DNA of 64,000 nt from Pseudomonas sp. B21_DOA (lineage in GTDB: Bacteria > Pseudomonadota > Gammaproteobacteria > Pseudomonadales > Pseudomonadaceae), in contig CP086683.1 in the NCBI GenBank assembly GCA_030544685.1, positions 3,782,001 through 3,846,000 on the forward strand. Direction: 5' to 3'. Within the stretch, counting starts at the first letter, position 1. Every line of letters starts with the position of its first letter. The position numbers and the translations under genes are program-made. This document shows, piece by piece, positions 1 through 64,000 of this stretch. The notes under the pieces were generated by a model. It was not told where the DNA came from. It did not search any database and saw nothing but the letters and a program-made list of their open reading frames with translations.

Positions 1-381
1 CGCGTCTGCACCCTGCAGCTTGAGAACTTTCTTGCCATCAACCAGGCCCGAACCGCCATTGACGGTTGGTTTGAACAGCATCGAAACCTTGGTGCCGGCG
101 TTGCAGTTCACTTTCAGGTTGAAATCGTTGGCAGCCACACGACCGGCGCCCGGGGCAGAGTCGGTGCCCATGTCCTTGATCGAAACGCTGCCCATGTCCA
201 CGGCAATCATCTTGTCGTTACCCGAAGCGCCGTCTACCGAGCAGGCGTCGTTATTGATAACGCCGGTGAAGCTGATTTGACCGCTGCCGCCCTTGACAGC
301 TTTGGCGGCTTCTTCAGCCACTGCGCCAGTGGAGGCAGCCAGTACGGAAAGAGTGAGTACTGCGAAAGCGAACTTTTTCAT
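1..381 (-). CDS. Type 1 fimbrial major pilin, N-terminal part (cut by left edge)
   Basis: The reverse strand encodes 127 residues before the window edge. It opens with a typical signal peptide (MKKFAFAVLTLSVLAASTGAVA) followed by a pilin N-terminus with the motif ISFTGVINNDACSV and a second Cys (VNCNAG), the pair expected to form the conserved pilin disulfide. Such subunits are exported to the periplasm, taken up by a PapD-type chaperone and polymerised through an usher. The chaperone and usher genes are not in the window and would lie beyond the left edge. The gene diverges from the REC-EAL regulator gene. The intervening 325 bases carry two copies of the motif that recurs through this cluster. 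The C-terminal half is missing only because of the window boundary. Confidence 0.85.
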   Translation of the reverse strand, partial: MKKFAFAVLTLSVLAASTGAVAEEAAKAVKGGSGQISFTGVINNDACSVDGASGNDKMIAVDMGSVSIKDMGTDSAPGAGRVAANDFNLKVNCNAGTKVSMLFKPTVNGGSGLVDGKKVLKLQGADA

Positions 382-458
382 GTTTATATCCGAAGTTATT
401 GTGAAGTGCTGCATTGAAATGCCAGGCCATGTTAGGTCGGCGGTGGTGGTAGGTCTTT

Positions 459-475
459 GGGATTTGTCTTAAAGC
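459..475. promoter_or_regulatory. Cluster motif, imperfect copy upstream of the pilin gene
   Basis: GATTTGTCTTAAA, about 80 bases upstream of the divergent pilin start, resembles the half-site GTCTTAA of the motif seen more clearly at 10117-10134. It is an imperfect match and counted only because of its position. Confidence 0.3.
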
Positions 476-551
476 GTGGCAAATGCGATCACGCCAGCAA
501 TATCGCTTAACGCGTAACTCTATTTTCTTATTAGTTACTGTGGAGAACCAA

Positions 552-567
552 TTGAGACAATTCTCAA
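552..567. promoter_or_regulatory. Perfect palindrome TTGAGA-CAAT-TCTCAA
   Basis: A 6+4+6 perfect inverted repeat lies between the divergent pilin and REC-EAL genes. Read on the reverse strand it contains GAGAATTGTCT, which recurs at 6992 and 10235. Its position between divergent promoters fits an operator for a dimeric regulator such as the REC-HTH protein encoded at 2102. The regulator assignment is inference. The rest of 382-706 shows no other gene or clear signal. Confidence 0.5.
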
Positions 568-706
568 GGTTGCGCAGCCGTGCACTGGGTACTATTCGCT
601 GATGCAGAAATTCTCAGTCAATGCAAAGTTTGTGAGCGAGCGTCCTGCTTGATAGTTGATCCAGACTTTCCACTATTAATGGCTGATAGAAAGAGGTTCT
701 CGGTTA

Positions 707-1927
707 GTGAACACGCTTCGTATATTGGTATTGGAAGACCACGCCTTTCAGCGCACGGCGGCAGTCAGTGCGCTTAATAGTCTGGGGTACAAAAATATCT
801 TTCAGGCGGCTGACGGCAAGGATGCGCTGGCTGTGATATCCCAGGCTGGAGGCGTGGACGTTGCATTGTGTGACTTGAGCATGGCCGGGATGGATGGTTT
901 GACGTTCTTGCGCCTGGCGAGAGAGGCCGGTTTGATTCGTGCAGTGATCATCTGCAGTTCACTGCCTGAAGACTTGTTGCGCACGGTTGACCGGATTGTC
1001 ACGTTGCAGGGGCTGGAATTGCTTGGCAGTGTCGGCAAGCCGCTGATGGTCGATGTGCTGGGGCCATTGTTGGCTCGTTATCGGCCGCACACTCCCGGCG
1101 ATGCCAAAGTGGTGGAAAGTCATCTCGATCAGCCTTCGGAGAACGAAGTGCTCGAAGCTATACGTCGTCAGGAATTTCGCGCCTACTTCCAGCCCAAGTT
1201 TCATCTGCGCAGTGGTGAGGTGGATGGCGCCGAGGTGCTGGTCCGATGGCAGAGCCCCAGTCGCGGCTTGCTCTCGCCAGGCATGTTCTTGCCGACGATC
1301 GAGCGTTGCGGTCTGCTCGACGAAATGTTTTTCAGCCTGCTCACCCAAGGCTTGAGTCTGCAGCGCTTCGTCCAGTCTCACGGCAAGCCATTCAAGTTGG
1401 CGTTCAATCTCGACGTGACGCAGATGGCCAACCCGAATCTTGTCGACCGAATCAAGGCGCTGTTACGCATCCATGGCGCGTCGCCAGCCGGTCTCATCTT
1501 CGAATTGACCGAAACCGGCCTGCTGCAGATGCCCGAGATCAGCATGGAAAACATGGTGCGTCTGCGCATGCTCGGCTTCAGTCTGGCGATCGATGATTTC
1601 GGTGTCGGCTATTCTTCACTTGAGCGGCTGTGCCAGATGCCGTTCAACGAAATCAAACTTGACGCCGGCTTCGTGCAGAATTTCCATCAGGCTCGGTACA
1701 GCGCGGTAATCCACGGGGCCTTGGCTCTGGCACGCGAGCTGGACATGCGCGTGGTCGCAGAAGGCATTGAAACCGCCGACCAGGTTCATCATCTGGCGCG
1801 GCTTGGTTGTCAGTGGGGGCAGGGCTTCTTCTATGCTCGCCCGATGAATTGGGCGCATTTGGTCGACTGGCGTTTCGAGGGTCAGAAGTCATCCTGGCGC
1901 CGCGCAATAGGCACATCCGACCGCTGA
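707..1927 (+). CDS. REC-EAL response regulator (RocR/PvrR-like c-di-GMP phosphodiesterase)
   Basis: A 406-aa protein with an N-terminal receiver domain (about 1-125; predicted phospho-acceptor D56 in ALCDLSMAGMDG) and an EAL domain (about 150-390). The EAL signature appears as GAEVLVRW, with EVL in place of EAL. FELTETG, IDDFGVGYSSL, LDAGFV and VAEGIET are all present, so hydrolysis of c-di-GMP is plausible. In the P. aeruginosa Roc system such a protein modulates signalling from the RocS sensor that controls cup fimbriae. Here it sits directly before the REC-HTH and sensor-kinase genes and diverges from a pilin gene, which supports the same role. The GTG start follows the Shine-Dalgarno AAGAGG at 691-696. 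Confidence 0.85.
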   Translation: MNTLRILVLEDHAFQRTAAVSALNSLGYKNIFQAADGKDALAVISQAGGVDVALCDLSMAGMDGLTFLRLAREAGLIRAVIICSSLPEDLLRTVDRIVTLQGLELLGSVGKPLMVDVLGPLLARYRPHTPGDAKVVESHLDQPSENEVLEAIRRQEFRAYFQPKFHLRSGEVDGAEVLVRWQSPSRGLLSPGMFLPTIERCGLLDEMFFSLLTQGLSLQRFVQSHGKPFKLAFNLDVTQMANPNLVDRIKALLRIHGASPAGLIFELTETGLLQMPEISMENMVRLRMLGFSLAIDDFGVGYSSLERLCQMPFNEIKLDAGFVQNFHQARYSAVIHGALALARELDMRVVAEGIETADQVHHLARLGCQWGQGFFYARPMNWAHLVDWRFEGQKSSWRRAIGTSDR

Positions 1928-2101
1928 TGTGAGCGGGCATTCTGACTTTTGGGACAAAGCCCTATTTCGTCACGCCTTTAAAACACTCATCATGTGCCGA
2001 GAAATCAATCAGATGCACCTGAATGCTTCGGTGATGCCCGGGATTTGCTGCGGTTGCCAAGTGCTGATGGTCCTCCAACCCTCCTCATCATGGAGCTGTT
2101 C

Positions 2102-2809
2102 ATGCATTGGTCAGTCGTGAATCCGTTACGCGTTGCCATCCTTGATGATCATTCGCTCATACGTCTGGCGATGAAATCACGGCTGACGCGTGAAGCCGAG
2201 TTCAGTGTGGTGGGCGTGTACGGCAGCAGCGCGCAGTTGCTCGCCGGGTTGCGCGAGGTCGACATCGACCTGCTGATCCTCGACTACAAGCTGCACGATG
2301 GAGAGCTGGACGGGCTCAATCTGATCCGCCTGCTGCGCAAGCAATATCCGGGCATGCGCATTCTCGTTTCGTCCTCTGAAGAGCGTCCGGCAGTGGTGAA
2401 TATGGCGATCGGGGCGGGCGTCAGCGGATTCTTTGGCAAATCCCAGTCGGTCGATGACCTGATCACTGCCATCCGCAGTGCCGCGTCCGGGCAGTTGTAC
2501 CTGTCGCCGGCAATGGCCTTCGAGCTTGACGTGCTGCCTGCGTCGGTCGAAGAACCGTCGGGCGTCAGTGATGACGGCGCGGCGCACAGCGACGATTTCC
2601 TCAGTAATCCTTTGCTCTCACCGAAAGAAAAAGAAGTCTTGCGCTGCTGTCTCGAGGGTATGGGCGTGACTCAGATCGCTTTGAAGTTCTCCCGCAGTCG
2701 CAAAACCATCAGTGGGCAAAAACAGGCCGCTTTCAAAAAGCTTGGCATTCGTGGTGACGCAGAGCTGTTCAAGTTGCAGCACAGCCTGACAGCCGACAAC
2801 CAGGGATAA
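2102..2809 (+). CDS. REC-HTH (LuxR/NarL-type) response regulator, RocA/RcsB-like
   Basis: 235 aa. The receiver domain holds a predicted phospho-acceptor D61 (LLILDYKLHDG), and the C-terminal LuxR-type helix-turn-helix spans roughly residues 170-230 (LLSPKEKEVLRCCLEGMGVTQIA, then SRSRKTISGQK). This start is chosen because GGAG at 2092-2095 is spaced 6 bases from the ATG and the receiver fold begins directly after it. The longer upstream reading frame has no ribosome-binding site. The gene ends 7 bases before the sensor kinase, so the two are almost certainly co-transcribed. It is probably the output regulator of the fimbrial genes, and the inverted repeats at 552, 7156 and 10117 are candidate binding sites. 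Confidence 0.85.
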   Translation: MHWSVVNPLRVAILDDHSLIRLAMKSRLTREAEFSVVGVYGSSAQLLAGLREVDIDLLILDYKLHDGELDGLNLIRLLRKQYPGMRILVSSSEERPAVVNMAIGAGVSGFFGKSQSVDDLITAIRSAASGQLYLSPAMAFELDVLPASVEEPSGVSDDGAAHSDDFLSNPLLSPKEKEVLRCCLEGMGVTQIALKFSRSRKTISGQKQAAFKKLGIRGDAELFKLQHSLTADNQG

Positions 2810-2816
2810 CTCGCTT

Positions 2817-5800
2817 ATGTTTCATCTGTTGCGCGGTGTTTTGCTAGTCAGTGTGCTTTTCGTGTTCGGTAGCGGGTCGTTGTGGGCAGCAGAGCCGCGC
2901 ACTCTGCAGGTGTTCGGTCGATCGGACTGCAAGGAACTGCAAGTCGATCTGGCCAATGAAGACTGGAGTTGGTTGCGGCAGAAGCGCAGCCTGGTGTTGG
3001 GCTCGGCGCTCCCGGATTTCCCGCCTTATGTCATGACCGCCAGCGGTACGCGCTATGAGGGGATTGCCGCCGATATCGCCTGCATTATCGGTCAGGCCCT
3101 GCACGTTGAAATCACCGTCAAGGCCTACCCCGACAGGCGTGACGCAATGGCCGCACTCGAACGCGGTGACATTGACTTGTTGGGCAGCTCGAACAGTTTC
3201 GAATTGATCGATGGCCTCGTCACACTGAGCAAACCTTATGTCGATGACGTGCCGGCGATATTCATGCGCGGCGATGATCGGCGACCGATGCCGGCCAATC
3301 TGGCCGGTTTGCGTATTGCGGTTGCCGACGATTACCTGCCATCCAGTCAATTGCACGGGTTATACCCCAACGCCGAGTTCGTGCTTTTTCCGTCCAACGA
3401 GTTGGCACTGGCTGCGCTGGCTTTTGGCAAGGTCGACCTGTTTCTCGGCGATACGGTGTCGAGCAATTACCTGATCAACCTCAACTACTTCAACTATGTG
3501 CGCCTGCACTCTTTCGTCAAAACCCAAACCAGCGGTTTCAGCTTTGCCTTGCGCCGGGGCAACGACCAATTGCTGCGTCTGATCGACTCGACCCTCGAGT
3601 CGCTGGGTGATGCGAAGATTGCGGAGATCACCAAGCGCTGGTCCGGCGGCGGCGGGGCGCTGACGCCCAAACGTATTGATCTGACACCCGGCGAAGCCCG
3701 CTGGCTTGAGCTGCATCCGGTCGCGCGCTTCGTCATCAATGACGATCAGGCGCCGTTTGCGTTCTTTGATGGCGATGGCAATTTTGGCGGGATCGGTGCT
3801 GATCTGCTGGAGCTGATTCAACGGCGTACCGGTTTGCAGATCAACGTAGAACGCACTGACAGTTTTTCCAGCCTGAGTACGCGTCTGCTGGATGGCAGTG
3901 CCGATATCTCGCTGCTGACGCCAACCGTCTCGCGGGAAGTCGGCATGCGTTTCACTCATCCGTTCCTCGCCAGCCCATTTGTGATCGTCACCGCCAAGGA
4001 CCCGGGCGCGCCTTCAAGCCTGCAGGAATTGCGCGGCAAGCGAGTCGCGGTTCCCGAAAGCTCGGCGGAGCGTGAGCTGCTCAAGGACTACCCCGACATC
4101 GAGATCGTTGATAACGAAACAGTTCTGGGCGCCTTGGCTGACGTGAAGGACGGACGTGCGGACGCGATGATTACCACGCTGCACAGTGCGCGTTACTACA
4201 TCGCCCACATCTACAGCGACAGCTTGCGTATCTCCAACATCGTCGGCATGAACAAAGGCTTCCTCGCTTTCGCCGCGCGGCGTGCCGATACCGAACTGGT
4301 CAGCATTCTGAACAAGGCACTGCTGAGCATTCCGCCGGATGAGCTGGACGTGATTCTCAACCGGTGGCGTCCCATTGCAGCATTTTCCGGATTGTCGTGG
4401 CGCGATTACAAGGCGCTGATCTACCAGATCAGCGCTGCCGCGTTCCTGATCATCCTCGGGTCGGTCGCATGGAATTTCTACATCCGCCGGCAGATCCGTG
4501 AACGCAGTCGGGCAGAGCGCTTGCTCGGCGATCAGTTGAAGTTCATGGGCGCGTTGATCAACGGCACGCCGCACCCCATTTACGTTCGTGATCGGGAAGG
4601 TCGACTCGTCACCTGCAATAACAACTATCTGCAGACATTTGGCCTGATAGAAAAGGATGTGATCGGCAAGACCGTGCTCGAAAGCGGCAAGCGCAATCGC
4701 CAGGAGGCGTTGCAATTTCACGACGACTACCTGCGCGTCATCGAGCAGGACGAACCTTACGAGGTGGATCGCACGCTGCATGTCGGTGATACTCGGCTGA
4801 TCATTTACCACTGGATCCAGCCTTATCACGACACCGCCGGTGAAGTCAGAGGCGTGATCTGCGGCTGGATCGATATCAGCGAACGCCGTGAACTGATCGA
4901 GGAGTTGCGTGCGGCGAAAGAGCTCGCTGACGAGTCGAGCCGCGCCAAAACCACGTTCCTGGCGACCATGAGCCACGAGATCCGTACGCCGATGAGTGCC
5001 GTGATCGGCATGCTCGAACTTACCCTCAAGCGTGCCGAGCAGGGACACTTCGATCGGCCGGCGATTGAGGTGGCGTATGACTCGGCAAAAGGCCTGCTGG
5101 AACTGATCGGCGATATTCTCGATGTGGTTCGCATCGAGTCCGGCCATGTCAGCCTTTCGCCCAAGCGTGCCAACCTGCGCGAACTGGTCGAATCGGTAGC
5201 GCGGGTGTTCGACGGCTTGGCCAGGCAGAAGAGTCTGGTGTTGAAGCTCGACATCGACGCCACTGTCGGCTGTGACGTATTGGTTGATCCGATGCGCTTC
5301 CAGCAGGTGCTCTCGAACCTGGTGGGTAACGCGATCAAGTTTACCGACACCGGTCATGTCAGCGTCTCGATTCGTGGTCAACGCCTCGCTGACGAACGCC
5401 TGCAGGTCGACCTCAAGGTCGAGGACACCGGCATCGGCATTTCCAGCGCGGATCTGCAGAACCTGTTTCAGCCGTTCTCCCAAGCCAACCATGGTCCGTC
5501 CAACAGGGGCGGCACCGGTCTGGGGCTGGCCATCTCACGTTCGTTGTGCGAGTTGATGGGCGGGCGGCTGAACATCACCAGTACGCTGGGCAAAGGCACC
5601 TGCCTGGAAGTGTCGCTGTTCTTCAACATTCTCAGCCCGCTCGGCGGCAAGGTGCTGCCTGTTTCGGTTGTTCAGGACAAACCGGTCCCGACACTCAGGA
5701 TTCTCGTAGTCGATGACCAGAGCGCCAACCGCCTGCTGTTGACGCAGCAGCTGAGTTTCCTTGGCCAGGCGGTGCGTGATGCCGCCGACGGTGCCCAGGC

Positions 5801-6447
5801 ATTGGCGCTGTGGCGCTCGGAGCCGTTCGACATTGTGATCACGGACTGCAACATGCCGGTCATGAACGGCTATGAGCTGGCCCGCACCATTCGCCAGGAC
5901 GAACGCGAAAGTGGTGGATCGCCGTGCATCATACTGGGCTTCACGGCCAACGCGCAGCCGGAAGAAAAAGTGAAATGCCGGGAGGCCGGGATGGATGATT
6001 GTCTGTTCAAACCGATCAGTCTCGGCACTTTGTCGATCATGCTTGCAGGCTGGGAAAAAATGTTGAAACCCAGCCATTTGAAAGCCCGCCTGCGGCGACT
6101 ATCAAGGAGCTGGGTTCGATTCGCGAGCGTCTTGACGAGCTCACCGGCGGCGACCTCGACATGATGAAAGAACTCCTGCGTGAGGCGCTATCGAGTTGCG
6201 AAAAGGATCTGGAGGAATTGCATTCGCTGATACCCGAAAGCGATCCTGGGCTGTTGGCTGACCTGGCACACCGGATCAAGGGGCGGCGCGCATTGTTGCC
6301 GAGCATCAGGTCATCGAGGCGTGTAACGAGCTTGAGGCCGAATGCGAAGCGCCGGTCATCGATGCCCTGGATCTCAATCGCAGCGCAGCGAAGCTGGAGC
6401 ATGCACAGGCTGATCTGATCAAGAAAATCAAAAGGGTCGAGTTGTAA
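2817..6447 (+). CDS. Unorthodox hybrid sensor kinase, RocS/BvgS-like (two apparent frameshifts)
   Basis: Repaired length is 1210 aa. Order: signal peptide (1-24), two tandem periplasmic solute-binding-type domains (about 45-275 and 290-510), one membrane segment (about 530-555), PAS (about 570-690), HisKA with H720 in FLATMSHEIRTPM, HATPase (GTGLGLAIS), receiver with D1010 (ITDCNMPVMNG), and an HPt domain (DLAHRIKG, His at 6269-6271). This is the BvgS/EvgS/RocS1 layout for a His-Asp-His relay to the REC-HTH partner encoded just upstream. The receiver and HPt lie in different frames. One extra A in the run at 6055-6060 and one extra G at 6280-6283 restore a single frame ending at the TAA 6445-6447. 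I regard both as sequence errors. Without them the kinase would stop at 6164 and lack its HPt. Confidence 0.85.
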
Positions 6448-6549
6448 GCGTCTCGGCTCATGCCCCTGAAACTGGCCGCGCATTGAAGAGGGCGTTAAAG
6501 ATCATTTCGCCACGGGCGATACCTTGGTTAATAACCATGGAGTTTCGCG

Positions 6550-6927
6550 ATGATCATTCGACGTCCTTTATTGATTGCCTGCCTTTGCCTGCTCGGTGTC
6601 GACACCGTCAGCGCAGCCCAGTCTGCGCCGGTCAGCGGAGTGATTCGCTTCAGCGGGCAGATTGTCGAGACGAGTTGCATGGCGAGTGGCAGCAGCCATT
6701 TTTCTGTCGAACTGCTTGACTGCCCGCAGGCAAGCACCGGGCAGATTTTCACGGTAAAAAACGTCAGTGCGGCAGGGCGGGGTGAGCCGCGCCAGCAAGT
6801 GTTCGTGAAAATGATTGCCGATACTCATGAACAGGAAAAATACTACGACCAGCGTTTGCTGCTGACGGACAACAAGGGCCACCAGATAACGACCGGTAAC
6901 TACGTCGTGACGATGACGCTGCCTTGA
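6550..6927 (+). CDS. Small pilin-like protein
   Basis: 125 aa with a signal peptide (MIIRRPLLIACLCLLGVDTVSAAQ), followed by GVIRFSGQIVETSCMA, which resembles the first strand and first Cys of type 1 pilins. A second Cys follows in ELLDCPQ. The protein is shorter than a typical 150-180 aa pilin and ends in the strand-like GNYVVTMTLP. GGAG lies 7 bases before the ATG. Its position behind the sensor kinase suggests a minor fimbrial subunit of the same system. I cannot assign it to a named family with certainty. Bases 6448-6549 hold no other feature. Confidence 0.65.
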   Translation: MIIRRPLLIACLCLLGVDTVSAAQSAPVSGVIRFSGQIVETSCMASGSSHFSVELLDCPQASTGQIFTVKNVSAAGRGEPRQQVFVKMIADTHEQEKYYDQRLLLTDNKGHQITTGNYVVTMTLP

Positions 6928-6949
6928 TGGCTTGGAAAGAATGAATCTG

Positions 6950-6985
6950 CGCCCCTTGTTTCAAGGTTACTGACAAAAAGGGGCG
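6950..6985 (+). terminator. GC-rich hairpin downstream of the small pilin-like gene
   Basis: CGCCCCTT (6950-6957) and AAGGGGCG (6978-6985) form an 8-bp stem with a 20-base loop. There is no U tract after it, so intrinsic termination is uncertain. Confidence 0.35.
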
Positions 6986-6991
6986 TCACTA

Positions 6992-7004
6992 ATGAGAATT
7001 GTCT
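6992..7004. promoter_or_regulatory. Cluster motif ATGAGAATTGTCT
   Basis: This shares GAGAATTGTCT with one strand of the perfect palindrome at 552-567 and with the site at 10235-10248. It lies 230 bases before the receiver-like gene at 7234. Confidence 0.4.
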
Positions 7005-7155
7005 GGTTCGTGCAGAACCGTCCCGCGCTTCAGGCTTGCCGCCACTCCCTGCGTTGCAAAATCCCCCTTCAACACTCTCTGAACCAGACCATGCGTCGCT
7101 GCCATGGACTGTCGTCCAGGTGTGGCTTTTCGTTCGGCGATCCTTGCCGTCATTT

Positions 7156-7169
7156 TGAGACAAGTCTCA
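7156..7169. promoter_or_regulatory. Perfect palindrome TGAGAC-AA-GTCTCA
   Basis: A 6+2+6 inverted repeat 64 bases upstream of the gene at 7234. It has the same half-site (RGAC/GTCY) as the palindrome at 10117-10134. It is a candidate operator of the local REC-HTH regulator. Bases 7005-7155 show no gene I can support. Confidence 0.45.
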
Positions 7170-7233
7170 TTTCAGCCAGACGCGCCCTTGGCTATTTTCT
7201 TGAAAGGAAGAATGGAGCTGCCAAAGGTGTCCG

Positions 7234-7695
7234 ATGTTTCTTGAAAATAACCGCAGTCGATCCTTGCGGATCCTGATCGCTGACAGCGATGTGCGCAGAG
7301 GCCAGTCGATCGAACAGCAGTTCAACAAGCTGGGCTGTCTCAGCGTATTGAACGTGTGTACCTATCGTGACCTGAGAGTCCTGACGTATTACTGCCCTCA
7401 ACGGTTGAGCCTGGTCGTCGTCAATGCTCAGTTGCTCAGCGAAATGGCGATGGATCCGCTCGACTTTTTCGGGGAAAACCCGCTGATTCGTCATTTGCTG
7501 ATCTTCAATCCCGACGATGATCACCAGTGGTCGAAGACCTTCTTCAACCCGCATCCGCAGCGCTGGATGCGCCTGGTGTCGAAAATCGATCTGCCGCGAT
7601 TGGCAGACTTTCTGATGCTGGCCGACCCGGCGCTCAAGGAACTCGCGGAGCCGGCCTCAACCGACCCTTCGCTTTCCTCGTGCGCCAACCGCTAG
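7234..7695 (+). CDS. Degenerate receiver-like protein, function unknown
   Basis: 153 aa. The start LRILIADSDVRRGQSIEQQF looks like the first strand and helix of a response-regulator receiver (acidic pair as D-S-D). The following LSLVVVNAQLLSE occupies the place of the phospho-acceptor strand but has Asn instead of Asp, and no DNA-binding domain follows. It is probably a pseudo-receiver, perhaps a partner of the sensor kinase relay. AAGGTG precedes the ATG. The nearby palindrome at 7156 suggests it belongs to the fimbrial regulon. No confident family name. Confidence 0.55.
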   Translation: MFLENNRSRSLRILIADSDVRRGQSIEQQFNKLGCLSVLNVCTYRDLRVLTYYCPQRLSLVVVNAQLLSEMAMDPLDFFGENPLIRHLLIFNPDDDHQWSKTFFNPHPQRWMRLVSKIDLPRLADFLMLADPALKELAEPASTDPSLSSCANR

Positions 7696-7810
7696 CTACC
7701 GCACCTTCCCGCGATGATCCACGCAGGCGCTGAGGTGCTGCTGCCCAGCGCCTGCTTTGCTGCCCACTCGTTTGCCCCATTGTCTTGAATACACTCTAAG
7801 GTAAGGCATC

Positions 7811-9438
7811 ATGCTGCTTCGTAAACTCAATCTCGCGCCGCGTTCGGCGCTGTGTTTTGGCTTGTTCTGTCTCATGATTATCGCGATCGGATTGATCGCC
7901 CTGCAGCAAGTCGACTTGCTCAACAAGGCAGAAACGTACGTCGAGACGACGATCGTGCCGAGTATCAAACTGCTCGGCCAACTGGATCGTGAATTCGTCG
8001 AGATCAAGGGCAACAACGCCCGCTTGCGCAATCCCATCGAAACGCCCGAGCGCAAGGCGCAGGCCCTGATGGATATTCAGCAGTCCCGTCAGCTCATCAA
8101 GAAACATCAGACAGCGCTCATTGAGCTGCTGGCCACTGACGCTGGACGCGAGGCGTTCGAGGAGTTTGCCAAAGCGCAAAAGGTCAACGATCTGGCGCAG
8201 GACCAGTACCTTGAAACAGTGGCGAGCGGGCAGCTCGAGGCGGCCATCGCGCTGTCCAAGAATCAGATGCGTGTTGCCTCGGATGGCGTACAAGTCGCGC
8301 TCAAGAAGCTGATTGCACTCAACGAGATCGAAGCTTACGAAGCCGGCAAGCAGGCCGACAATGTCTACGAACACACGCTGTTGATCGTCAGTGTGTTCAT
8401 TATCATTGCCATCGGTGCTTCGTTGGCTCTGGCCGTGTTGTATACCCGCAGCCTGACGGTACCCATTGCAGGCTCGCTAAGGGTGGCCGAATGCATCGCC
8501 GCCAATGATCTGAGCGAAACCATTGCGCTGGATGGCTCCGATGAGGCGGCGCAAATGCTGTCGTCATTGGCGGCGATGCAAACCAGTCTGCGAGATGCCT
8601 TGATCATGATCCGTGATTCGTCCACGCAGTTGGCCGAGACCTCGGAGGTCATGCACGGCGTCACTGAAGATATCTCGCGTATCACTCAACGTCAGAGCCA
8701 TGAAATCGAAATGGCCGCCACCGCCGTCACTGAAATGAGTGCAGCGGTGGAGCAGGTGGCAGACAACGCCGCATCGACCTCGCAGCTGACGTCGGAATCA
8801 AGTGCGGCAGCCATTGCCGGTCGAAGTCAGGTCAGCGACACGGTCGCCGCAATCAACCTGATGGTGTCCAGCGTGCACAGCACCTCGGCTGAGGTGCAGG
8901 CGCTATCGACCATGGCGAGCGATATCAGCGGCGTGCTGGACGTTATCCGAGAGGTTGCCGAACAAACCAATCTGCTTGCCTTGAACGCAGCGATCGAAGC
9001 AGCGCGGGCGGGGAGGCGGGTCGCGGTTTTGCCGTGGTTGCCGATGAGGTGAGAGGGCTGGCGCAGCGTACTCAGAAGTCGACCGAGGACATCGAGTCCA
9101 TGGTCAGCTCCATTCAGTCGGGCACCAGCCGCGCAGTTTCCTCCATGAGCCACACCCGCGCTCAGGCCGAGAGAACGCTCGAAATGGCCAATATCGCCGG
9201 CGAAGTGCTGACCGACATCACTGGCTCGCTGAATCTCATCAACGAGCGAAACCTGCTGATGGCAACCGCTGCAGAAGAGCAGGCTCAGGTTGCGCGTGAA
9301 GTGGATCGCAGCCTGATCAGCATTCGCGACCTTTCGTGTGAAACCGCTGAGGGATCGAAACAGACCGCAGTCGCATCGGCGGAGCTGTCGCAATTGGCCG
9401 CGTCGCTGAACAAACTGACCAAGGAATTCAAACTTTAA
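7811..9438 (+). CDS. Methyl-accepting chemotaxis protein (apparent frameshift)
   Basis: Repaired length 542 aa. An N-terminal membrane segment (about 10-30) is followed by a periplasmic four-helix-bundle sensor region (about 35-190), a second membrane segment (about 195-215), HAMP, and a methyl-accepting signalling domain. The hairpin tip is typical: [44 protein letters not shown] when read across the break. The frame changes at the G run 9010-9013. One added G restores the tip exactly, which is strong evidence for a sequence error. The ligand cannot be inferred. It is separated from the fimbrial genes by 115 bases and ends at a good terminator. Confidence 0.88.
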
Positions 9439-9449
9439 TCAGTAAACGT

Positions 9450-9474
9450 AAAGCCCTGGCTACCAGGGCTTTTT
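9450..9474. terminator. Bidirectional intrinsic terminator
   Basis: AAAGCCCTGG-CTA-CCAGGGCTTTTT lies between the convergent chemoreceptor gene and the gene at 9477. The T tract is on the + strand and the A tract serves the other direction. Confidence 0.8.
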
Positions 9475-9476
9475 GA

Positions 9477-10061
9477 TCAGCGCTCTATCGGCGCAGCAAA
9501 GTCCTGCGCATGGGGTGCAGAGTCAGTTTGTGCTGGCGATGCGGTTTGTGCTGTCAACTGCTCAATGCAGCTGGCGAGTTGTTTTTCATAGCTTTCAAGT
9601 ACCGCTTCGGCTTCAGCTTCGCGCTCATCACGCAGGCGGAAGAAATCGTCGCGATTGAGTTGGTCCGCAACAAGTCTGATGTTTTGCTCGATGATCGCGC
9701 ACAGTGAATCTTCATCCTCTAACACCGCGCTGGTCAGGGCTGCCTGTCGATTGTTTTCGAGTTCGGTTTTTGCGTGCTCAGCGGCCTTCGCCTGTTCCTT
9801 TGCGCTAAGCAGGTCGGTTTCCAAAACCTGTTTCTGTTCCGCCAGGCGCTTCAGTTCTGCGCTCATCGACTGGATTGCATCGGCGCGTTGGGTGAGTTCG
9901 ACCTCCTGTTGTTGCACCACAGCCTTCAGTGGAAACAGTTCATTGAGTTGGTAGCCGGCGACCACAGTCATGGCGATCAGTGCCAGCGCAAGAATGGTCA
10001 GGCAGTAGATGGCGGCGTTGCTCTGGGGTTTTGAGCTATTGAGGGTATCGAGGGCTCTCAC
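9477..10061 (-). CDS. Single-pass membrane protein with long coiled coil, function unknown
   Basis: 194 aa. One membrane segment near the N-terminus (about 18-38, IYCLTILALALIAMTVVAGY) is followed by a long charged, Gln/Glu/Lys-rich coiled coil (about 50-110) and a C-terminal region with two Cys. The GTG start has GGAG 10 bases upstream. The perfect palindrome at 10117-10134 is 56 bases upstream, so it probably shares regulation with the fimbrial genes. I do not recognise a family. Confidence 0.6.
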   Translation of the reverse strand: MRALDTLNSSKPQSNAAIYCLTILALALIAMTVVAGYQLNELFPLKAVVQQQEVELTQRADAIQSMSAELKRLAEQKQVLETDLLSAKEQAKAAEHAKTELENNRQAALTSAVLEDEDSLCAIIEQNIRLVADQLNRDDFFRLRDEREAEAEAVLESYEKQLASCIEQLTAQTASPAQTDSAPHAQDFAAPIER

Positions 10062-10116
10062 GGAATCGTTTCTCCTATCAAGAGTAGACAGTTTAATAAC
10101 CTCGATTCGCTGGGCC

Positions 10117-10134
10117 TTTAAGACGAGTCTTAAA
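10117..10134. promoter_or_regulatory. Perfect palindrome TTTAAGAC-GA-GTCTTAAA
   Basis: An 8+2+8 inverted repeat, the clearest copy of the cluster motif. It lies between the divergent genes at 10061 (-) and 10390 (+). It is a candidate operator. Confidence 0.5.
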
Positions 10135-10234
10135 TTGTGCTCTGTTTGCGTATGTCGATAACGGCTAACATTTGTTAACGAATTCGCAGAAGGCTTCTTG
10201 TTTAAACCGACTATCTAAAGTTTCTTGTGGGTCC

Positions 10235-10248
10235 ATGAGAATTGTCTT
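10235..10248. promoter_or_regulatory. Cluster motif ATGAGAATTGTCTTG
   Basis: Same core as 552-567 and 6992-7004, about 140 bases upstream of the adhesin gene at 10390. Confidence 0.4.
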
Positions 10249-10389
10249 GTTTGCGAATAAATAAACTTTTTGCTCAAGCTCCTTTTTTCATTATCGTCTG
10301 CTGCCGCTTTGGTGGCGTTACTGCTGATAGTTCACGCAATCGTCCGCCATTCAAATGTTTGCAAACACGGCGAGTTCAGAGAGATTGCT

Positions 10390-11346
10390 ATGAAGTTTTC
10401 CCATGTTTTAATTGTCGGGTTTTTGTATTTACTGTCACTTAACGCAATGGCTGCAGTTTGCGAATTTTATCCCGACCATTCCAAGGGCAGTGTCAGGGTG
10501 GTTCTTCCAGCCACGATCTCGGTGCCTCGTGACACGCCCAACGGCACGGTTATCTATGAAAGCCCGATCGTGTCCCTGAGCGCCATACCCAGCTCATTCA
10601 GGTGCTCTGCGGTACACAACGAAGGTGTACGCAATACTGTCGGCGTTACTCAGCCGGGCGCGGAGATTTTTCCTATCGGAAATACCGGAATCGGCTGGCA
10701 ATGGGTCCGACCGCCATCGGGGAAAGCGTGGAAAGGCTTTCCAGGAACTACTGACACTGCTGGCGGTTGGGGTTGGAATGGTTCTGAGCACATCTTGCGT
10801 TTTGTAAAGACGGGAACTATTTCCGGCAGTGCGACGATACCCTCAGGCCAACTTGGGACCTTCGTCGCTGCAGAAATCGAGCCTCTGGCAATGAATACAA
10901 ATGGCACGCGGATCGTCTCGCAGTCTTGTGAAACGCCTGATGTGAAAGTGGATATGGGCAGCTACACCATGAGCGATTTTTTGCAGAACGGTGACTATGC
11001 CAAGGAGAAATACTTCTTTCTTGATATGAAAAACTGTCCTCCCGGAATCAATAACTTCAGGTACTCCTTTTCGCCCACTGCGGGCAGCCCTGCATGGAGC
11101 GCTGATACCGGCGTGGTACACCTCAACAGTAATTCCACTGCCAAAGGGCTGGCATTGCAAATGCGCTTCAGTGACAGGACGATACTCAAGCTGAACCAGA
11201 ATTACATAATGAAAGCGCCAACATCGAGCGGCGGTAATGCATCCGTTTCCTTGCAAGCCCGCTTCGTGCGCATCGAGCCTTCCAATGCGCAAATGCGAGC
11301 GGGCGATGCCAATGCCGAAATTGCCTTTGTCGTCGAGTATCTATGA
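10390..11346 (+). CDS. Fimbrial subunit / tip adhesin-like protein
   Basis: 318 aa with a signal peptide (MKFSHVLIVGFLYLLSLNAMA) and a two-part layout. About 150 residues come first, rich in Gly, Trp and Thr, with Cys in AVCEFYP and FRCSA. The C-terminal half resembles a pilin domain, with Cys in SQSCETPDVKVDMGSY and MKNCPPG, and ends in the strand-like NAEIAFVVEYL. Two-domain fimbrial proteins of this size usually sit at the tip and carry a lectin-like domain. The start is the Met that opens the signal peptide. An upstream in-frame extension to 10270 is not needed. The gene overlaps the convergent response regulator by 6 bases. Confidence 0.7.
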   Translation: MKFSHVLIVGFLYLLSLNAMAAVCEFYPDHSKGSVRVVLPATISVPRDTPNGTVIYESPIVSLSAIPSSFRCSAVHNEGVRNTVGVTQPGAEIFPIGNTGIGWQWVRPPSGKAWKGFPGTTDTAGGWGWNGSEHILRFVKTGTISGSATIPSGQLGTFVAAEIEPLAMNTNGTRIVSQSCETPDVKVDMGSYTMSDFLQNGDYAKEKYFFLDMKNCPPGINNFRYSFSPTAGSPAWSADTGVVHLNSNSTAKGLALQMRFSDRTILKLNQNYIMKAPTSSGGNASVSLQARFVRIEPSNAQMRAGDANAEIAFVVEYL

Positions 11347-11700
11347 GCCCAACAGCCTCTTTACCTCAGCCACAATCACCGCAATATCAAACGGCTTGGG
11401 CACCACCACATCAAACAGATCCGAGCGCTGCATGCCGATGTGCGCTTGCGCGCCACTCATGAGGATGATCGGCAAGTGTTTGACGGACGGCTGGGCACGC
11501 ACGGCTTCGGCGAATTCGAGGCCGTCCATGATCGGCATCATGAAGTCGGTGATGACCAGCGCCGGACGTTCTCTTTCCAGCACCTCGAGCGCTTTCTTGC
11601 CGTTGCTGGCGGTCACTGTCATGAAGCCCTCATCCTCAAGCGCAAAGCCAAGAATGTCAGCAATCAGATACTCGTCGTCGACTACCAGGATGGTGGTCAT
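11341..11700 (-). CDS. Single-domain CheY-like response regulator
   Basis: 119 aa consisting only of a receiver domain: acidic pair VVDDE, phospho-acceptor Asp in LVITDFMMPIMDG, Ser in ILMSGA and Lys in VVPKPFD. It has no output domain. It starts 23 bases after the KaiC-like gene on the same strand, so the two form an operon. Receiver proteins beside KaiC-like ATPases are common in proteobacteria and may couple phosphorylation to the ATPase. No cognate histidine kinase is adjacent. Confidence 0.88.
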   Translation of the reverse strand: MTTILVVDDEYLIADILGFALEDEGFMTVTASNGKKALEVLERERPALVITDFMMPIMDGLEFAEAVRAQPSVKHLPIILMSGAQAHIGMQRSDLFDVVVPKPFDIAVIVAEVKRLLGS

Positions 11701-11723
11701 GTTATTTCAACCCGCTTGAAGAC

Positions 11724-13160
11724 TTACGAAATTGAACCAGGCAATGACTCAGCTGCGACTGAAGGTTCATTTTTCAAAGCCTTTTCCAGGAACACATCTT
11801 GATCACGGACAACCACCTCGAACCGCGACGGGTTGTAGGAGCTATCACGTACCTTAAGAATGGAAAGCGTCCTGCGAAGTTCAGCGTGATTCTCAAAGAA
11901 ACGCATGAGTATCAGGTTGTCGACAATACTGGACAGGTCAGAGTTCGGTGCGCTGACCTCGGAGCCGAACAAATCGCGCATTTCCCAGGAGGCGAACACC
12001 GTCACGCCTCTGGAACGCAGTTCGTTCATCAATGCACTGAAAAAGTCGGTGATGCGTTCCGGGGTGGTTGACACCCGTGTCATGCCGCTCAGGCTATCGA
12101 TGAACAGGCGCTTGATGCCTTTCTCATCGACCAGGCTCAGCAGGCGTGCGCCGAGGCCGTCGAGCAAACCCTCGGTGGTGGGCTGCCAGGCAATGCTCAA
12201 TGCGCCGCTGTGTTCCATGTGTTCAATATCGATGCCCAGCGAACGGCCTTTCAGGCGCAGGCGCTGCGGGCTTTCATAGAAACCGAAATGCAGGCCAGGC
12301 GCTTCGGCCGTAGATTGCGCCAGAAACTTCAGGCCCAGCGTGGTTTTGCCGATGCCGGAAGGCCCCATGACCAGCGTGACGCTGGAGCTGTGCAAGCCGC
12401 CACCGAAGATCTCGTCGAGCGACGCAATGCCGCTTGGAATGCGCGTCATGTCCGCGCTGTCAGGGGCGGAAGGGCGCTTGTAGAGACTTTCGAGGCGCGG
12501 GTAGACGACCAGGCCGTTATCGGTGATTTCGCATTCGTGAAGACCGGTCAACGCGCCGCTGCCGCGAGTCTTGCGCAAATGAATGCGGCGTACCGAACGG
12601 GTACCGAAAAGCTCTTCGCCCATTTCGATGACGCCGTCGACCATCGTGTGTTCCGGGCTGCCGTCATCCAGGCGTGAGCTGGTGAGAAACAGCACGGTGC
12701 AACCGGCGAAGGCTGCGTGGCCTTGCAGCTCGGAGATGAATTTTTCGTGTCGATCGGCGAGTCGGCTTTGGAGCGTGCATTGAGCAGGCCGTCGACGACC
12801 ATGACGGTCGCCTTCTGCCGAGTGATTTCGCGTCGCAGCAGCTTCACGACTTCATCGAGGCCTTCGTTTTCCAGCGTATCGAATGCGCTGACAAATTGAA
12901 TTTCGGCTCCCACTCGCGATGAATCAAAAAACTCATCGTCGACAGGAACTGGAACAGCCGGTCGTGCGACTCGGCCAGCAACGTGGCGACCAGTACACGA
13001 CCGCCGTTACGGGCATGGTGAAAACCGAGCTGGTTGGCAAGGATGGTTTTGCCGGAACCCGGGCGGCCTTGAATGATGTACGAAGCGCCGGCGACAAAGC
13101 CCCCTGAAGCAGCGCGTCGAGCCCTTCGATCCCGCTTTGAAGGCGTTTTAGCTTTTCCAC
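11724..13160 (-). CDS. KaiC-like double-domain RecA/P-loop ATPase (three apparent frameshifts)
   Basis: Repaired length 479 aa, close to the KaiC family size. Two KaiC/RecA domains are each marked by a Walker A motif: GRPGSGKT near residue 32 and GPSGIGKTT in the second half. The second domain has a Walker B-like LFIDSLSGM. Starts at GTG 13160 with AGGG 6 bases upstream. The frame is broken at 13100-13104 (C run), 12926-12931 (A run) and 12741-12745 (T run). One base added at each gives one continuous KaiC-like protein. No KaiA or KaiB gene is present, so a circadian role is not implied. These proteins in heterotrophs are linked to stress or two-component signalling, consistent with the CheY-like neighbour. 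Confidence 0.85.
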
Positions 13161-13393
13161 AATGCGACCCTGATCTGAAAAACAGGCTTGTTCAGCCCAA
13201 TGGGTGAAATGCTAACGCCATTTCCGGTTAAGGGCCATAAAGGCTGGGGAAAAGTAGCGTTTTTGCAATGTGAACCTGGCACGTGACTGCTCGGGATCAG
13301 GGAGTAGGGACAAGCGCCGCACAGGAAGATTCGATTTTTCGAAACCCGGAAGCCGACATACATATGCGCTGCTGCGGACCATGAGGGTAACGC

Positions 13394-13422
13394 TTGCCAC
13401 TTTGCTTTCATGAAATCGTCAC
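13394..13422 (+). promoter_or_regulatory. Candidate tandem Pho box upstream of pstS
   Basis: Three 7-base half-sites in 11-base phase, TTGCCAC, CTTTCAT and TCGTCAC, are separated by 4-base spacers. They match the CTGTCAT repeat of the PhoB box in 6/7 (against TTGTCAC), 6/7 and 4/7 positions. The array ends 47 bases before the pstS start, as expected for PhoB activation under phosphate limitation. The remaining upstream DNA (13161-13393) shows nothing else I can support. Confidence 0.6.
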
Positions 13423-13469
13423 AAAACTGCTGCAGAGTTCGGGAGCCCGTAATCACTAGGTGTCATTTA

Positions 13470-14501
13470 ATGAAAAGTTTGATGAAGTCTGCTGCGCTCG
13501 CCATTGCGGTATCTCTTTGTGCCACCTCGGCCTCCTTTGCAGCAGAAAATGTTCGCCTGACGGGGTCCGGAGCAAGTTTCCCGGCGCCGATCTACCTGAC
13601 CTGGTTCAAGGATTTCAGCAAGAAGTCCGATGGCGTCACTGTCGATTACCAATCCAAGGGCAGTGGCGCGGGCGTACAGGACTTCTTGAACAAAACCGTG
13701 GATTTCGCTGCCAGTGACTCGGCAATGAAAGACGAAGATATCGCCAAGGTCGCCGAAGGCGTGCAGTTGCTGCCAATGACCGCCGGGGAAATCGTGCTGG
13801 CCTATAACCTGCCGGGCAATCCCAAGGGTCTGAAGCTGCCACGCGACGTCTATTCCAACATTTTCCTGGGCAAGATCACGCGCTGGAACGATCCGCAGAT
13901 CGTCGCAGCCAACCCGGACCTGAAACTCTCCGATACCCCGATCACCGTTGTCGTGCGTGCAGATTCCAGCGGTACGACCGCGGTATTCACCAAGCACCTG
14001 GCAACCGTCAACGCCGAGTTCAAGCAGGCGTTGGGTGAGGGCAACACCGTCAACTGGCCGGCCAGTGACAAGTTCATCAAATCGCCGAAAAACGATGGCG
14101 TGACGGCGACCGTGCGCCAGACCCCAGGTGCGATTGGTTACATCGAATATGGCTTCGCCAAGCTGGCCAAGGTCGACTTTGCGCAGTTGCAGAACAAGGC
14201 TGGCAATTACGTCGTGCCAAACGCCGAAAGCGGTGCCGAGGCCCTGGCGGCGGTGAAGATGCCGGAAAACCTGGTGGCCTGGCTGCCTGATCCGGACGGT
14301 GCCAAGTCCTATCCGATCACCTCTTATACCTGGATGATTTTCCGCAAGGACAATGGCAACCCGGCCAAGGCCAAAGCCATGCGTGAAATGGTCGAATACA
14401 GCCTGACCGAGGGGCAGAAGATTGCCGATTCGATGGGTTACATCCCGTTGCCGCAATCGGTCGTCGAACAGGTTCGTAAAGCGTCCGCCAACATTCAGTA
14501 A
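13470..14501 (+). CDS. pstS: Phosphate ABC transporter substrate-binding protein PstS
   Basis: 343 aa with a signal peptide (MKSLMKSAALAIAVSLCATSASFAAE). Phosphate-binding loops typical of PstS are present: LTGSGASFPAPIYLTWF, YQSKGSGAGVQDF, ASDSAMKD and RADSSGTTAVFT. It captures inorganic phosphate in the periplasm for the PstCAB channel. The start at 13470 is chosen because it opens the signal peptide. An in-frame extension to 13410 would cover the Pho box. First gene of pstSCAB. Confidence 0.96.
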   Translation: MKSLMKSAALAIAVSLCATSASFAAENVRLTGSGASFPAPIYLTWFKDFSKKSDGVTVDYQSKGSGAGVQDFLNKTVDFAASDSAMKDEDIAKVAEGVQLLPMTAGEIVLAYNLPGNPKGLKLPRDVYSNIFLGKITRWNDPQIVAANPDLKLSDTPITVVVRADSSGTTAVFTKHLATVNAEFKQALGEGNTVNWPASDKFIKSPKNDGVTATVRQTPGAIGYIEYGFAKLAKVDFAQLQNKAGNYVVPNAESGAEALAAVKMPENLVAWLPDPDGAKSYPITSYTWMIFRKDNGNPAKAKAMREMVEYSLTEGQKIADSMGYIPLPQSVVEQVRKASANIQ

Positions 14502-14511
14502 CGCCATGAGG

Positions 14512-14549
14512 TCTCTCTCGGCGTGTGCGTCTGCGCCACGCCGGGAGAG
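14512..14549 (+). terminator. Hairpin between pstS and pstC (attenuator or mRNA stabiliser)
   Basis: TCTCTCGGCGTG and CACGCCGGGAGA form a strong stem followed by GTTTT, inside the 73-base gap between pstS and pstC. Such intercistronic hairpins often let the binding protein be made in excess over the membrane subunits, by partial termination or 3'-end protection. Confidence 0.6.
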
Positions 14550-14574
14550 TTTTCCCCTGTTCCGGACTTAGCCC

Positions 14575-15539
14575 ATGAACAAACCTTTTGTCGTACCGGT
14601 TAATCCCGACTCTGCCTGCCAGCCACCCTCGACGAAGGATTTCCTGGTTGATCGCACCTTCCGCGCGCTCGCACGCATCGGTGTGGTACTGATTCTGGCG
14701 CTGGTATTTGCACTGGTTTTCGAAGTCGGACGCAAGGCACTTCCCGGTATGGAGAAGCACGGCTTCGATGTGCTTCTGGGCAGCGTGTGGGACGTCAACC
14801 AAGGCAAATACGGCATCCTGCCGGCCATCTGGGGCACGCTCTACAGCGCCTTCATCGCTTTGCTGATCGCCGGTGTCTTTGGCGTGAGCATGGCGATATT
14901 CCTGACCCAGGATTTCCTGCCGACCAAGCTCGCTGCGCTGTTTCGTACCATCGTCGAACTGCTCGCAGCCATTCCCAGCGTGGTCTATGGCCTGTGGGGG
15001 ATCTATGTGGTGATCCCGGCAATTCGGCCGCTGACCACCTGGTTGAACAGCGAATTGGGCTGGATACCTTTTTCGGCACGTCCCTGAGCGGTCCGGGCCT
15101 GCTGCCCGCAGCGCTGGTACTGGCGATCATGATTCTGCCGACCATTGCCGCCGTGTCGCAGGACGCGCTGACGGCTGTGCCGATGAAAACCAAACAGGCC
15201 GCATACGGCATGGGCACTACGCATTGGGAAGCGATTCTCAAAGTAATGGTGCCTTCGGCCGCCACCGGCATCTTCGGCTCGCTGGTGCTGGGCCTCGGAC
15301 GCGCGCTGGGTGAAACCATGGCGCTGGCCATGCTGGTCGGCAATGCCAACAACATTTCCCTCTCGCTGTTTGCACCGGCCAACACGCTTGCCGCTCTGCT
15401 GGCGCTGAACTTCCCCGAAGCCGGGCCGAACGAGATCGAGGTGTTGATGTATGCCGCGCTCGTGCTGATGTTGATTACGCTGATCGTGAACATTTTCGGC
15501 TCGATGATCATGATGTACGCCCAACGGGGTAACAAGTGA
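14575..15539 (+). CDS. pstC: Phosphate ABC transporter permease PstC (apparent frameshift)
   Basis: Repaired length 321 aa. Multiple membrane segments and the permease coupling loop (AAYGMGTTHWEAILKVMVPSA) are present. The sequence IPSVVYGLWGIYVVIPAIRP is typical of PstC. The frame breaks at the T run 15069-15073. One added base joins LGWIPF to FGTSLSGPGLLPA. With PstA it forms the membrane channel for phosphate. Its stop overlaps the pstA start by one base (TGATG). Confidence 0.93.
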
Positions 15540-16450
15540 TGACTGATCTGACCGCAGCAACAGACCTGACGGCGCCAACCGGTGCGATGCCCAGCTTGCA
15601 ACGCAGGTTCGAGGGCCGCGCGCTGCGCAGCCTGATCCTGACCACCCTGGTCTGGGCAGGTGCTTTGCTGGCCAGCGTGCCGCTGATTTCCGTGCTCTAC
15701 ATGCTGATCACTCGTGGTGGCGCACGTCTGAACCTTGAAGTCTTTACCGAACTGCCGCCGACCGGCTTCGAGATGGGCGGCGGTTTCGGCAATGCGATGG
15801 CAGGTACTTTCGTAATGGTCGGTATCGCGGCAGCGATCGCGGTGCCGGTCGGGATCATGGCGGCCATCTTCCTGGCTGAACTGGGGCCGGACAGCAAGCT
15901 AGGGAACGCCGCGCGTTTTGCCGCCAAAATGCTTACGGGCCTGCCGTCGATCCTGGCGGGGGTGTTTGCCTACGCTTTGGTAGTAATGACGACTGGCACG
16001 TATTCGGCACCGGCAGGTGGCGTGGCGCTCGCCGTCCTGATGCTGCCTATCGTGGTGCTGACCGCCGAAGAGTCGATGCGGATGGTGCCCAAGATCATGA
16101 AAGATGCTGCTTATGGCATGGGCTGCACCCGCTCGCAGGTCATCTGGAAAATCATCTTGCCGACCGGCATGCCGGCGATCCTGACTGGCGTGATGCTCGC
16201 CGTGGCGCGTGCCGCCGGCGAGACGGCACCGTTGTTGTTTACCGCGCTGTTCAGCAACTACTGGATCTACCACCAGGGCAATCTCGATGTCATGAATCCG
16301 ACTGCCTCACTGGCGGTGCTGATCTACAACTTCTCCGGCATGCCTTTCGATAACCAGCTCGAGCTCGCATGGGCGGCCTCGTTGGTGCTGGTGATGATCG
16401 TGCTGTTCGTGAACATCATCAGCCGGATTTTCGGCAAGCCCAAGTATTAA
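15539..16450 (+). CDS. pstA: Phosphate ABC transporter permease PstA
   Basis: 303 aa, six predicted membrane segments. It has the PstA-type region LTGLPSILAGVFAYALVVMT and the coupling loop AAYGMGCTRSQVIWKIILPT. The ATG at 15539 overlaps the pstC stop codon, suggesting translational coupling. A GTG directly before it (15536) is an alternative. Partner of PstC in the inner membrane. Confidence 0.95.
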   Translation: MTDLTAATDLTAPTGAMPSLQRRFEGRALRSLILTTLVWAGALLASVPLISVLYMLITRGGARLNLEVFTELPPTGFEMGGGFGNAMAGTFVMVGIAAAIAVPVGIMAAIFLAELGPDSKLGNAARFAAKMLTGLPSILAGVFAYALVVMTTGTYSAPAGGVALAVLMLPIVVLTAEESMRMVPKIMKDAAYGMGCTRSQVIWKIILPTGMPAILTGVMLAVARAAGETAPLLFTALFSNYWIYHQGNLDVMNPTASLAVLIYNFSGMPFDNQLELAWAASLVLVMIVLFVNIISRIFGKPKY

Positions 16451-16468
16451 GAACGGGAGCATCTGATT

Positions 16469-17287
16469 TTGAACGTATCCACTGCGCAAATTGCCGCTCC
16501 GTTTGTCACCCAGGCGCCTGTAGTCATGGACTGCAAACTGGACAAGATTTTCTACGGCAACTTCATGGCAGTACGTGACAGCCACGTGCCGATCGAGAAA
16601 AACAAGATCACCGGATTCATCGGTCCCTCAGGCTGCGGCAAAAGCACCGTGCTGCGCAGTCTCAACCGGATGAACGATCTGGTGAAGGGCTTTCGCTTCG
16701 AGGGCCATGTGCATTTCCTCGGCCAGGACGTCTACGGCAAGGGCGTCGATCCGGTGGTCGTACGCCGCTACATCGGCATGGTGTTTCAACAGCCTAACCC
16801 GTTCTCGATGAGCATCTTCGACAACGTGGCTTTTGGTCTTCGCCTCAATCGCTACAAGGGCGATATCGGTGACCGCGTCAAGCATGCGCTGCAAGGCGCC
16901 GCGCTGTGGGACGAAGTCAAGGACAAGCTCAAGGTCAGCGGCCTGTCGCTCTCCGGTGGCCAGCAACAACGCCTGTGTATCGCCCGGGCGATCGCCACTG
17001 AGCCGGAAGTCCTGCTGCTGGATGAGCCTTGTTCGGCACTGGACCCGATCGCCACTAGGCGCGTCGAAGAATTGATGGTCGAGTTGAAGAAGGACTACAC
17101 CATCGCACTGGTGACCCACAACATGCAGCAAGCCATCCGTGTTGCTGACACCACGGCGTTTTTCTCAGTGGATATTTCCCAGGGCACACGCACCGGTTAT
17201 CTAGTCGAGATGGGCCCGACGGCGCAGATCTTCGACAACCCGCGTGAACAGATGACCGGCGATTACATCAGCGGCAAGTTCAGCTAA
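16469..17287 (+). CDS. pstB: Phosphate ABC transporter ATP-binding protein PstB
   Basis: 272 aa. Walker [11 protein letters not shown]-loop FQQPNPF, signature [16 protein letters not shown], Walker [13 protein letters not shown] and the switch His in LVTHNMQQA are all intact. It drives phosphate import through PstCA. The TTG start with GGGAG about 10 bases upstream is weak. The conserved part begins near residue 25, so the precise start is uncertain. phoU, which often follows pstB, is absent here and replaced by the gene at 17381. Confidence 0.95.
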
Positions 17288-17380
17288 TTCACAGCACCGG
17301 TCACGGCCGCCTATCTGCACAAGCCAAATGGATTTGGCGGGCACCGGTGGACATTTACCAAGCGTTTCCAAGGAGCTCCA

Positions 17381-18081
17381 ATGCCTGCCAAGCATCGTCT
17401 TGATTTGCCTGCGATTGAACGTGCACTGCGGGAAGTGCAGAGCCGTTTCGCCGAGCTCAGCCGGCACTTCACCGAACCTAGGGACCCGTTCACTGACGAA
17501 GTTCTGCACAATATGCTTGAAGGCTATGCGTTGGTTGACGAGTATGTTGCCCGCGGCGTCGACCTGTTCGATCTGCAGCAACTGAACCTGATGCTGGAGA
17601 TCAATGCCACAGTGCTTTGTGGCCGGGATCCGGCGCGCCGGCTGGAATACGCTCAGCATCTGGCAGCCACCGAGGCGCATTTCTTCAACAACGTCGAGGG
17701 CGGCATCAAGGACTTGTACAACTGGTATTGCGCGTATCGCAGTGAGTCAGTCTGGAAGCGTGCAGCGGGCGTCTATGTGCGCATTCTGAGCAAGCCGCAG
17801 CTGTTTATCGAAGGCAATAACCGCAGTGGCTCGCTGATTGTCAGCTACTTGCTCATGCGGGCAGGGCTGCCTCCATTCGTGTTGACGCTTGAAAACGCCG
17901 AGGGCTATTTCAACCCGTCCTCGGTCATCCGCAACTCCGCCAAGCATGGCGTCAAGGCGTTGTACGAATTGCCCAAGATCAAGAAAAATATGCAGCATTC
18001 TTAGAAGAACAGGCGCCCGATCCAATGAAGTTCTTTCTCAAGGGCAAGCCTTTGCCTGTCTCTCAGGGTGGCCAGCGATGA
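17381..18081 (+). CDS. Degenerate Fic-fold protein linked to pst (apparent frameshift)
   Basis: Repaired length 233 aa. It carries a segment that lines up with the Fic active-site helix and the helix after it: QLFIEGNNRSGS then LIVSYLLMRAGLPP, compared with the usual HPFxxGNGRTGR...LLLRAGYPP. The catalytic His is replaced by Gln and the second Arg by Ser, so classical AMP transfer is doubtful. AAGGAG lies 7 bases before the ATG, 93 bases after pstB. The frame breaks at the A run 17984-17988. One added A extends the protein through LEEQAPDPMKFF to the TGA at 18079-18081. That TGA overlaps the start of the next gene (ATGA), which independently supports the repair. Function unknown; the fold assignment is inference from the motif. 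Confidence 0.65.
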
Positions 18082-18719
18082 GCTGGGCTCCAGCATTTGC
18101 CAGATTGAAAACCTTCGGCAGCCGGGCAGGGCAGGCTATCCGCTGCGCTTTGCCGCAGTTGTTCGAACGTCAACGCATACGGATTTCGTTCGATATCGAT
18201 GACACGCTCGCTTGCCAGCTCCACCACTGCGCAGTCGAGAACAGTCGACTACCGGCCTGTATTCATCGCTGGTTGGGTGAGCCGTTGCGGATGGGCACAC
18301 GATCGCTGATCCGAGAGCTGCGTCGCCAGGATTGCAGTGTCTGGGTCTACACCTCATCCGGGCGCACGCCGTCCTATATCAGGCGCTGGTTGGCGCTGTA
18401 CGGGATCCGCGTCGACGGTGTGGTCAACAGCGTGCTGCACAACCGTGCGCTGACGGCGCACGGGATGTCGAATGCGCCTTCCAAGTATCCGCCAGCGTTC
18501 GATATCGACTTGCATGTCGATGATTCGGAGGGCGTGCAGATTGAAGGCAAGGATCATGGCTTCCGGGTGGTCGTGGTGCATCCCGAGGATGATCGCTGGG
18601 CGCAGAAAGTGCTGGATTCGGTGGCCAGGGTCCAGGCGCAGCTCGCCTGGCAGCAAATGTTCAGACCTCAGGCGCCGGTGCAACAGCGTGCGGAGGCTGT
18701 CTTTGAGCCGCTTGGCTGA
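18078..18719 (+). CDS. HAD-superfamily-like protein, probably phosphatase
   Basis: 213 aa. HAD motif I appears as RISFDIDDTLAC (DxDxT), motif II as VWVYTSSGRTP, and motif IV as DLHVDDSEGV. These acidic residues would bind Mg2+ and form the phospho-aspartate. The substrate is unknown. The start overlaps the stop of the Fic-like gene, so the two are translationally coupled and lie in the likely phosphate-regulated pst transcript. A role in phosphate scavenging or in reversing a modification is possible but not shown. Confidence 0.65.
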   Translation: MSWAPAFARLKTFGSRAGQAIRCALPQLFERQRIRISFDIDDTLACQLHHCAVENSRLPACIHRWLGEPLRMGTRSLIRELRRQDCSVWVYTSSGRTPSYIRRWLALYGIRVDGVVNSVLHNRALTAHGMSNAPSKYPPAFDIDLHVDDSEGVQIEGKDHGFRVVVVHPEDDRWAQKVLDSVARVQAQLAWQQMFRPQAPVQQRAEAVFEPLG

Positions 18720-18830
18720 GTGAATACGCATTGGCTATCTGGACAGCAGCGCCTCAGGTGTACGAGGCACTGCTGAGAAATGACTCAATAGATGCGCAAA
18801 CGCTGCTGTGTAAACATGTCTCGCAGAAAC

Positions 18831-18860
18831 GACAAAGCCCTGAATAATCAGGGCTTTGTC
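18831..18860 (-). terminator. Terminator downstream of tRNA-Ser
   Basis: GACAAAGCCCTGA and TCAGGGCTTTGTC form a 13-bp perfect stem with a 4-base loop, 10 bases beyond the tRNA 3' end. The T tract on the - strand is short. Confidence 0.7.
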
Positions 18861-18870
18861 GTACATAAGA

Positions 18871-18958
18871 TGGCGGAGGCGATGGGATTCGAACTCATGG
18901 ACCTGTTACAGTCGACGGTTTTCAAGACCGTTGCCTTAAACCACTCGGCCACACCTCC
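18871..18958 (-). tRNA. tRNA-Ser(TGA)
   Basis: An 88-nt class II tRNA on the reverse strand. Acceptor stem GGAGGTG/CGCCTCC, anticodon stem ACGGT/ACCGT with loop CTTGAAA (anticodon TGA), long variable arm, T loop GTTCGAATC, and encoded CCA. Confidence 0.96.
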
Positions 18959-19081
18959 GTTTGCGTTGCGGGCGCCATAATACCTGAATGAAACACACTG
19001 TCAAACTCTCTGCATGGCTTGTTACAGAGCGTCTGTTATGATCTTTGCGACTGAACGTTTCAAACCAACAGGAGTGTCGCC

Positions 19082-19753
19082 ATGCGCGAACAGGATTACG
19101 CAGTTAATAACAGCGTGCAGGCTGAGCAGCTAGAGGTTAGCCGCGTCCTGCGCAACACTTATGGTCTCTTGGCCCTGACCCTCGCATTCAGCGGTGTGAT
19201 GGCCTTCGTAGCCCAGCAGATGCGTGTCGGCTACCCGAACATTTTCGTGGTGCTGATCGGCTTCTACGGGCTGTTCTTCCTCACCAACAAACTCCGTGAT
19301 TCCGCGTGGGGCCTGGTTTCCGCCTTCGCGTTGACCGGTTTCATGGGTTTCCTGCTCGGCCCGATCCTCAACCGTTACCTGGGCATGCAGGGCGGGGCTG
19401 AAGTGGTCAGCTCGGCATTCGCCATGACCGCGCTGGTGTTCGGTGGTCTGTCGGCCTACGTGCTGATCACCCGCAAGGACATGAGCTTCCTCGGTGGCTT
19501 CATCACTGCCGGTTTCTTTGTCCTGCTGGGCGCAACGCTGGCGAGCTTCTTCTTCCAGATCAGCGGCCTGCAACTGGCGATCAGCGCCGGCTTCGTGCTG
19601 TTCTCGTCGGTGTGCATTCTGTTCCAGACCAGCGCGATCATCCACGGCGGCGAGCGCAACTACATCATGGCGACCATCAGCCTGTATGTATCGATCTACA
19701 ACCTGTTCGTCAGCCTGCTGCAACTGTTCGGCATCATGAGCCGCGACGACTGA
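19082..19753 (+). CDS. BAX inhibitor-1 / YccA family membrane protein
   Basis: 223 aa with seven predicted membrane segments. Family features include a charged N-terminus (MREQDYAVNNSVQAEQLEVSRVLRNTYGLLALTL) and the C-terminal FQTSAIIHGGERNYIMATISLYVSIYNLF. YccA binds and modulates the FtsH protease in E. coli, so a quality-control role is likely. AGGAG precedes the ATG. Single-gene unit with a strong terminator. Confidence 0.92.
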   Translation: MREQDYAVNNSVQAEQLEVSRVLRNTYGLLALTLAFSGVMAFVAQQMRVGYPNIFVVLIGFYGLFFLTNKLRDSAWGLVSAFALTGFMGFLLGPILNRYLGMQGGAEVVSSAFAMTALVFGGLSAYVLITRKDMSFLGGFITAGFFVLLGATLASFFFQISGLQLAISAGFVLFSSVCILFQTSAIIHGGERNYIMATISLYVSIYNLFVSLLQLFGIMSRDD

Positions 19754-19769
19754 TCAAGGCAGCTGCAAT

Positions 19770-19795
19770 AAAAAACCCGCTTCGGCGGGTTTTTT
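19770..19795 (+). terminator. Intrinsic terminator after the YccA-like gene
   Basis: AAAAAACCCGC-TTCG-GCGGGTTTTTT, a strong stem with a UUCG loop and T tract. It can also serve the convergent gene at 19819. Confidence 0.92.
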
Positions 19796-19818
19796 ATCGT
19801 CTGCAGAAAAGTGGCTGT

Positions 19819-20148
19819 TCAGTTGATGACGATGCTGCCATCCACTTGCTGACGGTAGATTGTGTAGGGCAGGAGCAAGGTGTCGAGCGCGCCGGACACC
19901 ACGGCGTCCACCAGCACCCCAGGGATCGCCGCGTTGCAGTGATCGTCGGGATCGACGCCTGAGGCCAGCGGTGCGTTCAGCGTGCAGAAGTCATAGGCGA
20001 GGCCGCTGTAGATTCTCGGCACCGCGCCGCAATAACTTTTCTGCTGCTTGAGTCCGTCCACGGCAGCCTGATCACCGCGCGCTACCGTTTGAATCGTGCC
20101 ACAACCGCCGAGCAGCAGGGCCGCCAGCAGCATTGCCTGAATTTTCAC
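19819..20148 (-). CDS. YceK/YidQ-type small lipoprotein
   Basis: 109 aa. The lipoprotein signal MKIQAMLLAALLLGGCG has a clear lipobox Cys, followed by a short domain with RIYSGLAYDFCTL and DTLLLPYTIYRQ. This pattern resembles the YceK family of unknown function. The GTG start at 20148 has AAGGA 7 bases upstream. The longer reading frame to 20205 would place extra residues before the signal peptide. Confidence 0.75.
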   Translation of the reverse strand: MKIQAMLLAALLLGGCGTIQTVARGDQAAVDGLKQQKSYCGAVPRIYSGLAYDFCTLNAPLASGVDPDDHCNAAIPGVLVDAVVSGALDTLLLPYTIYRQQVDGSIVIN

Positions 20149-20205
20149 ACCGCCATTCCTTAGCCGCAAAAACCACAATCTACGCCGATCAATGACAAAA
20201 GGCAC

Positions 20206-20643
20206 CTACGCCATCGGTGGCAGTCGCCGTTTCACCGGGGTCTTCTTGACGATCGCCGTGTTGGTTTCAGCCAGCGTATTCAGGCGATCGAGCAGGGTGT
20301 CGAGTTGCTCCATCGAGCGCACATGCAGACGAGCGATAAAGCAGTCCTCCCCGGTGACCTTGTCGCACTCGGTGAACTCAGGGATCGACATGATCTGCCG
20401 TTCCACCTCCTGCAACTGCCCTGGCAGCGGCCGCACCCGGACGATCGCCTGCAACTGATAGCCGAAGCATTTCGGATCGATTTCTACCGTGTAGCCCTTG
20501 AGTACGCCGCGTTCTTCCAGGCGCCGCAGTCGCTCGGCCACGCTGGGCGACGATAAACTGCTGATCTGCGCCAGCGCTTTCAGTGAGCGCCGCGAATCTT
20601 CCATCAGCGCGCCGATGAGGATCTGGTCGATATCGTCAGTCAT
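20206..20643 (-). CDS. Lrp/AsnC family transcriptional regulator
   Basis: 145 aa. N-terminal helix-turn-helix (IDQILIGALMEDSRRSLKALAQISSLSSPSVAERLRRLEERGVL) and C-terminal RAM ligand-binding domain (YQLQAIVRVRPLPGQ, VTGEDCFIARLHV). It diverges from the EamA transporter gene 148 bases away, so it may regulate that exporter in response to an amino acid, as is common for such pairs. The start at MTDDIDQ is chosen by family alignment. Confidence 0.92.
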   Translation of the reverse strand: MTDDIDQILIGALMEDSRRSLKALAQISSLSSPSVAERLRRLEERGVLKGYTVEIDPKCFGYQLQAIVRVRPLPGQLQEVERQIMSIPEFTECDKVTGEDCFIARLHVRSMEQLDTLLDRLNTLAETNTAIVKKTPVKRRLPPMA

Positions 20644-20791
20644 GTACGAAGTCCCGATTAGGCCATGAGTGGAAAACACCCACGATAAAAAAGGCAAAAA
20701 CCGAGTTTAGCCTGCTTTATGCGCTGGAGCTGCACTGCGTCCGCTGGGCATACTTTTGCCATGCTTTAGCCACAGCCTCAGGAGAGAAATA

Positions 20792-21685
20792 ATGGACAAC
20801 GCAATCCGCCGCGGCTCGCTGGAAATGACCGCCGCCATGCTGATATCTGGAACGATTGGCTGGTTCGTGCTGGTGTCCGGGCAGCCGGTGCTGGACGTGG
20901 TGTTCTGGCGTTGCGTATTCGGCGCCGGCACCTTGTTGTTGATCTGCGCCGGGTTTGGCTTCCTGCGCCCGGGGATTCTGACTCGCACTACGTTGCTTCT
21001 TGCCGTGGTCAGTGGTGCGGCGATTGTCGGTAATTGGGTGCTGCTGTTTGCGTCCTATTCCCGCGCCTCGATAGCCATTGGTACGGCGGTCTATAACGTG
21101 CAGCCGTTCATGCTGGTCGGCCTGGCGGCGTTGTTCCTTGGCGAAAAGATCACCGTGCAAAAGCTGTTCTGGCTGGCGATTTCGTTCATGGGCATGCTGG
21201 CGATTGTCAGCGCCCATGGCACGCAAGGTGAGGAGGGTAACGATTACTTGATGGGGATTGCCCTGGCGCTGGGGGCAGCGTTTCTGTACGCGATTGCCGC
21301 ATTGATCATCAAGCGCCTGACCGGCACCCCGCCGCACCTGATCGCGTTGATTCAAGTGTGCACCGGAATTCTGTTACTCGCGCCGTTTGCGCATTTCGAC
21401 GCGTTGCCGCAAGGCGCCGATGCCTGGGCCAGTCTGGTGACGCTGGGCATGGTTCACACGGGGCTGATGTACGTTTTGCTGTACGGCGCGATTCAAAAAC
21501 TGCCGACCGCGCTGACCGGCGCGCTGTCGTTCATCTATCCGATTGCGGCGATATTCGTTGACTGGTTCGCCTTCGGTCATCGCCTCGAATTGCTGCAGTG
21601 GATCGGCGTGGCGGCGATCCTGCTGGCCGCCGCCGGCATGCAACAAGGTTGGGGCTGGAAAACCCGGCGGCTGGCGGCGCAGTAA
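20792..21685 (+). CDS. EamA/DMT-family transporter
   Basis: 297 aa with ten predicted membrane segments in two EamA repeats (for example YNVQPFMLVGLAALFLGEKITVQKLFWLAISFMGMLAIV). Likely exports an amino acid or another small metabolite. GGAGA is spaced 6 bases from the ATG. The divergent Lrp-type regulator is the likely controller. Confidence 0.9.
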   Translation: MDNAIRRGSLEMTAAMLISGTIGWFVLVSGQPVLDVVFWRCVFGAGTLLLICAGFGFLRPGILTRTTLLLAVVSGAAIVGNWVLLFASYSRASIAIGTAVYNVQPFMLVGLAALFLGEKITVQKLFWLAISFMGMLAIVSAHGTQGEEGNDYLMGIALALGAAFLYAIAALIIKRLTGTPPHLIALIQVCTGILLLAPFAHFDALPQGADAWASLVTLGMVHTGLMYVLLYGAIQKLPTALTGALSFIYPIAAIFVDWFAFGHRLELLQWIGVAAILLAAAGMQQGWGWKTRRLAAQ

Positions 21686-21688
21686 CGC

Positions 21689-22761
21689 TCAGATGTTCCA
21701 GCGCGGCGCAGTGGTTGCCAGACGCTGGCGCATCTCGCTGATATTGGCCGCCAGTTGTCGGGTCAGCATCCGGTAGCCATCAAGCGTATTGGCGACCGGC
21801 GCATCAAGGTCCGCTGCTGGCAGCTCCATCGGCCGATCCAGCCGCTGCGAAGCGCCGGTTTTCAACGCGCGGGCCATGCCGATCAGCTGCACGCGAATCT
21901 GCCGGTGCTCAGCCTTCAGCGCCGTTTGCAGATGTGGCGAGGCCTGTGGATCGCTGAGGTTGGGGCGGATATTGCCGAGAATTTCCAGCGTGCTGATGCA
22001 CATGCGCAGGTTGCGCTGAATCGCGTCGAGTTCGGTCATGGAGATTTTCACTTCCTTGGACACCGAGGGCATCAGCGAGCGCAACTGCACCATCACCGCA
22101 CCCACCTTGCTCATCAGCCGCACGTGTTCGTCGGCGCTGACTGCTTCACCGTTGATGATGCGCCCGTACACCGTGGCGCAATCGCGCAAGGCGTCGGCAA
22201 GGTTGTAGCGCCACGAGTACACCGCGTACAGCGGCAAAGCAAAGGAGAAAGCCAGGGCGAGGGCGATGCCGATCAGGATGTCGACGCCGCGCCATAGACC
22301 ATCGGTGATCGGATTGTCGCCATGCCCAGCGACGATGAACACAGTGATCGCCGAGAGCAGGGCGGTGTAGCCGCCCTTGCCAATCGCGTGATACGAGAAA
22401 AAGCCGCACACCACGGCCATGGAAAAATAGGTCAGCCACGGCAGGCCAAGCCACGCATGTTGCGCCACCAGCGCCAACCCGACCCCCGCACCGATCAACG
22501 TGCCGATCGCGCGCTCGGCGGCTTTTTGCCGATATTGCCGTGGTGCTGCAACCCACCGATCACCACCAGCATCGTCACCGACGCCCACTCACCGTGGGGC
22601 AGGTTGATGCCAGTGGTCAGCAGAATCGTCGCCAGCAACCCCAATGCCACCCGCACGGAATGGATCAGGCGGGCGTGACGATAGCGCCGGTACGGGTCCA
22701 GTAACGGACGCAGGATACGGCGCAACAGCGGTGGCCATCGGTGGGTGCTGAACGTACTCAG
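21689..22761 (-). CDS. FUSC-family inner-membrane protein (apparent frameshift)
   Basis: Repaired length about 357 aa. It has an N-terminal membrane block (RVALGLLATILLTTGINLPHGEWASVTMLVVIGGL) and a cytoplasmic helical C-terminus, as in the aromatic-acid efflux/FUSC family. The frame breaks at the T run 22523-22527 (poly-A in the gene). One extra A joins LQHHGNIGKK to AAERAIGTLIGAG. Start is uncertain. A CTG at 22761 has GAGGA upstream at good spacing and is 13 bases after the preceding gene's stop, while a TTG at 22725 has no ribosome-binding site. Confidence 0.8.
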
Positions 22762-22774
22762 TGCAAGGTCCTCG

Positions 22775-24399
22775 TCAGAAAATGTAATCAGTGGTCAGGA
22801 AACTCGAATCACGTCCGCGAATGATTTCGCTGATCAGATCCTTGTTGCTTTCCTGGAACCTGGTCGCGACCAGCGTGCGGATCGAAAACACCCGCAATGC
22901 ATCGTGTACCGACAGCGTACCTTCGGCGGAGTTCTTGCGACCGTTGAACGGATACGTGTCCGGGCCGCGCTGGCACTGGGCGTTGAGGTTGATCCGCCCG
23001 ACCTGATTGGCAAAGGTGTCGACCAGCCGCCCGACCGCGACGGGGTTGGTGCCGAAAATGCTCAGCTGCTGGCCGAAGTCGGATTCCAGCACGTAATCGA
23101 TGACGGTATCGAGGTGGCGGTAAGGCACGATCGGCACCACCGGGCCGAATTGTTCCTCCTGATAGACGCGCATCTGCGGGTTAACCGGGTACAGCACTGC
23201 GGGTAGAAGAACGAGGCGTGAGACTCACCGCCATTGGGGTTGACCACTTGCGCGCCTTTGCTTTGCGCGTCAGCGACCAGGCCGTGCAGATAATCGACCT
23301 TGCCCGACTCCGGCAGCGGCGTCAGCGCCACGCCGCTGTCCCACGGCATGCCCGGTTTGAGCGTGGCCAGTCTGGCGTTGAATTTCTCGATGAAGCTCTC
23401 GACCACGTCTTCATGCACGAAGAGAATTTTCAGCGCGGTGCAACGCTGGCCGTTGAACGACAGTGAGCCGGTGACCGCTTCGCTGACGGCGTTGTCGAGA
23501 TCGACTTCGGGTAGAACGATGCCGGGGTTCTTTGCATCCAGACCGAGAGCGGCGCGCAAGCGGTGTGGTTTCGGGTGCAGTTTCTTCAGGTCGCTGGCGG
23601 CCTTGTTGGTGCCGATGAAGGCGAAGATGTCGATCTTGCCGCTGGCCATCAGTGCGCTGACGGTCTCGCGGCCGCTGCCGTAGATGACGTTGATCACGCC
23701 GGTCGGGAAGCTGTCGCGGAAGGCCTCGAGCAACGGCCGGATCAGTAGTACACCGAGCTTGGCCGGTTTGAATACCACGGTGTTGCCCATGATCAGCGCC
23801 GGAATCAGCGTGGTGAAGGTTTCGTTCAGCGGATAGTTGTAAGGGCCCATGCACAGTGCGACGCCAAGCGGTACGCGGCGGATCTGGCCGAGGGTGTCCT
23901 GTTCCAGCTCGAAACGGCTGGAGCGGCGGTCGAGTTCTTTCAGGGCGTTGATGGTGTCGACGATGTAATCGCAGGTGCGATCGAACTCTTTTTCCGAGTC
24001 CTTGAGGTTCTTGCCGATCTCCCACATCAGCAGCTTGACCACAGCTTCGCGCTGCTCACGCATGCGGGCGAGAAATGCTTCGACATGCTGGATGCGCTCG
24101 GCCACGCGCATGGTCGGCCACAGTCCCTGGCCCCGGTCATAAGCGCGGACGGCAGCGTCGAGGGCGGTGAGCGCGGTTTCGGCATCCAGCAGCGGCGTGC
24201 TGCCGAGGATCACCTGTTCTTCGCCGTTTTCGCCTTGCAGATAAACCGGGCTGCGCACCTGCGCGAGCGGGCCGTCCCAGCGGCGCAACTGGCCGTCGAC
24301 CAGATATTCGCGTTGCTCGACCTGACCATCGAGACGGTATTTTTCCGGGGTGTCGCTGACAGAAGGAAACAGATTGCCAAGGATGTTTGCTGTGGTCAT
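22775..24399 (-). CDS. gapN: NADP-dependent glyceraldehyde-3-phosphate dehydrogenase-type aldehyde dehydrogenase (apparent frameshift)
   Basis: Repaired length 541 aa. Aldehyde dehydrogenase superfamily: VALCMGPYNYPLNETFTTLIPALIMGN near the cofactor site, GLDAKNPGIVLP, and the catalytic Cys in FNGQRCTALKILFV. The sequence around PYNYPLNETF and the GQRCTA active site match the GapN group, which oxidises glyceraldehyde 3-phosphate to 3-phosphoglycerate with NADP+. The frame breaks near 23200-23203. One extra base joins SHASFFYP to AVLYPVNPQMRVYQEEQFGPV. It precedes the FUSC gene by 13 bases on the same strand. Confidence 0.82.
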
Positions 24400-24560
24400 G
24401 TCACTACCCTGTGTTGATGTCGGCGTGCCGATTGAAAGTCTTGTGAAGGTTATACGCCTGAACGGGCCGGGATTTAACCCTGTGAATGTCATGCGAATGT
24501 CACGCAACGGTGCAGGGCAGAAGGGCGGGTGCGTCGCCAAATCTTCATGCCACCCCGAAT

Positions 24561-24656
24561 CCCTGTGGGAGCTGGCTTGCCAGCGAAGGGGTCGGCACAT
24601 CCACCCGCTTGATTGACTGACCCACCGCCATCGCTGGCAAGCCAGCTCCCACAGGG
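24561..24656. repeat. REPIN (variant arms)
   Basis: TGTGGGAGCTGGCTTGCCAGCG and its inverse near 24629-24654 are two REP palindromes facing each other. The arms carry GCTGGC..GCCAGC, unlike the GCGAGC..GCTCGC type elsewhere in the window. Sits in the 414-base gap upstream of phdA. Confidence 0.85.
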
Positions 24657-24691
24657 TCTGAGTGATTTCGCGGGCCATGTGCAGTTTCGTA

Positions 24692-24709
24692 ATGAAGCTT
24701 TTATGACAA
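24692..24709 (-). promoter_or_regulatory. Weak Pho-box-like site upstream of phdA
   Basis: Reverse strand: TTGTCAT-AAAA-GCTTCAT. The first half-site matches the Pho repeat in 6/7 and the second in 4/7. It lies 105 bases upstream of phdA but in the opposite orientation. Considered only because the P. aeruginosa pdt locus is induced by phosphate limitation. Confidence 0.3.
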
Positions 24710-24813
24710 AAGTTCGGTAGCCCTTTGCCAGTCCGGTCATGCCTGTGTAACGCGCTTGAGGGGCCTTTCGGGGCGCACTTTGCAAGCCGAGGCGGGACGC
24801 CGGGAGTGAGGCA

Positions 24814-25425
24814 ATGGGGACTATGGAACGCTATTCGAAAGTGGGCATGCAGGAGCTCGATCAACGCTTGTCGAAGATCGTCGAAGCCGCGCGCAAGAAG
24901 CCGGTTTCGGTGTATCGCTACGGCGCGCCGTGGGTCTGGATCGTCTCGCAGGAAGACTGGCAGGGCGCTTTGAAAGAGGTCTCCAGCTACATTCCGCCGG
25001 GCCATTCGCTGGTGCTGCTGCGCCCGCAGATCGACGATCTGCTCGACGCCCACCAGAACCTGCTGCGCGACCTCAATGCCGCACCCGGCATGCTCATTCC
25101 CGCGCAGACGGTGATGCACATCCTGCTCCTGCAATTGCTCTATTCGGTGCCCAGCGAGCAGCAGCTCTATGAACAACTGAACTACAACCTGCTGTTCCGC
25201 TGGTTCGTTGGCCTCGGCCTGAACCAGAAAGTCTGGAGTTTCAGCGCCCTCAGTCGCGACATCGCCACGCTGCTCAACGAGCCGCGCGCGGTGCTGCTGA
25301 TTCAGAAAATCATCGGCGAAGTGTTCTGCGGCGCCTTGCTGCAAATGCCCGAGTTCTCGCTGAACTTCGCGCTGTTGCACACCTGGCTGGGCAAGCACGC
25401 CTGCGCCACAACGATCAGCAATTGA
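24814..25425 (+). CDS. phdA: PhdA-like protein: Phd-antitoxin-like N-terminus plus transposase-like domain
   Basis: 203 aa. The first ~60 residues (ERYSKVGMQELDQRLSKIVE, then KPVSVYRYGAPWVWIVSQEDW) resemble a Phd/YefM antitoxin. Residues ~105-160 (LLLQLLYSVPSEQQLYEQLNYN, then RWFVGLGLNQKVWSFSALSRD) match the N-terminal domain of IS5/IS1182-type transposases, without any catalytic domain. P. aeruginosa PhdA (prevent-host-death protein A), encoded just before pdtB, has the same context. GGAG is 7 bases from the ATG. No toxin gene is adjacent. A regulatory DNA-binding role is inference. Confidence 0.75.
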   Translation: MGTMERYSKVGMQELDQRLSKIVEAARKKPVSVYRYGAPWVWIVSQEDWQGALKEVSSYIPPGHSLVLLRPQIDDLLDAHQNLLRDLNAAPGMLIPAQTVMHILLLQLLYSVPSEQQLYEQLNYNLLFRWFVGLGLNQKVWSFSALSRDIATLLNEPRAVLLIQKIIGEVFCGALLQMPEFSLNFALLHTWLGKHACATTISN

Positions 25426-25478
25426 CGCATCACACCGGGCGCCAATGCCCACAGGTCATCGCGAATTTCAGGGGTAGT

Positions 25479-27077
25479 GTGGAACGGATTTTCACGTCAC
25501 GGCTGGCGCTATGCGGCTGGCTGCTGGTGACGGCGGGCGCGCAGCCGGCGCTGGCCGAGGAGGGCACAGCAGCGCCCGCCGCGCAGCGACTGGTCGACGT
25601 CAACGAATACTTCGTGCGCGGCAACACCGTGCTCGATGCGCGGGCGATCGAAGAAGCGGTGTACCCGTTTCTCGGTCCGCAGAAAGCCTTGAGCGACATC
25701 GAAGGCGCCCGCGATGCGTTGCAGAAGGCCTATCAGGAACGCGGCTATCAATCGGTGTTTGTCGAGCTGCCCGAGCAGGCCGTGGCCGATGGCATCGTCT
25801 ATCTGCAAGTCAGTGAAGCCAAGGTCGGCCGGGTGCGCGTGGTCGGCGCCAAACACTATTCGCCGCTGGATATCCGCGACAACGTACCGGCGCTGAAGGA
25901 AGGCGAGGTGCCGGACTTCGCCAAGGTCCAGCGCGAACTGGCGCAGCTCAACAAAACGCCCGGCCGGCAAGTGATGCCGCTGGTGCGTGAAGGCCAGCGC
26001 CCCGGCACCATGGATGTCGACTTGCAGGTCGAGGACCAGAACCCATGGACGGCCAGTGTCGGCCTGAATAACGACTACAGCGCCGACACTGAAAAACTGC
26101 GCAGCGTCACCAGTCTCGGTTACAACAACCTCTGGCAGCTCGGTCACAGCGTCAACTTGACGTTCTTCACCGCGCCGCAGGAAACCGACAACGCCAAAGT
26201 CTGGTCGGGCTCCTACACCGCGCCGCTGAGCGAGCGCTGGAGCGTGCAGTTCTCCGGTTACCAGTCCGACAGCAATGTCGCCACCATCGGCGGCAGCAAC
26301 GTGCTGGGCAAGGGTCATTCTTACGGCGTCGCGGCGATTTACACGCTGCCCTCGAGCGGCAACTGGTCGAACTCGCTGTCGGCCGGCATCGACTTCAAGG
26401 ACTTCGACGAACGCCTGAGCCTGTCCGGCGAAAGCGACAAGGTGCCGCTCAAATACGCGCCGTTCACCTTCGCCTACAACGGTTATCGCTATAGCGAAAA
26501 GAGCCAACTCGGCCTCGGCCTGAGCCTGGTTGCCGCCACCCGCAGCGTGTTCGGCTACGGCAGCGACGACGAAGACTTCGACTACAAACGCTATCGCGCC
26601 AAACCGAGTTTCGCCGTGCTCAAGGGCGACACCAACTACACCTGGACCTTCGACAGCGACTGGCAGAGCGCAAGCAAAGCCGCATTCCAACTCGCCTCGG
26701 GGCCGCTGGTTTCCAACGAACAATTCTCCGCCGGTGGCGCCACCTCGGTGCGCGGCTATCTGGCCGCCGAACGCACAGCCGATGACGGCTACCTGCTCAG
26801 CCAGGAATTGCGCACACCGTCGCTGGCGAAATTTGCCGGCACGTGGATGCAGGACTGGCGCTTCTATGCCTTCGCCGAAGGCGCGCAGTTGTACCTGCGC
26901 GATGAACTACCGGATCAGGACGCCAATTACGCCCTCGCCAGCGTCGGCCTCGGCACCCGCGCCAGCCTCAGTAAATGGCTGTCCGGCAGCCTCGACTGGG
27001 GCTACCCGCTACTCGAAGGGCCGAACACCTCAAAGCAGGAATCGCGCCTGCACTTCAACCTTCAAGCCACTTTCTAA
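25479..27077 (+). CDS. pdtB: Two-partner-secretion transporter (TpsB/ShlB-type), PdtB-like
   Basis: 532 aa. Signal peptide (about 1-29), POTRA domains (about 45-120 and 125-200, including VNEYFVRGNTVLDARAIEEAVYPFLG), and a 16-strand-type outer-membrane barrel. The conserved VRGY loop motif (SAGGATSVRGYLAAER) and a C-terminal Phe (LNLQATF-type end) are present. TpsB proteins export a large TpsA passenger across the outer membrane, but no TpsA gene is present here. The GTG start at 25479 opens the signal peptide and has GGGG 4 bases upstream. The reading frame itself begins inside the phdA stop. Confidence 0.88.
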   Translation: MERIFTSRLALCGWLLVTAGAQPALAEEGTAAPAAQRLVDVNEYFVRGNTVLDARAIEEAVYPFLGPQKALSDIEGARDALQKAYQERGYQSVFVELPEQAVADGIVYLQVSEAKVGRVRVVGAKHYSPLDIRDNVPALKEGEVPDFAKVQRELAQLNKTPGRQVMPLVREGQRPGTMDVDLQVEDQNPWTASVGLNNDYSADTEKLRSVTSLGYNNLWQLGHSVNLTFFTAPQETDNAKVWSGSYTAPLSERWSVQFSGYQSDSNVATIGGSNVLGKGHSYGVAAIYTLPSSGNWSNSLSAGIDFKDFDERLSLSGESDKVPLKYAPFTFAYNGYRYSEKSQLGLGLSLVAATRSVFGYGSDDEDFDYKRYRAKPSFAVLKGDTNYTWTFDSDWQSASKAAFQLASGPLVSNEQFSAGGATSVRGYLAAERTADDGYLLSQELRTPSLAKFAGTWMQDWRFYAFAEGAQLYLRDELPDQDANYALASVGLGTRASLSKWLSGSLDWGYPLLEGPNTSKQESRLHFNLQATF

Positions 27078-27089
27078 CGGAGCACGTCC

Positions 27090-28889
27090 ATGCAACGCCT
27101 CTTCCTTTCGTTGTTGATCTGCCTGGGCTTCGTGCTCCCGGCCACGGCTCAGGCCTGGTGGCAGGACGACTGGCATTACCGCAAACAGATCGCCGTCGAC
27201 ACCACGCCACAAGGCGCGGCGATCAATCAGGCCCTTGGCCGCACCGCGCTGTTGGTGCGCTTGCACACCGGCAACTTCACCTTCGACGGTGTGAAAGAGG
27301 ACGGCTCCGATCTGCGCTTTGTCGCCGCCGATGACAAGACTGTGCTCAATCACCAGATCGAAAGCTTCGATGCGCTGATGGGCATGGCGCTGATCTGGGT
27401 TGATGTGCCGAATGTAGAGGGCGGTCAGCGTCAGGACATCTGGATGTACTACGGCAACCAGAAAGCCCCGGCCACCGGCAACGGCCAACTCACCTTCGAT
27501 CCGAATTACACCGCGCTGTATCACTTCGACGGCGCCACCGGCACCCCGGCGAAAGACACCACGGCGTACGGCAACACCGCGCAAAGCGCGACCGGCACAG
27601 CGATCGATGGCGTCGTCGGCCGTGCCTTGCAGTTCAGCGGTCAGCCGTTATTGCTGCCGGCCAGTCCGTCGCTGCAACACAACGCGGGTAGCGCGTTCAC
27701 TTTCAGCGCCTGGCTGCGCCTGGATCAGGCCAGTGGCGAGCAACTGATTGTCGCTCGACGCGAAGGCACGCAAAGTCTGTTGGTCGGCGTAAGCCAGGGT
27801 CTGCCATTCGTGGAAATCGACGGCCAGCGCGCCGCTGCTACCCAGGCACTGACTCCGGCGCAATGGCAACACGTTGCGCTGACCGCTGAGGGCTCGAAAG
27901 TCACCCTCTACATTAACGGTCGCGAGAGCGCTGCACTGGCTCAGGCGATGCCGGCATTCAACTCGGTCATGGCCATCGGTGCCGATCTGCAGCAAGGCGC
28001 GTTCCAGCCATTCGCTGGCGCGATTGATGAACTGCGCCTGTCGAAAGTCGCCCGTCCCGCCGCGCTGTTGCTGGCCGATGCCACCTCGCAAGGCGCCGAG
28101 TCGAAATTGGTCGCCTATGGCGTCGATGAAGAACAGTCCGGATTCGGTTTCGGCAGCCTCGGTTTCCTGCTCAACGCGGTGCCAATCGACGCCTGGGTGA
28201 TCATCGCCGTGCTGGTGCTGATGATGTTCCAGTCGTGGATCATCATGCTGCGCAAAAACCGCAGCCTCAGCCGCGTCACCGCCGCCAACGAAGACTTCCG
28301 CGTGCAGTTCGCCAAGGTCGGCACGCGACTGGAAATGTTCGCCGACGACGCGCAACTGGCGCAGCGCCTGCAGCATTCCTCGCTGTGGCGCCTGTATCTG
28401 GTGGCGGTCAAAGAGATTCGCACCCGCCGCGAGCAGGGCGCCGATACCTCGTCGGTTTCCGCCGCGACCATCGAAGCCATCCGCTGCTCCATGGACGGCG
28501 TGCGCACTCGGGAAAACCAGCAACTGAGTTCGAAACTCTCGACCCTGTCCAACGCCATCGCCGGTGGCCCCTACATCGGTCTGCTCGGCACGGTGCTGGG
28601 GATCATGGTGGTGTTCCTCGGCACGGCGATGGCCGGCGACGTCAATATCAACGCCATCGCTCCCGGTATGGCCGCCGCGCTGTTGGCCACAGCGATGGGC
28701 CTGTTCGTCGCGATCCCGGCGCTGTTTGGCTACAACCGCCTGATTACCCGCAACAAGGAAGTCAGCGCCGACATGCGCGTGTTCGTCGACGAGTTCATCA
28801 CCCGTCTGGCGGAAATGCATGGCGAGAGCCAGTTCAGTGAGGCATCGCACCAGCGCGGCCATCACGCCAACCACTCCGTACCGGCCTGA
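27090..28889 (+). CDS. ExbB/MotA/TolQ-type proton channel with large periplasmic DUF2341/LamG-like domain
   Basis: 599 aa. Signal peptide, then a DUF2341-like region (about 22-130, WWQDDWHYRKQIAVDTTP), a concanavalin/LamG-like jelly roll (about 150-320, TFSAWLRLDQASGEQLIVAR), a membrane segment near 368-388 and a C-terminal ExbB domain (GGPYIGLLGTVLGIMVVFLG, then AALLATAMGLFVAIPALFGYN). Ordinary ExbB is about 240 aa, so the N-terminal ~350 residues are an added ectodomain, which could bind sugar or protein. P. aeruginosa ExbB2 in the pdt operon is the likely counterpart. Confidence 0.88.
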   Translation: MQRLFLSLLICLGFVLPATAQAWWQDDWHYRKQIAVDTTPQGAAINQALGRTALLVRLHTGNFTFDGVKEDGSDLRFVAADDKTVLNHQIESFDALMGMALIWVDVPNVEGGQRQDIWMYYGNQKAPATGNGQLTFDPNYTALYHFDGATGTPAKDTTAYGNTAQSATGTAIDGVVGRALQFSGQPLLLPASPSLQHNAGSAFTFSAWLRLDQASGEQLIVARREGTQSLLVGVSQGLPFVEIDGQRAAATQALTPAQWQHVALTAEGSKVTLYINGRESAALAQAMPAFNSVMAIGADLQQGAFQPFAGAIDELRLSKVARPAALLLADATSQGAESKLVAYGVDEEQSGFGFGSLGFLLNAVPIDAWVIIAVLVLMMFQSWIIMLRKNRSLSRVTAANEDFRVQFAKVGTRLEMFADDAQLAQRLQHSSLWRLYLVAVKEIRTRREQGADTSSVSAATIEAIRCSMDGVRTRENQQLSSKLSTLSNAIAGGPYIGLLGTVLGIMVVFLGTAMAGDVNINAIAPGMAAALLATAMGLFVAIPALFGYNRLITRNKEVSADMRVFVDEFITRLAEMHGESQFSEASHQRGHHANHSVPA

Positions 28890-28900
28890 GGAGCACTGCA

Positions 28901-29326
28901 ATGGCTTCCGTAAATGCCTCTCACGATGATGATGACGATGCCGCCGTCGACAGCATCAATATCACTCCGCTGGTCGACGTGCTGATGGTGGTGCTGGTGA
29001 TGTTCATCCTCACCGCCACTGCGCAGGTCTCCGGGATCCAGATCAACCTGCCCAAGGCCAGCGCGTCGGTGTCGCTGTCTGAGGCCAAGACCAAGGCGAT
29101 CTCGGTGAACGACGGCGGCCAGGTGTTTCTCGATGCCTACCCGGTGACCTTGGCCGAGCTGGAAGAACGCCTGCGCATCGAGAAAGCGCAGAGCCCGGAC
29201 TTCCCGGTGATCGTGCGTGGCGATGCGACGGTGCAGTACCAGAAAGTCATCGAAGTGCTGGACCTGCTGCGCCGGCTCGAACTGTCCCAGGTCGGTCTCG
29301 TCACCGGCAAACCGAGTCAGGGCTGA
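28901..29326 (+). CDS. ExbD/TolR-type energy transducer subunit
   Basis: 141 aa. A single N-terminal membrane segment with the proton-path Asp (INITPLVDVLMVVLVMFILTA), followed by a periplasmic ExbD domain ending in VIEVLDLLRRLELSQVGLVT. Begins 11 bases after the ExbB gene. Works with the ExbB channel to energise the TonB protein encoded next. Confidence 0.95.
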   Translation: MASVNASHDDDDDAAVDSINITPLVDVLMVVLVMFILTATAQVSGIQINLPKASASVSLSEAKTKAISVNDGGQVFLDAYPVTLAELEERLRIEKAQSPDFPVIVRGDATVQYQKVIEVLDLLRRLELSQVGLVTGKPSQG

Positions 29327-29329
29327 GTC

Positions 29330-30034
29330 ATGACCGCACAACTCCCGATCGAACCGCCGCCCGTGAAAAAGTCGCCGTTGCGCTATGTGAAGTGGGGCGC
29401 CGGGCTGCTGGTCGGCGCGCTCGCCGCGTGGTTCCTCTGGCAGTGGGCCAACGACATGGCCGGCGTGCGCCGCGAAGCGCCGAAGGTGCCGACGATCATT
29501 CCGTTGCCGCCACCGCCACCACCGCCGCCGGAGAAACCGCCAGAGCCGGAAACGCCGGTGGAAGAAAAGGTTGTCGAGCCCGAGCCAACGCCGGAGCCGG
29601 AGGAGGTCAAGCCTGAAGAAGAGGCGCCGCCATCGCCGGCGGACGATCTGGCCAACCCAATGCAAATGGACGGCGACGCGCAGTCCGGCAGCGACGCTTT
29701 CAACATCGGCGCGGGCAAGGGCGGCGGCATGGCCGGAGCCGGTGGCGGGCGTTTGGGCACGGGTACGTACAGCCAGTTTCTCGCGTTCACCTTCCAGCGT
29801 TTGCTGCGCGAGAACCCCGAGCTGCGCAACCTCGCGTTTTCACTGCAGGCCGATGTCTGGCTGAGCAGCGTCGGCGAGATCACCCGCGTCGAGCTGATCA
29901 AGTCCAGCGGCAACCCGCAAATCGATACTCAAGTGCTGGGCGCATTACGCGGTGCGCCAGCCCTCAGCGAACGGCCTCCGGCCTCCATCACTTTGCCCGT
30001 GCGCCTGTCCCTGCAAGGGCGGCGTCCGGGTTAA
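29330..30034 (+). CDS. TonB-type energy transducer
   Basis: 234 aa. One N-terminal membrane segment (about 20-43), a Pro/Glu-rich spacer (PPPPPPPPEKPPEPETPVEE), a Gly-rich stretch (GAGKGGGMAGAGGGRLG), and a C-terminal TonB-like domain (SSVGEITRVELIKSSGNPQIDTQVLGAL). Starts 3 bases after exbD. Together with ExbBD it would deliver proton-motive force to an outer-membrane partner. No TonB-dependent receptor plug is encoded in the cluster, so the partner may be the TpsB or the porin. Confidence 0.92.
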   Translation: MTAQLPIEPPPVKKSPLRYVKWGAGLLVGALAAWFLWQWANDMAGVRREAPKVPTIIPLPPPPPPPPEKPPEPETPVEEKVVEPEPTPEPEEVKPEEEAPPSPADDLANPMQMDGDAQSGSDAFNIGAGKGGGMAGAGGGRLGTGTYSQFLAFTFQRLLRENPELRNLAFSLQADVWLSSVGEITRVELIKSSGNPQIDTQVLGALRGAPALSERPPASITLPVRLSLQGRRPG

Positions 30035-30067
30035 TTCACTTATTCAAGCTTCGGCAAAAGGAGTTGT

Positions 30068-31770
30068 GTGCAGATGATTTCCAATGTGAATCGATTGTCC
30101 CTGGCGGTCGGCATGGTCATTGCGACCCTGGTCGGTCAGGCCGTGGCAGCGCCTGCGCCTTCGGAGAACGCCACGATCAATCTGATCCGCTTGCTGGTCG
30201 AGCAGGGCATTCTCAAACAGGACAAGGCCGACGCGCTGATCGCCCAGGCGCAGAACGAAGCGGCGCAGGCGAAACAGGCGGCGGCTTCTACCGCAGTCGC
30301 GGCCGGGCCGGTCGCCGCGCCGGGGATGTGCGCGTGCAGTACGTGCCGGCAGCGGTGCGTGACCAGATCCGCGATCAGGTCAAAGCCGAGGTCATGGCCA
30401 CCGCCAAACAGGAAAACTGGGCAGCGCCGAATACCTTCCCGGACTGGGCCTCGCGCATCAGTTTCGACGGTGACATTCGCCTGCGTGACGAATCGCGTTA
30501 CTACTCGGGCAACAACAGCAACGAAATTGTCGACTTCGCCAAGCTCAACAACAATGGCCCGTACGACGTAAATCCCAACAGCAGCACCAGCCTGCCGCCG
30601 TTGCTCAACACCCGCGAAGACCGCGAAAACCTCTTTCGCCTGCGCGCACGCCTGGGCATGAAAGCGGTGATTTCGGAGGAATGGACCGCGGGCATCCGCA
30701 TCGGCACCGGTTCGGACAACAACCCGGTATCGACCACGCAGAACCTCGGCGGCGGCTTCGCCAAGAAAGACATCTGGCTCGATCAGGGCTATCTGACCTG
30801 GAAGCCAATGGAAGAGCTGACGTTGACTGGCGGGCGCTTCGCCAACCCGTTCATGTCCACCGACATGCTCTATTCCAACGACCTGAATTTCGACGGTGTG
30901 GCGGCGATTTTCGATCACAAGCTCAACCGCGATTGGGGCGTGTTCGGTACGGTCGGCGCGTTCCCGGTGGATTACACCAACGACACTTCCAGCAGCAACG
31001 GTTTCGACAAGGAAGAGAGCGACAACAAGTGGCTGTACGGCGCGCAGCTCGGCGCGAAATGGGCGATCAACAGCAACAACCGCCTCAAAGGTGCGCTGGC
31101 CTATTACCGCTTCGACGACATTCAGGGCCAGCGCTCCAGCCCTTGCGAACCGTGGGCCGGCGCGCCGGGCTGTGACAGCGATGGCACCCGCGCGGCGTTC
31201 ATGCAGAAGGGTAACAGCGTGTTCCTGCTGCGCGACATCACGCCGAACCCGCTCAACCCGAGCGCCACGCCGCAGCCGCAATTTGTCGGCCTCGCGTCCG
31301 AGTTCAACCTGCTCGATCTCAACGTGGTCTGGGATGCCGACCTGCCGCAGGACTTCAAACTGCGCAGCCAGGGCAACTACATCCACAACCTCAGCTACGA
31401 CGAAGGCGAGATGCGCAAGCGTTCCGCCGGGCAGATCGTCAATAACCTCGACAGCAACGGCGAGATCGAAAGCGGCGCCAACGCGTGGATGGTGCAGTTC
31501 ACCCTCGGCAACGCGCTGGACCTCAAGCGCAAAGGCGACTGGAACCTGTTCGCCGGCTACAAGTACATCCAGCCGGACGCCTTGCCCGACGGTTTCAACG
31601 ACTCGTCGTTCCACCTCGGCGGCACCAATGCAAAGGGCTATTTCATGGGCGGCAACTACGGCCTGGCGAAGAACGTTTCCGCCACCGGGCGCTGGATGAG
31701 CACCGAAGCGGTGTACGGCGCGCCGTTCGACATCGACGTCTTGCAGCTTGAGATCAACACGCGCTTCTAA
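30068..31770 (+). CDS. Putative porin of the Pdt-type cluster (apparent frameshift)
   Basis: Repaired length 567 aa. Signal peptide (about 1-27), a short periplasmic helical stretch (NLIRLLVEQGILKQDKADALIAQA) and a long beta-barrel rich in aromatic and Asn residues, ending in Phe (LEINTRF), as in outer-membrane porins. The frame breaks at the G run 30322-30325. One extra G joins GPVAAPG to DVRVQYVPAAV. GTG 30068 or ATG 30074 could start it (AAAAGGAG at 30056-30063). The substrate is unknown. Confidence 0.82.
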
Positions 31771-31787
31771 AGCGCCGGGAGAGCTTT

Positions 31788-32417
31788 ATGAACACGCGTT
31801 TTCTCGCGCTGGGCCTGGGTTTGTTGATTGCCACCGGGGCGAGCGCCGAAGGCATGGAGGAACGCCTGCGCACGCAATTGCGCAGCACCACCCAGCAATT
31901 GCAGGCCCTGCAAAGCCAACAGGCCCAGGCCAGCGCCGCGCAACTGGCGGCGCAGAACGAAGCCAAGGCAGCGCAAGCGCAGATCAAGCAACTGACTGCC
32001 GAATTGGCCAAAGCCAAAGGTCTTGCCGAGCAACTGGCCGGGCAACAACAGAGCCTGCACAGCCAGGCGCAGGCGCAAGTGGCGGCCAGTGCCGAACAGA
32101 CCGGCAAGTTCAAAAAAGCCTACGACGAATTGCTGGTTCTTGCTCGCGGCAAAGAAACCGAGCGCTCGAAGCTGCAAGCGCAACTGGCGGAACGTGACAC
32201 ACAAGTGCAGCAATGTTCAGCCAAGAATCAGCAAATGTACGGCGTCGCCAAACAGATCCTCACGGCCTACGAAAACATCGACGTCGCTGAGGTGATGAAG
32301 ATCCGGCAGCCCTTCGCCGGCAGCGCCCGGGTCAAGTTCGAAGAACTGGCGCAGGGCTTTGGCGACGAGCTCTACAAAACCCGATTCGACGCGCCGCAAG
32401 CGGCGCTCGCACACTAA
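31788..32417 (+). CDS. Periplasmic coiled-coil protein of the Pdt-type cluster
   Basis: 209 aa. Signal peptide (MNTRFLALGLGLLIATGASA), then a long Ala/Gln/Lys-rich coiled coil (about 25-150) and a short C-terminal globular part with AYENIDVAEVMKIRQPFAGSARVKFEEL. Matches by position and size the uncharacterised gene after the porin in the P. aeruginosa pdt operon. It may bridge the envelope between the energy transducer and the outer-membrane parts; this is inference. Confidence 0.75.
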   Translation: MNTRFLALGLGLLIATGASAEGMEERLRTQLRSTTQQLQALQSQQAQASAAQLAAQNEAKAAQAQIKQLTAELAKAKGLAEQLAGQQQSLHSQAQAQVAASAEQTGKFKKAYDELLVLARGKETERSKLQAQLAERDTQVQQCSAKNQQMYGVAKQILTAYENIDVAEVMKIRQPFAGSARVKFEELAQGFGDELYKTRFDAPQAALAH

Positions 32418-32435
32418 TTACCAAGGAAGAAAGGC

Positions 32436-32905
32436 ATGACTCAATTGATCTCCCACGTTTCCCGCAATCGTTGACCGACGTGTTGCAAGCCGCCGGTTAT
32501 CGCGTCAACCAGAGCGAACAGAACGGCATCGTTCAGTTGCTCAGTGCCAGTCAGGGCATCGGCTATGCCGTGCGTTTCGGCAACCCGGCGGTGGAGCAGG
32601 GCAGCTACGTCGACTTCACTTTCAGCTGTGCGCTGCGTGTACAGGGTGAATTGCCTGAGGGCGTGGCCGAGCAGTGGAACGCGACGCGGCGGTTTGCGCG
32701 GTTGTCGTTGCAGGGCGAGTTTCTGGTCATGGAGATGGACGTGGTCGTGGCTGCTGGCGTGAGCAACGAGCACCTGCGCGGCAATTTGGAATTGTGGGAT
32801 CGCCTGTTGCAGGAATTCATCGTTTACCTGCGCGATTTCAGTCAGACCGCCGCTGCGCAAACCGCCAAATCGGCGGTCGCCGAACAAGAGGAAGTTGCGC
32901 TGTGA
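32436..32905 (+). CDS. YbjN-like cytoplasmic protein (apparent frameshift near start)
   Basis: Repaired length 156 aa. The fold pattern (TDVLQAAGYRVNQSEQ, then IGYAVRFGNPA, FARLSLQGEFLVMEMDVVVA) resembles the YbjN/type III chaperone-like family. The ATG at 32436 has AAGGAA and AAAGG upstream, but its frame closes early. One extra C in the run 32452-32454 joins MTQLIS to PRFPQSLTDVLQ. Its stop overlaps the GTG of the next gene (GTGA). May act as a chaperone for another product of this operon. Confidence 0.7.
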
Positions 32906-33849
32906 AGAAGCCTGCCGTGGTGATCGGCGCCGGAGCGCTGGCGTTGTTGGTGGTGGCCGTGGCGCTGGTGCTGCGTCCGGGGAGTGATCCGGTCGCCGCC
33001 CAGCAGCCGTCGCCGGTGATGGCGGTTGCAGCCGGGCCAGCGGTCGCGCGGTTGGGCAATCAGCAGGTTTCGCCAGAGGAATTGCAGGCGCTGCTGGCCA
33101 TTGTCCCGGCGCAAACCCGCGAGCAACTGCGCGGCAATCGTGAGGCGCTGGAGCGCTGGATTCGATCGCGACTGGCCGAGAAAGCGGTGCTGGAACAGGC
33201 CGATGCGCAGGGTTGGGCGCAACGACCGGACGTTGCCCGGCAGACCCGAGCGGCGACTGAGCAGATCGTCTTTCGTGATTATCTGCGCTCGGTGAGTCAG
33301 GTGCCGGCGGAGTATCCGAGCGCGGCTGAGTTGCAACAGGCGTATGACGCTGGCAAGGCCAATTGGCAGACGCCGGCACTGTACCGGGTCAGTCAGATTT
33401 TCCTTGGCGTCAGTGATGCTTCTAATGCGGAAACGGTGCGCAAGCAAGCACTTGAGTTGAGCAAGAAAGCTCAGGCAGCGCCGGCCGATTTTCCGGCGCT
33501 CGCTACACAATATTCACAGGATCGCGTGACGGCAGAGCGGGGCGGTGATACCGGCCTGCAACCATTGCAACAACTGGTGCCGGAAGTACGTAGCGCCGTG
33601 GCGCGGCTCAAGGTTGGTGCCGTGTCAGATCCGGTGCAAAGCGCCGCCGGTTTCCACGTGATCAAACTCACCGAACAACAACCGGCCCGCACCGCAACCC
33701 TGGACGAACTGCGCGACCAACTGACCCAGGCCCTGCGCGCGCAACGCCAGGAGCAGATCGCCCAGGCTTACCTGGACGGCATGCTCAACACCGCCACCCT
33801 GAGCATCGACGGCGCTGAACTGAACAAAATCCTCGAGGAAAAACACTGA
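32902..33849 (+). CDS. Membrane-anchored PpiC/parvulin-type peptidyl-prolyl isomerase
   Basis: 315 aa. N-terminal membrane anchor (VVIGAGALALLVVAVALVL), a SurA-N-like helical region (about 50-150) and a parvulin domain (about 165-265: ALYRVSQIFLGVSDASNAE, DFPALATQYSQDRVTAERGGDTG, SDPVQSAAGFHVIKLTE). It would help fold exported proteins in the periplasm. The GTG start overlaps the stop of the YbjN-like gene. Last gene of the cluster, followed by a REPIN. Confidence 0.9.
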   Translation: MKKPAVVIGAGALALLVVAVALVLRPGSDPVAAQQPSPVMAVAAGPAVARLGNQQVSPEELQALLAIVPAQTREQLRGNREALERWIRSRLAEKAVLEQADAQGWAQRPDVARQTRAATEQIVFRDYLRSVSQVPAEYPSAAELQQAYDAGKANWQTPALYRVSQIFLGVSDASNAETVRKQALELSKKAQAAPADFPALATQYSQDRVTAERGGDTGLQPLQQLVPEVRSAVARLKVGAVSDPVQSAAGFHVIKLTEQQPARTATLDELRDQLTQALRAQRQEQIAQAYLDGMLNTATLSIDGAELNKILEEKH

Positions 33850-33866
33850 TTTCACCTACACCACAA

Positions 33867-33963
33867 CCCCTGTGGGAGCGAGCTTGCTCGCGAAAGCGGA
33901 GTATCAGTCAGCAAATATGTTGAATGTGCTGACGCTTTCGCGAGCAAGCTCGCTCCCACAGGG
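33867..33963. repeat. REPIN
   Basis: CTGTGGGAGCGAGCTTGCTC and its inverse (33932-33963) are facing REP palindromes about 30 bases apart, between the PpiC gene and the LysR gene. Confidence 0.9.
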
Positions 33964-34010
33964 TCTATGGCGCACTCAAGGCAACTACAAAGATCGACAG
34001 GGAGTCATCA

Positions 34011-35123
34011 ATGTCATTCACCGAACCCGCAGGACGCCCGGCCACCGCTGATTACAACTCGCCCCAAACCAAACCCGACCCCTGGCTAAACCAGGCCGCG
34101 ACCATCGACAACGAAGTCGCCCAATACTTCCTCGCCAGCGCCCGCTGCGGCTGCTTCATGCAAGCCGCGCGCAGCCTCAACGTACGCTCGACTCTATTGC
34201 GCAAACAACTCGCGCAACTTGAACAGCAACTGCAACACAGCCTGTTCAGCTTCCAGGGCAGCGCCCTCAGCCTTACCCGCGAAGGCCAACAGTTGCAGGC
34301 CCGACTCATCACCCTGGCCCACGAACGCAAACTCCCGGTCATCGAACAACCACTGATCCGTCTGGCCATCGCCGAATCCATCCTCCACGACATCCTCGGC
34401 CGCGACCTCATCGCACTGCTGCGCCGAAATGCCAGCCTGCGCCTTGAAATCATCGCGCTGGATAGCGAACTGGCATTGCGTGCAGTCAGCGCTGACATCG
34501 TCCTATGGCTTACGCCCGGCGAAAGCCCTAATCCCGGCCCAGCGTTTGCCACCAGCGAACCGCAATGCCTTGCGCCGATTGAGTATCTGCCGCATATCGC
34601 CAAGCGCTACAGCCGCGTGACTGCACGACCAGAAACACCGGATGATCTGGCGGACTTCATGTTGGTGCAATGGCAGCATGATCGGCGGGTTGAGAGTTTT
34701 CGACCGTGGAATGAGTTGGTTGAGCAGCGCTTGGCTGGTGTAGTGCAGATGCAATCTTATGAATTGATGTTAGAGATGATTCGCTGCAGCGCCTGCATTG
34801 GGTTGTTGCCCTCATACATGAGCCGCTTCGATCGTGGTTTGATCGCATTGCCTGGATTATTCGCCGAACCGATGCAGCTACGCGCGTGGCTGGCGATCAA
34901 CACTGACTCGCAACACATGCCCGAAACCAAAGCCCTCACCGACCTCATCCAGCAAACCTTCAACGAACGCCACGAATGGTTCCAGCCTCAACGCGCCCCC
35001 TGTAGGAGTGAGCCTGCTCGCGATCACGCCAGCACAGAGACCACACCCGTAACTGAGCAAACCGTATCTGGAGTGGGAGCGAGCCTGCTCGCGAATGCAA
35101 TCTGCCAGTCGACGCTTCAGTGA
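34011..35123 (+). CDS. LysR-type transcriptional regulator
   Basis: 370 aa as read. Helix-turn-helix at about 33-90 (VAQYFLASARCGCFMQAARSLN, then STLLRKQLAQLEQQL) and a LysR substrate-binding domain after about 115. A LysR gene also lies beyond the pdt genes in P. aeruginosa. GGGAG is 7 bases from the ATG. The last ~40 residues (from CRSEPARDH) are translated REP sequence. One extra C in the run 34996-35000 would instead end the protein at the TAG 35003-35005, just before the REP, giving a normal family length. I think this shorter form is the true one. Confidence 0.8.
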   Translation: MSFTEPAGRPATADYNSPQTKPDPWLNQAATIDNEVAQYFLASARCGCFMQAARSLNVRSTLLRKQLAQLEQQLQHSLFSFQGSALSLTREGQQLQARLITLAHERKLPVIEQPLIRLAIAESILHDILGRDLIALLRRNASLRLEIIALDSELALRAVSADIVLWLTPGESPNPGPAFATSEPQCLAPIEYLPHIAKRYSRVTARPETPDDLADFMLVQWQHDRRVESFRPWNELVEQRLAGVVQMQSYELMLEMIRCSACIGLLPSYMSRFDRGLIALPGLFAEPMQLRAWLAINTDSQHMPETKALTDLIQQTFNERHEWFQPQRAPCRSEPARDHASTETTPVTEQTVSGVGASLLANAICQSTLQ

Positions 35124-35237
35124 CTGACCCACCGCTTTCGCGAGCGTGCTCGCTCCCACAAATTCAGCGGTGTAACCGCAGCCGAGTGAGCGACACAAAT
35201 CCCTGTGGGAGCGGGCTTGCCCGCGAAGGCGTCGGCA
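34996..35237. repeat. Cluster of four REP elements
   Basis: REP palindromes at about 35001-35025, 35072-35100, 35133-35160 and 35203-35235 alternate in orientation. The last two are also present at 38863-38965 as part of a longer duplication. Confidence 0.85.
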
Positions 35238-35274
35238 CTGCCGGCGCCCTATTAAAAGCCAGTCGCGAGACCCG

Positions 35275-35633
35275 CTACCGCGGCAATTCCAGATTATCCA
35301 GCACCCGATTCACCGCCAGTTCCCCGAGCATGATCAGCTGCGCAATCCCCATCAGCGTCCGCCGTTGCGATGGCTTGACCAGTCCGGCAAATTCCTGGGC
35401 GATGGTTTTGGCTGAGGCGAGGGTTTCGCAGGCGTTGGCCAGCAGGTCTTCGTTTTTGGTGTCGGCGGTGACGGCGTACATCGCGCGGGGGCTGTACGGC
35501 GGTGGGGTCGAGCCGGGAGGGCAGAGGTAGTGGTCGAGGGCGCGATCGGCAGCTTCGTGGAGTTTTTTTGAATTGAGGGATTCGTAGGGGAGGTGGGGTC
35601 GGTTTCGGGTGGGTTGGGTGTGGGTTTGGTCAT
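35275..35633 (-). CDS. DUF6124 family protein, copy 1 (apparent frameshift)
   Basis: Repaired length 119 aa. Starts MTKPTPNPPETDP; the conserved core is ESLNSKKLHEAADRALDHYL, then AMYAVTADTKNEDLLANACE, then VKPSQRRTLMGIAQLIMLGE, with C-terminus LDNLELPR. This is a Pseudomonas-restricted family of unknown function. GGAG lies 7 bases before the ATG and is the target of the antisense RNA at 35690-35764. The frame breaks at the G run 35587-35590 (C run in the gene), at exactly the same place as in copy 2. No membrane segments; probably a small cytoplasmic helical protein. Confidence 0.8.
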
Positions 35634-35689
35634 GGTAAAGCTCCAAATCAAAAAAGGAGCCATCATCTTTCGCTACCAAACGAAGGGGT

Positions 35690-35764
35690 GGTGGCCATAC
35701 GAAGGTTGGTAGACCGGTGACTTGGAAAACCGGCGCGCCCGAAGACGCCCTGCGCATGACCACC
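35690..35764 (-). ncRNA. C4-like antisense RNA, copy 1
   Basis: The reverse strand folds with a 12-bp closing stem (GGTGGTCATGCG, 35764-35753, with CGTATGGCCACC, 35701-35690). Inside are a UUCG hairpin (GCGTC-TTCG-GGCGC), a CCGGT/ACCGG hairpin whose loop holds TTTTCCAAGTC, and the segment GGTCTACCAACC. The loop is complementary to the DUF6124 Shine-Dalgarno region GATTTGGAG (35649-35641; 9 bp with two G-U). CTACCAA is complementary to TTGGTAG at 35679-35673. This is the organisation of c4 RNA of phages P1/P7 (two antisense boxes, downstream target over a ribosome-binding site). Family assignment is from memory and should be tested with the Rfam C4 model. Confidence 0.7.
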
Positions 35765-35966
35765 ATAAATACAACCCCCAAAAAGGGCCTGTATCGGTGA
35801 CGCTTATGCGCCAAGTCTAAGCCGGGCTACCAAACCCGATCGCTGATTCGTCAGCGACCGCACCACAATAGAACCCGCCCCCAAGGCGCACAAGCCGGCG
35901 GATTCTGGCGTAGCTGTAGGCAATGGCGCAATGATTTGTAGCCTTGAGACCGTTGCGGAAGGTGTC

Positions 35967-35988
35967 TTTTAAACGCCTGAGTTTAAAA
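35967..35988. promoter_or_regulatory. Conserved palindrome TTTTAAAC-N6-GTTTAAAA, copy 1
   Basis: A perfect 8+6+8 inverted repeat upstream of the leader. The arms are identical in copy 2 while the 6-base centre differs (GCCTGA against ACCCTC), so the arms appear to be under selection. Likely a protein-binding site. The rest of 35765-36127 holds only the conserved leader DNA. Confidence 0.5.
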
Positions 35989-36127
35989 TTCGGAAAACTG
36001 GGAAGTTATCGGAGCGCGTGCCGGGGCTCATGAGTGAAATTCACCCTTTATCGGAGTACGGCGCGCCGTGGTTGGGTCCGATAAATAAATGCGCCCCTTT
36101 TTCTAAATTATGGCTTGGATAGAGGTT

Positions 36128-38668
36128 TTATCCGTCGGCTTTGGCTATGCATAAAGCACTACAAGTGAACGGACGTCCGTTTATATTCGCTGCGATGAGT
36201 GGGGTCATGGATCCTGAATTTGAATTCCAAGAGGAGTACGTCCAAAACCTACGGTCCTCACTAGGGCTGTAGTAACCGGGGTAATATTGATACAGACTGC
36301 CAGGTCCGCCTAGAACTCTAAACTTTAAGTTAAATAGGCTTAGATCATCCCGAGGTTCTGGTGGAAAGGGGTTCCTCCTACTCGCTGCATCCATGCCATA
36401 GCTGCTGCGTCGCTGAGGTTGTCACCGCCGCTTAGAATTTGTTGTACGTTGCTTGACTGAACGGGAATCTCCAATGACTTTCCGCTGGTATCAGACACGA
36501 TAATCTTCGCCATTCCATTCCAGACGGAACGAATTCGGCCGGTGGTATCTACGGATACTATTTCAGGGGCACTAGATGTATAGGTGTAAGGCGGTTTGCC
36601 GCCAGTAGCCTCACGTGTCACGACTGTACCGGGCAAGTCATTTCCGGTTAGTTCCCATCTAACTGCTGCAAGGTCAACTGTATAATTTCGTCCAGATAAA
36701 ACGACCGGCGAGGTGTCTACGGACAAAGATTCATCCACGGCGCTAACCCTATAACTCCGAATCAAAAACCGCTTCGCCAACGCCAGCTCTTCGCTTTTCC
36801 CAAACGCGATAAACATCTCGATCGTGAGGCTGCTGCCATCCTGCAACCCAATTAAATCGCCATAAGGCGCAAACGCTTCAAAGAAGCCTTCCTTGACCCA
36901 CTGCGCATTAACAAATGCAGACGTCGGCGCCCAGATGTATTCCTGGTAGGGCTTGCCATTGGCGTTCGTACCCTTGAACAACAGCCAGACGAATTGGCCC
37001 TCGGCGATCAGCGGGAAGCCCGGGCACCACATTTTGCCTTCGGGCGTGAGGTTGGCGAGCTTGAGTTCCGCGCCTTCGCCGTCGGCGTCCGCCTCTTTCA
37101 GCCGTGGGGCGATAAGCGCTGATTGCGGCAGGTCTTGCACGGTGAGGGTCAGTGTTTCGGAAGGCAGTTCTTCGCCATCGCGAGTGATAACGTAGCTGAC
37201 GCTGACCACGCCGCCCAGACTGTACGCCATCAATTGCGGGGGAGATCGTTGTTGAGGCCAATCTCGCTGATGAGTTTTGGCGTCGTGATGATCGAGCCTT
37301 CAGCGTGTGTCCCGGGTTTGGCGGTCCAGCGGACGCTGAGCAAGTCGCTAGGCAGCGTGTTGCCCTGTGGGACAGCGATGGTGAGTTTGCTCAGGGCATC
37401 GAGCGGCGCCAGGGTTGTGCCGTTGGCTTGCAGGACGCTGGGTGGTTTCAGCTCAAGACTGGTGCCGATAACTTGGGCTTTGGCCGTTTGGGATTTGCCC
37501 AAAAGGCTGCCGTTTCGCTTCACTTCATAGGTCACCGTGACCGTGCTTCCCGCAATGACCTTGTGGTTGGGTACTTTGAGAATGCAGGTTTTCTTGGGCT
37601 CGAAATCACCTTTTTCCACGGTGCCGTTCAGTGGTTCGACGATATCGGGAAAGCCCGTACGAGTTGCGGTGTAAATACCCTTAATCTCATCGCCTACAGC
37701 GATACGGCCATCTGCGGTCAGGATGGCCACAGTCAAATCATTTTTTGCCAGCTTCTTCAGATCGATAATGTCCGGCTCATCCGATGTGTCGCCTTCAATT
37801 TCCCGCAGGATTGCTTTAAGAAACAGCAGGCCATCCAGATCTTCGTCTACCGTCTGAGGCGGAGATCGAGGAGCGTCTGGATCTGCGGAGTTGAGTAGCT
37901 GGTCATGGACAGTGAACAAAAAATCCAGTTTGTTATCGTTGCGTTTGGCTCTCATCAGGAAAGCCTTGTCCACGGTTATCTCAATGTTCAGTGGCGTTTC
38001 GGAACCGTGACTGGGCGGAACAGGTGCTTGGGTGGGTTGCACTTCCACATCCAGGGTCTCGCCATTACAGATCAAGGTAATCAAGTCATATGCCCGGCAG
38101 TAAGGGTATTGGACTCTTACCTGTGCGCTGACAAAGTCAGCACCTACGCCATTTTTGATGCTGTCGGGTAGCAGGAGTTTGAGTTCGGAATGTCCGCCCG
38201 GAACGGTAAGACGATCCTTCAGCCCCGGTCGGATGAGGTTGAAGATAAAGGTGAGCGCTGGCGATTCTCCAATATTGGAGCTGGCGCGCCTGATGATGTA
38301 ATAGAGGCGAGTGACAACGCCGTAGTAAAACTGACCTTCCGATATGAATAACGCTATTTCGGCGTTCACGTCTTTAATGGTTGTGGTGTCCAACAGCATT
38401 GGCGCATTGATTGAGCGGGGCAGGTTTGTGGTCCAGTGGTTTTTTGGGGCAGGGAATCAAAAGTTGCCCAGAGCTCGACTTCATCACCTTGTTCAACAGT
38501 GCCAGCGAGTATTGGATCTATCACGACCTGAGCCATTCTGAAAATAGCCCCAGGGTAGGGAATCAGCGCGTGCAACGGCACACCAACGTTCGCGCCCCGG
38601 ATAGGTTTGGTTTGCAGTTTGATTTTCGGTGGAATCAACTGCAGCGTATTTTTCTTGGAAGCTGTCAT
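36128..38668 (-). CDS. Large Ig-like-repeat protein between duplicated DUF6124 units (three apparent frameshifts)
   Basis: Repaired length 847 aa. No signal peptide or membrane segment at the chosen start (MTASKKNTLQLIPPK). The body is beta-rich with repeated Ig/Big-type modules, for example VIAGSTVTVTYEVKRNGSLL, VVSVSYVITRDGEELPSETL and a BIG2-like SSAPEIVSVDTTGRIRSVWN. The end is a separate Tyr-rich segment (SLYQYYPGYYSPSEDRRFWTY). Breaks at 38440-38445, 37238-37242 and 36368-36371 are each fixed by one added base. Parts of the gene (36100-36750, 38100-38700) look more AT-rich than the neighbours, suggesting acquisition. Function unknown. The lack of a signal peptide argues against a simple adhesin unless export is by another route. 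Confidence 0.65.
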
Positions 38669-38797
38669 GGTCCGATTTCCCGAGATGGAGAGACTGGAAC
38701 CATCAGAGCGCGAAATCAAAAAATGCACACCTGTCAGATCTGACAGGTAAAGGCTCTTTTCAGACGAGCGGTCGAGCCAGGCCTTGGCTTGCGCGCC

Positions 38798-38965
38798 TTT
38801 TGTGGGAGCCAGCCTGATCGCGATTCCAGTCTGCCAGTCGAAGCTGCAGTTACCGACTTTCCGCATTCGCGAGCAAGCTCGCTCCCACAAATTCAGCGCT
38901 GTAACTGCAGCCGAGTGAGCGACACAAACCCCTGTGGGAGCGGGCTTGCCCGCGAAGGAGTCGGC
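38798..38965. repeat. Three REP elements
   Basis: REP palindromes at about 38801-38825, 38865-38890 and 38933-38963. The last two correspond to those at 35133-35235 in the first copy of the duplication. Confidence 0.85.
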
Positions 38966-39003
38966 ACTGCCGGCGCCTTATTCAAAGCCTGTCGCGAGAC
39001 CCG

Positions 39004-39362
39004 CTACCGCGGTAATTCCAGATTATCCAGCACCCGATTCACCGCCAGTTCTCCGAGCATGATCAACTGCGCGATTCCCATTAGCGTCCGGCGTTGCGAC
39101 GGTTTCACCAGTCCGGCGAATTCCTGGGCGATGGTTTTGGCTGAGGCGAGGGTTTCGCAGGCGTTGGCCAGCAGGTCCTCGTTTTTCGTATCGGCGGTGA
39201 CGGCGTACATCGCGCGGGGGCTGTAGGGCGGTGGGGTCGAGCCGGGTGGGCAGAGGTAGTGGTCGAGGGCGCGGTCGGCGGCTTGGTGGAGTTTTTTTGA
39301 ATCGAGGGATTCGTAGGGGAGGTGGGGTCGGATTCGGGTGGGTTGGGTGTTGGTTTGATCAT
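39004..39362 (-). CDS. DUF6124 family protein, copy 2 (apparent frameshift)
   Basis: Repaired length 119 aa, almost identical to the copy at 35275 (starts MIKPTPNPPESDP). The same missing base is seen at the G run 39316-39319. Because two separately located copies break at the same C run, either a systematic base-calling error or a shared true frameshift is possible. The intact family sequence supports the former. Its ribosome-binding site AGGAG lies within the antisense target 39370-39380. Confidence 0.8.
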
Positions 39363-39420
39363 GGTGAAGCTCCTAGAGTCGACGGAGCCGCCACATTTCG
39401 CTGCGATACGAAAAGGAGGT

Positions 39421-39492
39421 GGCAGCTATACGCGGGTCGCAGACCGGGACTCTAGAACCGGCAGACCCGAAGGTCTCCCACGTACAGCCGCC
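39421..39492 (-). ncRNA. C4-like antisense RNA, copy 2
   Basis: The reverse strand folds like copy 1: 12-bp closing stem GGCGGCTGTACG (39492-39481) with CGTATAGCTGCC (39432-39421), hairpin AGACC-TTCG-GGTCT, and a CCGG/CCGG hairpin. Its loop holds TTCTAGAGTC, complementary to GACTCTAGGA (39380-39371) over the DUF6124 ribosome-binding site. CTGCGA is complementary to TCGCAG (39406-39401). Every closing-stem difference from copy 1 keeps pairing, and both antisense/target pairs have changed together. Confidence 0.7.
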
Positions 39493-39669
39493 ATAAGTAG
39501 CGGGTGTTGTGCGTCCAGAGATCGACGGGCTGCGAGACCCGATCGCTGATTCGTCAGCGACCGCACCACAATAGAACCCGCCGCCAAGGCGCACAAGCCG
39601 GCGGATTCTGGCGTAGCTGTAGGCAATGGCGCAAGAATTTGTAGCCTGGAAGGCGTGTCTGGAGGTGTC

Positions 39670-39691
39670 TTTTAAACACCCTCGTTTAAAA
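39670..39691. promoter_or_regulatory. Conserved palindrome TTTTAAAC-N6-GTTTAAAA, copy 2
   Basis: Same arms as 35967-35988 with a different centre. It is followed by a single REP at about 39755-39780. Bases 39493-39669 hold the conserved leader DNA and no gene. Confidence 0.5.
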
Positions 39692-39851
39692 GGCAAAATT
39701 TGGCGACAGCACGGTAGACGTTTTTGCCGGGAAACAGGTGTTGGCTGTGAGGTCGCTTTCGCGAGCAGGCTCGCTCCCACAATTTAATCTCGCCAGACTC
39801 CAGATCAGCGGTTTAGAGTGACCAGCCACACGCTGGTCACGGACCGATCCC

Positions 39852-40367
39852 ATGTCTGACTCAAGTGCCATCCACCTCGAACGCTCCCGCGAATCCCACC
39901 TCGAAGGCATCACTGCGCTCTACAACGACCCCGCCGTTGCACGGCAGGTGCTGCAGATGCCATTCCAGTCCATCGAGGTCTGGCGCCAGCGATTGCAGAC
40001 CGACAACGAGCGCGCGCTGAAACTGGTGGCGCTGCATCAGGGTGTGGTGATCGGCAATCTTGGACTGGAAGCCTGTTCACGCATGCGCCGCGCTCATGCC
40101 GGCAGTTTCGGCATGGCGGTCGCGGTAGCCTGGCAGGGCAAAGGCGTGGGATCGATGTTGTTGGCAGCGGCGCTGGACGTTGCCGACAACTGGATGAACC
40201 TGCACCGCGTCGAACTCACGGTGTACGCCGATAACGAGGCGGCGATCGGGCTTTATCGCAAGTTCGGTTTTGAGGCCGAGGGGCTGTTGCGTGATTACGC
40301 GGTGCGCGACGGGCAGTGGGTCGACACCCTGAGCATGGCCCGTCTGCGCGGTTCATCAAAATCCTGA
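39852..40367 (+). CDS. GNAT-family N-acetyltransferase
   Basis: 171 aa. The acetyl-CoA-binding strand and loop appear as FGMAVAVAWQGKGVGSMLL, and the C-terminal part LTVYADNEAAIGLYRKFGFEAEGLLRDYAV is typical of the RimJ/RimL-like and PhnO-like GNATs. The acceptor is unknown (protein N-termini, polyamines or a small molecule). It converges with the racemase gene, one base apart. Confidence 0.92.
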   Translation: MSDSSAIHLERSRESHLEGITALYNDPAVARQVLQMPFQSIEVWRQRLQTDNERALKLVALHQGVVIGNLGLEACSRMRRAHAGSFGMAVAVAWQGKGVGSMLLAAALDVADNWMNLHRVELTVYADNEAAIGLYRKFGFEAEGLLRDYAVRDGQWVDTLSMARLRGSSKS

Positions 40368-40368
40368 A

Positions 40369-41064
40369 TCAGTCAGTCTCCAGCGCGAACGCCACCGCCG
40401 ATTGCGCATGCAGCTCGGTGGTGTCGAGCAGGGGCAGGGCGCTGTGTTCGGGTTTGACCAGCAGGCCGATTTCGGTGCAGCCGAGGACAATTGCCTGAGC
40501 GCCACGGGCGGTCAGGGATTCGATGACGCCTTGGTAGATCTGACGCGATTGTTCGCTGATCACACCGACGCAGAGCTCGTCGTAGATGATCCGGTGCACG
40601 TCCTTGCGCTCGGCTTCGTCGGGCACCAGCACCGTCAGTCCTTGTGCGATAAGACGCTGCTTGAGGAAGTCCTGCTCCATGGTGAACGCGGTGCCGAGCA
40701 ACCCGACCGTGCGCGCGTTGATTTCCAATGCAGCTCGCGCCGCCGGTTCGGCAATGTGCAGAAACGGAATGCTGATCGCCGCCTGAATCTGGTCCGCCAC
40801 TTTGTGCATGGTGTTGGTGCACAGCACCACGCAATCGGCGCCGCCGGCCTCAAGCCTGCGCGCGGCATCCACCAGAATCGCCGCCGCGTCGTCCCAGCGC
40901 CCGGCATGCTGCGCCTGTTCGACCGGGCCGAAGTCGACGCTGTACATCAGCAACTGCGCCGAGCGCAAAGGGCTGAGGCGATCGCGGACCTGCTGGTTGA
41001 TCAGGCGATAGTATTCGGCGCTGGACTCCCAGCTCATGCCGCCGATAAGGCCGATGGTGCGCAT
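40369..41064 (-). CDS. Aspartate/glutamate racemase family protein
   Basis: 231 aa. Starts MRTIGLIGGMSWESSAEYYR. The two catalytic Cys lie in CVVLCTNTMHK and IVLGCTEIGLL, as in cofactor-independent aspartate racemases. These interconvert L- and D-aspartate (or glutamate). The start is set by the family N-terminus. The reading frame extends upstream without support. Confidence 0.92.
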   Translation of the reverse strand: MRTIGLIGGMSWESSAEYYRLINQQVRDRLSPLRSAQLLMYSVDFGPVEQAQHAGRWDDAAAILVDAARRLEAGGADCVVLCTNTMHKVADQIQAAISIPFLHIAEPAARAALEINARTVGLLGTAFTMEQDFLKQRLIAQGLTVLVPDEAERKDVHRIIYDELCVGVISEQSRQIYQGVIESLTARGAQAIVLGCTEIGLLVKPEHSALPLLDTTELHAQSAVAFALETD

Positions 41065-41261
41065 TGAATTTCCTCCAGCAAATGACAGTGTCGAGCGTTC
41101 AGGTCTGCCCGGAGTTTCCTGCTGTTCGAGGCTCGACGCCAGCACCTGCTGACTGTACCGCCGATCTTTCCCGCAACTGTGCACCTGCAAGAACTAAACG
41201 TACGCCGGGCTTGGGATCTGCCACTATCACCGTTCGCAGGTCCTTTCCAAGGAACATAGCA

Positions 41262-41753
41262 ATGAACGACGTACAGCAACTGGGCGAAATGCTTCGTCAC
41301 TATGCCGAGAGCGAAGCGCACAAGAAGCAACTGTTCACTACGCAATCGGCCGCGTGGGCCACACGGATTGGCGCGTTGTTCGATGAGATCGAGCAATGGC
41401 TCGCACCGGTCAAGGCTCCGAACCTGCTGGAAGTGAGTCGGGAGATTTACGTCGCGTCCGGGCCGAGCGTGCCAGTAGAGACGTCGACCTTCATGACCGA
41501 AAAACTGAGCATCGTGATAGCCGGTAAACCGGTGGAATTCGTCCCTGATGTGATGGGCAGCGGCGGGCAGATTTCCCTGGCGGTGATGGGGCTGACGGCG
41601 GCGCGGTATGGGAGCATTTCGCTGGTCGGGCTGGCGGATGGCGCGTGGCAGTGGCGCAAGACCAATGGGCTAAAGGATCCGGATACCTTTGCCTTCGACG
41701 CAAACTTCCTCGCCCAGCAACTGCAAAGCCTGATTCCTCGCGATCGCAGCTGA
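41262..41753 (+). CDS. Conserved hypothetical protein
   Basis: 163 aa, soluble, no signal peptide. An N-terminal helical stretch (QQLGEMLRHYAESEAHKKQL, then AAWATRIGALFDEIEQWLAP) precedes a beta-rich part (MTEKLSIVIAGKPVEFVPDV, then YGSISLVGLADGAWQWRKTN). AAGGAA lies about 8 bases before the ATG. I do not recognise the family. Confidence 0.65.
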   Translation: MNDVQQLGEMLRHYAESEAHKKQLFTTQSAAWATRIGALFDEIEQWLAPVKAPNLLEVSREIYVASGPSVPVETSTFMTEKLSIVIAGKPVEFVPDVMGSGGQISLAVMGLTAARYGSISLVGLADGAWQWRKTNGLKDPDTFAFDANFLAQQLQSLIPRDRS

Positions 41754-41887
41754 CTGCACGCGACGTCTGTAGGAGTGAGGCGAGTACCGGGGAAACCCTT
41801 AGGTTCGGTGCCGATCCGGCATTTTCCCTTGGGTCACTGATGGCCTTTTGGTAGAGTCGCCGTCGCCAGCGGGTTTTCGGCTGGACG

Positions 41888-42889
41888 ATGGAACCGAAGA
41901 AGGGAGTCTTATCAGTGAGTCCGGGCAAAAAAATCCTCGGTCTCACCGCGTCGCTTTTGCTGCTGACGCTGTGGGCCAGTTACTTTTATGTATTCAAGGA
42001 AAACCGCGACGGCCAGCTTGGCGGTGTCGGCGAAAGCACTGCGTGGTGCGGCACGCCACCGACCACGGAAGCGGCGTTGCTGGGCAAGGATCAACTGACC
42101 TTGCGCGTTACCAATAACCTGCGCGGCGAGTTCATGGTCGGCGGTTCGCTGGTGGTTTCCGAACGCACTTTCAACCGCTACGACCTGGGCCGCAACGAGC
42201 TGCGCCTGCGTCTGGAACCGTTGCAGTGGTCGTTCGGCGTGACGCCGATCTTCCTCGAGCAGGTCAAGGTGCAGCCGCTGAGCCGCAATCTGTCGTCGAC
42301 CAACAAAAGCGCCTTCGCCGAACTCGAGCCACGGCCGATTGGCGTGCACGCCCAGACCGCTGCGTTCCCGTTCGACAGCTATCGCTATGGCTACAAACCG
42401 GTGCTGTATTACCTCAAGGGCAGCGAGCGCGTCGACCTGCGCTTCAAGAACATCACCACGTTGATGGAGATGTCCAACACCTTCACGCCGATCCAGAAGT
42501 ACAACCGCGCCGACTACATCAACGAGAAGAACTCGATGATCCGCGACGAGGACTACAAGCCTTACGGGGCGCATGAGTGCGCGTTCACCGTCGAGCGCAA
42601 AGGCTCGTTCAAGGTGGTGGTGTTGCTGCTTCTGCTGGTGCTGTGCCTACCGCTGATGCTGGTGTTCTACCGCGATGAACCGGGGATCGACTTTCTCGCC
42701 ACGCTGGTAGGGATTGCGGTGGTGCGGACATTGCTGATCGGGCCGGTGGAAGATTTCCAGCTGTACAACATCGACTTTCTGTTTGGTGCGGCGATTTTGC
42801 TGGTGGGAACGGTGTCGCTGATCAAGGCGATGCGTGCCAATAGCCGGCGGGAGATGGCGTTGCGCAGTGGCGAAACATCGTCCTGGTAA
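41888..42889 (+). CDS. Membrane protein of unknown function
   Basis: 333 aa. One N-terminal membrane segment (KKILGLTASLLLLTLWASYFYVF), a periplasmic beta-rich domain of about 200 residues with two Cys (STAWCGTPP, GAHECAFTV), and three C-terminal membrane segments (for example VVVLLLLLVLCLPLMLVFY). The layout resembles DUF4436-type proteins, but I am not sure. Stands alone between unrelated genes. Confidence 0.6.
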   Translation: MEPKKGVLSVSPGKKILGLTASLLLLTLWASYFYVFKENRDGQLGGVGESTAWCGTPPTTEAALLGKDQLTLRVTNNLRGEFMVGGSLVVSERTFNRYDLGRNELRLRLEPLQWSFGVTPIFLEQVKVQPLSRNLSSTNKSAFAELEPRPIGVHAQTAAFPFDSYRYGYKPVLYYLKGSERVDLRFKNITTLMEMSNTFTPIQKYNRADYINEKNSMIRDEDYKPYGAHECAFTVERKGSFKVVVLLLLLVLCLPLMLVFYRDEPGIDFLATLVGIAVVRTLLIGPVEDFQLYNIDFLFGAAILLVGTVSLIKAMRANSRREMALRSGETSSW

Positions 42890-43018
42890 TACCGGTTGGC
42901 GAGGCACACACGCTGTCGGATGTGAACTTTGCAATTGGCCATCGCATTTGCCGGGGTTTTGGCTATACCTGTATCTCCCCTATGCAAAATGTCTTGGCCT
43001 TCTCAAAGGAATTACAGC

Positions 43019-43696
43019 ATGAAGCTAGCCGTCGTGATGGGCACGCTGTGCATTGCCACCCTTGGCGTGGTGGGTTGTTCCAGCAAAACCGTCGAGCCTG
43101 ACCAGTATTCCGACTTTCTCAAGGATTACAGCCAGCTGAAGGAGGCCAAGTCACCCTCTGGTGCCGAGGTGATGCGCTGGATGGACCCGAAACTCGACAT
43201 CAATAAATTCACCAGCGTTTACGTAGAGCCAAGCCAGCTCTACCCGAAGCCGCAAGCCACCGAGAAAATCCCCCAGCAGACTCTCAACGGCATCACCAGC
43301 TATTACGATCAGGCGCTCAAGCGCGAACTCGGCAAATCGCTGCCGTTGGCCGCAGGTCCCGGGCCGGGCGTAATTGTGGTGCGTCCGGCGATTACCGCAG
43401 TCAGCAGCAAGACCGAAGGCCTGCAAGTCTATGAAGTGATCCCGATCGCACTGGTCGCCGCAGCAGTAAGCACGGCCACTGGTATCCGCGACCAGGAAAC
43501 CACGCTGGCCACCGAAGCGGTATTCATGGACGGCGCGACCAATCATGTCATCGCGCAGGTAGTGCGCAAAGGTACCGGCAAACCGCTGGAAAACTCTTCC
43601 CAGGTGATGAAAGCCGACGACATGAAAGCGGTGATCGATGGCTGGGCAAGCGATCTGCATCAGTCGTATCTGAAACTCAAATCTGAATCCAAATGA
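43019..43696 (+). CDS. DUF3313-type lipoprotein
   Basis: 225 aa. The lipoprotein signal MKLAVVMGTLCIATLGVVGCSS has a lipobox Cys. The mature part (YSDFLKDYSQLKEAK, then FTSVYVEPSQLYP, then PGVIVVRPAITAVSS and ATEAVFMDGATNHVIAQVV) matches the DUF3313 pattern of outer-membrane lipoproteins of unknown role. The acidic residues after Cys (SSKTVEPD) are compatible with outer-membrane sorting. Confidence 0.82.
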   Translation: MKLAVVMGTLCIATLGVVGCSSKTVEPDQYSDFLKDYSQLKEAKSPSGAEVMRWMDPKLDINKFTSVYVEPSQLYPKPQATEKIPQQTLNGITSYYDQALKRELGKSLPLAAGPGPGVIVVRPAITAVSSKTEGLQVYEVIPIALVAAAVSTATGIRDQETTLATEAVFMDGATNHVIAQVVRKGTGKPLENSSQVMKADDMKAVIDGWASDLHQSYLKLKSESK

Positions 43697-43717
43697 TGCA
43701 GTAAGGCTGGTTGCCTT

Positions 43718-43784
43718 TTCGCGAGCAGGCTCGCTCCCACACTGGACTCGTATTCAGTATGGGAGTGAGCCTGCTCGCATTTCG
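43718..43784. repeat. REPIN
   Basis: TTCGCGAGCAGGCTCGCTCC and an inverse imperfect copy at 43758-43784, in the gap between the DUF3313 and tpx genes. Confidence 0.85.
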
Positions 43785-43984
43785 CTGTATCAGTTTCGAA
43801 TGTGCTGCCTGACACAACGCTTTTGCTAACAGGCTCACCCCTTCAGGGAAGCTGCGGTGGGTTGTATACAATGTCACCGCTCAGCACCCAACAATTTCAA
43901 ACAGGGCATAGGTCGTCAGCCGATTTCGTGGTTAACTTCCGCCTCTTGCATGCTTTCCAATCAAAAAACAGAAGGACTCAAGTC

Positions 43985-44485
43985 ATGGCTCAAGTCACCC
44001 TCAAAGGCAATCCGGTTCAAGTCAACGGCCAGTTGCCACAAGCCGGTTCCAAGGCGCCAGCCTTTTCCCTGGTAGCCGGCAATCTGTCCGATGTCACCCT
44101 GCAAGACTTCGCCGGCAAGCGCAAAGTCCTCAACATCTTCCCAAGCGTCGACACCCCGACCTGCGCCACCTCCGTGCGCAAGTTCAACGCCCAGGCCAAC
44201 GAACTCGCCAACACCGTGGTGCTGTGCATCTCCGCTGACCTGCCGTTTGCCCAGGCGCGCTTCTGCGGTGCTGAAGGTCTGGAAAACGTACAGAACCTGT
44301 CGACCCTGCGCGGCAGCGAGTTCATCGAAAACTACGGCGTGGCCATTGCCGACGGTCCGCTCAAAGGCCTGACCGCTCGCGCCGTTGTGGTGCTGGACGA
44401 AAACGACAACGTCCTGCACAGCGAACTGGTCAAGGAAATCGCTGAGGAGCCTAACTACGAAGCGGCACTGTCCGTTCTCAAGTAA
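43985..44485 (+). CDS. tpx: Thiol peroxidase Tpx
   Basis: 166 aa. Atypical 2-Cys peroxiredoxin: peroxidatic Cys in [14 protein letters not shown] and resolving Cys in [14 protein letters not shown]. Reduces hydrogen peroxide and alkyl peroxides using thioredoxin, in the periplasm or cytoplasm. The start is the ATG opening [15 protein letters not shown], typical for the family. Single-gene unit with its own terminator. Confidence 0.96.
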
Positions 44486-44503
44486 GGCTTTTACAATTGT
44501 TAA

Positions 44504-44530
44504 CGGCCTGGCCCTGTCCAGGCCGTTTTC
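44504..44530 (+). terminator. Intrinsic terminator after tpx
   Basis: CGGCCTGG and CCAGGCCG form an 8-bp stem with a 6-base loop, followed by TTTTCATTT. Confidence 0.85.
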
Positions 44531-44659
44531 ATTTGTGTATCAGGGTTTTGCCTCACACCTTGAAACGTAAGTGGAAGGTAAATTGCCGGTAAAGCTGCTT
44601 TGCTTAAATCCACTCAGTGCTTATCGTTCAGCCTCCCGTAATAGAAGCCCACGCGCCCA

Positions 44660-45963
44660 ATGGTCAATAACTCCATGCAATCGTCCCCCGCAAATCCCGT
44701 CGCTGGCTGATCAGCCTGCTTGTCCTGTTGGTCATCGCCGTCCTGTGCTGGAAATTCTGGCCCGCCGGCTCTGCGGACAAGGCGGGTGGCGACAAAGCGG
44801 CCGCCGGGCATACCGGGCGCTCGGGCATGATGCGGCCGGGCTTTGGCGGCGGTACCGGGCCGATTCCGGTGCGTGTGGCGGCGGCGGTGAAGGGCGACTT
44901 CCCGCTGTATTACAAGGCGCTGGGCACGGTCACCGCGCTCAATACCATCAACGTGCGCAGCCGGGTGGGCGGCGAACTGGTGAAGATTCATTTCGAAGAA
45001 GGGCAGATGGTCAAGGCGGGCGACCTGCTGGCCGAGATTGATCCGCGTCCTTACCAGAACGCTTTGCTCCAGGCCGAAGGCACCTTGCTGCAGAATCAGG
45101 CACAGTTGAAAAACGCCCAGGTCGACGTCGAGCGTTATCGCGGTCTGTACAAAGAGGACAGCATCGCCAAACAGACCCTCGACACCGCCGAAGCGCTGGT
45201 CGGCCAATACCTGGGCACGGTCAAGACCAACCAGGCAGCGGTCAACGACGCCAAGCTCAATCTCGAATTCACCAAGATCCGCGCGCCGATTGCCGGCCGC
45301 GTCGGTCTGCGTCAGGTCGACGTCGGCAACCTCGTCGCCGCCAACGACACCACCTTCCTCGCAGTGATCACCCAGACGCAACCGATCAGCGTGGCCTTCA
45401 CCTTGCCGGAGAACAGCCTCGACACCGTGCTGGCGCGGTACCGCAGCGGCGCCAAACTTTCTGCCGAAGCCTGGGACCGTGGCGACACCAAGCTGCAAGC
45501 CACCGGCGTGCTGCAAAGCCTCGACAACCAGATCGACGTCGCTACCGGCACCCTGAAATTCAAGGCCCGTTACGATAACCGCGACCAGTCGCTGTTCCCC
45601 AACCAGTTCGTCAACGTTCACTTACTGGCCGACACGCTGAAAGGTGTAGTGCTGGCACCGTCGGCAGCGATCCAGTTCGGTACCAACGGCACCTTCGTCT
45701 ATGCGCTGGACGGCGACAAGAAAGTCACCATTCGCCAACTGAAAATCGGTGCCAGCGACGGTGACAACACCGTGGTTACCGAAGGCCTCGCCGCGGGTGA
45801 TCGCGTTGTGCTTGAAGGCACCGATCGCCTGAAAGAGGGCAGCGAAGTCGAAGTGGTCAATGACAGCAGCGAAGTGCCGACCTCGCCGACCGAACACCTG
45901 CAAGGCAAATCCGCCGCCAATCCCGATGCGACCACCGCTGAAAAGGCCAAGAAGGGCGCATGA
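44660..45963 (+). CDS. muxA: RND efflux periplasmic adaptor MuxA (apparent frameshift)
   Basis: Repaired length 434 aa. N-terminal anchor ([20 protein letters not shown]), lipoyl-like halves ([20 protein letters not shown], then [20 protein letters not shown]), helical hairpin and beta-barrel, as in MdtA. The frame breaks at the C run 44685-44689. One extra C joins [10 protein letters not shown] to [10 protein letters not shown]. It bridges the RND pumps MuxB/MuxC to the outer-membrane channel OpmB. Stop and muxB start overlap (ATGA). In P. aeruginosa this system exports several antibiotics. Confidence 0.9.
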
Positions 45964-48900
45964 ACATTTCGCGGCTGTTCATCCTCCGTCCGGTAGCTAC
46001 CACCCTGAGCATGCTGGCCATTGTTCTGGCCGGCCTGATCGCTTATCGCTTGCTGCCGGTGTCGGCGTTGCCGCAGGTCGATTACCCGACCATTCGCGTC
46101 ATGACACTGTATCCGGGCGCCAGTCCGGACGTGATGACCAGCGCCGTCACCGCGCCACTCGAGCGCCAGTTCGGGCAAATGCCGGGCCTCACGCAAATGG
46201 CCTCGACCAGCTCCGGCGGTGCGTCGGTGCTGACCTTGCGTTTCAGCCTCGACATCAACATGGACGTCGCCGAACAGCAGGTGCAGGCCGCGATCAACGC
46301 CGCGACCAACCTGCTGCCGACCGACTTGCCGGCGCCGCCGGTGTACAACAAGGTCAACCCGGCGGACACCCCGGTGCTGACTCTGGCCATCACCTCGAAA
46401 ACCATGCTGCTGCACAAGCTCAATGATCTGGTCGATACGCGCATGGCGCAGAAAATCGCCCAGATCAGCGGCGTCGGCATGGTCAGCATTGCCGGCGGTC
46501 AGCGTCAGGCCGTGCGGATCAAGGTCAACCCCGAAGCGCTCGCGGCCAACAGCCTCAACCTGTCGGATGTGCGCACGCTGATCGGCGCTTCCAACGTCAA
46601 CCAGCCGAAAGGCAACTTCGATGGCCCGACCCGGGTGTCGATGCTCGATGCCAACGACCAACTGACCTCGCCCGAGGACTACGCGAATCTGATCCTGACC
46701 TACAAGAACGGCGCGCCGTTGCGGCTCAAGGACGTCGCGGAAATCGTCGATGGCGCCGAGAACGAGCGTCTGGCCGCGTGGGCCAACCAGAATCAGGCGG
46801 TGTTGCTGAACATCCAGCGTCAGCCGGGCGCCAACGTTATCGAAGTGGTCGACCGCATCAAGGCCTTGCTGCCGAGCATCACCGACAACCTGCCGGCCGG
46901 CCTCGACGTCACGGTGCTGACGGATCGCACGCAGACCATCCGTGCCTCGGTCACCGATGTGCAACACGAACTGCTGATCGCTATCGCGCTGGTGGTCATG
47001 GTCACGTTCCTGTTTCTGCGCCGCGCCAGTGCGACGATCATTCCCTCGGTAGCCGTGCCGCTGTCGTTGATCGGCACCTTTGGCGTGATGTACCTCGCCG
47101 GTTTCTCGGTGAACAACCTGACGTTGATGGCGCTGACCATTGCCACCGGCTTCGTGGTCGACGATGCCATCGTCATGCTCGAGAACATTTCACGCTTCAT
47201 CGAAGAGGGTGACAGCCCGATGCAGGCCGCGCTCAAGGGCGCAAAACAGATCGGCTTCACTTTGATTTCCCTGACGCTTTCGCTGATCGCCGTATTGATT
47301 CCGCTGTTGTTCATGGCCGATGTGGTGGGGCGCCTGTTCCGTGAATTCGCCATCACCCTGGCGGTGGCGATTTTGATTTCCCTGGTCGTATCGCTGACTT
47401 TGACTCCGATGATGTGCGCGCGCCTGCTCAAGCGTGAACCGCAAGAACATGAGCAAGGTCGCTTCTATCGCGCCAGCGGTGGGTTCATCGACTGGATGAT
47501 CAAGGAATACGGGCGGATGCTGCGCTGGGTGCTCAAGCATCAGCCGCTGACCTTGCTGGTAGCGATCGGCACACTGGCATTGACCGTGTTTCTGTATGTA
47601 ATCGTGCCGAAGGGCTTCTTTCCGGTGCAGGACACCGGCGTGATTCAGGGCATTTCCGAAGCGCCGCAATCGATTTCCTTCGCGGCGATGGGCGAGCGGC
47701 AGCAGGAACTGGCGAAGATCATCCTCGAAGATCCGGCGGTGCAGAGCCTGTCGTCGTACATTGGCGTCGACGGCGACAACGCCACGCTCAACAGCGGCCG
47801 CTTGCTGATCAACCTCAAGCCCCACGGCGAGCGTGATCTGAGGGCGAGCGAAGTGATCGCCCGCCTGCAACCGAAACTGGACAAACTGGTTGGCATTCGC
47901 CTGTTCATGCAGCCGGTGCAGGACCTGACCATCGAGGATCGGGTCAGCCGCACGCAATACCAGTTCAGCATGTCGTCGCCGGATTCCGAATTGCTCAGTC
48001 AGTGGAGCGGGCGTCTGGTCGAGGCTCTGGCGCAGCGTCCGGAATTGACCGACGTGGCCAGTGACCTTCAGGACAAAGGCTTGCAGGTCTATCTGGTGAT
48101 CGACCGTGATGCAGCCTCACGCCTCGGCGTGTCGGTGGCAAACATCACTGATGCACTGTATGACGCGTTCGGCCAGCGGCAGATTTCGACCATTTACACT
48201 CAGGCCAGCCAGTACCGCGTGGTGCTGCAAGCCCAGGCCGGGGAGAAGATCGGCCCGCAGGCGCTGGACCAGATCCACGTCAAGACCACCGACGGCGCGC
48301 AGGTGCGCCTGTCCAGTCTGGCGCATGTCGAAGAGCGCCAGGCGCAGTTGGCGATCACTCACATCGGCCAGTTCCCGGCGGTGATGATGTCGTTCAACCT
48401 CGCGCCGGGCGTGGCGTTGGGGCATGCCGTAGACATCATCGAGCAGGTGCAGCAGGACATCGGCATGCCGGTCGGCGTGCAGACTCAATTCCAGGGCGCG
48501 GCGCAGGCGTTTCAGGCTTCGCTGTCGAGCACCTTGCTGCTGATTCTGGCGGCGGTGGTGACCATGTACATCGTGCTGGGCGTGCTCTACGAGAGCTACA
48601 TCCACCCGATCACCATTCTTTCGACCTTGCCGTCCGCCGCCGTCGGTGCCTTGCTGGCGTTGCTGCTCAGCGGCAACGACCTGGGGATGATCGCGATCAT
48701 CGGCATCATCCTGCTGATCGGTATCGTCAAGAAGAACGCGATCATGATGATCGACTTCGCTCTCGACGCCGAACGCACCCAGGGCATGGCCCCGGCAGAG
48801 GCAATCTATCAAGCGGCGCTGCTGCGCTTCCGGCCAATTCTGATGACCACACTGGCAGCGTTGTTCGGCGCGGTGCCGCTGATGCTGGCGACAGGTTCAG

Positions 48901-49061
48901 GGGCTGAATTGCGTCAGCCGCTGGGTCTGGTGATGGTTGGGGGGTTGCTCGTCAGTCAGGTGTTGACGCTGTTCACCACGCCGGTGATCTACCTGTACTT
49001 CGACCGCCTCGGAAGGCGCTTTGGCAAATCCAAAGCCGACGGTGAAGAGGTCGCGGTATGA
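45960..49061 (+). CDS. muxB: RND efflux transporter MuxB
   Basis: 1033 aa, the normal RND length. Twelve membrane segments and two large periplasmic loops. Membrane segment 4 carries the proton-relay acidic residues ([20 protein letters not shown]) and segment 10 the Lys ([18 protein letters not shown]). One of the paired RND subunits of the MdtBC/MuxBC type, which form a mixed trimer. Begins on the muxA stop. Confidence 0.94.
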
Positions 49062-49077
49062 CTGGCGGAACGCTCAG

Positions 49078-49172
49078 CTCCTGTGGGAGCGGGCTTGCTC
49101 GCGAAAGCGCTGTGTCAGCCGCTACACATGTTGGATGTGCCGGCCTCTTCGCGAGCAAGCCCGCTCCCACAG
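49078..49172. repeat. REPIN inside the mux operon
   Basis: TGTGGGAGCGGGCTTGCTCG and its inverse (49144-49172) occupy most of the 136-base gap between muxB and muxC. Confidence 0.9.
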
Positions 49173-49197
49173 GATTCAGCGGTAGGGACTGGAGCGC

Positions 49198-52100
49198 ATG
49201 AATCTTTCAGGTCCCTTCATCAAACGCCCCGTGGCAACCATGCTGCTCTCGCTGGCCATCATGTTGCTTGGTGGGGTCAGTTTCGGTCTGTTGCCGGTAT
49301 CGCCGTTGCCGCAGATGGATTTCCCGGTGATTGTCGTCCAGGCCAGTCTGCCAGGTGCCAGTCCGGAGGTGATGGCCTCAACGGTGGCGACGCCGCTGGA
49401 GCGTTCGTTCGGTGCGATTGCCGGCGTCAACACCATGAGCAGCCGCTCCAGTCAGGGTTCGACGCGGGTCATTCTGCAGTTTGATCTCGACCGCGACATC
49501 AACGGCGCGGCGCGGGAAGTGCAGGCGGCGATCAATGCTTCGCGCAATCTGCTGCCAAGCGGGATGCGCAGCATGCCGACCTATAAAAGGTCAACCCGTC
49601 GCAGGCGCCGATCATGGTGCTGTCGCTGACCTCGGACGTGCTGGAAAAAGGTCAACTCTACGATCTGGCCTCGACCATCCTCTCGCAAAGCCTGTCGCAG
49701 GTGCAGGGCGTCGGTGAAGTGCAGATCGGTGGCAGTTCGCTGCCGGCGGTGCGCATCGAGCTCGAACCGCAGGCCCTGAACCAGTACGGCGTGGCTCTCG
49801 ACGATGTGCGCAAGACCATTGCCGACGCCAACGTGCGCCGACCCAAGGGCTCGGTCGAGGATGGCCAGCGTCTGTGGCAGATCCAGGCCAACGACCAGCT
49901 GGAGAAAGCCAAGGATTACGAGTCGCTGATCATTCACTACGCCGACGGCGCCGCATTGCGTCTCAAGGATGTGGCGAAAGTCAGCGATGGCGTTGAAGAC
50001 CGTTACAACAGCGGTTTCTTCAACGACGACGCGGCGGTATTGCTGGTGATCAACCGTCAGGCGGGCGCCAACATCATCGAGACGGTCAACGAGATCAAGG
50101 CGCAGTTGCCGGCGCTGCAAGCGGTGCTGCCGGCCAGCGTCAAACTCAATCTGGCCATGGATCGATCGCCGGTAATCAAGGCCACGCTGCATGAAGCCGA
50201 GATGACCTTGCTGATCGCCGTCGCCCTGGTGGTACTGGTGGTCTACCTGTTTCTCGGTAACTTCCGCGCCTCGCTGATCCCGACCCTGGCGGTGCCAGTG
50301 TCGCTGGTCGGTACCTTTGCGCTGATGTACCTGTACGGGTTTTCGCTGAACAACCTGTCGCTGATGGCGCTGATCCTGGCCACCGGTCTGGTGGTGGATG
50401 ACGCCATCGTGGTGCTGGAAAACATTTCCCGGCATATCGACGAAGGCGTCAAACCGATGCAGGCGGCGTACCTCGGGGCCAAGGAAGTCGGCTTTACCCT
50501 GCTGTCGATGAACGTCTCGCTGGTGGCGGTGTTCCTGTCGATTCTGTTCATGGGCGGGCTGGTCGAGAGTCTATTCCGCGAGTTTTCCATCACCCTGGCC
50601 GCGGCGATCGTGGTATCGCTGGTGGTTTCCCTGACACTGACGCCAATGCTCTGCGCGCGCTGGCTCAAACCACACACGCCGGGCCAGGAAAACCGCCTGC
50701 AACGCTGGAGCCACAAAACCAACGACTGGATGGTCGGCAAATACGCCACCAGCCTCGACTGGGTGTTGCGTCATCGGCGGCTGACCTTGTTCAGCCTGCT
50801 GCTCACCGTTGGCGTCAACGTTGCGCTCTACGTGGTGGTGCCGAAAACCTTCCTGCCGCAGCAGGACACCGGCCAGTTGATCGGTTTCGTGCGTGGCGAT
50901 GACGGTCTGTCGTTCAACGTCATGCAGCCGAAAATGGAAACCTTCCGCCGCGCCGTGCTCAAGGACGAAGCGGTGGAAAGCGTGGCCGGGTTCATTGGTG
51001 GCAACAACGGCACCAACAACGCCTTCATGATCGTGCGCCTGAAGCCGATCAAGGAACGCCAACTGTCGGCACAGAAAGTCATCGAGCGCTTGCGCAAGGA
51101 AATGCCCAAGGTCCCCGGTGCACAGTTGATGCTGATGGCCGACCAGGACCTGCAATTTGGCGGCGGCCGCGAACAGACCAGTTCGCAGTACACCTACATC
51201 CTGCAAAGCGGTGACCTCGCCGAGCTGCGCAAGTGGTTTCCGAAAGTGGTCAGCGCGTTGCGTGCCTTGCCCGAGCTGACCGCCATCGATGCCCGCGAAG
51301 GTGCCGGGGCGCAGCAGGTGACACTGATTGTCGACCGGGATCAGGCCAAACGCCTGGGGGTCGACATGAACATGGTCACCGCCGTGCTCAACAACGCTTA
51401 CAGCCAGCGGCAGATTTCGACGATTTACGACAGCCTCAACCAGTATCAGGTGGTGATGGAGGTCAATCCGAAATACGCCCAGGATCCGGTGACGCTCAAG
51501 CAGGTCGAGGTGATTACCGCTGACGGCGCGCGGGTGCCGCTGTCGACGTTCGCTCATTATGAAAACAGCCTGGAGAACGACCGGGTCAGTCATGAAGGCC
51601 AGTTTGCGTCCGAAAGCATTTCCTTTGATATGGCCGAAGGCGTGACCGTGGAGCAGGGCAGTGCCGCCATCGAACGAGCGATCGCCAAGGTCGGCCTGCC
51701 GGAGGACGTGATTGCGAAAATGGCCGGCACCGCTGACGCCTTCGCCGCGACGCAGAAGAGCCAGCCGTTCATGATCCTCGGTGCGCTGCTCGCCGTGTAT
51801 CTGGTGCTCGGCGTGCTGTATGAAAGCTACATTCACCCGCTGACCATTCTTTCGACCTTGCCCTCGGCCGGGGTTGGCGCGTTGCTGTCGATTTATGCAC
51901 TGGGCGGCGAGTTCAGCCTGATTTCCCTGCTGGGGATATTCCTGCTGATCGGCGTGGTGAAGAAAAACGCCATCCTGATGATCGATCTGGCGCTGCAACT
52001 GGAGCGGCATGAGGGCCTGTCGCCGCTGGAGTCTATCCGCAGCGCCTGCCTGCAACGCCTGCGACCGATTCTGATGACCACGCTGGCGGCGATCCTCGGC

Positions 52101-52304
52101 GCCTTGCCGCTGCTGCTCGGCCGCGCCGAGGGTGCGGAAATGCGCCAGCCGCTGGGCCTGACCATCATTGGCGGCCTGGTGTTCAGCCAGGTCCTGACCC
52201 TTTACACCACCCCGGTGGTTTACCTTTATCTCGACAAGCTGCGCCATCGTTTCAATAAATGGCGCGGCGTGCGCACTGATGCCGCTCTGGAAACTCCGCT
52301 ATGA
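49198..52304 (+). CDS. muxC: RND efflux transporter MuxC (apparent frameshift)
   Basis: Repaired length 1035 aa. RND layout as in Mux[21 protein letters not shown] in segment 4 and [18 protein letters not shown] in segment 10. The frame breaks at the A run 49585-49588. One extra A joins MRSMPTYKK to [13 protein letters not shown]. Without the repair the first 143 residues would be separated from the pump. Its stop overlaps the opmB start (ATGA). Confidence 0.92.
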
Positions 52305-53770
52305 CTGACCGTTCGCTTATCCAATTGGCCACCGCGCGCGGCTCGCGCCTGTTGAGCCTGTCACTGTGCGTAGCGCTGCTCAGCGCTTGCGCTGTCGGTC
52401 CGGACTATCAGCGCCCGCAAACTGCCGAAATCGTTCAGTTCAAGGAAGCCGAGGGCTGGCGTCAGGCCAATCCCAGCGACTCGCTGGCCCGTGGCGCCTG
52501 GTGGGAGTTGTACGGCGACCAACAGCTAAACGCCTTGATCGAGAAACTCAACAGCGCCAACCAGACCGTTGCCCAGTCCGAAGCGCAGTTCCGCCAGGCG
52601 CAGGCGCTGGTGCGCAGTGCGCGCGGGGCGTTTTACCCCAGTGTCGACCTGAGTCTGGGCAAGAACCGCTCCAGTCAGGGCACCGGCAGCAGCAGCTCGA
52701 GCCTGAGCAGTTCCTCAAGCGGTATTCGTGATACCTACACCGCGCAACTGGGCGTCAGTTGGGAAGCGGACGTGTGGGGCAAACTGCGCCGTGGGCTGGA
52801 GGCTGATGAGGCCAACGCGCAGGCGAGTTTTGCCGATCTGGCGGCGATGCGTCTGAGTCAGCAATCGGAGCTGGTGCAGAACTATCTGCAACTGCGGGTT
52901 ATTGATCAGCAGAAGCGTTTGCTTGAGGCCACCGTCGCTGCTTATGAGCGTTCGCTGAAAATGACCCAGAACCAGTACCGCGCCGGGGTTTCCGGGCGCG
53001 ATGCGGTGGCGCAGGCGCAAACCCAGTTGAAAAGCACCCAGGCCGATCTGGTCGACCTGATCTGGCAGCGCGCCCAGTTTGAAAACGCCATCGCCGTGCT
53101 CACTGGCGAAGCACCGGCGAACTTCAGCATCGCCGAAAGCCAGAGCATCCCGAAGCTGCCGCAAGTGCCGCTGAGCTTGCCTTCGCAATTGCTGGAGCGC
53201 CGTCCCGACATCGCTTCGGCCGAGCGCTCGGTGATCGCCGCCAATGCCAATGTCGGCGTGGCGAAAGCCGCGTATTACCCGGACCTGACCCTCAGTCTGA
53301 GCGGCGGCTACAGCAGTAGCACGTCAAAGAATTTGATCAGTCTGCCGAACCGTTTCTGGTCGGTCGGCCCTCAGCTGTCGTTGCCGCTGTTCGACGGCGG
53401 CATTCGTTCGGCCGAGGTCGATCGCAGCGAAGCGGCCTATGACGAAACCGTCGCCCGCTACCGCCAGACCGTGCTCGATGGCTTCCGCGAAGTGGAAAAC
53501 TACCTGGTCCAGCTCAAGGTGTATGAAGACGAAGCTGCGGTGCGCCAGGAAGCGCTGGACGCCGCCCGCGATTCCCTGCGTCTGACGGAAAACCAGTACA
53601 AGGCCGGGCTGATCGCTTATATCGATGTGGTAGTGGTGCAGGCCACGGCGCTGAGCAATGAGCGTAGCGTGCTGAATATACTGCAGAACCGGTTGATTGC
53701 CAGTGTGCAACTGATCGCCGCACTGGGCGGCGGTTGGGACGGCCAACTCGACGTCAGCGACAACCGCTGA
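52301..53770 (+). CDS. opmB: Outer-membrane efflux channel OpmB (NodT/OprM type)
   Basis: 489 aa. A lipoprotein signal with Cys in LLSACAVGPDYQRP, then two OEP repeats (about 60-260 and 280-470) with long coiled helices. Typical sequences include GVSWEADVWGKLRRGLEADE and LERRPDIASAERSVIAANANVGVAKAAYYPDL. It forms the tunnel for the MuxABC pump. The start codon overlaps the muxC stop. Followed directly by a REPIN array. Confidence 0.94.
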   Translation: MTDRSLIQLATARGSRLLSLSLCVALLSACAVGPDYQRPQTAEIVQFKEAEGWRQANPSDSLARGAWWELYGDQQLNALIEKLNSANQTVAQSEAQFRQAQALVRSARGAFYPSVDLSLGKNRSSQGTGSSSSSLSSSSSGIRDTYTAQLGVSWEADVWGKLRRGLEADEANAQASFADLAAMRLSQQSELVQNYLQLRVIDQQKRLLEATVAAYERSLKMTQNQYRAGVSGRDAVAQAQTQLKSTQADLVDLIWQRAQFENAIAVLTGEAPANFSIAESQSIPKLPQVPLSLPSQLLERRPDIASAERSVIAANANVGVAKAAYYPDLTLSLSGGYSSSTSKNLISLPNRFWSVGPQLSLPLFDGGIRSAEVDRSEAAYDETVARYRQTVLDGFREVENYLVQLKVYEDEAAVRQEALDAARDSLRLTENQYKAGLIAYIDVVVVQATALSNERSVLNILQNRLIASVQLIAALGGGWDGQLDVSDNR

Positions 53771-53772
53771 AC

Positions 53773-54310
53773 CTGAGGGAGCGCGCCTGCTTGCGAAAGC
53801 GGTTGACCAGGCAACTTCGATGGTGCTTGTGCCGACGCTTTCGCGAGCAAGCCCGCTCCCACAGGGATTCGCGTTGCACTGGAGATCGTTGATTTGCCCT
53901 CGATCCATTGTGGGAGCGAGCTTGCTCGCGAACGCGGTGGGTCAGTCGAGGGAGATGTTGAATGTGCCGACGCTTTCGCGAGCAAGCCCGCTCCCACAAG
54001 GATTCGCGTTCGAATGATGAAGGGTGGCTGGACGCTGAAAATTGTGGGAGCGAGCCTGCTCGCGAAAGCGGTGGATCAGTCGAGCGAGATGTTGAATGTG
54101 CCGACGCCTTCGCGAGCAAGCCCGCTCCCACAAGGGATTCGCGTTCGAATGATGAAGGGTGGCTGGACGCTGAAAATTGTGGGAGCGAGCTTGCTCGCGA
54201 AAGCGGTGGATCAGTCGAGGGAGATGTTGAATGTGCCGACGCCTTCGCGAGCAAGCCCGCTCCCACAAGGGATTCGCGTTCGAATGAAGGAGGGTGGCTG
54301 GACGCTCCCA
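53773..54310. repeat. Tandem array of four REPINs
   Basis: A first, diverged REPIN (53773-53872) is followed by three head-to-tail units starting near 53907, 54041 and 54176, with a 134-135 bp period. Each unit holds two facing REPs plus the same spacer and flank (around GATTCGCGTTCGAATGATGA), so whole units were duplicated in tandem. The final unit has a truncated flank. Bases 54311-54519 show no gene. Confidence 0.9.
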
Positions 54311-54519
54311 CAGGGATTTGTGGACGGCTTGAGATCGCTTGCCGAAGGTGGCTTAAAGCCCACCGCAGAGCCTTGTAGGACGATCGAACAAGCGTTTCAT
54401 CGGCTTGATGGCAATTTGGTTACTTTGTCAGTGCGTTCTTCCGCGCAATCAGTACAATCGCCGCATTTGCCCGACCGAGAATGGAAGCAGTACGGTTTCG
54501 GCTTGTCACGAGAACCTCC

Positions 54520-56601
54520 ATGCTCATCGGCAGCTACTCCTTCACCCTGGTTTTCATATCGTTGTGCGTGGCGATCCTCGCTTCCTACACGGCGCTCGAC
54601 CTGACCGGGCGCATCGCCACGGCGAAAGGCCGGGCCGTGCATTTCTGGACGGCGGGCGGGGCGTTTGCGATGGGCGTTGGCGTCTGGTCAATGCACTTCA
54701 TCGGCATGCTCGCCTTCAAATTGCCGATCGACCTGGGTTACGACTTCGCCCTGACCGCGTTGTCGCTGCTGATCGCGGTGCTGTCCTGCGGCTTTGCTTT
54801 ATGGCTTGTCAGCCAGCCGAAACTGCCCCTGGCGCAACTGGCCTTCGGTGCACTGATCATGGGCTCAGGCATCAGCGCCATGCATTACACCGGCATGGCC
54901 GCGCTGCGCATGACTCCCGGCATCGATTACGACCCTACGCTGTTCAGCGCCTCCCTGCTGATCGCAGTCGGAGCTTCGGCAGCAGCGTTGTGGATTGCCT
55001 TTCGCCTGCGCCAGCAATCGCCCTATGTGCGGCTGATTCGCGCTGGCGCGGCGGTGATCATGGGCATGGCGATTGTCGGCATGCACTACACCGGCATGGC
55101 CGCTGCGCAGTTTCCTGACGGCAGTTTCTGCGGCGCGACGCTCAATGGCTTGAAGGGCAACGGCCTCGATAGTCTGGTAGTAGTGACCACGCTGGCGGTG
55201 CTGTCGATCGCCTTGTTGACCTCGATTCTCGACGCTCGCCTCGAAGCGCGCACCGCCGATCTGGCGCACTCGTTGACCGTGGCCAATCGCGAACTCACCC
55301 AACTGGCCTTGCACGATCCGCTGACCAGTCTGCCCAACCGCATGTTGCTCGACGACCGTATCAATCAGGCGATCAAAAAGGTTGAGGAGCAGGGCGGCTG
55401 CTTCGCCTTGATGTTCATCGACCTCGACGGCTTCAAACCGGTCAACGATGCGTTCGGCCATCACATGGGAGACCAATTGCTGCGCGAGGTCGGTATTCGT
55501 CTGCGTGAAGACTTGCGCAGCCAGGACACACTCGCACGAATCGGCGGCGATGAATTCGTTCTGCTGGTGCGTTTGAGCGAGCCCAATGACGCCTTGAGCC
55601 TGGCCGCGCGTCAGGTTGGTCTGATCGGCCGCACCTTCCGCGTCGCCGAACATGACCTGCAGATTTCCGCCAGCGTCGGCATCGCGCTGTATCCGGGCAA
55701 CGGCGACAACGCTCAAGAGCTGCTGATGAACGCCGACGCCGCGATGTACCACGCCAAGGGCGGCGGCAAGAACGGCTACAGCTTCTTCGATGCGTCGATG
55801 AACACCAACGCGCGCAAACAACTGCAACTGTTGCAGGACCTGCGCGCGGCCATCGAGCACAATCAGTTCTGCCTGCATTACCAGCCCAAATTCGACGCCG
55901 CCAATGGCCGTCCGGTCGGTGCCGAAGCACTGTTGCGCTGGAAGCATCCGCTGCACGGCATGTTGATGCCGGACAAGTTCATTGATCTGGCGGAGAAAAC
56001 CGGGCTGATCATTCCGATGGGCGAATGGGTGCTCAACGAAGCCTGCCGGCAGATGCGCGAATGGTACGTGCTCGGTTACACCGACTGGCGCATCGCCGTG
56101 AACCTCTCGGCCTTGCAGTTCTGCCATGCCGGGCTGGTGCAAAGCGTGGCCAAGGCCTTGGCGACTCATCATCTGCCGGCCAACAGCCTGACGCTCGAAA
56201 TCACCGAAACCACGGCGATGAGCGACGCTGACGCGAGCATGACCGTGCTGCAAGAGCTGTCGGACATGGGTGTCGATCTGTCGATCGACGACTTCGGCAC
56301 CGGTTATTCCAGCCTGATGTACCTCAAGCGCTTGCCGGCCAATGAGCTGAAGATCGATCGCGGTTTCGTCCGTGATCTGGAGCACGACAGCGATGATGCG
56401 GCGATCGTCTCGGCGATTGTCGCGCTGGGGCAGGCCCTGGACTTGCGGATTGTCGCCGAGGGTGTCGAGACCGGCGCGCAACAGGATTTCCTGACCAAAC
56501 TGGGCTGTGATTCGCTGCAGGGCTATCTGCTTGGCCACCCGATGCCGGCGGAGCGCTTCATGCAGGACATCGTGCGTGGGCAACGGCTGGCGGTGGTCTG
56601 A
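54520..56601 (+). CDS. mucR: MHYT-GGDEF-EAL membrane protein, MucR-like
   Basis: 693 aa from this start. Seven membrane segments contain three MHYT motifs (SMHFIGM, AMHYTGM, GMHYTGM), thought to bind a metal or diatomic gas. A GGDEF domain follows (about 250-415, RIGGDEFVLL) and an EAL domain (about 430-680: GAEALLRWKHP, LEITETTAM, DDFGTGYSSL, VAEGVET). Both catalytic signatures are intact, so it may make and break c-di-GMP. P. aeruginosa MucR with the same layout promotes alginate production. The ATG at 54481 (13 residues longer) is an alternative. Neither has a clear ribosome-binding site. Confidence 0.88.
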   Translation: MLIGSYSFTLVFISLCVAILASYTALDLTGRIATAKGRAVHFWTAGGAFAMGVGVWSMHFIGMLAFKLPIDLGYDFALTALSLLIAVLSCGFALWLVSQPKLPLAQLAFGALIMGSGISAMHYTGMAALRMTPGIDYDPTLFSASLLIAVGASAAALWIAFRLRQQSPYVRLIRAGAAVIMGMAIVGMHYTGMAAAQFPDGSFCGATLNGLKGNGLDSLVVVTTLAVLSIALLTSILDARLEARTADLAHSLTVANRELTQLALHDPLTSLPNRMLLDDRINQAIKKVEEQGGCFALMFIDLDGFKPVNDAFGHHMGDQLLREVGIRLREDLRSQDTLARIGGDEFVLLVRLSEPNDALSLAARQVGLIGRTFRVAEHDLQISASVGIALYPGNGDNAQELLMNADAAMYHAKGGGKNGYSFFDASMNTNARKQLQLLQDLRAAIEHNQFCLHYQPKFDAANGRPVGAEALLRWKHPLHGMLMPDKFIDLAEKTGLIIPMGEWVLNEACRQMREWYVLGYTDWRIAVNLSALQFCHAGLVQSVAKALATHHLPANSLTLEITETTAMSDADASMTVLQELSDMGVDLSIDDFGTGYSSLMYLKRLPANELKIDRGFVRDLEHDSDDAAIVSAIVALGQALDLRIVAEGVETGAQQDFLTKLGCDSLQGYLLGHPMPAERFMQDIVRGQRLAVV

Positions 56602-56606
56602 GAGAC

Positions 56607-56635
56607 CCTGTGGGAGCGAGCTTGCTCGCGAAGGC
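56607..56635 (+). repeat. Single REP element
   Basis: CTGTGGGAGCGAGCTTGCTC followed by GCGAAGGCG, between mucR and the SDR gene. Confidence 0.85.
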
Positions 56636-56719
56636 GCCCGGATAGGCGCCACATGCAAAACCCGCCAATCGCAGTTATTCTTCCCCCGACTGTTACGTGT
56701 GTATGTGGGGAAGGCCAGC

Positions 56720-57465
56720 ATGGATAAAGTCATTGTCATCACCGGTGGCGGGCGCGGAATCGGCGCGGCTACGGCATTGCTGGCAGCCGAACAGGGCTAC
56801 CGGATCTGCATCAACTACCAGTCGGATGAGCAAGCCGCACACAGCGTACTCGAGCAGGTTCGCGCCTTGGGCGCCCAAGCCATCGCGGTTCGCGCCGATG
56901 TCAGTATCGAAGACGAAGTGATCGCGATGTTTCAGCGCGTCGACAATGAACTGGGCCGGGTTACCGCGCTGGTCAACAATGCCGGCACCGTGGGGCAGAA
57001 GTCGCGGGTCGATGAAATGTCCGAGTTCCGCATCCTCAAAATCATGAAAACCAACGTGCTGGCGCCGATCCTCTGTGCCAAGCACGCGATTCTGCGCATG
57101 TCGCCCAAACACGGCGGGCAGGGCGGCAGCATCGTCAACGTGTCCTCGGTCGCGGCACGCCTCGGTTCGCCGAACGAGTACGTTGATTACGCCGCGTCCA
57201 AAGGGGCGCTCGATACCTTCACTATCGGTTTGTCGAAAGAAGTCGCGGGCGAGGGCATTCGCGTGAATGCGGTGCGTCCGGGCTACATCTATACCGACTT
57301 CCATGCCCTGAGCGGCGACCCGGATCGGGTCAGCAAGCTCGAATCGGCGATTCCCATGGCCCGCGGCGGGCGGCCGGATGAAGTAGCGGAGGCGATTGTC
57401 TGGTTGCTGTCGGACAAGGCTTCGTATGCGACCGGGACTTTTGTTGATTTGGGGGTGGGCGGTAG
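56720..57465 (+). CDS. SDR-family oxidoreductase (apparent frameshift at the end)
   Basis: Repaired length 248 aa. Rossmann motif TGGGRGIG, NNAG, catalytic Ser (NVSSVAARLG) and YVDYAASKGALDT with Tyr and Lys, ending in ASYATGTFVDLGGGR. This is the classical short-chain dehydrogenase pattern, NAD(P)-dependent, substrate unknown. As given, the frame runs on for about 75 residues of REP-derived sequence. One extra G in the run 57451-57455 yields DLGGGR followed by TAG at 57463-57465, the usual end of the family. GGGGAAGG precedes the ATG. Confidence 0.88.
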
Positions 57466-57497
57466 GGCTTTGAGCTTTTTGTCGTTAATACCGGCCT

Positions 57498-57571
57498 CTT
57501 CGCGAGCAAGCTCGCTCCCACAGTTGATTTGTGAATACAGACCCCATGTGGGAGCGAGCCTGCTCGCGAAG
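57498..57571. repeat. REPIN
   Basis: CTTCGCGAGCAAGCTCGCTC and the inverse at 57545-57571, between the convergent SDR and MocR genes. Confidence 0.88.
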
Positions 57572-57596
57572 GGTCAGTCCAGACAACATCTATCCC

Positions 57597-59005
57597 TCAG
57601 AACGACCGCACAATCCGCCCCAACGTCTCCATGGCCTTTTCCGATTCCTCGGTCCACGGGCTACCGTAATTCAAGCGAATGCAATTTCTGAAACGCTGGG
57701 TCGGCGAGAAGATCGGCCCCGGCGCGATGCTGATGCCTTGTGCCAATGCCATTTGAAACAATTTCAGCGAGTCCATCTGCTCCGGCAATTCCAGCCATAG
57801 AAAATAGCCGCCCGTCGGCTGGCTGACGCGGGTCTGCGCCGGAAAATACCGAGCAATCGCCGCGAGCATCGCGCTCTGTTGTTCTTCCAGGGCATAACGC
57901 AGTTTGCGCAGGTGCCGATCGTAGCCGCCGTGTTGCAGATAATCGGCAATCGCCGCTTGCGCCGGCATCGAAGCACAGAGCGAGGTCATCAGCTTCAGTC
58001 GCTCGATCTTCTGCGCGAAACGCCCGGCCGCCACCCAGCCGATGCGATAACCGGGCGCGAGACTTTTGGCGAATGAGCCGCAATGCATGACCAGGCCTTC
58101 GGTGTCGAAGGCCTTGGCCGGTTTTGGCGCCTGCTGGCCGTAGTAGAGTTCGGCGTAGACGTCGTCCTCGATCAACGGCACCTGATGCTGACGCAGCAGT
58201 TCGACCAGTTCCTGTTTCTTCGCCTCGGGCACGGTCGCGCCCATCGGGTTCTGGAAACTGGTCATGCACCAGCAGGCCTTGATCGGATGACGTTCCAGAG
58301 TTTGCGCGAGCACGCCGAGGTCGATGCCGTCACGCGGATGCACGGGGATTTCCACGGCTTTGAGCTTCAGCCGCTCGAGCACTTGCAGGCAGGCATAAAA
58401 CGCCGGAGCCTCGATGGCCACCAGATCACCGGGCTCGGTCACCGCCTGAAGGCACAGGTTCAGCGCTTCGAGGGCACCGTTGGTGATCAGTAGCTCTTCC
58501 ATCGGCAGCATCAGCCCGCCGACCATGTAGCGCAGGGCAATCTGCCGACGCAGTTGGGGTTGCCCGGCGACATGTCGGTGACGACCATGCGCGGATCCAT
58601 CTCCCGCGCGGCGCTGGCCAAGGAACGCGACAGACGTTGCAGGGGGAACAGCGTCGGGCTGGGGAAGGCCGAGCCGAAGGGTACGGTGTTCGGGTCTTTG
58701 ATCGAATCGAGGACCGAGAACACCAGTTCGCTGACGTCAACCTCGGTGGATTCGTTGACTTGGCTGCTGATCACCGGCTCGGAGAATGCGCTCGGCGTGT
58801 GGGCGTTGACGAAGTAACCGGAGCGCGGCCGGGCGCGGATCAGACCGCGACGTTCGAGCAGGTAATAGGCCTGGAATACTGTCGACGGACTGACCCCGTA
58901 AGTCTGGCTGGCATAGCGCACCGACGGCACCCGCTGGCCGGGGCCGAGAACGCCGGAGCGGATCAGTTCAGCGATGTCGTCGGCGAATTTTTCGTAGCGT
59001 TTCAT
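57597..59005 (-). CDS. MocR-type GntR/aminotransferase regulator (apparent frameshift)
   Basis: Repaired length 469 aa. N-terminal GntR winged helix (about 1-75: YEKFADDIAELIRSGVLGPG, then GVSPSTVFQAYYLLERRGLI) fused to a class I aminotransferase fold. The PLP Lys sits in GSFAKSLAPGYRIGWV. Such proteins usually regulate PLP or amino-acid metabolism genes. The frame breaks at the G run 58556-58559 (C run in the gene). One extra C joins MSPGNP to QLRRQIALRYMVGG. The target gene is not evident from the neighbours. Confidence 0.88.
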
Positions 59006-59047
59006 GGTGGATCCGAATGGGGTCTATAAGGAATCGCGTCGCCTCCA

Positions 59048-59111
59048 TTCGCGAGCAGGCTCGCTCCCACAACGACCGCGATTTCCTGTGGGAGCGAGCC
59101 TGCTCGCGAAT
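59048..59111. repeat. REPIN
   Basis: TTCGCGAGCAGGCTCGCTCC and the inverse at 59086-59111, between the MocR and ccoG genes. Confidence 0.88.
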
Positions 59112-59135
59112 GAAAGCACCGCAGTTTAAGGGCAA

Positions 59136-60565
59136 TCAGCGATTCATCGGCGCCACAAATCGGCTCTTCGCCACGCTGTATACCTGCGGCTCGTCACTGT
59201 CTTCAATCCTGAAACTCAACGTCTGCGAACTGCTCGCCGGGCGCTCGGTGGTCATCGCCACCGACACCGGCACATCGACGATCTCCCCGGGCGCCAGGCT
59301 CAATGCCGTTTTGCCCTGCAATTCAAACCCGTCGCCATCCACCAGACTCAACCGGTATTCCTGCCGTTGCTGTGTCTTGTTGATCACTTTCAGCGAGTAG
59401 ATATTCTCGATCTGCCCCTGCGCATTCTCGCGAAACAAGCCGCGATCCTTGGTCACATCCAGCGACACCATCGGCCGCTCGATCAATGCCAACGCCAACG
59501 CGCCGATCATCACCAGCAGCACCGCCGTATAGCCAATCAGACGCGGGCGCAGCAGATGCGTCTTGCCACCCTGTAATTCGCGCTCGGAACTGTAGCGGAT
59601 CAGGCCGCGCGGGTAATGCATTTTGTCCATGATCGAATCACAAGCATCGATGCAGGCTGCGCAGCCGATGCATTCCATTTGCAAACCATCGCGGATATCG
59701 ATGCCAGTCGGGCAGACCTGCACGCACAATTGGCAGTCGATGCAATCGCCCAGGCCGGCTTCGACCGGGCGCACGTCACGCTTGCGCGGACCCCGGTTTT
59801 CGCCCCGGGCGGCATCATACGCAATGGTCAGCGTGTCCTTGTCGAACATCACACTCTGGAACCGCGCATACGGGCACATGTGCATGCACACGGCCTCACG
59901 CAGCCAACCGGCGTTGATGTAGGTGGCGGCGGCGAAAAACAGCACCCAGAACAAACTGATGCCACCGATCTGCAGGGTCAGCAGTTCTTCGGCCAGCGGC
60001 CGGATCGGGGTGAAGTAGCCGACGAAGGTCAGGCCGGTCATCACGCTGATTGCCAGCCACAAGGTGTGCTTGGCGGCGCGGCGTGCCAGTTTGTTCAGGC
60101 TCCAGGGGCGGCTTGCAGTTTGATGCGCTGGTTGCGCTCGCCTTCGGTGATTTTTTCGCACCACATGAAGATCCACGTCCACGAACTCTGCGGACAGGTG
60201 TAACCGCACCAGACGCGACCGGCAAACACGGTGATAGCGAAGAGTCCGAACGCAGCAATGATCAACAGCGCCGAAAGCAGAATGAAATCTTGCGGCCAGA
60301 ACGTCGCGCCAAAGATGTGGAATTTGCTTTCCGCCAGATCCCACAGTACCGCCTGCCGACCGCCCCAGTTAAGCCACACGGTGCCGAAGAACAGCACGAA
60401 CAGAACGCCGGTGCCGCTCATGCGCAAGTTGCGGAACAGGCCGGTAAAGCTGCGGGTGTGGATCTGCTTGTCAGTGGATCCGCTGGTCGCTTTCAGTGGG
60501 CGCGCGGGTACGCTTTTTATCGTTGGCGATGCTTCTACGGTTCGGACGGGGATTTGCTCGCTCAT
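59136..60565 (-). CDS. ccoG: Cytochrome c oxidase accessory protein CcoG (apparent frameshift)
   Basis: Repaired length 476 aa. Membrane segments at about 38-58, 84-108, 155-180 and 330-350. Two ferredoxin-like clusters (CIDCQLCVQVCPTGID and CIGCAACIDACD) and a C-terminal Ig-like domain complete it. CcoG reduces copper for delivery to cbb3-type oxidase. The frame breaks at the G run 60105-60108. One extra C in the gene joins IKLQAAP to WSLNKLARRAAKHT. The start at MSEQIPVRTVEASP is preferred over an upstream Met at 60589. No ccoNOQP genes are in the window. Confidence 0.92.
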
Positions 60566-60760
60566 GGTCGTTCGCTCATCAGCCTCCATCAGGCCGATGC
60601 ACTATGAGCGCCCATCTGTTTGCAGAACAGACTCAGGTTTGGCAATAAAAAGCGGATCAGATGAGGTTTGGCGAAATGCCTGCGACAACTTGAAGCAACC
60701 TGCCAGGCAAGGCGCAGACGCCTATTGCAGGCGTCTGCGTCGGGTGTTGATCGAGATCAA

Positions 60761-61009
60761 TCAAACCACCGAATCACTGTCATCGGCCTTCAGATGTTTG
60801 CGCCCGTCCTTGGCCCCGGCCACGGTCAAGGCATCCGCTTCTGCTTCGGTGATGTAGGTGCGTTTGCCTTCGATGTCCACGTACGACATGGCTTTGTCGC
60901 TATCGGTCATGACTTCCAGGGTGTCGCAGATGCGGATTTCCTCGCCATGTTCGACGGTGAAAAAACACACTTTCTGCTCGGGGTTGGATTCATCGATTCG
61001 AACGGGCAT
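60761..61009 (-). CDS. DUF3203 family small protein
   Basis: 82 aa. Acidic and soluble (EQKVCFFTVEHGEEIRICDTL, then MSYVDIEGKRTYITEAEADA). Matches the DUF3203 family of pseudomonads as I remember it; function unknown. Bases 60566-60760 hold no clear gene. Confidence 0.75.
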   Translation of the reverse strand: MPVRIDESNPEQKVCFFTVEHGEEIRICDTLEVMTDSDKAMSYVDIEGKRTYITEAEADALTVAGAKDGRKHLKADDSDSVV

Positions 61010-61132
61010 GGCGGCAGTCCTTTTTCCGGTTGGGTCTGCATATTAGGAAGCGCAGCGCGCCGTTCGTTCTGCGCAACCGATTAATGGTCGCTGTTGTCCA
61101 TCGCTTATCAAGCCAATAACAAGGGAGGCACG

Positions 61133-61644
61133 ATGGAAGACTGGTGGGATGAAGTGTGGGCCACGATGCAAGCCGAATTTGCCGACATCGGCGACGCTTC
61201 GCAAATGACCCGGATCACCGTACGTCTGGTGATGGCGGCGATTCTCGGTGGGATTCTTGGTTTCGAGCGCGAACATAAAGGCAAGGCAGCGGGCGTGCGC
61301 ACGCACATGCTGGTGGCGCTGGGCGCGGCGTTGTTTGTGTTGGTGCCACAGACCTCGGGGCGGAATCCGATGCGATGAGTCGCGTGCTGCAGGGTGTGAT
61401 TGCCGGGATCGGCTTTCTTGGCGCCGGGACCATTCTGAAAAATCAGCAGGGCGACGAAGCTCATGTTAAAGGCCTGACCACGGCGGCAGGGCTATGGATG
61501 ACGGCGGCGATCGGCGTGGCAGCGGGGCTGGGCAAGGAAGCGACGGCGTTGCTCAGTACCATTCTGGCGTTGGCGATTTTCAGTGTGATGCCGTACGTGG
61601 TGAGAATGTTCGAAAAGGACGTCGACAAGAACGACCACCTCTGA
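61133..61644 (+). CDS. MgtC/SapB family membrane protein (apparent frameshift)
   Basis: Repaired length 170 aa. Membrane segments with the family signatures RLVMAAILGGILGFEREHKG, then GVRTHMLVALGAALFVLV, then VIAGIGFLGAGTILK and GLTTAAGLWMTAAIGVAAGLG. The frame breaks at the G run 61357-61360. One extra G gives VPQTSGAESDAMSRVLQG. AGGGAGG precedes the ATG. Related proteins act in Mg2+-limited growth and in modulating ATP synthase. It lacks the C-terminal domain of full-length MgtC. Confidence 0.88.
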
Positions 61645-61661
61645 CTCAGCGCCAACTGATG

Positions 61662-61771
61662 ATCGTTCCCACGCTCCGCGTGGGAATGCCTCAACGGACG
61701 CTCCGCGTTCGGCTCTGGATGGGACGCAGAGCGTCCCGGGCTGCATTCCCACGCGGAGCATGGGAACGATC
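61662..61771. repeat. Second family of palindromic repeat
   Basis: GATCGTTCCCACGCTCCGCG at the left end and its inverse at the right (61743-61771) enclose internal CGGACGCTCCGCGTTC and GACGCAGAGCGTCC. The core GTTCCCACGCTCCGCGTGGG differs from the REP core elsewhere. Confidence 0.8.
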
Positions 61772-61776
61772 AGGGC

Positions 61777-61935
61777 TCAGACGATGACCGGCGGCATCGT
61801 GCTCGGTGGCTCTTCTTTCGGTGGTGGCGTGGTGCCGGGCGGCTCTTGTTCCGGAACCGCCGGCGGCTCGGTCTCCGGCAGGGTGGGTTTGTCGATGTTC
61901 GGATCGGGCGTTTCCGCCGGGATCGGGATGCTCAT
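61777..61935 (-). CDS. 52-aa proline-rich protein
   Basis: A short gene with a strong ribosome-binding site (GGAGGT, 6 bases before the ATG). The product starts MSIPIPAETPDPNIDKPTLP and continues with repeated PE/PP units to TMPPVIV. About one third is proline, with many Glu, and there is no signal peptide. Probably an intrinsically disordered small protein; function unknown. Confidence 0.65.
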   Translation of the reverse strand: MSIPIPAETPDPNIDKPTLPETEPPAVPEQEPPGTTPPPKEEPPSTMPPVIV

Positions 61936-62152
61936 CAGGTGACCTCCGTATGGCACATGGCGTGGGACGTGCTTAAGTGAGTTGACCCGGCGGCGACAAA
62001 TTCGATCCGCAGGTTTGTCTTGTTAATTTCATCTGAACTTTTCCCCGCGCCGGTTGCTCGGAACCTAGGTGAGTTCATGACAGGGCCGGCGCTTTGTCGC
62101 GAATACTGTTCTGGCACAAGAGCGTCCTTGGGGCGTTAAGGAGAGATGCTCA

Positions 62153-64000
62153 ATGACTGCTGAAAGACCTTCAGAGCTGAGTTACAACCCGCACATGCCG
62201 CTGTCGCAGGCATTGCTGCTGCCACGTATCGTCATCGAAAACACCATGCCGACCCTTGATGGCGGGCAGTTTGCCGTCAAATCGATTGCCGGGCGCGAGG
62301 TGGTAGTGACCAGCAAAGTCTTTGCGGACGGCCATGACAAGCTCGCCGTGCGCATTCGCTGGCGCGAGGAAGGCCAGGAAACCTGGCAGACCGAAGTCAT
62401 GTCCGATCAGGGTAACAACACCTGGCAAGGCCGGTTCCGCCCAGAAGAGCAGGGCCGCTACCTGTATTGCATTGAAGCGTGGATTGATCATTTCGCCAGC
62501 TTCCAGTACGAACTGGAAAAGAAGCACAGCGCGGCGGTGCCGGTTTCTCTGGAACTGCAGGAAGGCCGGACGATGGTGCAACAGGCCGCCGAACGCAGCG
62601 AAGGTCAGCTCAGCGAGCAGCTCGCCGCGCTGCACCACGAATTGTCCGGCCTGCTCGAAACCGAGCAGGTCGCGCTGTTTCTGCACTCGCGCAGTGCCAA
62701 GCTGATGGCCCAGGCCGATCATCGCGCCTACCTCAGCATCAGCGCCGAATTCCCCATGGACGTCGAGCGCGAACTCGCCGAGTTCGCCAGTTGGTATGAG
62801 CTGTTTCCGCGCTCGATCACCGACGATCCCCAGCGTCACGGCACCTTTAACGACGTGCACTCGCGTCTGCCGATGATTCAGGACATGGGTTTCGACGTGT
62901 TGTATTTCACGCCGATTCACCCGATCGGCCGCGCCCACCGCAAGGGCCGCAACAATTCCCTGACGGCCGGCCCGGATGATCCCGGCAGCCCGTATGCGAT
63001 CGGCAGCGAGGAGGGTGGTCACGAGGCGATTCACTCGCAGCTCGGCACCCGTGAAGATTTCCGCCGCCTGGTGGCTGCGGCAGCCGATCATGGCCTGGAA
63101 ATCGCTCTCGATTTCGCCATTCAGTGCTCCCAGGACCATCCGTGGCTCAAGGAGCATCCGGGCTGGTTCAACTGGCGCCCGGACGGCACGATCAAATACG
63201 CCGAGAACCCGCCGAAGAAATACCAGGACATCGTCAATGTTGACTTTTACGCGCCGGATGCGATTCCGAGCCTGTGGGTCGAGTTGCGTGACATCGTCGT
63301 CGGCTGGGTCAAGGAAGGCGTGAAAATCTTCCGCGTCGATAATCCGCACACCAAGCCGCTGCCGTTCTGGCAATGGCTGATCGCCGACGTGCGCACCCTG
63401 TATCCGGAAGTGATCTTCCTCGCCGAGGCTTTCACCACGCCGGCGATGATGGCGCGTCTGGGCAAGGTCGGGTATTCGCAGAGCTACACCTATTTCACCT
63501 GGCGCAACACCAAGGCCGAACTGGCGGAATATTTCACCGAACTCAATCAGTCGCCGTGGCGCGAATGCTACCGGCCGAATTTCTTCGTCAACACCCCGGA
63601 CATTAACCCGGCGTTTTTGCATGAGTCGGGGCGTCCCGGTTTCCTCATTCGCGCGGCTCTGGCGACCATGGGTTCGGGACTGTGGGGCATGTATTCCGGC
63701 TTCGAGTTGTGCGAATCGGCGCCAGTACCGGGCAAAGAGGAATATCTGGATTCGGAGAAGTACGAAATCCGCGTCCGCGATTTCACCGCGCCCGGCAACA
63801 TCATCGCCGAGATCGCCCAGCTCAACCGCATCCGCCGGCAGAATCCGGCGCTGCACACGCATCTGGGGCTGAAAATCTACAACGCCTGGAACGACAACAT
63901 TCTGTACTTCGGCAAGCGCAGCGCCGATGGCAGCAATTTCATTCTGGTCGCGGTCAGCCTCGATCCGCATAACGTGCAGGAAGCGAATTTCGAACTGCCG
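62153..64000 (+). CDS. glgE: Alpha-1,4-glucan:maltose-1-phosphate maltosyltransferase GlgE, 5' part (cut by right edge)
   Basis: 616 codons are open to the window edge with no frameshift. An N-terminal beta-sandwich (about 25-130) precedes a GH13-type catalytic domain. Substrate loop MGFDVLYFTPIHPIGRAHRKG, nucleophile Asp in VKIFRVDNPHTKP, acid/base Glu in EVIFLAEAFT, and NTPDINPAFLHESGRPGF near the active site follow the GlgE pattern. GlgE extends alpha-glucan using maltose 1-phosphate made from trehalose. GGAGAGA precedes the ATG. The trehalose synthase/GlgB genes expected beside it would lie beyond the edge. Confidence 0.92.
   Translation, partial: MTAERPSELSYNPHMPLSQALLLPRIVIENTMPTLDGGQFAVKSIAGREVVVTSKVFADGHDKLAVRIRWREEGQETWQTEVMSDQGNNTWQGRFRPEEQGRYLYCIEAWIDHFASFQYELEKKHSAAVPVSLELQEGRTMVQQAAERSEGQLSEQLAALHHELSGLLETEQVALFLHSRSAKLMAQADHRAYLSISAEFPMDVERELAEFASWYELFPRSITDDPQRHGTFNDVHSRLPMIQDMGFDVLYFTPIHPIGRAHRKGRNNSLTAGPDDPGSPYAIGSEEGGHEAIHSQLGTREDFRRLVAAAADHGLEIALDFAIQCSQDHPWLKEHPGWFNWRPDGTIKYAENPPKKYQDIVNVDFYAPDAIPSLWVELRDIVVGWVKEGVKIFRVDNPHTKPLPFWQWLIADVRTLYPEVIFLAEAFTTPAMMARLGKVGYSQSYTYFTWRNTKAELAEYFTELNQSPWRECYRPNFFVNTPDINPAFLHESGRPGFLIRAALATMGSGLWGMYSGFELCESAPVPGKEEYLDSEKYEIRVRDFTAPGNIIAEIAQLNRIRRQNPALHTHLGLKIYNAWNDNILYFGKRSADGSNFILVAVSLDPHNVQEANFELP

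Follow-up and report, generated by a model that had tools for sequence, protein, structure and literature searches.

Two C4-type antisense RNA units in a Pseudomonas genome belong to a multi-copy chromosomal family whose members appear addressed to their own leaders

Introduction

Phages P1 and P7 carry the C4 antisense RNA (Rfam RF01695; Citron and Schuster 1990, cited after PMC5320573 and PMC12197685), which, in the accessible text of these two papers, is cut by RNase P and pairs through short boxes; a few changed C4 bases are described as separating P1 from P7 (PMC5320573). Herein we analysed a window of 64,000 nucleotides from the chromosome of Pseudomonas sp. B21_DOA (contig CP086683.1), which holds two complete C4 units on the minus strand, named copy 1 and copy 2, each with a c4-a1b1 element (RF03163) upstream of the C4 itself (RF01695). 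They resemble the P1/P7 RNA, as far as the accessible text describes it, in the three-stem fold, the a' and b' boxes, a b2 box over the ribosome-binding site and an a2 box just upstream of it. An earlier note on this DNA had described two leaders with the same fold and co-varying antisense and target boxes; the identity of the RNA as C4 and the upstream target pair a1/b1 go beyond that first reading.

Results

Both units share one order, namely a predicted promoter (TTGTGC-17-TATTGT), the a1 hairpin, b1, the C4 RNA, a2, b2 over the ribosome-binding site, the start codon and a DUF6124 gene (Table 1). The strings that the earlier note quoted from the two copies were all recovered on the minus strand when their coordinates were re-read, including the closing stem and P2 hairpin by which copy 2 keeps the fold with different bases. 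In both copies a' can pair with a2, and b' with b2, which lies at the ribosome-binding site, and both antisense boxes change together with their targets, as had been claimed: CTGCGA/TCGCAG in copy 2 against CTACCAA/TTGGTAG in copy 1 for a', and TTCTAGAGTC/GACTCTAGGA against TTCCAAGTCA/TGATTTGGAG for b'. In copy 2, b1 matches only weakly. Between a2 and b2 of this copy, GTGGCGGCT (39394-39386) duplicates the 5' arm of the closing stem of C4; its pairing with the 3' arm of that stem could give an alternative fold. Partial repeats of this kind were also found in other units of the same genome. Short repeats of the GCGAGCAAGCTCGCTCCCAC type, which we take to be REP-like, lie behind both DUF6124 copies (35250-35000 and 38980-38780), within the duplicated stretch.

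Table 1 Features of the two C4 units, in positions of the window (position 1 is its first letter)
Feature	Position	Strand	Basis and remarks
Copy 2, predicted promoter, -35 box TTGTGC	39591..39596	-	Sequence; prediction only
Copy 2, predicted promoter, -10 box TATTGT	39568..39573	-	17-nt spacer to -35; prediction only
Copy 2, c4-a1b1 element	39522..39574	-	RF03163, 48.9 bits, above the gathering score of 46.7
Copy 2, hairpin with a1 TCGCAG (39535-39530) in its loop	39526..39541	-	Sequence
Copy 2, C4 antisense RNA	39415..39498	-	RF01695, 70.2 bits, above the gathering score of 45
Copy 2, closing stem	39492-39481 with 39432-39421	-	12 pairs including G-U
Copy 2, P2 hairpin AGACC-TTCG-GGTCT	39476-39463	-	
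Copy 2, b' loop TTCTAGAGTC	39448..39457	-	Pairs with b2
Copy 2, a' box CTGCGA	39437..39442	-	Pairs with a1 and a2
Copy 2, hairpin with a2 TCGCAG (39406-39401) in its loop	39396..39413	-	Sequence
Copy 2, b2 box GACTCTAGGA	39371..39380	-	Pairs with b' (one G-U); overlaps GGAG (39373-39370) before the start codon
Copy 2, DUF6124 gene, ATG at 39362	39004..39362	-	PF19619 domain at 39207-39022; start and domain in different frames in the assembly
Copy 1, predicted promoter, -35 box TTGTGC	35888..35893	-	-10 box TATTGT at 35870-35865; prediction only
Copy 1, c4-a1b1 element, a1 TTGGTAG at 35833-35827	35819..35871	-	RF03163, 56.8 bits, above 46.7
Copy 1, C4 antisense RNA	35684..35770	-	RF01695, 80.8 bits, above 45
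Copy 1, b' TTCCAAGTCA	35727-35718	-	Pairs with b2 (including G-U)
Copy 1, a' CTACCAA	35712-35706	-	Pairs with a2
Copy 1, a2 TTGGTAG (35679-35673) and b2 TGATTTGGAG (35650-35641)	35641..35679	-	Precede the start codon
Copy 1, DUF6124 gene, ATG at 35633	35275..35633	-	PF19619 domain at 35478-35293; start and domain in different frames in the assembly

The genome that contains the window (5.94 Mb in one contig) carries 22 C4s, every one above threshold, and for 21 of them the next 700 nt downstream include a DUF6124 or DUF3077 domain. Conversely, a C4 precedes 19 of the 22 DUF6124 domains of the genome, in one case by 686 nt, where the domain is probably a tandem second one. In another Pseudomonas genome (G005) the corresponding count is 26 of 30 DUF6124 domains, and just 31 of 42 C4s precede DUF6124 or DUF3077, the remainder, where examined, preceding other small ORFs or Bro-N proteins; G005 also holds a tandem of three C4-DUF6124 units (G005:C1:3628473-3630617, minus strand), in which the C4s L080 and L081 are identical. 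With up to 27 candidates scored per genome, C4 turned up in 137 of the 149 Pseudomonas genomes, with a median of 14 copies and at least 27 in 35 genomes. In a class-wide sample outside Pseudomonas, with up to 15 candidates scored per genome, it was found in 19 of 275 genomes at 1-10 copies. None of 14 control genomes had it. A DUF6124 query matched one of 50,697 phage records and none of 72,556 plasmid records, and DUF6124 units also occur on some IMG/VR contigs, which may be prophage with host flanks.

Comparison of leaders was extended to units from the B21_DOA genome, G005 (30 of 42 units fetched), a further genome, G045 (30 of 30), and others. For stem covariation, box matches, terminator-like hairpins and box co-change, 102 of 109 C4s were kept (L115 and identical C4s being left out), and since 27 of the units, marked X, are the best hits of their genomes, the fractions given here for stems, boxes, hairpins, promoters and co-change do not come from a random sample. 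The three stems P1, P2 and P3 are paired in 98.3% of cells, and the GG that opens P1 is invariant in 102 of 102. The covariation check proposed in the earlier note was run with a count-based tool instead of R-scape: 18 of 25 pairs, spread over all three helices, change on both sides (248 cells against 60.5 after shuffling; 0 of 500 shuffles reached the observation), and the signal is abolished when the partner strand is slid. As the shuffle ignores relatedness, most weight should be given to the slid control and to measures based on the numbers of pairs and types.

At a2, 97 of the 102 units form 7-8 Watson-Crick pairs, compared with 20 of 302 combinations with swapped leaders; at b2, at least 7 are formed in 71 of 102 against 6 of 302, and a Shine-Dalgarno-like word lies within or beside b2 in 75 of 97. 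The b1 box reaches at least 7 in only 49 of 102 units. Located a1 boxes sit in the loop of a hairpin with a stem of at least 4 bp in 97% of cases (21% of random windows), and located a2 boxes in 81% (15%). The best promoter-like pair ends 28-33 nt before a1 in 61 of 100 units. Between b1 and C4, 26 of 102 units (including L009, L013, L061, L088 and L031) have a terminator-like hairpin with a T-run, compared with 0-3 of 102 in eight control windows, although at least two of the 26 are doubtful, the hairpin of L068 being the a1 hairpin itself and the T-run of L037 lying within the stem. Copy 2 has no such stretch and copy 1 only a T5 run. In some members of the C4 family these hairpins may provide a further layer of control, at the level of transcription. 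In several units (L009, from position 1140 on the plus strand, L150, L157, L160, L166, L174 and L180) the first ORF after C4 encodes 52 amino acids, and by analogy it is perhaps a coupling cistron like icd of P1.

All C4-leader pairs within a genome were scored, a' against the 32 nt after the C4 and the b' loop against the 42 nt before the start codon, with one G005 duplicate and the unsegmentable G045_L115 and G005_L068 left out. Across the 22 units of the B21_DOA genome the mean pairing energy was -26.8 kcal/mol for self and -14.5 kcal/mol for cross combinations; 21 of 22 C4s scored best with the leader of their own unit, and 22 of 22 leaders with their own C4. The own leader was also best for 24 of 28 C4s in G005 and 25 of 29 in G045 (own C4 best for 24 of 28 and 24 of 29 leaders, respectively), and 0 of 10,000 permutations reached the observed mean in any of the three genomes. 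When the boxes could be placed freely, the own leader was best for only 11 of 22, 16 of 30 and 10 of 30 units (B21_DOA, G005 and G045) and, on a1/b1, for only 4 of 22, 4 of 30 and 8 of 30, while 0 of 20,000 permutations reached the observed means throughout. Among the 22 units, the first 8 nt of a' take 17 different forms and the b' loops 22, and where one a' box is common to several paralogues b' must therefore discriminate.

For the two window copies the pairing is well above chance: each C4 on its own leader, a and b boxes together, gives -26.7 (copy 1) and -27.9 kcal/mol (copy 2), compared with -10.5 kcal/mol for the copy 1 C4 on the copy 2 leader and -12.7 kcal/mol for the reverse. These energies suggest that copies 1 and 2 would not cross-regulate each other. 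The runner-up leader for copy 2 is that of L026 at -24.0 kcal/mol, only 3.9 kcal/mol weaker than its own. The prediction of the earlier note that each RNA acts on its own transcript and not on the paralogue thus agrees with the pairing energies, but its exclusivity is imperfect, as the L018 C4 fits the L012 leader better than its own and four units each in G005 (of 28) and G045 (of 29) have a non-cognate best leader. With 21 of 22 C4s fitting their own message best, every chromosomal C4 probably forms its own separate off-switch, addressed to no other unit, as judged from sequence.

The boxes also change jointly when C4s diverge. A single difference in 87 positions separates the C4 of G005_L061 from that of G045_L088; it lies in a', and a1 and a2 each carry the matching change. 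Among 103 pairs of similar C4s with different a' boxes, which are not independent of one another, both a1 and a2 match in 102. Together with the covarying stems of the 102 C4s and the self-pairing in three genomes, this supports the view of the earlier note that the compensatory change points to both a functional structure and self-specific pairing. Copies 1 and 2 can be aligned over ~900 bp, in which the promoter region (57/60 and 55/60 columns identical) and the ORF (52-58 per 60, 337/360 overall) are far more alike than the cassette from a1 to b2 (just 21-37 per 60). L011/L017 (ORF 95%, C4 75%, a2b2 49%) and L010/copy 1 (ORF 93%, C4 62%) are mosaic in the same way, unlike L010/L018 (ORF 94%, C4 90%, a2b2 82%). 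Either the RNA cassette was exchanged or diversified, or else the ORFs were homogenised.

The C4 targets comprise DUF6124 (PF19619), DUF3077 (PF11275) and unassigned small proteins, with Bro-N proteins added in other Pseudomonas genomes. C4-led Bro-N genes were seen at L109:1637-2023(+), L049:926-1450(-) and L115:947-1450(-), and both Bro-N proteins scanned matched antirepressor PHROGs. L109 joins a DUF6124-type N-terminus (MIKVTPNPPE) to a Bro-N domain, so that one N-terminus occurs with different C-terminal domains. One search returned 4,871 proteins related to DUF6124/DUF3077. An AlphaFold2 model of P0002, 98% identical to the L011 paralogue, has a confident two-helix hairpin (helices 61-83 and 88-114) and a low-confidence N-terminal half (mean pLDDT 72.9, pTM 0.45); a Foldseek search of the PDB with it gave 122 matches at E<=10 and none at E<=0.001. 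A sequence search for DUF6124 function gave no match, and PADLOC gave no hit for five proteins. A mutation in a P. putida DUF3077 pseudogene is reported in the accessible part of the literature.

Both window ORFs (35275-35633 and 39004-39362) have their start codon and domain in different frames, the frames breaking at base runs, as they perhaps also do in ORFs around 36340-38890. DUF6124 units without a start in the domain frame make up 11 of 18 in this assembly (95.3% complete) but just 2 of 20 for G005 and 2 of 15 for G045, and C/G runs of at least 6 are 8 to 20 times rarer in it than in other Pseudomonas loci. This excess and the scarce C/G runs indicate that the broken DUF6124 frames of both window copies are likely due to sequencing error, as may be the other gene breaks in the window. 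A programmed frameshift in both ORFs was considered and rejected on the same counts and on the existence of intact relatives.

Discussion

Directly observed are the unit, the pairing of its boxes, a b2 that overlaps the ribosome-binding site, and a better fit of the boxes to their own leader than to those of paralogues; from these we consider it probable that the copy 2 C4 silences the gene it precedes. The leader would be transcribed from the predicted promoter, and C4 would be cut out of the 5' leader of DUF6124, its 5' end by RNase P, such cutting being reported for the P1/P7 C4. The freed RNA would then act in trans, on further copies of the transcript it came from, where a' and b' would pair with a2 and b2 and mask the ribosome-binding site, which would likely prevent translation. 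The upstream a1/b1 pair is probably a second site for the same RNA, and where a terminator-like hairpin separates b1 from C4, the RNA may in addition adjust how much of itself is made. Given the differences in boxes between paralogues, silencing by each unit would be confined to its own gene, with the sister genes unaffected.

The same boxes could instead work purely in cis, a' and b' pairing with a1/b1 or a2/b2 on the molecule that carries them, as a folding switch or attenuator and with no diffusible antisense RNA. One predicted transcript does carry all boxes, their self-matching fits cis as well as trans pairing, and about a quarter of the units (the 26 of 102 above) have the terminator-like hairpin that an attenuator could use. 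We nevertheless regard this as unlikely, since the accessible text of PMC5320573 and PMC12197685 describes, outside Pseudomonas, a phage RNA with the C4 fold that is processed and acts in trans, and since in A. baumannii, likewise outside Pseudomonas, C4-like RNAs are described whose C4 part is covered by many more reads than the stretch upstream of it (PMC5320573). That the units are functionless, decaying phage remnants whose pairings are inherited relics deserves hardly any credence: both window ORFs are out of frame, as decay would have it, but the compensatory change in stems and boxes would be unexpected, and the frame counts and scarce C/G runs point to sequencing error.

Very unlikely, too, is a store of immunity RNAs that would silence the leaders of incoming phages and not the cell's own genes. 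Similar leaders do occur in Pseudomonas phage records (4 with copy 2 as query, 33 with L009), and while a strict C4 pattern found none on IMG/VR, a looser one found 48 stretches, which gave 50 units, 36 of them distinct. However, the best chromosomal C4 paired with these 36 leaders at a mean of -23.5 kcal/mol (13 of 36 at <=-24), and with control leaders from the chromosomes of other genomes at -22.7 (24 of 80 at <=-24; the set sizes are unmatched), so that a phage-immunity library was rejected for want of a clear excess of matches to IMG/VR leaders over controls; own leaders fit far better. In the two phage records examined the similar leaders are found close to Rha-like or other regulator genes, and these neighbours, together with the Bro-N/antirepressor targets, fit an origin of the family in phage immunity regions.

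Beyond the silencing of copy 2 by its own C4, we put forward, tentatively and as a possibility that may well prove wrong, that Pseudomonas runs dozens of insulated, self-targeting C4 circuits, in which duplication keeps the protein nearly unchanged and readdresses six coupled boxes (a', a1, a2, b', b1 and b2) under selection on orthogonality, while part of the circuits also attenuate via a1/b1. On this tentative scheme the RNA cassette would be replaced or driven to a new address, and the attenuator ahead of C4 would be closed by C4 itself. If true, each cell would hold a natural set of 20-40 antisense RNA/target pairs on one scaffold, differing mainly in short address boxes, which would make the rules of RNA specificity directly measurable and orthogonal regulators obtainable from nature; the DUF6124/DUF3077 genes, a large group, would also gain a regulatory context.

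Among described systems, the c4-a1b1 motif (RF03163; Weinberg et al. 2010, PMC2864571) is matched by both window copies upstream of C4; the accessible text of that paper holds no mention that we found of a terminator-like hairpin after b1, such as some Pseudomonas units have. The Group 1 C4-like sRNAs of A. baumannii are similar in their many copies (21 similar sequences), variable a' box and reads consistent with processing, as given in the accessible text of PMC5320573, and differ in their proposed targets, other bacterial RNAs or phages. They are further set apart by description, as we found none there of matching downstream a2/b2 boxes, nor did we find one of self-targeting C4 paralogues in Pseudomonas within the accessible CC-licensed PMC literature. 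Relative to P1/P7, where C4 acts on the icd-ant antirepressor operon (a use that is no criterion of the Rfam model), the RNAs here are chromosomal, present in 22 copies in the one genome and each apparently self-addressed, and their targets are mostly DUF6124/DUF3077, with DUF6124 the target of both window copies. Since C4 is known from P1/P7, the kind of RNA is not new; what is new is the scale and the self-addressing, that is, the multi-copy chromosomal use of a known RNA family, which suggests that a phage immunity RNA has been taken over for chromosomal genes.
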